Made by a program: the position numbers and the translations under genes
Notes under the pieces: generated by a model
Database searches by the model: none
Seen by the model: only the letters and a program-made list of their open reading frames with translations
Told to the model about the DNA's origin: nothing
Source: Bacteroidota bacterium
GTDB taxonomy: Bacteria; Bacteroidota; Bacteroidia; Flavobacteriales_C; GCA-002722245
Length of the DNA: 34,498 nucleotides
Reading direction: 5' to 3'
Assembly: GCA_026390935.1 (NCBI GenBank)
Contig: JAPLEZ010000145.1
Coordinates: 208,003-242,500, forward strand
Shown here: positions 1 through 34,498 of the stretch, one piece after another
Layout of the letters: every line of letters starts with the position of its first letter
Numbering within the stretch: position 1 is the first letter of the stretch

Positions 1-603
1 GCGCACTGGTAGTGGGCTGCCATTACTTGCATTGCATGGTCCTGTATTGCACGATGTAGTTGAGCCAAAGATACTGCCTGTTCCTGACAATTGCGCTTGA
101 TTCCCGCTATGAAAAACACCAGTGCCTGAAGTAGTAATTGCTGATCCGTTTCCTCCTTGGAATGATTGTGTCATGGTGAGAGTGCCATTCACAACAATTT
201 GATTGCTGTTGTTTTTATTCTCTACACTGCCAGAAATGGAAAAAGTACTTCCAACAGCAATATTAACAATGGAGCCATTTCTAAAAGTAACATCCTCACT
301 GGTAGAAAAAGTTGCATTATTTGAGATATAAAGTTCGGCTCCATTTTTAACATCAATGTTGATTGATGAAGTGGTATTTGTTTCAATATGAATGATATCT
401 TTTGAAAAATCGGGAGTGCAGCCGCAGGAGGCTCCGCCGGAAGTAAGCGACCAATGGGTCCCTGTAGTTACACTAGCTGGATTTCCTATGGAATACACTG
501 TTTTTGAGGGTGCAGCAAAACACAAAGTATTTGCTAAAATTGCGATGGTTATAAATACCAATCTGCCCGGATTGGGATTTTTTGTTGCGGATGAAAGATT
601 CAT
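1..603 (-). CDS. T9SS-type secreted protein, 5' part only (runs off the window)
   Basis: Open frame of 201 codons from an ATG at 603 that reaches the window edge without a stop, so the C-terminus is missing. The N-terminus has a signal-peptide-like hydrophobic stretch (residues 18-32, LVFITIAILANTLCFAA). It is followed by low-complexity Ser/Thr/Asn/Gly beta-rich sequence of the kind found in Bacteroidota surface proteins (NGAELYISNNATFS, IVVNGTLTMTQSF). The last visible residues, SPLPV, match the start of the linker that often precedes the T9SS sorting domain (compare APLPVELLSF in the next gene). From this I infer an outer-surface protein exported by T9SS. It lies downstream of, and in the same direction as, the giant secreted protein, but has its own consensus promoter at 623-653. 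No enzymatic domain is recognisable. Confidence 0.75.
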   Translation of the reverse strand, partial: MNLSSATKNPNPGRLVFITIAILANTLCFAAPSKTVYSIGNPASVTTGTHWSLTSGGASCGCTPDFSKDIIHIETNTTSSINIDVKNGAELYISNNATFSTSEDVTFRNGSIVNIAVGSTFSISGSVENKNNSNQIVVNGTLTMTQSFQGGNGSAITTSGTGVFHSGNQAQLSGTGSIFGSTTSCNTGPCNASNGSPLPVR

Positions 604-622
604 TTAGAAAAGTAAAGTCACG

Positions 623-653
623 CAAAGATACTTTTAAAATAATAATTTACAAA
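623..653 (-). promoter_or_regulatory. Bacteroidota consensus promoter (TTTG-N19-TATCTTTG)
   Basis: On the minus strand, TTTG (653-650), 19 nt and TATCTTTG (630-623) fit the Bacteroidota primary sigma consensus exactly. Transcription would start about 10-13 nt before the ATG at 603, giving a very short leader. Confidence 0.75.
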
Positions 654-689
654 TGTGGAAAAACAGGAGGGTAAAAGTGATTTGGCAGT

Positions 690-3600
690 TTAATGCTCCT
701 TGGTCACCAGTAATTTCTGGTGCATTACAACGCCGTTACATACAGCATTTACGATGTAAATTCCTGAAGGAAAGGCAGAAGCATCAATTGGAGCAACATC
801 TCCATCTGTATTAATTGTGCTGAGTGCCGAGTAAACTTCTTTTCCTGACAAGTCATATACACGGATGCTTACTTGTCCGCCCTCCACTACATTTGAAAAA
901 GAGAGATAAGCGGTACTCGCTGTAGGATTAGGATAAAGGCTGAAAGACAATGCCGGAGCAACGTTTTTGGAGTTGCGTGAATTGATGCCAACGATTGACG
1001 AATAAGACGTTGTTCCGTCGAAATCAACTTGTTTTAAACGATAGTAGGAAATACCGTCAAAAGGAATTTTGTCTTCGGCAAAGTACATAATCACATGATT
1101 GCTGTTACCGGCGCCGGGAACCTGTTCAATCACTTCAAAATATTTTCCGTCTTTGCTTCTTTCTATGGCGAATAAATCGTTGTTGATTTCGGATGCTGTT
1201 GCCCAGCGGATGTCTACTTTCCCTTCTTCATCCAGCTTGGCGGTGAAAGAAAGAAGTTCCACCGGAAGTGGCGCTGCAGAAGATATTACACTGTAAGGAC
1301 TAAAAGAAGTTAATCCTGTTACATTTAAAGTATAAGGTCCCGAACCACTTGCTGCTGTTGCACTTTGAGTGGCATTCCATTGTCCGCCTGTATAATGTGC
1401 AATCATTGCGGCAGTTCTTGTAAATGATCCGCCTTCATTGCTGGAGCTCCATTGCAGGGTGAGAGAAACGTTTGAACCACCTGCAACACCTTCGGAGATT
1501 TGCCACATTTTATTTACTACACCACTGCTGATGGCTGTTCCGCCGCAGGTTCCATCGCTGGAAGCGTTGTCACAAATTCTAACCGAATAAGTATCCGAAG
1601 TTCCTGAGTTGTTGATGGTGAGTGGAGTGTAAGAGGTGGTGCTTCCTGAGCTTCCCACGGGGAAGGTAATGTTGCTGCAAACTGCACTCATCGATCCTGT
1701 TCCATTGGTTACAATAAAGCTTGCAGAGCTTGCTGACGTTGGAGAAGTGGCAGTTCCGTTGAGGGAAAGATTGTAACTTCCTAAATAAAGATACCCATCA
1801 CTTAAATCAATTTTTCCGCTGGTGGCAATACAGGCAGCATCTTGCAATACTACTCCGGTGGATGAAGTATTAGCAATGTACAATCTGAAGAAGCAAGATC
1901 CTCCGGAAGTAATTTGTTGTTCCGCACTTCCACTGAAAGTCACTTCTCTTCCAGTGTTAGTACTGGCAGTGAAAGTTCCGCTGTTCACGAAATTTCCTTT
2001 GATGATCAATTCTTTGTCATCAGCGTCAAGATTCAGTGTTGCGGAGTTGTTGATAGTTAGATTTCCATTAATGGTTAAATCAGAGCCCATTACTTTTGTG
2101 CTGTTGCCGCTTACGGTTAAATTGTAGTAAGTTGTTTTTTCGTTGATGTCGAAAGAGGCGGTAGTGTTGTTGAATTGCACTGTATTTCCCACAGTAGTTG
2201 CGTCTAAGGTTCCTCCTGCGAAATTTGCGTTGGTCCCTTTAAACACTAGTGTTCCAACATTTGTTAAAGTATTGCTTCCCTGAAAAATGGAGTTGATTGT
2301 GATGTTTCCGTTGTTGGTAGTGGAGGCGTCAATATCCAGATTGTCGCAGGTGCCTGTTCCGTCAATGGTTCCGCTACCTGTGGTTAATCTTCTTAAAACA
2401 AAAGAAGAGCTTCCGCCACCGCTTTCCGCTGAAATATCCGAGTTGAGTGTAATGCTTCCTATTGTACGCAACTCTGCTGTGGCGCTGGTTCCTTCTGCAT
2501 CACCATTGGAGTTGATGATGATGCCGTCGCTGCCTACATCCAAATCATTTCCTGTAGCATTGAAATCCAAAGTCCCCGTTCCGGTGTTGCCTATGGTTAA
2601 TTTCTGACAAGCAGATGCTGCGTCTACATCTACGCGGAAACCACCTTCAATAATTACTTTTTTGGTAGAAGTTGGAGCGCTTGCGCCGGGCGATCCGCCG
2701 CTGCGTGTTGCCCATACAGCCGTGCTGCTCCAGTTTCCATTGGCTACTGAATATCTTGAATTGCCCAATTCGTTGTTTGCATTTGGAGAGGCCAATGTAA
2801 AAGCATTTCCAAAGGTGCTGATGCTGCCCGCAGAAATAGATCCCGCAGAGGTAGTACTTCCACCAGTTACCGAGCAGCCGCCGCCGCAGCGGTTCACCCA
2901 GGAAGAGGTTACATCCCATTGAACTACTAATAAATCTGTGGTGTTTGTTGTTACTGCACTATTGGTGTTCCATGATAATTTAACTGCAGCGTTGGCTGAT
3001 CCTGAACGGCTCAGGTTCCAGTATTCTACATCGCTTACGTGATTTACACCTGTTCCATAGCTGGTATTAGAGGCCGGGGAAGCATAAAAATATTCGGAAG
3101 TAAAAGTGGTAGAGCTGGTAGTGGTTGGTGTAATTTCCAGCCAACGGTAACTTCCGCTTTTGCCTACAGGGAAAACAAAAGCCGATGTAGAAGTGCATAT
3201 TTTTTGCATTGGTCCTGATACGTGACTATTGTCTGTAGGTGTTGCGCCTAATGAAGAACTTGCGCCCATGATCAGATACTTGCTAGTGGCTGCCGTGATA
3301 ATGTGTCCGGTGGCGAGTGTTAATGAATTCGTTACTGTTGCATGGTTGTTCAAAGTAAGGTCATCGGTAGAAGCAGTTTTGTTGATGGTAAGATTGTAAA
3401 AAGTTTCTCCGCCGGAAACAGGACTTGCTGTTAAAGTCACATCATTGGCTGCGTCAAAAGTTACGGTTCCTGTACGTTCGTAAAAAGGATCGGAAACAGA
3501 GCTGGTGTTGTTCCAGTTTCCGGCCAATGCAATGTTTTTAATGTTGGAACTGTTGTTGGTATTGCTCACGTCGAGTATCGCTGCCCCGCCAATGGTTAAA

Positions 3601-5150
3601 TCGCCATTAACATCTAAATCACCTTCCATTGTTTTTACGCCTGATCCGCCTAAAACCAGATTATAGTAATTGGCCACAATTGGCGAGCTTACAGTTTCTC
3701 CTCTTATGCTTTGTACTCCTGCTCCGTTCAGTGTAATCGTTCCGCCGCTAATGGTGTATGTTCCGGAAAGCTGCGGAAGAACGGTAGATAATTTTGCCAA
3801 TTGTAAATCGCCACCTGTTTGTGTGTAATCAGCTGTTCCTGATGCATCATCCAAAATGTAAGTGCCCATGTTGAAGGTTCCGGCGGTCATGGTGAGTGTT
3901 GATCCGCTGGCAATATAGATGTTTCCTGCCGCAGTAACGGTTCCGTAAGTGTTGTTGATTGTCAGTTTTCCAAAAGTTTCACCTCCTGTTGGGGTATAAA
4001 TAGTTTGATTGTTGGCTGTACCGGCAAAAGTAGTTGTTTTGGTGCTTGAGCCGGAGAATGAACCACCATTGTCATTGTCCCAGTTTCCATAAATGGTAAT
4101 GTTATCATTCCCTGTGCTGGAGCTGAAAATGTTGCCATTGCCGATGGTAAGGTCTCCATATATTTTGATGTTATTGTTGTCGGTTTCTTTGGTTCCGCCA
4201 CCACTCAAAACAATATTATAATAAGAGGCGGTATTTTCAATCTGGTAAGAACCTGTGCTCCATCCAAATTCAACAGTGTTTCCGGTAGCTGTAGCAGTGA
4301 GGGTAATATTTGGAAAGTCGGCTTGTTTGGTGTATTTCAGATAAGATGTAGCACCATTATTAATGAAGGTTCCGCTGGCTACAAAGCTGGACGGATCCAA
4401 AATATTTATTCTGCCGTCATTCGTCAATGTTTTACCATTCATATCTAATTTTCCGCTTCCGCTGAAGGAAAGAGTTGTTGTTGCCGGAACCGTTACATCA
4501 CCTTGCAAAGCCAAATTGCCTGATGCGGAATAGGTGCCAGTTCCGCTTAATAAGATTCCGCTGCTATTGCTGCCGTTCACCTGAACTTCTTTGGAGGAAG
4601 CGCCTCCTAAAGTTCCGTCTAAGGTTAATCCACGAGCTATTATTATTTTTTTGTTGGCGGAGTGTGTTAGCGTATTGCTTCCGCTGATGCTTAAGGAATT
4701 GATGTCAAAGTCACTGGAAAAGTCTGTTGTTACTGTAAATCCACCTGTGATGCTAATGTCTTCACCAGAGCCATCAGTTGGCGCTTTTTCTTTACCATAG
4801 CTTCCGCTTGCAGTAGCAGTGGCAGCTGAAGAAAGAATAAGAGTAGTATTGTTGGTAATAGAAAGCACAGTTCCTCTAACTGTTCCTGAACTGGATTGCA
4901 AAAGAAGTACACTTCCAATACTTACTTCGGTGCTGAAAAAAGTTCCGCTACCTGTTACTGTGGTGGATCCGTTGGTGAAAGATGCTGTACCGGTGCAATA
5001 GTATATCCATGTAGCATCGGTAGTCCAGTTGCCTGTAGCGCGGGACACTATGGTAGTTGCTTTAGAGGAAAAGGAAAGGCACAAAAATACCATCAGGAAA
5101 ATACTTCTGATGGCGAAGGGGTGAATTCTGGTTAATAGTTCTTTCTTCAT
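690..5150 (-). CDS. Giant T9SS type A sorting-domain surface protein (1486 aa)
   Basis: Predicted cell-surface or secreted repeat protein. I chose the ATG at 5150 (MKKELLTRIHPF...) instead of the first in-frame ATG at 5192. The later start gives a normal signal peptide ending near SSKA, and a consensus promoter (5162-5192) overlaps the upstream codons. The body consists of degenerate beta-solenoid-like repeats around phrases such as YYNLVLSG, GDLTIG and LTINGNLTI, rich in Thr/Ser/Gly/Asn. The starter motif ATGNWTTDATW near the N-terminus recurs mid-protein as ANGNWSSTAVWATRSGG, suggesting a duplicated module. The C-terminus has the linker APLPVELLSFTAKL, a fibronectin-like segment (DIRWATASEINNDLFAIERS) and a classic T9SS type A domain (SLYPNPTAS ... 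YDLSGKEVYSA ... GIYIVNAV). No catalytic motif was seen. An adhesin or matrix role is a guess. Confidence 0.9.
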   Translation of the reverse strand: MKKELLTRIHPFAIRSIFLMVFLCLSFSSKATTIVSRATGNWTTDATWIYYCTGTASFTNGSTTVTGSGTFFSTEVSIGSVLLLQSSSGTVRGTVLSITNNTTLILSSAATATASGSYGKEKAPTDGSGEDISITGGFTVTTDFSSDFDINSLSISGSNTLTHSANKKIIIARGLTLDGTLGGASSKEVQVNGSNSSGILLSGTGTYSASGNLALQGDVTVPATTTLSFSGSGKLDMNGKTLTNDGRINILDPSSFVASGTFINNGATSYLKYTKQADFPNITLTATATGNTVEFGWSTGSYQIENTASYYNIVLSGGGTKETDNNNIKIYGDLTIGNGNIFSSSTGNDNITIYGNWDNDNGGSFSGSSTKTTTFAGTANNQTIYTPTGGETFGKLTINNTYGTVTAAGNIYIASGSTLTMTAGTFNMGTYILDDASGTADYTQTGGDLQLAKLSTVLPQLSGTYTISGGTITLNGAGVQSIRGETVSSPIVANYYNLVLGGSGVKTMEGDLDVNGDLTIGGAAILDVSNTNNSSNIKNIALAGNWNNTSSVSDPFYERTGTVTFDAANDVTLTASPVSGGETFYNLTINKTASTDDLTLNNHATVTNSLTLATGHIITAATSKYLIMGASSSLGATPTDNSHVSGPMQKICTSTSAFVFPVGKSGSYRWLEITPTTTSSTTFTSEYFYASPASNTSYGTGVNHVSDVEYWNLSRSGSANAAVKLSWNTNSAVTTNTTDLLVVQWDVTSSWVNRCGGGCSVTGGSTTSAGSISAGSISTFGNAFTLASPNANNELGNSRYSVANGNWSSTAVWATRSGGSPGASAPTSTKKVIIEGGFRVDVDAASACQKLTIGNTGTGTLDFNATGNDLDVGSDGIIINSNGDAEGTSATAELRTIGSITLNSDISAESGGGSSSFVLRRLTTGSGTIDGTGTCDNLDIDASTTNNGNITINSIFQGSNTLTNVGTLVFKGTNANFAGGTLDATTVGNTVQFNNTTASFDINEKTTYYNLTVSGNSTKVMGSDLTINGNLTINNSATLNLDADDKELIIKGNFVNSGTFTASTNTGREVTFSGSAEQQITSGGSCFFRLYIANTSSTGVVLQDAACIATSGKIDLSDGYLYLGSYNLSLNGTATSPTSASSASFIVTNGTGSMSAVCSNITFPVGSSGSTTSYTPLTINNSGTSDTYSVRICDNASSDGTCGGTAISSGVVNKMWQISEGVAGGSNVSLTLQWSSSNEGGSFTRTAAMIAHYTGGQWNATQSATAASGSGPYTLNVTGLTSFSPYSVISSAAPLPVELLSFTAKLDEEGKVDIRWATASEINNDLFAIERSKDGKYFEVIEQVPGAGNSNHVIMYFAEDKIPFDGISYYRLKQVDFDGTTSYSSIVGINSRNSKNVAPALSFSLYPNPTASTAYLSFSNVVEGGQVSIRVYDLSGKEVYSALSTINTDGDVAPIDASAFPSGIYIVNAVCNGVVMHQKLLVTKEH

Positions 5151-5161
5151 TGAAATCTGTG

Positions 5162-5192
5162 CAAATATACTTTGTGACATTATACCTGTCAA
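5162..5192 (-). promoter_or_regulatory. Promoter of the giant surface-protein gene (TTG-N20-TATATTTG)
   Basis: On the minus strand, TTG (5192-5190), 20 nt and TATATTTG (5169-5162) match the Bacteroidota consensus. The site overlaps the longest possible reading of the downstream ORF, which is why the start at 5150 is preferred. Confidence 0.7.
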
Positions 5193-5322
5193 TTAAAATA
5201 AGGTTTTTCACGTATTGTATAAAACTGAATTATGCAGAATGACATGATTTATCGATAAATGGTTGATTATACTTGGTGTCTGTAAAGCTGAAAAGAAGGT
5301 TGTTAACAATGGAGAGTTACTA

Positions 5323-6210
5323 TTATCCTATTTTTACGGAGGTCATTGTTAGAGACCCCGCCATGGCTTTATCATTGAAAAATGAAGTTGCTTCTTTTTC
5401 ATCCTGAAGACCCAAAGTGTACAATAGAGGATAATAATGATCAGGGGTTGGAATGGCGAGTGTAGCGGCTTTGCTCAGATTTTGATAATCAATAAGAGCA
5501 GCGTGGTTGCGGCGGCTGATGTTTTTCTTGAAAATTTCGTTCATCTCCAAAGCCCAGTCGAAACCAAAGCCAGCCGGTTCATTCAGTCTTTTAAAATCCA
5601 CCATTCCTAAGTTGTGGACCATGTTACCACTGCCCACAATCAGCACTCCTTTATTGCGCAGTGCAGCCAGTTCTTTGGCTAAATTATAGTGGTACTGCGG
5701 TGTTTTATAATAATCGATGCTCAGCTGTAAAACCGGAATATTGGCTTCGGGATACATTTGTTTGATGATGCTCCAGGTGCCATGATCGAGGCCCCACTCA
5801 TGGTCCAATCCTACTTCTGTGCTTTTGATCAGTTCTTTGGTTTCCTTTGCCAGCTGAGGATTTCCCGGCGCAGGATATTGCACATCAAAAAGTTGTTGCG
5901 GAAATCCACCGAAATCATGAATGGTTTCGGGATGATCCATGGCAGTAATGAAAGTTCCTTTGGTGAGCCAGTGTGCCGAAATACACAAGACTGCAGCGGG
6001 TTGCGGAATTTCCTTCGCTAGTTGTTTCCAGCGCAAAGTAAACTCATTGTCTTCAATGGCGTTCATGGGGGAGCCGTGGCCGATGAACAACACCGGCATT
6101 TTCTCCGTTTTAGGTAGACCATCACTTATTTTCGACAGATCTCTTAAATTCATAAAGCTTGCTGCAAGCGGAAGAAAAGCCATTGATTTGATAAAGGCTT
6201 TTCTATCCAT
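5323..6210 (-). CDS. ygiD: YgiD-type 4,5-DOPA / class III extradiol ring-cleavage dioxygenase
   Basis: LigB-superfamily class III extradiol dioxygenase, 295 aa, close to the usual YgiD length once an N-terminal extension is removed. Family members cleave catechol-type rings such as L-DOPA at the 4,5 position with a metal in a His cluster. Visible family motifs are GHGSPMN (His45), SAHW (His80), IHDFGGFP (His98), LDHGTW (His143), MVHNLG (His199) and TPDHYYPLLY (His258). The spacing of His45, 80, 199 and 258 suits the four metal-binding histidines of YgiD. The first 20 residues (MDRKAFIKSMAFLPLAASFM) look like a Tat-like or hydrophobic export signal without a full twin arginine, so the enzyme may be periplasmic. 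It overlaps the stop of the upstream cytochrome gene by one base (TAATG), so the two are coupled. The true substrate is unknown. Confidence 0.9.
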   Translation of the reverse strand: MDRKAFIKSMAFLPLAASFMNLRDLSKISDGLPKTEKMPVLFIGHGSPMNAIEDNEFTLRWKQLAKEIPQPAAVLCISAHWLTKGTFITAMDHPETIHDFGGFPQQLFDVQYPAPGNPQLAKETKELIKSTEVGLDHEWGLDHGTWSIIKQMYPEANIPVLQLSIDYYKTPQYHYNLAKELAALRNKGVLIVGSGNMVHNLGMVDFKRLNEPAGFGFDWALEMNEIFKKNISRRNHAALIDYQNLSKAATLAIPTPDHYYPLLYTLGLQDEKEATSFFNDKAMAGSLTMTSVKIG

Positions 6211-6533
6211 TATTTCTGTCCCTCTTTGCTCATGGTGAGCATGTATTTTAAAATTATGGCTTCGGTATCTTTATCGATTTTCGCTTTTTTTGCCATTGGG
6301 GGCACTACTTGCAATAATTTCGATTCGCTGTATTTTACAGGATCTTTTAGTCCGTGGCATCCCGCGCAATTGGTTTCGTATGCTAACTTGCCTTTGTTGA
6401 GTTCTGCAAGGGTTAAGTTCGGGTAAATGGATTTGCCTTTGTCTACATCGGTTTCAGTAGGAGTGGCTAATTTAACAGCAGCGCCGCAAGCTGCAAGAAT
6501 AAGCACGGCTGAAAGGATAAATAGTTTTTTCAT
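6210..6533 (-). CDS. Small lipoprotein cytochrome c
   Basis: A 107-residue monoheme c-type cytochrome. It has a lipoprotein signal (LILAAC, lipidated Cys16), one heme site CAGCH (Cys56, Cys59, His60) and Met80 in VVPPM as the likely distal ligand, so it should sit on the periplasmic side of a membrane and carry electrons. It is the first gene of a two-gene operon: its TAA shares a base with the ATG of the extradiol dioxygenase gene. The pairing could mean the cytochrome serves the dioxygenase, but such dioxygenases do not need an electron donor, so co-regulation for another reason is equally possible. A 6-bp inverted repeat (GTTGAA/TTCAAC, 6537-6556) lies just upstream of the start. Confidence 0.88.
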   Translation of the reverse strand: MKKLFILSAVLILAACGAAVKLATPTETDVDKGKSIYPNLTLAELNKGKLAYETNCAGCHGLKDPVKYSESKLLQVVPPMAKKAKIDKDTEAIILKYMLTMSKEGQK

Positions 6534-6627
6534 TTCGTTGAATATATATTTTCAACAAAATAAACCATAATAAATGTATAGACAAATAATTTTGAAAGAA
6601 TTAACAAGAAGTTAATTCAATTGAGGC

Positions 6628-7068
6628 TTAGGCAGAGGTTTTGCTTACGTTTCTGAAAATGAATTTCGGATAAACATGTCGTTTCGCAAATCGGCCTGGC
6701 GAATCAGAATTGACCATTTTGATGTAAGTGTTTTTAGGCACATCAAAATATTCATAAACACTGCCATCTAAAAAAGTAACTTTTAAAGTTTGTGCTTGGT
6801 ATTCAAAGTCGGCTATGTTAGAGGTAGCAAGGGTATTGTTATAGATTTCCGCATTTTGTTCATGCGTCTCTTTATTGATACTTACTAAAAAATGATAGGC
6901 TTCAATGATGGCTTTGCTTTTGTGTTCAGCTTCGGCTTTGCCTTGTTCATCCTGAAATTTATCGGGATGAAATTCCTTCATAAAGTTTCTGTAAATGCTT
7001 TTTAGTTCGGCTAAATCGGCACTTGGCGTAACGCCCATTAGTTTTCTGCTGTCGTTGATCTTTTTCAT
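6628..7068 (-). CDS. J-domain protein with C-terminal KTSC domain
   Basis: A 146-residue cytoplasmic protein. The N-terminal half is a DnaJ-type J domain with the diagnostic HPD triad (His34-Pro35-Asp36 in FMKEFHPDKF), which stimulates Hsp70/DnaK ATPase. The C-terminal half (IADFEYQAQTLKVTFLDGSV onward, with VYEYFDVP and SDSPGRF) matches the small KTSC domain of unknown function. No Gly/Phe region, zinc finger or DnaJ C-terminal domain is present, so it is not canonical DnaJ. The start at 7068 (MKKINDSRKL) is preferred over an ATG at 7143: the longer version would overlap the divergent gene, and a TATCTTTG box lies just upstream of 7068. Confidence 0.85.
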   Translation of the reverse strand: MKKINDSRKLMGVTPSADLAELKSIYRNFMKEFHPDKFQDEQGKAEAEHKSKAIIEAYHFLVSINKETHEQNAEIYNNTLATSNIADFEYQAQTLKVTFLDGSVYEYFDVPKNTYIKMVNSDSPGRFAKRHVYPKFIFRNVSKTSA

Positions 7069-7119
7069 AGTTGGCGCAAAGATACATTTTAAATTAAAAG
7101 AGATTAGTAGATTTGAGCT
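7069..7119. promoter_or_regulatory. Divergent promoter region with two -7 boxes
   Basis: Between the divergent starts at 7068 (minus) and 7120 (plus) lie TATCTTTG on the minus strand (7084-7077) and TAGATTTG on the plus strand (7108-7115). Both fit TAnnTTTG. No clear -33 TTG was found at the right distance for either. The plus-strand message would be nearly leaderless. Confidence 0.5.
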
Positions 7120-7794
7120 ATGAAAATTCATTATTTGCAACATGTAGCCTTTGAAGGCCTTGGTTCCATTGAAGATTGGGCCTTAGAGAACAAGCATAAA
7201 TTAAGCGCAACTAAATTTTTTGAGCAACAACAATTGCCCAAATTGGACTCTTTTGACATGTTAGTGATATTGGGCGGACCGATGGGTGTTGCTGATGAGG
7301 AGGAATTTCCGTGGTTGGCAGAAGAAAAAGCTTTTATTAAGAAAGCTATCGCAGCAGATAGGTTTGTGGTGGGTATTTGCCTGGGTGCTCAGCTGATTGC
7401 CGAAGCCTTGGAAGCAAAAGTTTATCCTAACAAAGTAAAAGAAATTGGATGGTTCCCCATTCAAAAAACCGGACACTTCTTTTTCAAATCACTGCCCGAT
7501 GACTTTACTGTTTTTCACTGGCATGGCGACACCTTTGATTTGCCTCGCAAGGCCATTCATCTCGCTTCATCTGCGGCATGCCGCAACCAAGCCTTTTTAT
7601 ACAACAAAAGAGTTTTGGCTTTGCAATTTCATTTGGAAGTCACAGAAAAAAGCTTGCAGGAAATGTTGGAAAACGGAAGAAATGAATTGACGGAAGAAGA
7701 ATATATTCAGTCGGAAAAACAAATTTTGGAAGGAAGTAAAAATTTTGAAATTAATAATAGTACGCTAAGCAATCTATTGAATTGGCTGAGGTAA
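7120..7794 (+). CDS. Class I glutamine amidotransferase (GMP synthase-like)
   Basis: A stand-alone class I glutamine amidotransferase domain of 224 aa. The catalytic triad is visible: nucleophile Cys87 in GICLGAQ, then His171 and Glu173 in LQFHLE. The oxyanion-loop motif VILGGPMGV (residues 49-57) is intact. It lacks the ATP-pyrophosphatase domain of true GuaA, so it belongs with the 'type 1 glutamine amidotransferase' group whose acceptor substrate is usually unknown; some relatives act as gamma-glutamyl hydrolases. It is transcribed divergently from the J-domain gene and followed by tRNA-Ala. There is no operon partner from which to infer a pathway. Confidence 0.88.
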   Translation: MKIHYLQHVAFEGLGSIEDWALENKHKLSATKFFEQQQLPKLDSFDMLVILGGPMGVADEEEFPWLAEEKAFIKKAIAADRFVVGICLGAQLIAEALEAKVYPNKVKEIGWFPIQKTGHFFFKSLPDDFTVFHWHGDTFDLPRKAIHLASSAACRNQAFLYNKRVLALQFHLEVTEKSLQEMLENGRNELTEEEYIQSEKQILEGSKNFEINNSTLSNLLNWLR

Positions 7795-7825
7795 AGGGAA
7801 ACAATAAAGCATTGAACAAAATTTA

Positions 7826-7833
7826 TATATTTG
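7826..7833 (+). promoter_or_regulatory. -7 box for tRNA-Ala (TATATTTG)
   Basis: Perfect TAnnTTTG 20 bp before the mature tRNA 5' end. The nearest TTG (7812-7814) is too close to be an ordinary -33 element. Confidence 0.5.
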
Positions 7834-7852
7834 TCTCCAGTTCATTTTATAA

Positions 7853-7926
<74 letters not shown>

Positions 7927-8248
7927 CAATAAGCTATCGTTAGAACACTCTTTCTTGGTTTTTACTTACACCCAGAATGTCCTTGCGAAAATTTTGTACT
8001 CAGAAAATCTCAAAACCTAAAGATAAAGGGAAAAAAGCTCTAAGACCCCCAATTTTAGTGGCTTTTTCCGGAAAACCTGATTTATAGTCATTTATGTAAA
8101 TTCAGGTGTATTTCCGAAATTTCTGTTACCCTGTTGTTACCCAAAAACATTCAAAGGCTTACATGTAAGTTCATGAACCCTACAAATGTGATTTCCTATA
8201 TGGATATTGCATTTCAAGGTAATTATTAACCTTTAAAAACCGTAAGTT
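7927..8248. other. Gene-free tRNA-integrase interval with repeat motifs (possible att region)
   Basis: No ORF is supported in these 322 bp. It contains a 12-bp palindrome (8064-8075, TTTTCCGGAAAA), an imperfect inverted repeat (ACCTGATTTA 8075-8084 with TAAATTCAGGT 8097-8107), two direct copies of TGTTACCC exactly 11 bp apart (8124-8131, 8135-8142) and a 19-bp element (8159-8177) that recurs at 10435. Palindromes plus phased direct repeats between a tRNA and an integrase gene are what arm- and core-type integrase sites look like. This assignment is inference. Confidence 0.4.
8159..8177 (+). repeat. 19-bp direct repeat, copy 1
   Basis: TTACATGTAAGTTCATGAA, matching copy 2 at 10435-10453 at 17 of 19 positions, 72 bp upstream of the integrase start. 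It may be a binding site for the integrase or the HTH protein encoded after copy 2. Confidence 0.55.
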
Positions 8249-9403
8249 ATGGGCGTAAAGTTAAGAGAAAAACAGTTAAGTAGCGGACAAATATCCTTTT
8301 ATTTGGATATATATCACAATAAGGCGCGCTGGTATGAGTTTTTGGAAATTCATATCAACAAGAGCCGATTAAGCAGCGACGACAAGGAAAAAAAGCGCTT
8401 GGCTCAGGAGATCAGGAGCAGAAGAGAACACGAATTAATTGTGCAGGACAACGGACTACAAGACAGAAAGAAAAAACTAGGCTGCTTTGTTCGTTTTTTT
8501 GAAGATTACACCAAAGAAAAAAAGAACAAAGGCATTTACAATAGTGTTTTGGGGAATCTAAAAAAATATATGGGCAAACAACCCTTACCTTTTGCGAAGA
8601 TCAGTGCCGAATGGATGAAAGAATTTGAGAATCACCTTTTAGAAAGAGTGAGTAATAACAGCACCCTTCGTTATATGGAAGCAATTACCTGTGTTCTCAA
8701 CGAGGCAGTACGCAGAAAAATCATTACAAGAAATCCTTGGTATGATGTGTCCCCCAACAAAAAAATAAAGATGAAAGAAATATACAGAAATTCTTTTACC
8801 ATAGAGCAATTGCAAACGCTTTCCAATACGGTAGTAGATATTGATCCGCAAATCAAACAAGGCTATTTCTTTTCTTGTTTTACAGGACTTAGATGGAGCG
8901 ATGTAAATCCACTTCGATGGGATAATGTTATTACCAAAGAAATAGAGGGTAAAATTGAATACTTTCTTTATTTCCAGCAAGAAAAGACAGAAGGAATAGA
9001 ATACCTTCCACTATCTGAAAATGCCATTGATATTATTAAAGAAAGACAAAAGCAAGCATTGGATGAAGAACCAAGCCTTTACGTTTTTCCAAGTTTAAAG
9101 GAAAGTGAAAAAGGAGCGAAAAAAGAATCCTACCAGCGACTGGTAAGGGCATTAAAGAAGTGGGCAAAGGCTGCTAAAATTGATCCTAAGAAATTACATT
9201 TTCATAGCGGTCGGCATACCTTCGCCACCAACGTTTTAGAAAGTAGCGCCGATGGGGATTTGTACACCGTTTCAAAATTGCTCGGTCATAAAAACATCAA
9301 CGCCACACAGATTTACGCTAAGGTGCGCGACAAGCGCAAACACGCAGCGGTGAAAGCGCTCCCTAAAATTGATTTTACAAATTCTAATTTGAGAGTGGCT
9401 TAA
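8249..9403 (+). CDS. Tyrosine recombinase / site-specific integrase
   Basis: A 384-aa tyrosine recombinase with an N-terminal arm-binding region, a SAM-like core-binding domain (about residues 80-170) and a C-terminal catalytic domain. All catalytic residues are visible: Arg215 (TGLRWSD), Lys246 (QEKTEG), His319 and Arg322 (HSGRHTF), His347 (LLGHKN) and the nucleophile Tyr356 (TQIYAKV), so it is probably active. The N-terminal style (ISFYLDIYHNKARWYEFLEI) is that of integrases of Bacteroidota integrative elements. It is oriented away from tRNA-Ala, begins the accessory block that runs to about 14.1 kb, and is closed by a strong hairpin at 9429-9464. Confidence 0.93.
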   Translation: MGVKLREKQLSSGQISFYLDIYHNKARWYEFLEIHINKSRLSSDDKEKKRLAQEIRSRREHELIVQDNGLQDRKKKLGCFVRFFEDYTKEKKNKGIYNSVLGNLKKYMGKQPLPFAKISAEWMKEFENHLLERVSNNSTLRYMEAITCVLNEAVRRKIITRNPWYDVSPNKKIKMKEIYRNSFTIEQLQTLSNTVVDIDPQIKQGYFFSCFTGLRWSDVNPLRWDNVITKEIEGKIEYFLYFQQEKTEGIEYLPLSENAIDIIKERQKQALDEEPSLYVFPSLKESEKGAKKESYQRLVRALKKWAKAAKIDPKKLHFHSGRHTFATNVLESSADGDLYTVSKLLGHKNINATQIYAKVRDKRKHAAVKALPKIDFTNSNLRVA

Positions 9404-9428
9404 TCCTTTGTGTTGGCATTTTTTTTCC

Positions 9429-9464
9429 AATAAAAAGCTCAGACCTCCGTTTGAGCTTTTTATT
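9429..9464 (+). terminator. Rho-independent terminator after the integrase gene
   Basis: A 13-bp stem (9429-9441 pairing with 9452-9464; core AAAAAGCTCA/TGAGCTTTTT) with a 10-nt loop, A-rich before and T-rich after. It should work in both directions and lies 26 bp after the integrase stop. Confidence 0.85.
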
Positions 9465-9573
9465 TTGATTGTAGTAAGGCATCAATATTATTATTTCCTA
9501 AATTAAACAGTGAGATATAAAGAACATACTTAAATTAGACTAGCGATACCCGCTTTTAAAACTATTATATTTT

Positions 9574-10383
9574 ATGGCAAAGAAAACCAATACTAAAATC
9601 CCTAACAAGCACTTAGCAGTTCCAATGTTGGCAAGAAAATACATGAAGGATTGTGAAGTAGTAATGGCGGGATTCCCTGAAGGTAAGAAGATTGAATTTT
9701 TAGAGCATTTACTGGATTGTATAGCTGTTGTAGAAATATACCTTTCAGATCCAAGCAAGGAGAATTGGGATATTTACGCTAAAAAAGAAAATGCCTTTTT
9801 AAAAAATCACGGCAAGCAATTGACGCTTTATCGTCAAAAAAATATTTACCAGTATTATTGTAGTCCTATGGTGCTGGCAGAAAAAGGTATTTACACTCCA
9901 GAGCAGTGGAATTCTTTAAACCCGGAGCAGCAGCAACTTAGTAATGAGCAGTGGAAATCATTTTTTCATTTGTGCCGAAATTCACTTTACAATGAACGGG
10001 ATTATTTACTTCTGGAACAAAGTTCAGCGGATGAAAAAGAAGAAAATAAAAAAAATGAATCTTTGGAAGGAACACCTGAAAATCCCTCTAAAAAAGGAAG
10101 ATTAACACGCCAAGCCAGTGATAAGTTGACGATTTTAAGTCAGGAACAAACAGTGTTATTGATGTTTTACCTGCAACAGGAAAAGGTGTTTTTAAAAGAT
10201 GAGTATTTGACCGATATGGATGCAGGAAAAGCATTTGAGATTTTGACAGGATACAGCCAGCATACTTTAAGACAAAAATTGAGTAAATATTATCTCTATC
10301 AGAATAGGGAAAATCTAAAAGAAATCGACCATTTGTTAACCCGATTAAAAATAGCGGTAGACAAGACTTTGAAAGAAAAGTGA
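9574..10383 (+). CDS. Accessory-element protein of unknown function (269 aa)
   Basis: I do not recognise a named family. It is a hydrophilic, presumably cytoplasmic protein. There is a conserved-looking N-terminal block (residues 10-130), a charged Glu/Lys/Asn-rich linker (about 147-175, EEKEENKKNESLEG region) and a C-terminal helical domain with the phrase LTGYSQHTLRQKLSK, which resembles the C-terminal, probably DNA-binding, part of regulators found next to integrases in Bacteroidota elements (RteC-like at best). Inside the coding sequence, TTGACG and CGTCAA form a 6-6-6 inverted repeat at 9820-9837. It lies between the integrase terminator and the HTH gene and is likely part of the same element. 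Confidence 0.7.
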   Translation: MAKKTNTKIPNKHLAVPMLARKYMKDCEVVMAGFPEGKKIEFLEHLLDCIAVVEIYLSDPSKENWDIYAKKENAFLKNHGKQLTLYRQKNIYQYYCSPMVLAEKGIYTPEQWNSLNPEQQQLSNEQWKSFFHLCRNSLYNERDYLLLEQSSADEKEENKKNESLEGTPENPSKKGRLTRQASDKLTILSQEQTVLLMFYLQQEKVFLKDEYLTDMDAGKAFEILTGYSQHTLRQKLSKYYLYQNRENLKEIDHLLTRLKIAVDKTLKEK

Positions 10384-10434
10384 AACACCGAAAGTACTGC
10401 CCTGTTTCATCTTAATTCTTTCTCTACATAAGGG

Positions 10435-10453
10435 TTACATGTGGGTTCATGAA
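10435..10453 (+). repeat. 19-bp direct repeat, copy 2
   Basis: TTACATGTGGGTTCATGAA, two substitutions from copy 1 at 8159-8177; the similarity extends 5 bp further upstream with one mismatch. It contains the first in-frame ATG (10449) of the HTH ORF, which argues that this ATG is part of a regulatory or recombination element and not the translation start. Confidence 0.55.
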
Positions 10454-10511
10454 TCGAGAAAAATTCAAAACCGCATATTATCTTGCTTTCTTAACCAATA
10501 AAGAAAGCTAT

Positions 10512-10850
10512 ATGTCAGTATCATTTTTAACCAATCTAAACGAAGAAGAGTTCAAGACTTTTCTTAAATCGGCAATCTCTGAAATCATGGGCGGAACGCT
10601 CCATTTTTCCAAACCTTCTTTGCCGGATATTTTCGATATTAAACAAGCGGCGGATTTTCTCAAACTGAAAATCAACACGCTTTACGAAAAGACATCGAAG
10701 AAAATAATTCCGCATTTCAAGAAGGGAAATAAGTTGTATTTCAACCGGGCAGAACTGCAATCGTGGTTGCAGGAAGGAAGAGTGAAAACTACGGATGAAA
10801 TACAGGGAGAAGCAGTGAGTTACTCTATCGGAAAAGGATTGAAAAAGTAA
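10512..10850 (+). CDS. Excisionase-like helix-turn-helix protein
   Basis: A 112-aa small DNA-binding protein of the MerR-like/excisionase (HTH_17) type. The core is FDIKQAADFLKLKINTLYEK followed by IPHFKKGNKLYFNRAELQSW, the pattern of a winged helix with the aromatic and Lys-rich wing. Such proteins bend DNA and assist excision, or act as repressors, in integrative elements. I place the start at 10512 (MSVSFLTNLNEEEF), the usual N-terminus for this type. An ATG at 10449 would add 21 residues but lies inside the repeated element 10435-10453. The next gene starts 18 bp downstream, so a small operon is likely. Confidence 0.82.
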   Translation: MSVSFLTNLNEEEFKTFLKSAISEIMGGTLHFSKPSLPDIFDIKQAADFLKLKINTLYEKTSKKIIPHFKKGNKLYFNRAELQSWLQEGRVKTTDEIQGEAVSYSIGKGLKK

Positions 10851-10867
10851 AAACAAAAACTCAATTT

Positions 10868-11257
10868 ATGGAAACTACCTATTTAAAAACATCCGCTCTT
10901 TTTCTGCATGAAATTCTTTATTATACGATTTCAAAAGGATTGAACAACAAAATTCTATCCAAGAAAGATGAAATCTATGTGATAGAAATATCTTATACAG
11001 AAGAGCAAAAACCAATTATTGTTGAACTTTATGTAATGATTGAAAAATTGAGGGTTTTCTTTTTGACTTTTACCCTGAGCTCTGCGCTTTACTTAAGTGA
11101 ATTAGAAAGGCTGAAAGAAAAAGAGTGCTATTTAAAAAGAAACGCCGCTATGCAAAGAGACAATCCTTATAGACGAGGGTCTTTTTTGCGGAGTATTAAA
11201 AACGAAAATTCAAATCAAGACTTCAATCAACCGTCAGATCAAGCTCTAGGAATATAG
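10868..11257 (+). CDS. Hypothetical accessory protein (129 aa)
   Basis: No family is recognised. The middle has a long hydrophobic run (VMIEKLRVFFLTFTLSSALYLSEL, about residues 56-79) that may be a membrane segment or a buried helix. It is followed by a strongly basic stretch (KEKECYLKRNAAMQRDNPYRR) and an Asn/Gln-rich tail. It starts 18 bp after the HTH gene and ends 28 bp before the next gene, so it is probably co-transcribed. Codon usage and AT-richness resemble the neighbouring accessory genes. Confidence 0.6.
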   Translation: METTYLKTSALFLHEILYYTISKGLNNKILSKKDEIYVIEISYTEEQKPIIVELYVMIEKLRVFFLTFTLSSALYLSELERLKEKECYLKRNAAMQRDNPYRRGSFLRSIKNENSNQDFNQPSDQALGI

Positions 11258-11284
11258 AACAGTCAACCATTAAATTCAACAGTT

Positions 11285-11674
11285 ATGACAGAAGAAAATC
11301 AAACGGGAAATAATCAAACCCTAAATAATCAAACAGATAATAATTCCCCTGCGGTAAAAACCAGCACGGAGAACAAGGATAATAATGAAATGCCTAAATG
11401 GGTGAAAGACTTCCTTCCTCCTATTCTTAGTGCTTTGGGAAGTATGGGCGGAAGTTATATGATATGGATAAAACCACTTCAGGAAAAATTAGAATCATTA
11501 GAAAAAAAGGTGAAAGAAGTACTCGATCAAATAGAGGAATTGCAGGAAGAAAACAACCAATTAAAAAAGCTGATGGGGTCGAATTCTCAAAAGCAGAATG
11601 ATTTTGGCGCGACTAATTATTTACCTGTGAAAACATTCGCTCCGCAAAGATCAACTTATCGGGGGAACTTTTAA
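11285..11674 (+). CDS. Small coiled-coil protein with a short hydrophobic segment
   Basis: 129 aa, family unknown. It has an Asn/Gln/Thr-rich disordered N-terminus (residues 1-36), a hydrophobic stretch FLPPILSALGSMGGSYMIWI (about residues 43-62) that may be a single membrane helix, a clear coiled coil (residues 63-96, LQEKLESLEKKVKEVLDQI and on) and a flexible tail. The layout suggests a membrane-tethered or oligomeric accessory protein. Three phased CGTCAA motifs follow its stop codon. Confidence 0.62.
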   Translation: MTEENQTGNNQTLNNQTDNNSPAVKTSTENKDNNEMPKWVKDFLPPILSALGSMGGSYMIWIKPLQEKLESLEKKVKEVLDQIEELQEENNQLKKLMGSNSQKQNDFGATNYLPVKTFAPQRSTYRGNF

Positions 11675-11676
11675 AA

Positions 11677-11707
11677 CGTCAATTGAAACGTCAACTCAAA
11701 CCGTCAA
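11677..11707 (+). repeat. Three iteron-like CGTCAA direct repeats
   Basis: CGTCAA at 11677, 11689 and 11702, each in an AA(A/C)CGTCAA context, spaced 12 and 13 bp, in the gap between two accessory genes. Further copies cluster at 12202, 12226, 12234 and 12256 (plus strand) and 12279 and 12404 (minus strand) inside a downstream gene. This may be an iteron-type protein-binding site; the function is unproven. Confidence 0.4.
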
Positions 11708-11722
11708 TAAAAAATAAAAGCT

Positions 11723-11995
11723 ATGATTGATTTTAATGAAAAAGGCTTTGAAAAGGAAAGCTACGCTATTCCTGCTGATATTATACCGGAAATTGCACAG
11801 ATTATTTTGCAAACTGGTTTACCTCATGAGATTATTGGTGTGAAAGAAAATTGCCGACAGGTTATAATTGAGATCGCGTATAAAAGCAACTTCAAATTCC
11901 ATTCTCAGGCCATTGATAATATTAGCGATTTACTCAAGGACTATCACGAGTTGAGAAGCGAAGAGGGTAATAATATCAATTGGCGCGGTGAATAA
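11723..11995 (+). CDS. Hypothetical accessory protein (90 aa)
   Basis: Small acidic protein with no recognised family. The predicted fold mixes strands (GVKENCRQVIIEIAYKSNFK) and helices (AIDNISDLLKDYHELRSE). It is soluble, with no signal peptide. It sits between the coiled-coil gene and the zinc-finger gene in the accessory block, in the same direction and with short spacers, which supports a real gene in an operon. Confidence 0.55.
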   Translation: MIDFNEKGFEKESYAIPADIIPEIAQIILQTGLPHEIIGVKENCRQVIIEIAYKSNFKFHSQAIDNISDLLKDYHELRSEEGNNINWRGE

Positions 11996-12058
11996 AAGTT
12001 GACCGTCATTAATTGATCGTAAAACCATAATGAAGAAACACAAATCAAAAAAAATACT

Positions 12059-12901
12059 ATGATACATCAATGTATATATTGTCATAGTGAATTTACTGCT
12101 TATAGAAAGGATAAGCGCTATTGCTGTAATAGTTGCAAGCAGATGGCATTTATAAAACGTAAGGAAGGTTTTTCTGATTTTGTTGTTTCAAAACATCAAA
12201 ACGTCAATAGTCAGAAAGGTCAAAACGTCAATCCGTCAATAGAAAAGAAAGAAACCGTCAATCAAAACGTAAAAAAACTTGACGTTTCGACTTCCCATTT
12301 TACGCCTTTACCAAAAAAAAATGTTCCAGTGGTATGTCATTGGGTAGAACATCTTCATTGGCAAGTATACATCAATGGGAATCATGATAATTTTAGAAAA
12401 CTGTTGACGTATTTCGGAGAAAAGGCAAGTCAGGTGCAATGGATCAGTGTTCGTTACCGCTGTTTACTGGAGTGTGTTTTAAATATTTCTGAGATGAAAA
12501 CTATTCAATGGAATGATGTAGCGGAACTTACTAACGGATTTACCTTTTTGATTGAATCTACGTGGTACAAAGAACTTCCTGATAATTATCCATACACCAA
12601 AAAGATCGTTGAATTAAGAGATAATCTAAAATCCTTTTGTTTGAATAGTTATGGGGAGGGAGAAAATTCCGTTCAATTGAGATTGCAATTTGAAACAAAA
12701 CAACTATTAATGCTTCAGCGCTGTGAGTTGTCGGTATTTCAAAAAATGACTTTTAATCAATTCCAGCAAGAGATAGATGCTGAGAAGGAGATACAAATAA
12801 AGAAAGTACAAGAAGAAAAAGCAAGGCAAAAAAAAACAGAAAAAGATAAAATAAGGGATGCAAGATGGCAAGAAATAAAACGTAAAATGAAGGAAATTTA
12901 A
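12059..12901 (+). CDS. Zinc-finger protein with charged coiled-coil tail, accessory element
   Basis: 280 aa. The N-terminus is a short zinc-ribbon-like finger, CIYCHSEF then RYCCNSCKQMAF (Cys5, Cys8, Cys22/23, Cys26), common in small DNA-binding proteins of mobile elements. An Asn/Val/Lys-rich spacer (residues 40-75) repeats the tripeptide QNV and is encoded by the CGTCAA-rich stretch. A central domain of about 120 residues (VCHWVEHLHWQVYING onward) is unrecognised. The C-terminus is a long charged helix (EIDAEKEIQIKKVQEEKARQ and on). I infer a DNA-binding role, possibly in replication or transfer of the element, without firm family support. Confidence 0.62.
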   Translation: MIHQCIYCHSEFTAYRKDKRYCCNSCKQMAFIKRKEGFSDFVVSKHQNVNSQKGQNVNPSIEKKETVNQNVKKLDVSTSHFTPLPKKNVPVVCHWVEHLHWQVYINGNHDNFRKLLTYFGEKASQVQWISVRYRCLLECVLNISEMKTIQWNDVAELTNGFTFLIESTWYKELPDNYPYTKKIVELRDNLKSFCLNSYGEGENSVQLRLQFETKQLLMLQRCELSVFQKMTFNQFQQEIDAEKEIQIKKVQEEKARQKKTEKDKIRDARWQEIKRKMKEI

Positions 12902-12992
12902 AACATACTCCGAAAGTTATTTCTGATCGGACGATGCGATAGTGATGTACTTTAATATTGTGGTCTTTTCACCCCAAAACTGTACATTTAAG

Positions 12993-13000
12993 TACTTTTG
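12993..13000 (+). promoter_or_regulatory. -7 box for the DUF1016 gene (TACTTTTG)
   Basis: Fits TAnnTTTG, 16 bp before the ATG at 13017. No well-placed -33 TTG is seen. Confidence 0.45.
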
Positions 13001-13016
13001 TTAAACATCAAATAAT

Positions 13017-14069
13017 ATGGGAAAACTCAAAAAAATAAATTCTGAAGAACTGCTTTTTAATGATATTACTAAGCTCATTGAAGAAAGTAAAAAATATGTA
13101 GCGCACACGGTAAACGCTACGCTTACCATATTATACTGGAAAATCGGAAAAAGAATTAATAGAGATTTGTTAAAGAATAAACGAGCTAATTATGGCGCTC
13201 AAATTGTCGCGACGCCGTCGCGACAATTGACAGAAAAATATGGGAGTGGATTTGGAGAGAAAAGTATTCGGCGAATGATTCAATTTTCCGAGGTTTTTCC
13301 GGATGAAAAGATTGTCGCGTCGGCAACGCGACAATTGAGCTGGTCTCATTTTATAGAATTAATACCTTTGAAACAACCTTTGAAACAACCTTTGAAACGC
13401 GCGTTTTATGCAGAAATGTGTCGTATAGAAAGATGGAGTATAAAAACGCTGCGTAAAAAAATAGATGGTATGCTTTATGAGCGTACCGCCATAAGTAAAA
13501 AGCCAAAGCAACTGATAAAACAAGAAATAAAACAATTACGAGATGAAGATAAACTCACTCCCGACTTGGTTTTCAGAGATCCTTATTTCCTTGATTTTTT
13601 AGGCTTAAAAAATACGTTTAGCGAAAAGAACCTTGAAGATGCTATTCTGCGGGAGTTAGAGAGTTTTATACTGGAACTTGGACAAGGTTTTTCTTTTATC
13701 GAACGACAAAAAAGAATGGTGATTGATGGGGAGGATTTTAGATTGGATTTATTGTTTTATCACCGAAAGTTGAAACGTCTTGTGGCCATAGAATTGAAAT
13801 TAGGAAAGTTTAAAGTTGGTTATAAATCACAAATGGAACTGTATCTCCGATGGCTGGAAAAGAACGAAATGCAAGCAGGAGAAGAAACGCCTATTGGATT
13901 AATTCTATGCGCAGAGGGGAGCAAAGAGCAAATAGAGTTATTACAATTAAATAAATCAGGAATTAAAGTAGCAGAATACTTGACTGATCTGCCAAGTAAA
14001 CAATTATTACAAGAAAAATTACATCACGCAGTAGAAATATCAAAAAAGCATATTGAAAACAACGAGTAA
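13017..14069 (+). CDS. yhcG: DUF1016 / YhcG-family PDDEXK nuclease-domain protein
   Basis: A 350-aa homologue of E. coli YhcG: an N-terminal helical DUF1016_N domain (about residues 10-165, with NATLTILYWKIGKRI, SWSHFIEL and MLYERTAISKKP) and a C-terminal PDDEXK nuclease-like domain (about 180-340). The putative active-site residues are Asp244 (FRLDLLFYHR), Glu259 and Lys261 (AIELKLG), all present. The family is found scattered in defence, plasmid and restriction-system islands; its biological role is unsettled. Unusual features: two DNA palindromes with identical outer arms encode IVATPSRQL (63-71) and IVASATRQL (99-107), and a 12-bp tandem repeat gives PLKQPLKQPLKR where relatives usually have a single PLKR-like unit. 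It has its own promoter box and is the last plus-strand gene of the accessory block. Confidence 0.9.
   Translation: MGKLKKINSEELLFNDITKLIEESKKYVAHTVNATLTILYWKIGKRINRDLLKNKRANYGAQIVATPSRQLTEKYGSGFGEKSIRRMIQFSEVFPDEKIVASATRQLSWSHFIELIPLKQPLKQPLKRAFYAEMCRIERWSIKTLRKKIDGMLYERTAISKKPKQLIKQEIKQLRDEDKLTPDLVFRDPYFLDFLGLKNTFSEKNLEDAILRELESFILELGQGFSFIERQKRMVIDGEDFRLDLLFYHRKLKRLVAIELKLGKFKVGYKSQMELYLRWLEKNEMQAGEETPIGLILCAEGSKEQIELLQLNKSGIKVAEYLTDLPSKQLLQEKLHHAVEISKKHIENNE
13202..13228. repeat. 27-bp perfect palindrome inside the DUF1016 gene
   Basis: Arms of 13 bp (13202-13214 and 13216-13228, outer sequence AATTGTCGCG) around a single C. The reading frame is kept and encodes IVATPSRQL. The outer arms are shared with the repeat at 13311-13335. 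Confidence 0.9.
13311..13335. repeat. Second palindrome with the same arms inside the DUF1016 gene
   Basis: 10-bp arms ATTGTCGCGT (13311-13320) and ACGCGACAAT (13326-13335) around a 5-nt spacer. The outer 9 bp on the left and 12 bp on the right are identical to those of the first palindrome, with the same total length; only the central 7 bp differ. The centre-to-centre distance is 108 bp. Confidence 0.88.
13365..13398 (+). repeat. 12-bp tandem repeat (CCTTTGAAACAA, 2.8 copies)
   Basis: Copies at 13365-13376, 13377-13388 and a partial copy at 13389-13398, encoding PLKQ-PLKQ-PLK(R). In-frame slippage expansion inside the DUF1016 gene. Confidence 0.85.
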
Positions 14070-14134
14070 AATAAAACGATTCCATCGCATCTTTTGAGCG
14101 TGGGATATTTTTCTCTTTAATTAAGTCTGTTTCC

Positions 14135-14159
14135 ATAATCCATTCTCAATATGGATTAT
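14135..14159 (-). terminator. Hairpin at the end of the small membrane-protein pair
   Basis: Perfect 9-bp inverted repeat ATAATCCAT/ATGGATTAT with a 7-nt loop, overlapping the stop codon of the 29-residue ORF. It lies between the convergent DUF1016 gene and the small minus-strand genes, so it may end transcription from either side. No long T-run follows. Confidence 0.45.
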
Positions 14160-14245
14160 ACCATTGCAATAATTCCAAGTAAAACAAGATACGCACTTAC
14201 AATAATGCTATCTACCACCTTGTTTTTGTATGTTTCAAAGTCCAT
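14156..14245 (-). CDS. 29-residue single-span membrane peptide
   Basis: Too short for routine gene calling. The ORF is MDFETYKNKVVDSIIVSAYL followed by VLLGIIAMV: a short polar head and one hydrophobic helix of about 18 residues. Its ATG lies inside the last codons of the upstream 64-residue gene (11-nt overlap, different frame), a layout that favours translational coupling. It could be a real small membrane protein or a chance ORF. The clean amphipathic-head-plus-helix pattern and the hairpin right at its stop favour the former. Confidence 0.45.
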   Translation of the reverse strand: MDFETYKNKVVDSIIVSAYLVLLGIIAMV

Positions 14246-14429
14246 CTTTTCTATCGAATATTTGCAGTGAAAAAACAGCCGCAATAAACCACACCATTGT
14301 TCCTGTTGCCCTCACCCAAAAAGGAGGTTTCTTGTTTTCCAATTTCGCCATATAATACCAAGTACGGCGCATTTTACCTAAAGCAACAATTATCATGGCG
14401 AAAGTGAAGAAATATAATAATAGTATCAT
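14235..14429 (-). CDS. Small two-span membrane protein (64 aa)
   Basis: Family not recognised. Two hydrophobic segments (residues 2-17, ILLLYFFTFAMIIVAL, and about 43-56, TGTMVWFIAAVFSL) flank a basic cytoplasmic loop (KMRRTWYYMAKLENKKPPFW). It is last in line behind the copper operon but separated from it by a hairpin at 14445-14470, so it may be read independently or by read-through. It overlaps a 29-residue membrane ORF at its 3' end. Confidence 0.6.
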   Translation of the reverse strand: MILLLYFFTFAMIIVALGKMRRTWYYMAKLENKKPPFWVRATGTMVWFIAAVFSLQIFDRKDGL

Positions 14430-14444
14430 AAGATTAATTTTAAT

Positions 14445-14470
14445 AAGGGAACGGAAATTTCCGCTCCCTT
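14445..14470 (-). terminator. Terminator hairpin after the copper operon
   Basis: 13-bp arms (14445-14457 and 14458-14470; AAGGGAACGGAAA against TTTCCGCTCCCTT) with one non-Watson-Crick position that is a wobble on one strand. It begins 13 bp after the stop of the last copper-operon gene. The sequence beyond is AT-rich without a long T-run. Confidence 0.65.
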
Positions 14471-14483
14471 GATGATTGATTAA

Positions 14484-15326
14484 CTACTCAATAATTACCT
14501 TAGAAGTAAAACTTGCCTCTTTTGTATTTACGCGCACAAAGTAAATCCCAGATCCTTGTTTTATTTCCAAAGAAAGACAAGCCGTGCCTTTATTTACAAA
14601 AACATTTTGAAGTTGCTTACCTGTGTAGTCGCTAACTACAATGTTTTCCACATCTCCTTTTACTGAACTTAAATCCAAAAATACTTTGCCATCAGCCGAT
14701 GGATTAGGGTATATTTTGAAAGAAGCCTTGCTTATTTCACTTACCCCTACAGATTCTTTTGAATACACTGTCAGTTTTTTAGTGTACGCATAATCTCCTG
14801 TGCTTTGTCCGTTGGCATTTGCTGCAACAAAGGCGGCATATAAAGTAACCGTATCGTTCAAATTATTTGCGTCAGGAGCAGTCCAGTCAAAAGTCCATGA
14901 ATTGGAGTTGTTGGTAGCGGAAATACTCGCCGGTTTATGGGTAGCGTACATATTCGGTCCTTCCCATGAGCCAACCACCTGAGCGCGATTTTGAGTTCCT
15001 GCCGCAAGAGTTCCAACGGAAGACGAATCATGTTGCCCCCAAGCCATCACCTGAAAACCAAAAGCGGTAATGTTTGCTTGTGAAATAGTAGCCGTAATTT
15101 GATAAGTCTGACCACCTTCAAATCCACCTTGAGGAATATTTGAAGTTAACTCAATCGTAGCTGGCCCCTGATCAATGCCGTGAGATGCATGACAGCCGGA
15201 CATTCCGCAGGTCATTTGCTTAGGGGCGCCTGTATGGTCGGGATAACCGTAATCTGTAAAAGATAAAAAAGGAAGACTCAAGCCGATAATCAAGAGTGAG
15301 CCAACAACTATATTTTTTGTTTTCAT
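14484..15326 (-). CDS. Choice-of-anchor V domain protein with T9SS sorting domain
   Basis: A secreted 280-aa protein. It has a signal peptide (residues 1-23), then YPDHTGAPKQMTCGMSGCHAS, typical of 'choice-of-anchor V' proteins, with a Cys40-x4-Cys45-His46 motif that may bind heme or metal. A Reeler-like beta domain follows (about 55-195; GGQTYQITATISQ, FGFQVMAWG, WTFDWTAPDAN, VTLYAAFVAANANG). The C-terminus is a T9SS type A domain (FKIYPNPSADG ... DYTGKQLQNV ... GIYFVRVNT). Family members occur beside cytochromes and metal-binding proteins in Bacteroidota. It is the last gene of the MbnP/MbnH operon, 20 bp after an MbnP gene, which suggests a surface-exposed redox or metal role. Confidence 0.85.
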   Translation of the reverse strand: MKTKNIVVGSLLIIGLSLPFLSFTDYGYPDHTGAPKQMTCGMSGCHASHGIDQGPATIELTSNIPQGGFEGGQTYQITATISQANITAFGFQVMAWGQHDSSSVGTLAAGTQNRAQVVGSWEGPNMYATHKPASISATNNSNSWTFDWTAPDANNLNDTVTLYAAFVAANANGQSTGDYAYTKKLTVYSKESVGVSEISKASFKIYPNPSADGKVFLDLSSVKGDVENIVVSDYTGKQLQNVFVNKGTACLSLEIKQGSGIYFVRVNTKEASFTSKVIIE

Positions 15327-15346
15327 TTTATGTTTGTTAAATGTGA

Positions 15347-16171
15347 TTAATCTATGATTTCAACTTTCTGAAGCTCTAAAGCCTGAAGGGCGTTACTTCT
15401 TATCATGTCGGCATAATAACCGCCATGCACATTAGCCTGAGGGAAATTATACCCGCCAAAAGAATAGTTTGAACCATCTTGATTTTTCAACACTTTGTTA
15501 AAATCAAGAGTAAAGTAAACGCGTGTTGTTTTACCTTCTTTAATTTCAAACTTAGGCGTAGTGACAAGCATATTTCCAAAAAAACATGACATCATTCTTA
15601 AATCAGTACCTATTCCGAAATGGAAATAATCTCCGGCAACACCTGCGCCTTTTCCTTCTGCAAGCAAGAATACATAGCCTGAATTCCAGTTCCAGTACAT
15701 TCCTGGTACTGAAAGGTCAAGCGGATAGGGATTTGTAGTGGCGTCTTTGTGGTTGACCTCGCTTGGCACTCCAATATCGTAACGAATATCTGAGTATTGA
15801 CCAACAGCAGCATTCATAGTTAATTTATAACTCTGCATTCCATAACCTGCATCAAAATTCGCACTGTCATAATTCACCAATTTGGTTCTGTACCCATCTA
15901 CACCTACTTCTGATCCATCAGCTTTAGAAAGTCCAATATCACTGATGTAATATTTTAAAGTGGTTAATTCATATACTTCTCCTGCCGGATTTGTATAAGC
16001 AGAATCATAATAGAGTCCTTTATCTCCTACCATCGGAGTAAATATTAATTCTACTTTTCCCTTTGGAGTTGGTGTTTCCACGATGGGTTTATTTTCTTCC
16101 GGCTTTTCTTTTTTACAGGAAGAAACAAAAGCAGCAGCAAGCACTGCACATAGTATTGCAATTTTTTTCAT
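15347..16171 (-). CDS. MbnP-family copper-binding lipoprotein, copy 1
   Basis: A 274-aa lipoprotein (signal ending VSSC, Cys19). The mature part matches the MbnP family: VELIFTPMVGDKGLYYDS, YELTTLKYYISDIGL, IRYDIGVPSEVN, the aromatic motif MYWNWNSGYVFLLAEG and a C-terminal YFTLDFNKVL region. In the founding MbnP/MbnH system, MbnH (a diheme enzyme) oxidises a tryptophan of MbnP to kynurenine, creating a copper site. The WNWN cluster holds candidate tryptophans here. An MbnH-like gene lies two genes upstream in the same operon. A -7 box at 16195-16202 suggests an additional internal promoter. Confidence 0.87.
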   Translation of the reverse strand: MKKIAILCAVLAAAFVSSCKKEKPEENKPIVETPTPKGKVELIFTPMVGDKGLYYDSAYTNPAGEVYELTTLKYYISDIGLSKADGSEVGVDGYRTKLVNYDSANFDAGYGMQSYKLTMNAAVGQYSDIRYDIGVPSEVNHKDATTNPYPLDLSVPGMYWNWNSGYVFLLAEGKGAGVAGDYFHFGIGTDLRMMSCFFGNMLVTTPKFEIKEGKTTRVYFTLDFNKVLKNQDGSNYSFGGYNFPQANVHGGYYADMIRSNALQALELQKVEIID

Positions 16172-16194
16172 GTGTTTAATTTTATTTGAAATTT

Positions 16195-16202
16195 CAAAAA
16201 TA
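16195..16202 (-). promoter_or_regulatory. -7 box before MbnP copy 1 (TATTTTTG)
   Basis: Fits TAnnTTTG, 24 bp before the ATG, in a 76-bp gap within the operon. No matching -33 is seen. Confidence 0.4.
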
Positions 16203-16247
16203 GTGATGCCCCGAAAGAAGATACTTTCAGTATAGCATTGATGTTAT

Positions 16248-16619
16248 TTAAACCGAAATGGGCGGCTTTAATAAGGTAGTGATATATAATCCGCTTCTTT
16301 GAGATAAATAAGGAGAGAAGCTTTGCTGTTCTTTGATTGTAAACAACAATGTCATCATTTGAACACTATTCATCACTGCAACCTCTTCTGTTTTTTCTTT
16401 CGATCCCGAACGAGAAGAACCATCACTATTTTCTTCCTTTTCAATTTGCTTTTTCAAATGACACTGCCCTTTACAACAATTATTTTTTTGCGTTCTTTTT
16501 TCACACAAATTTTCGGCAATGTAATTTCTATTCATCTGAAAGTTTTGATAAATGATTGTTGTTTTGAAGCATTGTAATAACATCAACAATAAAAGAAATA
16601 TGGAAAGTATTTTTTTCAT
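16248..16619 (-). CDS. Small C-x9-C-x3-CH protein, copy 1 (123 aa)
   Basis: I recognise this only as an unnamed Bacteroidota family seen near metal genes. A signal anchor or signal peptide (residues 1-17, KKILSIFLLLLMLLQ) is followed by a YQNFQMNRNYIAENLC segment and the motif Cys39-x9-Cys49-x3-Cys53-His54 (NNCCKGQCHLKKQIEKEE). A charged Ser/Lys/Glu stretch and a hydrophobic end follow. The Cys/His cluster suggests copper or zinc binding in the periplasm. A paralogue of identical length and Cys spacing lies at the other end of the operon. The start overlaps the MbnH stop by 4 nt (ATGA), so it is translated with MbnH. Confidence 0.75.
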   Translation of the reverse strand: MKKILSIFLLLLMLLQCFKTTIIYQNFQMNRNYIAENLCEKRTQKNNCCKGQCHLKKQIEKEENSDGSSRSGSKEKTEEVAVMNSVQMMTLLFTIKEQQSFSPYLSQRSGLYITTLLKPPISV

Positions 16620-17674
16620 TTATATAATGGATCGCTAAAGCGAGTGTCGTGAATAAAAGTGTTGTCGGTTAAGGTGTTTAGAAAACTTATGATACTTTGA
16701 ATTTCATCGGCAGAAAGAGCTTGTCCATTCAAAATAACAGGATCAATATTACTCATGTAATATGGTTTGTTTATATGGTAATCAATGGCTTTATCAAGAG
16801 TTTTAAATCGTCCATCGTGCATATAAGGAGATGAAACTTCTACGTTTCTTAACGAAGGCATCTTATACCTGTGCATATCCTGTACAGATTCTGAAATACG
16901 CATTCTACCGCTATCTTGCAAAGCTACATTGGGTTCTAAGCCAATATTTCGGTAAGAGAAATTGCTAAATAAGGGTGGTGTATGACAAGAAGCGCATCGC
17001 TGATTAAATAAAGATTTGCCAATTTCTTCGTCTGCCGTAAAAGCATAACCTGCTTCTCCACGCTGAATTCTGTCATACTTTGAATTTGAAGAAACAAGCA
17101 TCCCTAAAAATTGAGCAAAGGCTTTAAGAACTCTTTGTGTTGTTACCGTTTCGTCACCAAAAGTCTCTTTAAACATTTTTCTATACGATGCATCTGCCGA
17201 AAGGAAGGCAATAACATCATTCATATTTCCATCCATTTCCAAAGAATCATTAATTGGCGCTAAAGGCTGAACTGTAATATGATTGATTCCTCCGTCCCAC
17301 ATAAAAGAAGATTGCCAATTCAAATTAAAAAGAGCTGGTGCATTTCTTTTTCCAAACTGTCCGTCAATACCATGACTTCGGGCATGAGCAGCATTGGCAA
17401 ATGCGGCAAATTGCTGATGGCAACTGCCGCATGAAATAGTACCATCCCTCGATAATTTCTTCTCATAAAATAATCTTCTTCCTAAATTAAATCCTGCATC
17501 TGTTAAAGTGTTTTCTTCAAAATTGTACACTGGCTGAGGCCATCCATGAGGCACAGTGAAGGTTACTCCTGTTACTTGAGGAGATGGAATTTGAGGATCT
17601 TTTGAGCATTGAAAAAAGAATAATGTCAAAGACAAAACCATCATCAAAGCAGCTATTTTATTTTTTGCTTTCAT
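16616..17674 (-). CDS. MbnH-like diheme cytochrome c peroxidase-family protein
   Basis: A 352-aa diheme protein of the cytochrome c peroxidase/MauG superfamily, exported as a probable lipoprotein (FFFQC, Cys23). Heme sites are CGSCH (Cys82, Cys85, His86) and CASCH (Cys227, Cys230, His231). Family phrases include LGRRLFYEKKLSRDGTISC, GKRNAPALFNLNW, FMWDGG and SPYMHDGRFKTLDKAI. In MbnH-type members the diheme centre oxidises a Trp of the partner MbnP; in classical peroxidases it reduces H2O2. Genomic pairing with MbnP genes on both sides (2 bp from one) makes the MbnH role more likely. It could serve all three MbnP proteins of the operon. Confidence 0.87.
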   Translation of the reverse strand: MKAKNKIAALMMVLSLTLFFFQCSKDPQIPSPQVTGVTFTVPHGWPQPVYNFEENTLTDAGFNLGRRLFYEKKLSRDGTISCGSCHQQFAAFANAAHARSHGIDGQFGKRNAPALFNLNWQSSFMWDGGINHITVQPLAPINDSLEMDGNMNDVIAFLSADASYRKMFKETFGDETVTTQRVLKAFAQFLGMLVSSNSKYDRIQRGEAGYAFTADEEIGKSLFNQRCASCHTPPLFSNFSYRNIGLEPNVALQDSGRMRISESVQDMHRYKMPSLRNVEVSSPYMHDGRFKTLDKAIDYHINKPYYMSNIDPVILNGQALSADEIQSIISFLNTLTDNTFIHDTRFSDPLYK

Positions 17675-17676
17675 TG

Positions 17677-18480
17677 TTAATTCGTTATTATAGAAAACAT
17701 ATCAGCAAAATTATCAGCCATTTTTTTCGCATCGGCTCCCGGTGCATGAATTACATATAGTGAAGAAAAACTAATGTTTTGTGGACTGGTGAACCATTCC
17801 AACACATCTGCTTTAACTTTCAATTTTGGTGATTCAGTTTCTGATACAGTCATTGCAGTTGGAAAATCAAGACCAACTGTTTTTAATACTGAGTTACTAC
17901 CTGAAAATCCACCCACGTGATATAAAACAGTTTTGTCAACTTCAGGAGATTTACTTGAATAGCCCTCAAACTTCGCCATGATATAACCTGTGTTCCAGTT
18001 CCAAAACATCCCTTTAGCAGGATCTAAGTCTCCTACCTGAATTCCTGTGACATTTTTTACGCTGTCCACACCAATCATAAAAGAAATGGAGATATACTTT
18101 TTAAAAGGCACATTTTTCAACGGAATTTTTAGTGTGTTGTCATTGAATGCCGAAAGCAGATGATAGCTTTCACTTTCCGTATATACTGAATTGTCATCCG
18201 CAATCAGTTTAACATTACTGATGTAATAATTGAAAGTGGAAATAGTAAAAGTATCTCCATTTGCGTTTTTATACTCGGAAGTTTCCAATACCAAAGCACT
18301 ATCGCCCACCGTGTTTTTAAACAATAAATTGAAAGCGCCTGTTGCAACAGGAGGTATATTAGTATCCTCTTTCGGCTTATCCTTTTTACAAGAATTGAAG
18401 GCAGTCGCCACTAAAAAAATACCAAACCACTTTAAAAGTGATTTATGAATCAATTGTTTTTTGCTCCTTGCTGAATCCAT
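17677..18480 (-). CDS. MbnP-family copper-binding lipoprotein, copy 2
   Basis: MbnP-family lipoprotein with features parallel to copy 1: FNLLFKNTVGDSALVLETSE, FTISTFNYYISNVKLI, ISISFMIGVDSVKN, GMFWNWNTGYIMAKFEG and a C-terminal LYVIHAPGADAKKM region. The lipobox is TAFNSC. Start uncertain: ATG at 18480 (used here; A/T-rich upstream) overlaps the upstream cytochrome gene by 31 nt. ATG at 18504 would overlap more. A TTG at 18453 would give a compact signal peptide and a 4-nt TTGA overlap with the upstream stop. Only 2 bp separate it from the MbnH gene, so this is the most tightly linked MbnH partner. Confidence 0.85.
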   Translation of the reverse strand: MDSARSKKQLIHKSLLKWFGIFLVATAFNSCKKDKPKEDTNIPPVATGAFNLLFKNTVGDSALVLETSEYKNANGDTFTISTFNYYISNVKLIADDNSVYTESESYHLLSAFNDNTLKIPLKNVPFKKYISISFMIGVDSVKNVTGIQVGDLDPAKGMFWNWNTGYIMAKFEGYSSKSPEVDKTVLYHVGGFSGSNSVLKTVGLDFPTAMTVSETESPKLKVKADVLEWFTSPQNISFSSLYVIHAPGADAKKMADNFADMFSIITN

Positions 18481-18848
18481 TTTAAAACTAATTTGGTGGT
18501 ACAAGTGTCTAACTTTCCTGATGTTGGCATCGGAGCTGTATTGGAAGTCATAGAGGCATAAACAATACTTGACTTCGGATCTCCTAAATTGATATAGCCT
18601 CCACCTTTAAGACTGTTCAGCGATTTGGTGTTTTCTAAATTGAGTCCGCCGGGTGGATTGTTTCCTGAGTGGCAACCCAAATTAGAACAGCTTTTGTTAA
18701 AAATGGGTTGTATGTTTTTACTGAACGATATAGTATCCGGAGTAGAACAAACATCTGTTTTACTGTTATTATTATCGTCAATAACCGTTTTCGTACAAGA
18801 GAAAAAAATTATTGATGACACACTAAAAATCAATATGTATTTTATCAT
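18450..18848 (-). CDS. Cytochrome c-like lipoprotein with Cx4CH motif
   Basis: A 132-aa lipoprotein (signal ending FFSC, Cys18). The core FSKNIQPIFNKSCSNLGCHS contains Cys54-x4-Cys59-His60, a widened heme-attachment motif found in many Bacteroidota and planctomycete proteins that begin 'IQPIF...C..CH'. A Met-containing loop (TSNTAPMPTSG) could supply the distal ligand, and VLKWIQQGAKNN closes the domain in the usual way. Likely a periplasmic electron carrier of the operon, perhaps feeding or draining the MbnH-like diheme enzyme (inference). It overlaps the start of MbnP copy 2. Confidence 0.8.
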   Translation of the reverse strand: MIKYILIFSVSSIIFFSCTKTVIDDNNNSKTDVCSTPDTISFSKNIQPIFNKSCSNLGCHSGNNPPGGLNLENTKSLNSLKGGGYINLGDPKSSIVYASMTSNTAPMPTSGKLDTCTTKLVLKWIQQGAKNN

Positions 18849-18857
18849 AAATTATTT

Positions 18858-19624
18858 TTATTCAAAATGAAACATTCCCGGCAGGTTCCCCGCAATTTTT
18901 GTCGCCAAAACATTTCCGTTATCAGAAACGCTGTTTAACTGTAAATTCAGTGCATTCGTAATATCTACGCCGTCAAATATTTTTGAATAATCAATTATCA
19001 TGTGCGCATATCCTGTGCTTCCTTCCATGATGCTAAAATTTTCATCGTCATTTGCACTTCAACATAATGAGCGTTTGTTCCAACCTTATAAGAGAAGTCA
19101 GCCATTTTCATACTATGATTGTAAGAGGTGTCAATTTTTCCCTGAATATTGGCGAAAATATATCCATCGGGTTGAGAGGTATTCCCAAACCACATTTCAC
19201 TATGGTTTAAAATTGTAGAATCGCTTGGCGTTGTCGATGCTAAAGCGTTAGTAGTCGCATCCAATCCTACTTTAAAACGAACGGCTTTGTAATTCCCTAC
19301 TGGTACGTTATTAAAAATGAAAGCCTCCGTCGCCAAATCTTTCAACATTTTTCCTTTCGGCACATCCAATAAAGAACCATCTAATTTTACCAATTGAATT
19401 CCTGAAATATACAATTGCGCAAAATCCAAAGACATTGAATCGCCGTTGGAAGCCAAATAATTTTCGCCGTAGTCTTCCACTTCGCTATCTCCAACATTGG
19501 TGTGTAAATGAAAGGCGAACTTTCCGTATTTAATGGTTTCGGTGGTGTCGTTTTTTTTGTTGCAGGCACCTAATAATACTATTGCTGCCAAACTTAACAT
19601 TAATCCTTGTTTTCTGATTTTCAT
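18858..19624 (-). pseudogene. MbnP-family lipoprotein, copy 3, with a single-base frameshift
   Basis: From the ATG at 19624 the frame gives a lipoprotein signal (VLLGAC, Cys21) and an MbnP-like body (FAFHLHTNVGDSEVEDYGE, LDFAQLYISGIQLVKLDG, VRFKVGLDATTN), then stops at 18998. The family C-terminus continues in another frame: NFSIMEGSTGYAHMIIDYSK, then IFDGVDITNAL and IAGNLPGMFHFE, with TAA at 18858-18860. Adding one base to the A4 run on the minus strand (19037-19040) restores a 255-aa protein reading VEVQMTMKNFSIMEG. So either a natural slippage mutation, phase variation, or a sequencing error in a homopolymer. Its Trp motif is degenerate (MWFGNTSQPDGYIF) compared with WNWN in copies 1 and 2. 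Confidence 0.82.
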
Positions 19625-19634
19625 ATTTTTTGTT

Positions 19635-20699
19635 TTAAAAAGTTAATGCCCAATAAGCGTTAATACTATATTTTATAGGAGATTGTATTCCGTTTAGGTT
19701 TTGATATAGTGGCAAACCAAATTCTGCTGATATTTTTTGATTTTTTAAGCCCCCTCTTAAAGGTTGCCAAGTAGTGCCAATAAAAACAGAAGCTGTTTGC
19801 CCCCCATAATTAGCGGTATTTGCAGAAGGTTCGTTGTGTCGGTATAAAGAAGTATCAACTCCTTGAATCTTGCCGCTAATTGCATATTCAACACGTAAAG
19901 AGGAACTCAGAAAATTTAACCACCGATAGGCATACCAAGCATTTCCTGTAAATTCATTGCCGCGACTGTATCCATATTTATTGTAGCCAAGATGAATATT
20001 GGCATTGCCTTGCACTCCAAAAGTGTATGTTTTTTTGTGGTACAAATAAGTTGCTCCCGGTAGAAAATCAAAAGTACCTGATCCTAATTGCATCATGTAT
20101 GACAGGTGTTTCCCTATATACTCGGTCATTCCGTTACTTTCTCCCAATACGTCAATACTCCCCGTAGGAATAGAAAATCCAATATTCATCAACAATTTAT
20201 GTCGAGTCTCATTAACCAAAGAGTAAATACCATAAAGCTTTACATCTCCAAGCCCCTGTGAATTCATTTGGTGAATATTAGAGCCTCCCATTCCATGATC
20301 ATGGTGATCACTCATGCCAAACATGGTCATATTCATTGTATTTTGATTGTAATTAACCATTGCCATTAAAGTGAGTCGTTTATTAATGCCATACATCAGC
20401 ATTAACATATGCATATTCATTTGCATACTTTCAGGAGTCATCAAGTAAGTCTTGAAAACCTCGTCACTGGTAACGGAAGAGTTGCCTTGATAAATACCTT
20501 TCATCGCCATATTCATATAGCGATAAGAAAGCATCCATTCTCCTTTAGAGTGAACGTGTCCAAGCATCACTCCTGCCGGAAGAGCTACTTCGTTATTACA
20601 GCAAGACGATTCGCAAATCTGCGAGCTATCTTGTTGCGCCATAATTTCTGCTGAATGTATAAATACAAACAGAAAAAGGCATACAATTGAAAATCGCAT
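19635..20699 (-). CDS. Met/His-rich outer-membrane barrel ('transporter') of the copper operon
   Basis: 354 aa with a cleavable signal (ending near IMAQ), then a Cys-rich start (ICESSCCNN, residues 29-37) and an outer-membrane beta-barrel pattern of alternating strands ending in a terminal aromatic (YWALTF). Extremely Met-rich segments SMQMNMHMLMLMYG and NTMNMTMFGMSDHHDHGMGG (about residues 90-140) are the kind of soft-metal ligand clusters found in copper proteins. Family members are annotated as transporters of the phenol-degradation meta-pathway type, which says little. Position between MbnP copy 3 (10 bp) and the Cx9Cx3CH protein suggests copper passage across, or sensing at, the outer membrane. 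Confidence 0.82.
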   Translation of the reverse strand: MRFSIVCLFLFVFIHSAEIMAQQDSSQICESSCCNNEVALPAGVMLGHVHSKGEWMLSYRYMNMAMKGIYQGNSSVTSDEVFKTYLMTPESMQMNMHMLMLMYGINKRLTLMAMVNYNQNTMNMTMFGMSDHHDHGMGGSNIHQMNSQGLGDVKLYGIYSLVNETRHKLLMNIGFSIPTGSIDVLGESNGMTEYIGKHLSYMMQLGSGTFDFLPGATYLYHKKTYTFGVQGNANIHLGYNKYGYSRGNEFTGNAWYAYRWLNFLSSSLRVEYAISGKIQGVDTSLYRHNEPSANTANYGGQTASVFIGTTWQPLRGGLKNQKISAEFGLPLYQNLNGIQSPIKYSINAYWALTF

Positions 20700-20747
20700 T
20701 AAATACCTTTGAAATTAAACATTGATTTATGTGGCAAACGCCAGTAA

Positions 20748-21119
20748 TCAACATTTGGGCGGCTGAAAAACGCCTTGAGGTAAAGAGGCGGAAACTGAAA
20801 ATGAATAAGCGGTTGAAATGCCAGTACCTATGGTGATTTGAGAATGGAAAGAATAAGCAGTTTCTGCAAAATATTGTAATTCAATCTTCTCCTTTGAATC
20901 CTTAGAAAAAGGTGTTTGTTCCCTTTTTTCTTCTTTCTTCAATTGCTTTTTTAAGTGGCATTTCCCGTCACAATGCATTTTTGGTTTTACTTTGTTCTCG
21001 CAATATTTACGGGCTATCTCGGTTTTGTTGAGTTGGTAATTCACCACAATAAAAAGCTTGCTGAACATTTGCATTGAAATGGCAAACAATAATATTATGG
21101 AGAATACTCTTTGAATCAC
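20748..21119 (-). CDS. Small C-x9-C-x3-CH protein, copy 2 (123 aa, GTG start)
   Basis: Paralogue of the protein at 16248-16619. With a GTG start at 21119 both proteins are exactly 123 aa and align from the first residues (MIQRVFSIILLFAIS against MKKILSIFLLLLMLL). The motif Cys40-x9-Cys50-x3-Cys54-His55 (MHCDGKCHLKKQLKKEEK) has identical spacing. A longer reading from ATG 21182 would overlap the divergent ORF at 21172 and the promoter box at 21124-21131, so I reject it. The C-terminal half (Ser/Tyr-rich, ending PQGVFQPPKC) differs from copy 1. It opens the copper operon. Confidence 0.75.
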   Translation of the reverse strand: MIQRVFSIILLFAISMQMFSKLFIVVNYQLNKTEIARKYCENKVKPKMHCDGKCHLKKQLKKEEKREQTPFSKDSKEKIELQYFAETAYSFHSQITIGTGISTAYSFSVSASLPQGVFQPPKC

Positions 21120-21123
21120 CAGA

Positions 21124-21131
21124 CAAATATA
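21124..21131 (-). promoter_or_regulatory. -7 box of the copper operon (TATATTTG)
   Basis: Perfect TAnnTTTG on the minus strand, 5 bp before the GTG at 21119, so the message would be almost leaderless. No correctly spaced TTG is seen, so an activator may be needed. Confidence 0.5.
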
Positions 21132-21171
21132 TAAAACTCCAAGTGTTATGAAAAAATAATATTTTAGGAAG

Positions 21172-21270
21172 ATGAAAAACATCCTCTTACTGCTGATTTC
21201 ATTTTGTTTCTTGGGAAATATCTATGCTCAGTTCCAGTGGGCAGAATTAGGTGTTAGCGGACTTAACTGA
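21172..21270 (+). pseudogene. 5' stub of a secreted protein, probably HMA-domain (heavy-metal-associated)
   Basis: The ORF reads MKNILLLLISFCFLGNIYAQ then FQWAELGVSGLN and stop: 32 codons. The first 20 residues are a perfect signal peptide. The phrase AELGVSGL is how Bacteroidota secreted HMA proteins begin just before their TCSMC metal-binding motif; here the sequence changes after GL and runs into a stop 31 bp before an IS1595 element. No continuation was found up to 23.6 kb. I infer that the 3' part was lost when the IS or the DUF2971 region arrived. Divergent placement next to the copper operon suits a copper-binding protein. Confidence 0.55.
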
Positions 21271-21292
21271 TAGAGATAATTCATTTTCTATA

Positions 21293-21300
21293 ATTAGTTA
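21293..21300. repeat. 8-bp target site duplication, left copy (ATTAGTTA)
   Basis: Identical to 22307-22314 on the other side of the IS; 8 bp is the usual duplication length for IS1595-family elements. Confidence 0.88.
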
Positions 21301-22306
21301 TATGATTATCCGCAATTATACCAGACCGTAAATCCATTACGGTGTTAAGTGCTTGATTTGTAATAAAATCAAACATTATGAGAATAATAGAGTTCATTAA
21401 GAAATTTCCAAACGAAAAAAGTTGTCGATTAGACTTTAAGATGATGCGCGAAGAGGAAGGCGTAATCTGTAAAAAATGCAAAGGAAAGCATCATTATTGG
21501 CTTGCAAAAAAGTGGCAGTGGCAATGTTCAAAATGTGAGTTTAGGACGACTTTGCGAAGCGGCACTTTTATGGAAAACTCAAATCTTTCCTTTCACAAAT
21601 GGTATATCGCAATGTGCATGATGAGCTTCACAAAAAAAGGAATATCGGCAGTGGAACTACAAAGACAACTTGGTCAAAAACGTTACGAAAGTACTTGGCG
21701 CATGATGCATAAAATCAGAGAAGCCATGGGGAAAAGAGATGAGAGATACACCTTAAAAGGAATGGTTGAATTTGACGAAGGATATTTTGAAACAGCAACA
21801 CCGAAACTACAATCATCTCCTTTGAAAAGAGGTCGTGGCAGTAGGAAGCAACAAAACGTAGCTGTAATGGCGGAATCAACTCCACTAGAAGATATCGATA
21901 AAGGAACAGTGAGTAATCAGTGTAGATATTTTAAAATGAAAGTGCTTCCAACACATGATGCCCAAGATGTAAATGAACTCGTGCAAGAAAACTTCGACAA
22001 ACAATGTATTGTTTTTTCTGACAAAAGCACAAGCTATGTCGACATCGCCAAGTATGTAGAAACTCATATTACCGAAAAGTCGAGCAACGAAACAACAAAC
22101 ACTACTTTGAAATGGGTGCATATTACAATCAGCAATGCTAAAAGAACATTGCTAGGAATTTATCATAAAATTCAAGGCAAATATTTACAGAGTTATTTGA
22201 ATGAATTCTGTTACAAACTCAACAGAAGGTACTTCGGAAATCAACTTTTTGAAAGACTGAAAATTGCTTTAATTAATAATTACTGGTACAATTACGGATA
22301 ATCATT
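21301..22306 (+). mobile_element. IS1595-family insertion sequence, complete (1006 bp)
   Basis: The ends are 24-bp imperfect terminal inverted repeats (21301-21324 and 22283-22306; shared core TGATTATCCG, 3 mismatches in total), flanked by the 8-bp duplication ATTAGTTA. One transposase ORF (21378-22301) fills the element and ends inside the right repeat. A small hairpin CCGTAA/TTACGG (21326-21342) sits in the leader, as in many IS elements. Everything needed for transposition looks intact, so the insertion is probably recent. Confidence 0.93.
21378..22301 (+). CDS. IS1595-family transposase
   Basis: 307 aa. The N-terminal zinc ribbon is CKKCKGKHHYW ... WQCSKCEF, then the IS1595 domain motif SGTFMENSNLSFHKWY. 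The catalytic core has Asp in VEFDEGYFE (about residue 133) and Asp in VFSDKSTSY (about 216). The third position falls in ITISNAKRTLLGIYHKI, where Asn replaces the more common Glu, as in the DDN-type members of the family. The tail YLNEFCYKLNRRYFG is family-typical. Full length, with no frameshift. Confidence 0.93.
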   Translation: MRIIEFIKKFPNEKSCRLDFKMMREEEGVICKKCKGKHHYWLAKKWQWQCSKCEFRTTLRSGTFMENSNLSFHKWYIAMCMMSFTKKGISAVELQRQLGQKRYESTWRMMHKIREAMGKRDERYTLKGMVEFDEGYFETATPKLQSSPLKRGRGSRKQQNVAVMAESTPLEDIDKGTVSNQCRYFKMKVLPTHDAQDVNELVQENFDKQCIVFSDKSTSYVDIAKYVETHITEKSSNETTNTTLKWVHITISNAKRTLLGIYHKIQGKYLQSYLNEFCYKLNRRYFGNQLFERLKIALINNYWYNYG

Positions 22307-22314
22307 ATTAGTTA
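22307..22314. repeat. 8-bp target site duplication, right copy (ATTAGTTA)
   Basis: The duplicated target contains the stop codon (TAA on the minus strand, 22314-22312) of the DUF2971 gene, so the IS landed exactly at that gene's 3' end without damaging it. Confidence 0.88.
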
Positions 22315-23046
22315 CGTCAATAATGGGAAATAATCAACTTTGAATTTTCTCTGCATTTTTTGAGTACCATATAATAATGTATTCGAGTATCCCTTTTGCG
22401 ATAAAATATTTTTAATCTCCTTCTGATGGATATTTTCACAGTTTAAACCGAAATATATTCCAGACAAAGATTGCTTTTTGAATTTTATTAAATTTCCATT
22501 TTCCACATTAACATTGATTCTTACTTCTTCTTCGTAGTCCCACTTGATGTATTTTATACCAAGCATAAAATCCCTGATATTTTCGTAATGATTAAAATAA
22601 TTGAATTCAGGAATATCTTTTTCATATTTCACCAATAAAGGATTTTTAAATAACTCCTCATCCCGATCGGTATCGAATTCTAAACAAACACCTCTATGAT
22701 TGTCTGCATAATGAGACCACATTAATATATTTTCATTGTTTTTACAAAAACAACATAGCCCATTATATTTAAACGTGTCGTCAATATTTTCTTTGATAGA
22801 TTTTTCAAAAAGAGGGGGATTTTTTAAATACCTCTCTACAATTCCATCAATACCTTCAGCTCCGAAATCAATGAATATTTTTCCAAATACTTTTTTTATG
22901 TTTTGAATTTCTGCTCCTGTATGAATTTCGTAAGTCAAATTACAATCAAAAGGATCGTTGAGTTTCTCCCTTGTGGAAAACAACAAACTATTATCTAAAA
23001 TTATTTTTTTTGCTGTATCGGCCGATGTGAAATGGTATAACTTCAT
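22312..23046 (-). CDS. DUF2971 domain protein
   Basis: A 244-aa soluble protein of the DUF2971 family. Diagnostic phrases are KLYHFTSADTAKKIILDNSL at the N-terminus, STREKLNDPFDCN, the central CCFCKNNENILMWSHYADNH followed by RGVCLEFD, and KWDYEEEVRIN. Its function is not established; members are frequent in accessory and defence-rich regions, and some show distant similarity to ADP-ribosyltransferase folds. It is isolated in the scar between the copper operon and the response regulator, next to an IS, which suggests it was acquired horizontally. A TAGCTTTG box lies 35 bp upstream of its start. Confidence 0.85.
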   Translation of the reverse strand: MKLYHFTSADTAKKIILDNSLLFSTREKLNDPFDCNLTYEIHTGAEIQNIKKVFGKIFIDFGAEGIDGIVERYLKNPPLFEKSIKENIDDTFKYNGLCCFCKNNENILMWSHYADNHRGVCLEFDTDRDEELFKNPLLVKYEKDIPEFNYFNHYENIRDFMLGIKYIKWDYEEEVRINVNVENGNLIKFKKQSLSGIYFGLNCENIHQKEIKNILSQKGYSNTLLYGTQKMQRKFKVDYFPLLT

Positions 23047-23080
23047 TGTGTAATTGAATATTCTTTTAACAATTGATTGG

Positions 23081-23088
23081 CAAAGCTA
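23081..23088 (-). promoter_or_regulatory. -7 box of the DUF2971 gene (TAGCTTTG)
   Basis: Fits TAnnTTTG on the minus strand, 35 bp before the ATG; no clear -33 partner. Confidence 0.45.
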
Positions 23089-23188
23089 TTGATTTAAACC
23101 ATAAATATAGTTCTCTTGTATTTATCCCTTCCTTATGCAAAAGTGTGTTTTTCTCCATCTTCATTTTTCGATTATATGTATTAAAATG

Positions 23189-23217
23189 AAAAGTGCCGGC
23201 GGAGAGCCGACACTTTT
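23189..23217. terminator. Hairpin with T-run in the 23.05-23.58 kb gap
   Basis: 12-bp arms AAAAGTGCCGGC (23189-23200) and GCCGACACTTTT (23206-23217) with loop GGAGA and one mismatch that is a wobble on the minus strand. A T-run follows on the plus strand. No gene ends nearby on either strand, so it may be a relic of a lost gene (for example the stub at 21172) or shield the DUF2971 promoter. Confidence 0.6.
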
Positions 23218-23330
23218 TCGCCTAACTAAACAAAATTCTCTGGATGTTGGATAAGAATTGTCCCCAAAACTAAAATAAAAAAACAGAAAAATGAACAAGT
23301 GTAATTTATTTCTTTTATCGTGCGGCCTTC

Positions 23331-23462
23331 CCATATAAACCTTTTTGGTTCTCTGGCAGACGGCAACCGCTCTGCGTTAATTAATCTTGTCTCTTTTATT
23401 TGTCTTTTGTAGGTTAATTAACTTCATCGCAACTGCCAGAAGTCCCAAAAAGGTTTATATGG
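23331..23462. other. 132-bp interrupted palindrome (structured RNA or MITE-like element)
   Basis: Three nested perfect inverted-repeat blocks are in register: 18 bp (23331-23348 with 23445-23462), 8 bp TCTGGCAG/CTGCCAGA (23352-23359 with 23433-23440) and 9 bp GTTAATTAA/TTAATTAAC (23376-23384 with 23414-23422), with a 29-nt pyrimidine-rich loop. The left side holds an alternative hairpin (GCAGA-CGG-CAA-CCG-C-TCTGC, 23356-23375) that competes with the 8-bp stem. It lies 116 bp upstream of the response-regulator gene, and no ORF is credible here. The remaining gene-free sequence from 23047 holds only the features listed. No known RNA family is recognised. Confidence 0.7.
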
Positions 23463-23577
23463 TTCCAGCCGTGCATCGTGTCAAAACTGTTCACGTTGAG
23501 ATACCTATTTTGCGGTATTGCATTGCAAGCTATATGACTCCATATTTGCAGCATCTTAAAAATATTTTCAAAAACCA

Positions 23578-24225
23578 ATGTCCCAAAAGATCACTATTAT
23601 TATTGCAGACGCTCAGCATCTCGCTCGCATTGGTTTGTCGAAAATTCTTTCGGAACATTATAAAGTCTATGAAGTTAATACCGGAACGAAAGCAATACAA
23701 ATGGTTAGAGATTTAAAACCTCAACTCATTATTATTGACTATAATCTACCAGAATCATTTTCAACGGAAAACATTTTTTTAATAAAATCACTTTTTAAAG
23801 AAGTTAAAATACTTGTTATTTCATCAGATGAAAATGAAAAAAGAATTTTGGGAGTTTCTGAAATGGGAATACATGGTTTCCTCACCAAAGAGTGTGAAAT
23901 AGAAGAAATTATGCAAGCTGTAAAAGCGGTATTAAAAGGAGAGAAATTTTTCTGTAACAAAGTAATGAATATCATTATCAATCAGATTAATCAAAAATCA
24001 GATCATCTAAACTGCGAAGCTGTTAAGCTTACCAAAAGAGAAATTGAAATAGTTATATTCATTACTCAGGGACTGACCAATAAATCTATTGCAGAAAAAT
24101 TAACTCTTAGTCAGCATACCGTACATACCCACCGCAAAAACATCATGAAAAAAATTGCTGCTAAATCTACTTCTGATGTTGTTTTGTATGCCATCAATAC
24201 AGGCGTAATTAAAACCAACTCTTAA
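23578..24225 (+). CDS. LuxR/NarL-type response regulator (orphan)
   Basis: 215 aa. The N-terminal receiver domain has the acidic start (Asp11; IIIADAQ), phosphorylation site Asp54 in LIIIDYNLP, the Ser/Thr position in LVISSD and Lys in LTKE. The C-terminal LuxR-type HTH (about residues 148-205) shows LTKREIEIVIFITQGLTNKS and LSQHTVHTHRKNIMKKI. No histidine kinase is nearby. It lies directly upstream of, and in the same direction as, the heme-uptake genes but is separated from them by a promoter and operator, so it is not necessarily their regulator. A long interrupted palindrome precedes it. Confidence 0.92.
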   Translation: MSQKITIIIADAQHLARIGLSKILSEHYKVYEVNTGTKAIQMVRDLKPQLIIIDYNLPESFSTENIFLIKSLFKEVKILVISSDENEKRILGVSEMGIHGFLTKECEIEEIMQAVKAVLKGEKFFCNKVMNIIINQINQKSDHLNCEAVKLTKREIEIVIFITQGLTNKSIAEKLTLSQHTVHTHRKNIMKKIAAKSTSDVVLYAINTGVIKTNS

Positions 24226-24229
24226 AAAA

Positions 24230-24247
24230 ATACCATAATCGTGGTAT
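24230..24247 (+). terminator. Weak hairpin after the response regulator
   Basis: ATACCA/TGGTAT, 6-bp stem with a 6-nt loop, 5 bp after the stop. There is no T-run, so termination is uncertain. Confidence 0.3.
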
Positions 24248-24294
24248 GCTTGATATACCATTGTTTCGTGAATGTTTTTCACTTCTTTATGTGA

Positions 24295-24325
24295 TTGTGA
24301 AGAACAGTTTTCAAATATAGTTTTG
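24295..24325 (+). promoter_or_regulatory. Promoter of the heme-uptake operon (TTG-N20-TAGTTTTG)
   Basis: TTG (24295-24297), 20 nt and TAGTTTTG (24318-24325) match the Bacteroidota consensus. The predicted start of transcription (about 24331-24335) falls at the left edge of the palindrome 24334-24350. Confidence 0.65.
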
Positions 24326-24333
24326 TCTCGTTG

Positions 24334-24350
24334 TTTAGAATTGTTCTAAA
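24334..24350. promoter_or_regulatory. Fur/PerR-like operator palindrome TTTAGAATTGTTCTAAA
   Basis: Perfect 7-3-7 inverted repeat at the predicted transcription start of the heme-uptake operon. Read as 7-1-7 (TTAGAAT-T-GTTCTAA) it resembles Fur-superfamily boxes such as the PerR box TTATAATNATTATAA. The position suits a repressor responding to iron. The regulator is inferred. Confidence 0.55.
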
Positions 24351-24373
24351 TAAAAACTTAAAACTATAAAATC

Positions 24374-25606
24374 ATGAAAATACGATTACTTCTAAGTCTA
24401 TTCTCTACCGCCTTTTTTATAAATATGGCTGCGCAGGTAGTTACCACAGACACTGTCGCCATTGGGGCAGGTTATGCCAATCAGGTTTGGTACAGTTTAG
24501 CAAATGATGAGCAGGGTTCTGCTGCGAAAAACAATTGGGATATTGCTTTCAGTACTGGAGCGATGGGTTCTACTATTATGATCAATTCTATCACCGGCAC
24601 TACATTATTTCAATACAAAGGTGGTGATACTACCAAATGGACGACATTAGATACCGTCGGAATTGCTACATGGCAAAAACTTTACAATAGTGATACCTCT
24701 TGGGCTAAAGGTGCTTTCAGCGAAAACACTGTTGGCAATGATCCTTACGATTTAGGTTGGGGTGTTTACAGTTCAATCACTCATTATGTAACAGGAGATT
24801 CTTTGTATGTAATTAAACTTGCAAATAACAGCTATAAAAAATTATGGATTGTTCAATTGGCAAGCGGAACGTATTATTTTAAATATGCAAACATAGATGG
24901 ATCAAACGAAGTAAGTGCTTCTGTAGCTAAAGCAAGCTATAGCGGAAAAAACTGGGGATATTATTCTATTCAAAACGGTACCGCCTTAGATCGTGAGCCA
25001 GCTTCTGCTTCTTGGGATTTATTGTTCACGCAATACACTGCATTTATTCCTACTCCATATACTGTTTCGGGAGTATTGCAAAATACAGGTGTTAAGGCTG
25101 CTAAGGTTTACCCTGTGAATGATGTAAATGCCCTTAATGATGATAGCGGCGCTACTTTTGAAACAGCTATGAATACTTTAGGCTATAATTGGAAATCATT
25201 CAACGGCTCTACATACGTTATTGAAGACAGCACGGTTTATTTTGTTAAAACAAAAACAGGTGATGTTTGGAAAGTAGTTTTTACTGGATTCGGTGGAAGT
25301 TCAGCGGGGAAATTTATGTTCTCAAAAGAGAAAATAAGTACAGTTGGAATCTCTGAAATAAACAACAACAGTTTTTCTGTCTATCCAAATCCTGCTACAG
25401 AACAGGTAACTATGATTATTGATGCTCAGTCTTCTGTAAGTATTAATATATATGATATTTCTGGAAAAATTGTTTACCGTGAAAATTCACAAGGTAACGG
25501 ATTTAGAACTCAGCAAATCAATATTTCTGATTTGAACTCAGGGCTTTATATCATCCACTTCAACGACGGAGAAAATGCTTACTTACAAAAATTGATTAAG
25601 AATTAG
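24374..25606 (+). CDS. HmuY-family heme-binding protein with T9SS sorting domain
   Basis: A 410-aa secreted protein: signal peptide (residues 1-20, ending NMAAQ), then a HmuY-like domain containing the paired phrases NNWDIAFSTGAM and SWDLLFTQYTAF, the 'WD(I/L)AF' signature of the family, and KLWIVQLASGTYYFKYANID. The C-terminus is a T9SS type A domain (FSVYPNPATEQ ... YDISGKIVYRE ... GLYIIHFND). HmuY proteins capture heme and hand it to the receptor HmuR. Use of a T9SS anchor instead of lipidation is notable, because the next-but-one gene encodes a lipidated paralogue. First gene of the operon, behind the Fur-like palindrome, and followed by a hairpin that may lower expression of the genes downstream. 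Confidence 0.82.
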   Translation: MKIRLLLSLFSTAFFINMAAQVVTTDTVAIGAGYANQVWYSLANDEQGSAAKNNWDIAFSTGAMGSTIMINSITGTTLFQYKGGDTTKWTTLDTVGIATWQKLYNSDTSWAKGAFSENTVGNDPYDLGWGVYSSITHYVTGDSLYVIKLANNSYKKLWIVQLASGTYYFKYANIDGSNEVSASVAKASYSGKNWGYYSIQNGTALDREPASASWDLLFTQYTAFIPTPYTVSGVLQNTGVKAAKVYPVNDVNALNDDSGATFETAMNTLGYNWKSFNGSTYVIEDSTVYFVKTKTGDVWKVVFTGFGGSSAGKFMFSKEKISTVGISEINNNSFSVYPNPATEQVTMIIDAQSSVSINIYDISGKIVYRENSQGNGFRTQQINISDLNSGLYIIHFNDGENAYLQKLIKN

Positions 25607-25616
25607 TGGATCATAA

Positions 25617-25660
25617 TTAGTCACGGTTCACGAAATAATTTATTTGTGAACTGTGGCTAA
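25617..25660 (+). terminator. Intra-operon hairpin (attenuating terminator)
   Basis: 15-bp arms (25617-25631 TTAGTCACGGTTCAC, 25646-25660) with two imperfect positions and a 14-nt loop, then AAATTTTT. It lies between the T9SS-HmuY gene and the receptor gene (16 bp before its ATG), so partial termination could set a high HmuY to receptor ratio. Confidence 0.68.
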
Positions 25661-25675
25661 ATTTTTAAAACAACA

Positions 25676-27865
25676 ATGAAGATAATCCTCTCTATATCCC
25701 TTCTCAGTTTGTGTACTCTCTGTTTTGCCCAAAACATACGAGTATTAAATACGGAGAATTTACCTCTTGCTAATGCTCATGTGCAATATCATTGCATCGG
25801 ACAAAAGTCGGAGGACATTCTTCTGACCGATTCCTCAGGAAAATGTACTATCCCTTGCCAAAAGGCGATAGTACATATTTCCTATGTCGGTTATGTGAGT
25901 ATTGATGATACAATTAGCACATCGGCAGTTTTTCGTATGAGATTAGATACCGTTTCATTAACTGCTATTGTAATCACTGGGCAATACAGCGCTAATAATC
26001 CTGAAAAAGCAGTTCACAAGGTTACGATTATCACCAAAGAAAAAATTGCATTACAAGGAGCAAATAACTTGCAAGAACTTTTATCCAATCAAAATAATGT
26101 TCGTTTGGAGCAAGACAATATACTTGGAAGTTCCTTGAATTTACAAGGTGTTTCAGGGCAAAACGTAAAAATATTAATTGATGGAGTTTCAATGGTAGGA
26201 AGATTAGGAGGTAATATTGATTTATCGCAAATCAACTTACAAGATGTAGAACGCATTGAAATTATTGAAGGTCCGATGTCGGTAAATTATGGAACGGATG
26301 CCCTTGCGGGAACCATCAATATCATTACTAAAAAAGGAAGTAAAAAACCTTTCCATTCTTCTCTAAATACATATTACGAAAGTGTGGGTAGATATAATAT
26401 CAATGCCTCTATGGGCTTTAAAAAGAAGAGTAATTATTTTTCTGTAGAAGGGGGAAGAAATTATTTTGATGGCTGGTCGAAAGTAGATACTTCTCGTTTT
26501 AAAGATTGGAAACCCAAAGAACAATACTTCGCTTCTGCGCAGTATGTAAAACAGATTAACCGCTTTGAACTTCGTTTAAAATCAGAATGGTTTGATGAAA
26601 AAATAACCAATCGCGGACAGCGCAGACAACCTTCGTACACTACAGCTTTTGATGATTACTATTATACCACGAGGTATAACAATATTTTATCATTTGAAGG
26701 CAAAACAAAAAAAGACTACCAGATTAGCATTTTAGTTGGCTACAATTACTATCAAAGAATAAAAAACTCTTATTTCAAAAATCTTGTTACGTTGGAACAG
26801 CAGCTTACTACTGACCCCGGAGATCAGGATACCTCCATGTTCAATTTGTATATGTCGAGAGGGAGTATTGCTCAAGTGAAAAAAAATAAAAAAATAAATT
26901 ATCAAATTGGTTATGATATTAATATTGAGAATACTTACGGAGCAAGAATACAAGGGCTAAATGAATCCATTGGTGATTACGCAATGTTTGGAAGCATGGA
27001 ATACAGTCCTAAAGAAAATATCACTATTCGTCCAGCAATGAGGGCTTGCTACAATACATCATACCAAGCACCATTATTACCTTCCATCAACATAAAATAC
27101 AAAATCAAAAATGTAACTTTCAGGGCTTCCTATGCACGTGGGTTTCGTTCGCCTGGGCTAAAAGAATTGTATTTCAACTTTGTAGATATCAATCATAATA
27201 TACAGGGTAATCCATATCTTAAGGCTGAAAATTCTAACAACTACAGTTTTTCTACGGTATGGACAAAGGTTCATAAAAGCAGAATTTACAAAACAGAGTT
27301 TTCTGCATTTTTCAACGATATCAGTAATTTGATAACATTGGCACAAACTAACCCACAATTAGCTTCTTATACTTATGTAAATATTGGAAAATATAAATCG
27401 GTAGGTGGTAATTTGAATTTTAGTTGTAAAATACAGCACCTCACTATTGATATTGGAACTTCCTACATCGGTCGATATAATGAGCTTTCAGAAAGCAACA
27501 ACACTATTTCGACATTTAGTTTTAGTCCCGAATTAAGAAGTGCCATCATTTACAAAATTCAAAAAACAAAAACAACTTTCTCGTTGTTTTACAAATACAA
27601 TGGAAAACTAAACACCTATTATTTAGATGATAAAAGTGTATTACAGCAAGGCACAAGAGGAGATTATCATACTCTTGATATCACAGTAAATCAATCTCTT
27701 TTCAAAAATAAATTGGTAATTGGCGGCGGATGTAAAAATCTGTTAAACGTTACCAATATTCAATACAACGGTGCGCCTGATGCACATTCTACCAACACTG
27801 GAACTTCACCTGCTGCATGGGGAAGAAGTTTCTTCGTAACTCTAAAATTCAACATCAATGAATAA
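25676..27865 (+). CDS. TonB-dependent outer-membrane receptor, heme-type (HmuR-like)
   Basis: 729 aa: signal peptide (1-19), an N-terminal carboxypeptidase-regulatory-like beta domain (about 20-95), a Ton-box-like segment (IVITGQYS, about 100), a plug domain (VHKVTIITKEKI, NVKILIDGVSMVGR, VERIEIIEGPMSVNYGTDAL followed by AGTINIITKK) and a 22-strand-type barrel ending in a terminal aromatic (FFVTLKFNINE). The loop phrases FRSPGLKELYF and GNPYLKAEN correspond to the FRAP...NPxL region conserved in heme receptors, though shared with other siderophore receptors. Flanking HmuY genes make heme the likely ligand. The 3' end overlaps the next start by 8 nt. Confidence 0.88.
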   Translation: MKIILSISLLSLCTLCFAQNIRVLNTENLPLANAHVQYHCIGQKSEDILLTDSSGKCTIPCQKAIVHISYVGYVSIDDTISTSAVFRMRLDTVSLTAIVITGQYSANNPEKAVHKVTIITKEKIALQGANNLQELLSNQNNVRLEQDNILGSSLNLQGVSGQNVKILIDGVSMVGRLGGNIDLSQINLQDVERIEIIEGPMSVNYGTDALAGTINIITKKGSKKPFHSSLNTYYESVGRYNINASMGFKKKSNYFSVEGGRNYFDGWSKVDTSRFKDWKPKEQYFASAQYVKQINRFELRLKSEWFDEKITNRGQRRQPSYTTAFDDYYYTTRYNNILSFEGKTKKDYQISILVGYNYYQRIKNSYFKNLVTLEQQLTTDPGDQDTSMFNLYMSRGSIAQVKKNKKINYQIGYDINIENTYGARIQGLNESIGDYAMFGSMEYSPKENITIRPAMRACYNTSYQAPLLPSINIKYKIKNVTFRASYARGFRSPGLKELYFNFVDINHNIQGNPYLKAENSNNYSFSTVWTKVHKSRIYKTEFSAFFNDISNLITLAQTNPQLASYTYVNIGKYKSVGGNLNFSCKIQHLTIDIGTSYIGRYNELSESNNTISTFSFSPELRSAIIYKIQKTKTTFSLFYKYNGKLNTYYLDDKSVLQQGTRGDYHTLDITVNQSLFKNKLVIGGGCKNLLNVTNIQYNGAPDAHSTNTGTSPAAWGRSFFVTLKFNINE

Positions 27866-28871
27866 GATGAAATCAAATATTGCTGCTCTTGTGGGGATTT
27901 GTTTTTTTATTATTTTTTCTGCTTGTGAAAAACCTGAAAAGCCTTTAGAAGACCCAAATAAAAATAATATAACAGATACCACTGGCTTTGGATTAGTTGG
28001 CAGAGAAATATTCATCGAACCGGATTATAAATACCAAGTGTTCTATAACATTGAAGAGAATACTATTGCTTGTCAAAACTTAAAAACCGATTGGGACTTA
28101 GCTTTTGAAGCATCAAATGATGGTTATCATATTTTCCTGAATTCATCTAAAGCAATGACGGGAGTGAAATCGCCTAATGATTTTTCTTCTACCACATCTT
28201 ATTCAGGACTTACTTTCGATTGGGATCGTTATGTCTATGACACATCTAAAACAGTAATTGGCAATTGGCAGGGAACAAACAATACTTATATTGTTGACCG
28301 CGGTTATAACTTAACCGGTGGAAAAATAGGCTACAAAAAAATTACATTTATCAGCTTAATTAATGGTGTTTATACTTTTAAGTATGCCGACCTGAATGGA
28401 AGTAACGAACACATGTTCACCCTTACCAAAGATAATAAATACAACTATGTTTTCTTTTCTTTTGACAATGATGGAAAACAAGTCAGCATTGAACCCGAAA
28501 AAGAGAAATACGATTTAGCTTTCACTCAATATCTGCACACCTTCAATGATGGCGGCATTGAAACAATGTATTTGGTAACAGGGGTGTTGCTAAATCCCTA
28601 TAATACTTCTGCCGGAATGGATCCCGATTCAAATTTCGCAGCATTTACTGTCGATAAAATTCCTAACGTAACTCTAAACACTAAAAAAAATGCAATAGGC
28701 TACGATTGGAAGAAATATGATTTTGGCACCAGTAGCTATACTATTTACAGCAAATATACTTACCTGATAAAAAATAGGAACAACAAGCATTTTAAAATAC
28801 ATTTTACCGATTTCTACAACGGTTCCGGTCAGAAAGGAAACTTTGTATTTCAAAAACAACGTCTCAATTAA
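27858..28871 (+). CDS. hmuY: HmuY-family heme-binding lipoprotein
   Basis: A 337-aa lipoprotein (signal ending FFIIFSAC, lipidated Cys22 from this start). The HmuY-type core has KTDWDLAFEASNDGYHIFLN early and EKYDLAFTQYLHTF late, with YTFKYADLNGSNEH between them, so it is laid out like the T9SS-anchored paralogue at 24374 but without the sorting domain. It likely binds heme at the outer-membrane surface and passes it to the receptor gene product encoded just before. The start codon overlaps the receptor gene by 8 nt; an ATG at 27867 (MKSNIAALVG) right after the receptor stop is an equally good start. Confidence 0.84.
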   Translation: MNKMKSNIAALVGICFFIIFSACEKPEKPLEDPNKNNITDTTGFGLVGREIFIEPDYKYQVFYNIEENTIACQNLKTDWDLAFEASNDGYHIFLNSSKAMTGVKSPNDFSSTTSYSGLTFDWDRYVYDTSKTVIGNWQGTNNTYIVDRGYNLTGGKIGYKKITFISLINGVYTFKYADLNGSNEHMFTLTKDNKYNYVFFSFDNDGKQVSIEPEKEKYDLAFTQYLHTFNDGGIETMYLVTGVLLNPYNTSAGMDPDSNFAAFTVDKIPNVTLNTKKNAIGYDWKKYDFGTSSYTIYSKYTYLIKNRNNKHFKIHFTDFYNGSGQKGNFVFQKQRLN

Positions 28872-28888
28872 TCTCTAATTATTTATAC

Positions 28889-29809
28889 ATGAAAACTATC
28901 TATTTCTATTTTTTTGCAAGTGTTTTTTTAATCTTCAGTTCTTGCGATTCCAATGTCAAACAGGAAGCTTCTAACGTTAAACAAAAAATAGGCGTTTTGC
29001 TTGTTAATCACGGCTCACGTTCAGCTACATGGAGAAATGCTTTAATACAGTTAGAAAAAAATGTTACTGATTCAATATTGAAAAGCGGTGAAGTAACAGG
29101 CATTAAAACAGCACACATGGAATATACCGAACCTTCCATTGCTACACGTTTAAAAGAGTTTGATAAAGAAGGTTATACAGATATTATTATCATTCCTATC
29201 TTTTTAACGGTGAGTCCGCATTCATTTGAAGACATTCCAACTATCATAGGTCAAAAAGAAGATCCTCAATCGGCTGAAATGCTCAAAATAGAAAAGATTG
29301 AACGCTACACACCTAAAGCTAAGACATACCTTGCTCCAACATTGGATTTTACTGATGTGCTTCAAAAAAATGTATTGAGAAGAACTCAGTCGCTCTCTAA
29401 AAATCCGTCTAAAGAAGGATTGGTTTTAATAGGTTATGGCGACGAAACGTACGACAAAGAATGGGGACAATTATTTGCTAAAGTAGCCGAATATGTAAAT
29501 CAGCAAATTGGCATTAGTGAATATTCTTACGGATGGTGCGGACATATTGCGCATTACGATCCTATTCATACTACCACCGCAATCAATAAGGTTTTAGAGA
29601 AAAAAGAAATGGCTGTTGTAATTCCTGTACTCGTTGCTCACGACGAAATGTTTCAAATAAAAATTATTGGCGATGGCATCGCAAAAGCTAAAGGAGGGAA
29701 GGATAAAGTGCTTTATAAACCTGATGCAATTTTACCTGATATCAATATAGAAAACTGGGTAATTAAAATCACAAAAGAGTATTTGCAAAAAGTACAAGCA
29801 GCGAAATAG
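28889..29809 (+). CDS. CbiX-like chelatase lipoprotein (periplasmic)
   Basis: A 306-aa protein of the sirohydrochlorin cobalto/ferrochelatase (CbiX) superfamily, but with a lipoprotein signal (LIFSSC, Cys19), so it acts outside the cytoplasm. Two chelatase-like halves are visible: the first with GVLLVNHGSRSATW (His41) and IPIFLTVSPHSFEDIP (His111), the second with GLVLIGYGDETYDKEWG, GWCGHIAHYDPI (His219, His222) and VIPVLVAHDEMFQ (His251). Cytoplasmic CbiX inserts Co or Fe into tetrapyrroles. Next to HmuY and HmuR genes, a role in removing or exchanging the metal of captured porphyrins is the natural inference. It starts 17 bp after the HmuY stop and is followed 8 bp later by a PepSY-type membrane gene. 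Confidence 0.85.
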   Translation: MKTIYFYFFASVFLIFSSCDSNVKQEASNVKQKIGVLLVNHGSRSATWRNALIQLEKNVTDSILKSGEVTGIKTAHMEYTEPSIATRLKEFDKEGYTDIIIIPIFLTVSPHSFEDIPTIIGQKEDPQSAEMLKIEKIERYTPKAKTYLAPTLDFTDVLQKNVLRRTQSLSKNPSKEGLVLIGYGDETYDKEWGQLFAKVAEYVNQQIGISEYSYGWCGHIAHYDPIHTTTAINKVLEKKEMAVVIPVLVAHDEMFQIKIIGDGIAKAKGGKDKVLYKPDAILPDINIENWVIKITKEYLQKVQAAK

Positions 29810-29817
29810 AAATAATT

Positions 29818-30387
29818 ATGGAATGGTCGGCAAAAAAAGTAAGGCGATTGAATGTCGCCTTACATCGTGACTTAGGGTATTTTTTTTCTTCGTTGATTGT
29901 GATTTATTGTCTTTCGGGAATAGCACTCAATCACGTAGATGATTGGAATCCTGATTTTATTATCACCAAAGAAAAAATAACGTTTACTAAAACATACTCC
30001 AAGGAGCAGATTACAAAAAACGAAATCAATGAGTTTGGAAAATTGGTAGGAGAAGAAAAATACAAAGTGTTTGATTTTCCTACCAACGATCAAGTAAAAA
30101 TATATTATGACAATGCTTCTTTGCATTTGCATTTAAACAATAAAATAGGTGTTTACGAAAAAGTATCTAAGCGTCCGATTTTTTATCAAAGCAATGTCTT
30201 ACATCGTAATAGTTTAAAAGGCTGGAAATGGGCTGCCGATGTTTTTGCTTTTATGTTAATCTGTATTACCATCACTGGACTCTTTGTTTTAAAAGGAAAA
30301 TATGGAATTACGAGAAGGGGCAAATGGTTTATTGCTGCGGGTTTCCTGCCGCCATTAATTGCTATAATAATTCAAGCTTTAATTTAA
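29818..30387 (+). CDS. PepSY-associated membrane protein (possible heme-binding reductase-like)
   Basis: 189 aa. The N-terminal RRLNVALHRDLGYFFSSLIV and YCLSGIALNHVDDWNP are the first PepSY_TM helix region with its conserved histidines (His16, His38). A periplasmic loop of about 85 residues follows, then VLHRNSLKGWKWAADVFAFM and a second and third helix (LICITITGLFVL, FIAAGFLPPLIAIIIQALI). Such proteins are associated with iron and siderophore uptake and some are ferric reductases binding heme through membrane histidines. Its place in the heme operon suggests electron delivery to, or passage of, iron after uptake. It is followed by the next gene after 1 bp. Confidence 0.8.
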   Translation: MEWSAKKVRRLNVALHRDLGYFFSSLIVIYCLSGIALNHVDDWNPDFIITKEKITFTKTYSKEQITKNEINEFGKLVGEEKYKVFDFPTNDQVKIYYDNASLHLHLNNKIGVYEKVSKRPIFYQSNVLHRNSLKGWKWAADVFAFMLICITITGLFVLKGKYGITRRGKWFIAAGFLPPLIAIIIQALI

Positions 30388-30388
30388 T

Positions 30389-30730
30389 ATGAATCATCAG
30401 TATAAGTTACTTCATCAAAACAATTGCGGATATATTTCAAGTTGTGAAAGCTGTGCGCACATACAACTCGGTATTGGCAATCTTATTCATTGTATGAAAC
30501 CTGTCGATCTTGAAAAAATGAGCAACGCTATTGATAGAATTGATGTTCACTTGGAGTTGGAAGATTTTTGTGATGTTGAATGCATTCTTCCAAACGGACA
30601 AAAAGTATTAATGCAATCACCAGATAAAAGTATTTTTTTCGCTTTCAGCAGAGAAGAATTTTCTCAGCTCAAAGAATTGGTGGAAAATGCTGTTATCATG
30701 ATGGAGGTTAGAAAATCATTATCAAACTAA
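30389..30730 (+). CDS. Small Cys-motif protein of unknown function (113 aa)
   Basis: Soluble protein with a Cys cluster at the N-terminus: Cys13, Cys19, Cys22 (NCGYISSCESCAH) and Cys35 (LIHCMK). It then has an alpha/beta-like region with DRIDVHLELEDFCD and FSREEFSQLKELVENA. It resembles small Bacteroidota proteins of the DUF6686 type, an assignment I make with low confidence. The Cys spacing could bind iron or zinc. It begins 1 bp after the PepSY-type gene stop and is followed 10 bp later by another small ORF, so it belongs to the heme operon. Confidence 0.7.
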   Translation: MNHQYKLLHQNNCGYISSCESCAHIQLGIGNLIHCMKPVDLEKMSNAIDRIDVHLELEDFCDVECILPNGQKVLMQSPDKSIFFAFSREEFSQLKELVENAVIMMEVRKSLSN

Positions 30731-30740
30731 TTCTTTAGCC

Positions 30741-30908
30741 ATGAAAAAAGACAAAAAAGATTCAGAAAAAGACCAATCAGAAAGACTTCAGGATTATCGA
30801 GCCCGGGTTCTTGCTCAATATCTTGGAAACTCACAAAGCAATAATATGACACGTGTTTATATGGCAATAAAAATACAGAATGAAAACGAAGAAGGCCATT
30901 CGCAATAA
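30741..30908 (+). CDS. 55-residue basic-acidic small protein in the heme operon
   Basis: A short ORF: MKKDKKDSEKDQSERLQDYR, then ARVLAQYLGNSQSNN, then MTRVYMAIKIQNENEEGHSQ. Its stop TAA shares a base with the ATG of the following membrane-protein gene (TAATG), and the gap to the preceding gene is 10 bp. Without it there would be a 177-bp hole in an otherwise gapless operon. It is highly charged with no signal peptide, hence cytoplasmic. No family recognised. Confidence 0.7.
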   Translation: MKKDKKDSEKDQSERLQDYRARVLAQYLGNSQSNNMTRVYMAIKIQNENEEGHSQ

Positions 30909-31774
30909 TGAAATTATCTAAACCCTTTCCCGGCATCATTGCTTTTTTAGTAGTACTGCTCACAATGCCTTTAGGACATGCCGTGATGATTATCATGGAA
31001 GTTTTTTTTGGAGAAAGCTATGTTTATGCCGCAGCACTTGTTGTGGGGTTAGCAGGTGTTGTTTTATTTATGATTGGCAGCCATTTCAAGAATGAAAACA
31101 AAGCAACTTTTGCAGGTTTGTTTGCAGGAATTCTAATATGGACAGGCTGGATAGAATTTGCTCATGTTTATATTGCACATCGATACGGAGTCGCTCCTTT
31201 GATGGAAAATGGAGTAACTGTTACCAAGCCTGAATATCTTATTATGCCAGCCTCTGTGGGGTTTTTGGCGACATTTATGATTTTCTACACATATAATTCG
31301 CGAACGGGATGCAATTTTTTTATTTGGATTCAAAAAACATTCAGAATCCCAGTAAAACAAGGCCAAATACCTAATCACAAAAAGAATTACTCATTGATAA
31401 CAACAATTGAAACCATTAGCATTTTATGGACTTTTTATCTTGTTCTTTTATTCGCTTACGATAATTCTTTTTTTGGCGATAGGCACCCTGTTACTTATTT
31501 CATTGCCTTCGGTTCACTATTGTGGTCGGCTTATCTTTTTGTGTATTTATTGAAAATAGAAAATCTTGGTTACGCCATTCGTTATTCCATACCTACAGTA
31601 ATCATCTTTTGGAATTTTGTAGAAATACTTGGGCGGTGGAATGTACTCAATGAAATATGGGTAAAACCTTACGAATACAAAATGGAAGTGCTTTCCATTT
31701 TTATTGTTTTTGTTGTTCTCTTGATTGTTTTGTTTTTTGAAAAAAGCCGTCGTAGATTAAAGCAAGAAATTTAA
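30908..31774 (+). CDS. Polytopic membrane protein of the heme operon (288 aa)
   Basis: I count about seven or eight hydrophobic segments (around residues 9-30, 37-57, 66-90, 113-130, 160-180, 193-214, 225-243, 261-280). Histidines occur in or near helices (PLGHAVMIIME, EFAHVYIAHRYG) and could bind heme or metal. No transporter signature (ABC, MFS, FecCD) is present. Translational coupling to the 55-residue gene and position at the end of the HmuY/HmuR operon suggest a function in heme or iron handling at the inner membrane. It ends convergently with the imelysin gene, overlapping by 4 nt. Confidence 0.72.
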   Translation: MKLSKPFPGIIAFLVVLLTMPLGHAVMIIMEVFFGESYVYAAALVVGLAGVVLFMIGSHFKNENKATFAGLFAGILIWTGWIEFAHVYIAHRYGVAPLMENGVTVTKPEYLIMPASVGFLATFMIFYTYNSRTGCNFFIWIQKTFRIPVKQGQIPNHKKNYSLITTIETISILWTFYLVLLFAYDNSFFGDRHPVTYFIAFGSLLWSAYLFVYLLKIENLGYAIRYSIPTVIIFWNFVEILGRWNVLNEIWVKPYEYKMEVLSIFIVFVVLLIVLFFEKSRRRLKQEI

Positions 31775-32883
31775 TCTCCGTCGTTGTCATTGAAAGTAAT
31801 GGTTACACCTAAGTCATCAGCCATATTGGATTTATATAAAATTAATAAATCACGTATTTTAATATACAAGTCTTCTACATCCGTTTTTTGTGAATTGACA
31901 GCGCCCGATAAAGGAGAAGAAATTTTATCTAATGCTGCAAAACATTCTGCAAATTTGTTATCTATTACTGTTGATAATAAATCATCTCCTTTTTTAGCTT
32001 CATTGTAATTCAAAAAATCTCTTAATCCTTTGCCGCTATTACCTCCGAAAGAACAAAGATATGCTTCTTGAATCCCTGCAAGGTTAATTCGTATATCATT
32101 AACAGATTCTTTACTAAGGTAATCCTCTACTGATTCAGGTATAGCAACATCTCCGTTTGTTTTTCCCAATGGATACCCCAATTTAGTGTTTACAATTTGT
32201 TCCAATAACGACGATTGCGCATTAATCAATTTACTTAACGAGCCGTAAATATCTGTGCGGACAGTAGTTTCAAAATCGGGTAGGTAGTCATTCCAAGTCT
32301 GTAAAAGATAAGTTGCCTTAGTTTGAAGGTTTAAGGTGAGTGCAATCAAGTAATCCATTCTTCTTGTTGCATTAATATCGGTAGTGAAGTTTTTCAAAAC
32401 CAAAGAATCACCGTTAGTATTAAATACTAAATATTCAATGGCAGGAAACCCTTTAGCCGTAGAGCCTTGAGATTCAACAAAGGCCTCGTTCAAAGTAGAA
32501 ATGCCATTAATATTATTATCGATAAAAGTTTGATTGGTTGGCCATTTATCAATTTTGAAATTGATATAAATTTCTGCTGGTACACCAAGTATGTAAGCTT
32601 CACATTGCTTCCACCAATGACGGGTTTCTTTCCATTGAAATTGATAAGCGGAGAGATTAGCGCTATCATTTTGAGTAGAGAAATTTTGAGCGGCTGTTAC
32701 TAATTCTCCACATTCTTGTACAAAACGTTGATGAAGTGGTTTAATCACTATTTCACCAATATTACCGAGCATTGCTTTTTCATCAAAAGGTGTTTTGACT
32801 TCGCTTTCTTTCTTTTTACAAGAACCAATAAGTATTGCAATCAGTACCGAAAAGAGGAAGATATTTCTAAATAGTTTTGTCAT
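31771..32883 (-). CDS. Imelysin-family iron-regulated lipoprotein
   Basis: A 370-aa lipoprotein (IGSC, Cys22) of the imelysin/insulin-cleaving peptidase-like family (IPPY clan), helical throughout. Family landmarks are the WKETRHWWKQCEAYILGV block and KGFPAIEYLVF, the position of the GxHxxE motif. Here Pro147 replaces the histidine (Gly145, Glu150 kept), as in many Bacteroidota members. Imelysins are usually iron-regulated outer-membrane or periplasmic proteins; peptidase activity is doubtful and an iron-binding or transport role is favoured by genomic context. The start shares a base with the stop of the diheme oxidoreductase gene (TAATG). Confidence 0.88.
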   Translation of the reverse strand: MTKLFRNIFLFSVLIAILIGSCKKKESEVKTPFDEKAMLGNIGEIVIKPLHQRFVQECGELVTAAQNFSTQNDSANLSAYQFQWKETRHWWKQCEAYILGVPAEIYINFKIDKWPTNQTFIDNNINGISTLNEAFVESQGSTAKGFPAIEYLVFNTNGDSLVLKNFTTDINATRRMDYLIALTLNLQTKATYLLQTWNDYLPDFETTVRTDIYGSLSKLINAQSSLLEQIVNTKLGYPLGKTNGDVAIPESVEDYLSKESVNDIRINLAGIQEAYLCSFGGNSGKGLRDFLNYNEAKKGDDLLSTVIDNKFAECFAALDKISSPLSGAVNSQKTDVEDLYIKIRDLLILYKSNMADDLGVTITFNDNDGD

Positions 32884-34286
32884 TACAAAGAGTTTAAAAA
32901 TCTTATCAATGCATCTCTGTCAGTTTTTGACATTGCAACAAATTTATATTTTGCAGATACAGCTTCGCCGCCATGCCAAAGAATAGCTTCCTCAAGGCTT
33001 CTTGCTCTGCCGTCATGTAAATAAAAAGTGTGTCCGTTTACTGTTTGAAACAATCCTATTCCCCACAAAGGAGGTGTTCGCCATTCTCTTCCGGTAGCAT
33101 AAAAATCGGTGTGACTATCTGCTAACCCTACGCCCATATCATGTAAAAGGAGGTCAGAATACGGATGAATAGTTTGATTTGATAAAGCTGATATTGTAGG
33201 ATGTGTACCTGTGGTCATTGTTGGCGCATGGCAAGAAACACAACCTGAATTAATAAACAATTGTTTTCCCTTTAATACGGTTTGATCTGTCCAGTTTCTT
33301 CTTGCTGGCACAGCTAAAGTTTGGCAATACAGTGCTACTTTCAATAAATCATCTTCATCAATTTCAGGGCTTCCCCCGTTAGCCAATGAAGAGCAATCGC
33401 CTGTGGTACAATTTTGAGAATTATATAGCGAGGTAGAAATACCAATATCTTCATATAACGCCGCTGCGCTTTGTTGGTATAGGGAAGGATGTTCTGCTTT
33501 CCATCCGAAGCGACCTAAAGCATTTTGCTGATTTTTATAATCCCACACATAATTTGCTCTCCCAGAAATTCCATCGCTATTCACATCATTTTCATCGGCA
33601 CGGGAAAGTATTGTTGCTTCGCTTAAAGCTTCCAATAAACCGAGTCCTATCATTTGTCTTGCTACACGTGCAGAAATCTGAACAGACGCATCCATCGCTC
33701 CGTAATTCAAATTGTTAATTTGGTATTCGGGTTTTCTCAAATTATAGGTAGTTCCATCACTAAAAGTTCCTGAAGTTTCGGTATATACAATGGAGTAGCT
33801 TCCTTCTTTCAATATCGAGGAAATAGCTTGGTCTTGTAGTTGCTTCCCATAAATAGGTTCATTTAAAGGCTCTCCATGAGAACCTGCTCCAGGAATACTT
33901 AATCGTAAAACCAAACCACTTGAAACTTCTCCATCAAACTGAGGAGCTCTTCCTCGTCCATCTTTAAAATGACATCCTGAACATGAATTGGAATTAAAAA
34001 ACGGACCGAGCCCATCTCTTGCTGTTGTGGAGGAAGGAGCGGTTACCCAATTTTCTGTGAAGAAGGCATGGCCAACAAAAAACAAAAGTTCGTCATTTCC
34101 TGTTAAACCGGGAGCTTGTGAACCAAAAGCACTCGGCGACTGGTCAAAAACAGTTACCTGTCCGCCTGAGTACTGTTCATTTTCTTCGGCTTGCAATGGT
34201 TGTTCTTCAGTTTTAGTTTCTTTCTTACACTGCTGTAAAAAGAAAACTAAAAAAGTCAAACAACCTATAACAAAAAATTTTCGCAT
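32883..34286 (-). CDS. Diheme oxidoreductase-family lipoprotein (DHOR, formerly DUF1111)
   Basis: 467-aa probable lipoprotein (FFLQQC, Cys20). Heme sites are CSGCH (Cys102, Cys105, His106) and CVSCH (Cys349, Cys352, His353). Typical DUF1111 phrases are GLGPFFNSNSCSGCHFKDGR, GISGRANYVWD, LGRFGWKAE, LHDMGVGLAD and WRTPPLWGIG with FYLHDGRARSLEEAI. Enzymes of this family are thiol or other redox oxidases with unclear substrates and are regularly found between imelysin genes in iron-limited regulons. It sits between the complete imelysin downstream (1-nt overlap) and the truncated one upstream (15-bp gap), so all three form one operon. Confidence 0.92.
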   Translation of the reverse strand: MRKFFVIGCLTFLVFFLQQCKKETKTEEQPLQAEENEQYSGGQVTVFDQSPSAFGSQAPGLTGNDELLFFVGHAFFTENWVTAPSSTTARDGLGPFFNSNSCSGCHFKDGRGRAPQFDGEVSSGLVLRLSIPGAGSHGEPLNEPIYGKQLQDQAISSILKEGSYSIVYTETSGTFSDGTTYNLRKPEYQINNLNYGAMDASVQISARVARQMIGLGLLEALSEATILSRADENDVNSDGISGRANYVWDYKNQQNALGRFGWKAEHPSLYQQSAAALYEDIGISTSLYNSQNCTTGDCSSLANGGSPEIDEDDLLKVALYCQTLAVPARRNWTDQTVLKGKQLFINSGCVSCHAPTMTTGTHPTISALSNQTIHPYSDLLLHDMGVGLADSHTDFYATGREWRTPPLWGIGLFQTVNGHTFYLHDGRARSLEEAILWHGGEAVSAKYKFVAMSKTDRDALIRFLNSL

Positions 34287-34301
34287 TACATTTAAATCGT
34301 T

Positions 34302-34498
34302 TTATTCAGGTGTAGCAGTGCTGATTGTAATGCCAAAAGCTTGGGCAGCGAGTACAAAATCATCGCCTAAATCTTTTAGGTTATTTACTGCTTCTAATAC
34401 CGCCGGACGAGAGTTAGCATCTGTTATCGCAAAATCAAAAGGGATAGCTGTTTCATTTACTTTTTGCAAAGCAGTATTCAATTGATTCATTACTTGAG
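34302..34498 (-). CDS. Imelysin-family protein, C-terminal fragment (cut by window edge)
   Basis: The last 64 residues of a protein, open to the right edge. MNQLNTALQKVNETAIPFDF followed by AITDANSRPAVLEAVNNLKD and LGDDFVLAAQAFGITIST is the usual C-terminus of an imelysin (compare LYIKIRDLLILYKSNMADDL and GVTITFN in the downstream imelysin). It ends 15 bp before the diheme oxidoreductase gene. Confidence 0.75.
   Translation of the reverse strand, partial: QVMNQLNTALQKVNETAIPFDFAITDANSRPAVLEAVNNLKDLGDDFVLAAQAFGITISTATPE

Follow-up and report, generated by a model that had tools for sequence, protein, structure and literature searches.

DUF1016/YhcG nuclease genes carry co-varying in-frame palindromes predicted to be recognised by the proteins they encode

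We propose that each gene of the DUF1016/YhcG nuclease family carries one or more in-frame palindromic DNA sites recognised by its own protein, and that binding at these sites may repress the gene. Recognition of the palindromes by the encoded protein is the firmer part of this proposal and is predicted with good confidence, and autorepression as the main consequence of such recognition is suggested tentatively, at slightly less than even odds.

The gene from which the family was compared lies at 13017-14069 on the + strand of the window, the whole stretch of 34,498 nucleotides of Bacteroidota DNA that was analysed, and encodes 350 amino acids. Its product consists of an N-terminal DUF1016_N domain and a C-terminal PD-(D/E)XK nuclease domain, YhcG_C (Pfam PF17761 and PF06250, E 1.3e-41 and 4.9e-44), which score 142 and 150 bits against curated cut-offs of ~ 33, and PADLOC assigns the gene to the candidate defence singleton PDC-S02 (HMM E 1.7e-123). 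The DUF1016_N domain (residues 16-156, 13062-13484, + strand) is all-helical in an AlphaFold2 model (pLDDT 91.7, pTM 0.83) and is the putative DNA-binding part of the protein. A Foldseek search with the N-domain model gave no significant match, the top one being ParB/Noc (E 0.3, TM 0.36-0.39), and a PDB sequence search gave no relevant match. The nuclease domain (residues 185-335, 13569-14021, + strand), placed by Pfam, invariant columns and Foldseek, is the sole good structural match of the full-length predicted fold and resembles the NucS/EndoMS-type structure 2vld (Foldseek E 9e-5). D244 and K261, the latter in an ELK motif at 259-261, are invariant in 61 homologues and are candidate catalytic residues. 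Adjoining the gene, positions 8249-11674 of the window hold a probable mobile element with a tyrosine integrase, an excisionase-like HTH_17 protein and small genes of unknown function.

Two palindromes are found in frame inside this gene, as the original prediction had described them with their arms, centres and nonapeptides. S1 (13202-13228, no strand assigned) is a perfect 13-1-13 palindrome, AATTGTCGCGACG-C-CGTCGCGACAATT, which covers codons 63-71 and encodes IVATPSRQL. S2 (13311-13335, no strand assigned) is a 10-5-10 palindrome, ATTGTCGCGT-CGGCA-ACGCGACAAT, which covers codons 99-107 directly before SWSH and encodes IVASATRQL. They are the predicted cognate DNA sites 1 and 2 of the protein. 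Read as direct repeats, they have 9 left and 12 right bases in common with 7 variable bases between. With 3 mismatches allowed, the pattern matches these two sites only in the window, where 0.07 matches are expected, and the pair is no chance feature. Likewise, TTGTCGCG-N7-CGCGACAA with at most 2 mismatches is found in the 3.76-Mb genome at S1 and S2 only, hence the pattern is not a dispersed repeat. Just 3' of S2, at 13364-13399, three tandem 12-bp copies (ACCTTTGAAAC[AG]) encode PLKQ repeats in the protein.

The palindromes are real but not peculiar to the window gene: they recur as a constant, co-varying trait throughout the DUF1016 family. The homologues compared came from 395 Bacteroidota genomes and from a bacterial and archaeal genome collection (80 loci of 56-81% identity from many phyla and from methanogenic archaea), and the analysis as a whole sampled ~ 150 DUF1016 genes. 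The S1 and S2 positions are palindromic in nearly all those homologues while the arms differ between genes, with GTCGTGACACTGTCACGAC, GTTGCGACACTGTCGCAAC, GTGCACACAGTGTGTGCAC, CTCTCAACACTGTTGAGAG and TTGCCGACACTGTCGGCAA among the examples and others besides. In the close homologues (n = 97-98) the mean number of Watson-Crick pairs out of 12 is 10.35 for S2 and 9.39 for S1, and at least 9 of the 12 pairs are formed in 89 and 78 genes respectively; about 20% of the S1 sites in this set are poor palindromes. When synonymous codons are drawn from the same gene, the means are 5.33 for S2 and 4.93 for S1, and when arms are swapped among homologues they are 8.04 and 7.41 (sd 0.11-0.17), with 0 of 500 reaching the observed values. 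Furthermore, the pairs 4-22, 7-19 and 10-16 co-vary through amino-acid changes. Nonapeptide changes that keep the pairing are seen at positions 2/8 (V2/Q8 versus L2/E8 versus L2/K8) and at positions 3/7 (A3/R7, Q3/A7, H3/A7, N3/S7, S3/T7).

The same feature is displayed at larger distances. A palindrome is present in 56 of 69 homologues of ~ 35% identity, usually at or shortly 5' of a [LIF][SP]W[ST] motif, and the palindromes in these genes total 70 compared to 11 after codon shuffling. Scanning 100 whole genes with their flanks, only S1 (49/100) and S2 (72/100) stand out, and no palindromic site is found on the promoter side. The codon-shuffling and homologue-recurrence test that accompanied the original prediction strongly favours symmetry at the DNA level, and the palindromy of S1 and S2 is almost certainly constrained as DNA. 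In one pseudogene, L021, which has six in-frame stops, both S1 and S2 are still near-perfect palindromes.

In order to discriminate between DNA and RNA, mismatches were counted at arm positions 4-11 of the good sites, which contain 1024 Watson-Crick pairs, 37 G/T and 28 A/C mismatches. A stem in sense-strand RNA should clearly favour G-U, so that the similar numbers of both mismatches point to DNA rather than mRNA. An mRNA hairpin in the coding sequence, possibly bound by the encoded protein, which would act in translation control, in pausing or as an RNase target, could draw on the sense-strand stems of 9-17 bp and on the covariation of the arms, but in addition to the low G-U tolerance the symmetry runs on into the would-be loop positions 12-14 and the arm sequence, beyond its pairing, follows residues of the protein (see below). 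We regard such a hairpin as very improbable.

The arms of S1 and S2 are moreover related to each other within a gene. With phylogeny controlled, S1 is closer to its own S2 than to the S2 of a relative in 2040 gene pairs and the reverse holds in 234, and a nearest-neighbour version of this comparison gives 42 versus 18. Arms that are alike beyond relatedness suggest that the arm sequence matters, not the pairing alone. This sharing sits at arm bases 6-10 and 16-20 and is missing from the centre bases 12-13, a pattern expected of two half-sites separated by a spacer rather than of a tract that was copied. S1 and S2 have different arms in roughly half of the genes, meaning that one site is often off the exact consensus. 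Some distant homologues without S1 (L173, L191) have a site 55-60 codons 3' of S2 which carries the arms of S2.

The original prediction also proposed a palindromic element spreading through coding DNA. A mobile palindrome inserted into DUF1016 genes, similar to the RPE or REP elements, would agree with the one to three in-frame tandem copies found in Escherichia coli alleles. However, palindromes with unrelated arms occupy the identical position in homologues of ~ 35% identity, and instead of dispersed copies the genome of the window has the two places only. The pattern AATT-N5-GAC-N3-GTC-N5-AATT was searched in 390 Bacteroidota genomes, with 30 listed loci. Of these listed loci, 25 form 11 or more of the 13 pairs, and 24 of them are inside DUF1016 genes or fragments of them; the 5 with at most 10 pairs are outside such genes. 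The well-paired pattern is hence restricted to DUF1016 genes apart from one match. This lone exception (L150, 1501-1527) matches the DUF1016 type and is perfect, with 13/13 pairs, at a locus with no detectable DUF1016 homology. Given the fixed position and this confinement, a mobile palindrome is a most unlikely explanation. In a viral contig collection the exact window site is absent and a protein search gave no relative, and a looser pattern has 16 matches there, 4 of which are inside DUF1016 genes.

The evidence that carries the recognition proposal is a relation between arm bases and residues of the N-domain. For pairs of genes, the identity of the arms was regressed on identity at single residues, controlling for overall protein identity. 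For S2 the top columns are residues 86, 82, 89, 121, 142, 85, 110, 146 and 114, and for S1 residues 86, 142, 146, 110 and 114 are within the top six. By mutual information, the best of ~ 310 columns for S2 is residue 82 for base pair 6, residue 86 for base pair 7, residue 113 for base pair 9 and residue 110 followed by 142 for base pair 10, while S1 independently assigns base pairs 6, 7, 8 and 10 to residues 82, 86, 114 and 110. In the close set, K82 occurs with C at base pair 6 in 43/43 cases and R82 with G in 9/12; at base pair 7, H86 occurs with T in 13/13 and N, S, Q or Y86 with C in 7/8; R113 occurs with C at base pair 9 in 10/11 and T142 with G at base pair 10 in 21/24. Residues 82, 85, 86 and 89, which co-vary with arm bases 6-7, form one face of the predicted helix 81-93 (13257-13295, + strand), the putative recognition helix. 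Residues 110 and 113, which co-vary with arm bases 10 and 9, belong to the predicted helix 109-115 (13341-13361, + strand), and the predicted helix 142-150 (13440-13466, + strand) contains residue 142, co-varying with arm base 10, and residue 146, co-varying more weakly with the arm.

The residue scan of the close set was exploratory, and the code was afterwards checked in an independent set, made up of 55 distant homologues of ~ 35% identity. There, R82 is coupled to G6 (21/2 versus 5/27, p 1e-8), S110 to A10 (23/4 versus 1/27, p 2e-10) and R or K113 to C9 or T9 (20/0 versus 2/33, p 5e-13), and these couplings are also significant in a reduced set of 40 genes with less than 70% identity. Taking 71 disjoint closest sister pairs as independent contrasts, the four base-residue relations have p values from 2e-5 to 3e-7, and residues 86, 113 and 110 each come out top for their base, with residue 82 in second place for its own. 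The two natural allele types of E. coli agree at the first palindrome: the arm has C6 where residue 82 is K and G6 where it is R. Local linkage along the gene was considered as a source of the code and is disfavoured, since S1 shows coupling to residues 82-146 but none to the residues beside it, pointing to the same residues as S2.

The relation extends to synonymous positions. The third base of Ala101 tracks residue 113, GCC occurring with R in 5/5 and GCT with K in 4/5, GCA mostly with T113 and GCG with V, I or L113 (0 of 5000 permutations), and the third base of Val100 tracks residue 82, GTC going mostly with K, GTG with R and GTT mostly with S (0 of 5000 permutations). The peptide is unchanged here while the codon follows the residue, which indicates that the DNA is the thing read. 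Contacts at the protein level, by which the peptide encoded by the palindrome would touch helix 81-93 and co-vary with its residues and DNA symmetry would be a by-product, could draw on the likeness of the S1 and S2 peptides within a gene; they have no need of palindromic codons, nor do they reach synonymous third bases, and we give this explanation hardly any weight.

A purely mutational drive was also considered, in which the arms, without any function, arise and are repaired by template switching at quasi-palindromes and become alike because S1 and S2 are copied onto each other. Template switching is able to create and maintain perfect stems (PMC8794818), the L021 pseudogene retains its near-perfect palindromes, and position 9, often unpaired, is common to S1 and S2 as well. 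Against this, such a process cannot couple arm bases to residues 82, 86, 110, 113 and 142, some of them ~ 100 bp away, and the coupling is seen at synonymous sites and in independent lineages; moreover the sharing between S1 and S2 skips the centre, unlike a copied tract, and the palindromes are limited to one gene family. Mutational drive is therefore an improbable account. As far as can be read from the alignments, DUF1016 proteins and the palindromes of their own genes co-evolve, with the match of base to residue expected of a DNA-binding domain. That the half-site is a recognition site of the nuclease itself, as first suggested, is strongly supported, since the arm bases follow particular residues of the N-domain even where codons are synonymous, do so in both of two independent sets of genes and do so again between sister genes.

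Under the proposal of recognition and autorepression, the N-domain would read the site sequence-specifically, with arm bases 6-7 read by the face of helix 81-93 and bases 9-10 by residues 110, 113 and 142. Because the site is two-fold symmetric, a dimer is expected to bind it with one half-site per subunit. Binding inside the open reading frame would act as an operator or a roadblock within the coding sequence and repress the gene, and a mobile, potentially harmful nuclease gene would thereby be held in check by its own brake at any promoter it reaches. The arms differ between paralogues within one genome, as separate switches or immunity types would require. One DNA stretch would then obey protein, symmetry and recognition constraints simultaneously.

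The conserved nuclease domain counts against repression as the only role of the protein, and with its catalytic residues conserved the protein may also cleave same-type copies. In a rather unlikely extension, the gene would be a self-targeting unit whose nuclease reads its own hypervariable palindrome for two ends, self-repression and the destruction or exclusion of copies of its type that arrive on other elements; arm types would in that case serve mobile elements as a kind of immunity type, and the code between protein and DNA would be a readable one. Alternatively, the palindromes could be cleavable targets, the nuclease cutting incoming or extra copies of the gene or, in certain conditions, the gene that encodes it, with exclusion of sibling elements or recombination at the palindrome as the outcome. 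The conserved catalytic residues, the PDC-S02 assignment of the family, the differing arms of paralogues, DUF1016 genes on plasmids, beside integrases or type I RM genes, and the E. coli deletions and allele blocks that end at palindromes are all consistent with it. Yet a constitutively cut resident site should vanish, whereas near-perfect symmetry persists, and there is no constant partner methylase. We consider cleavage of this kind unlikely, with something like one chance in four. Several DUF1016 genes are associated with RM loci or integrases; one of these is a plasmid gene (L214, 5986-11602) with hsdS and a gene for a type I restriction endonuclease immediately 3' of it.

Precedents exist for parts of this arrangement. 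The phage T4 homing endonuclease I-TevI uses its DNA-binding domain also to bind a target-like operator that controls its own gene (PMC2988022). Recognition by the protein of a site in its own gene region, the hallmark of an autorepressor of the I-TevI type, is indicated for DUF1016 by residue-base coevolution, and as in I-TevI a nuclease would repress itself by binding, here proposed from sequence only. I-TevI differs in being a GIY-YIG enzyme with an operator upstream, over the promoter, of one phage gene, whereas the DUF1016 sites are within the reading frame of the DNA-binding domain, family-wide and of hypervariable specificity. Furthermore, the target of a homing endonuclease is the empty allele without the gene, and the DUF1016 site is within the gene itself. 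ParB/Noc proteins have a dimeric all-helical domain that reads a short palindrome (parS/NBS) with specificity set by four residues (PMC7383237). They are the top, non-significant fold match of the DUF1016 N-domain, but ParB, a CTPase, serves chromosome segregation, has many sites and keeps a fixed specificity, and DUF1016 proteins possess a PD-(D/E)XK nuclease domain. In Bacillus subtilis, a parS site is located within the parB gene spo0J. The lac O2 and gal OI sites are intragenic operators inside coding sequence; they are single cases, in the regulated gene and not in the repressor's own DNA-binding domain. Rickettsia palindromic elements are in-frame palindromes in coding genes (PMC4316617), but they are 100-150 nt long, selfish and dispersed over many genes, compared to ~ 25 nt, one gene family, a fixed position and co-variation for the DUF1016 palindromes.

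The YhcG family was described in 2005 as a PD-(D/E)XK domain with an unknown N-domain of ~ 200 aa, and the passages on YhcG in that description report no function, DNA site or palindrome (PMC1189080). In the open-access papers searched, we found none that links DUF1016/YhcG to palindromes and no precedent for a family in two domains of life whose DNA-binding domain has its own hypervariable site within the codons that encode it. For a very widespread nuclease family, present in Bacteria, Archaea and plasmids and a candidate defence gene, the proposal would predict the DNA target, assign recognition to a domain and supply part of a residue-to-base code, and the DUF1016 arms would offer a natural set of long palindromic specificities that are orthogonal to one another.

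Shuffling of the N-terminal domain by recombination, also raised in the original prediction, receives side evidence only, from block ends and some IS-linked deletion ends at the palindromes of E. coli. The K-12 yhcG gene has three in-frame palindromes, the longest with 19-base arms of which 17 pair, and among alleles one to three tandem copies are gained or lost in frame, two being lost in frame in the L119 allele. Alleles also differ in a block whose end is the palindromes, and IS- or transposase-linked truncations of yhcG, IS1 among them (L114, 3001-3500; L115, 2288-3744), end inside palindrome 3, at K-12 gene positions 406 and 385. Such rearrangement, as a side effect, requires no special function.

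K-12 YhcG (L113, 5828-6955) lacks the two Trp residues that are invariant in 61 homologues, W41 being replaced by Q and W109 by R, and its palindromes contain mismatches; the other E. coli alleles compared retain both Trp. From its sequence, the K-12 allele is probably inactive, and it is in this allele that extra palindromes with G6 disagree with K82. About 16 bp 3' of its stop codon (L113, 6971-6995) lies a perfect non-coding palindrome, ATTCTGCAGACAGTGTCTGCAGAAT, whose core recurs at the same distance in the other E. coli alleles. Finally, N-terminal relics of DUF1016 genes are found at L144 (1368-1553) and L135 (1229-1660), where an LYWRIGK-like sequence is fused straight to a palindrome, and at L144 this relic runs into an hsdM-like reading frame close to the palindrome.
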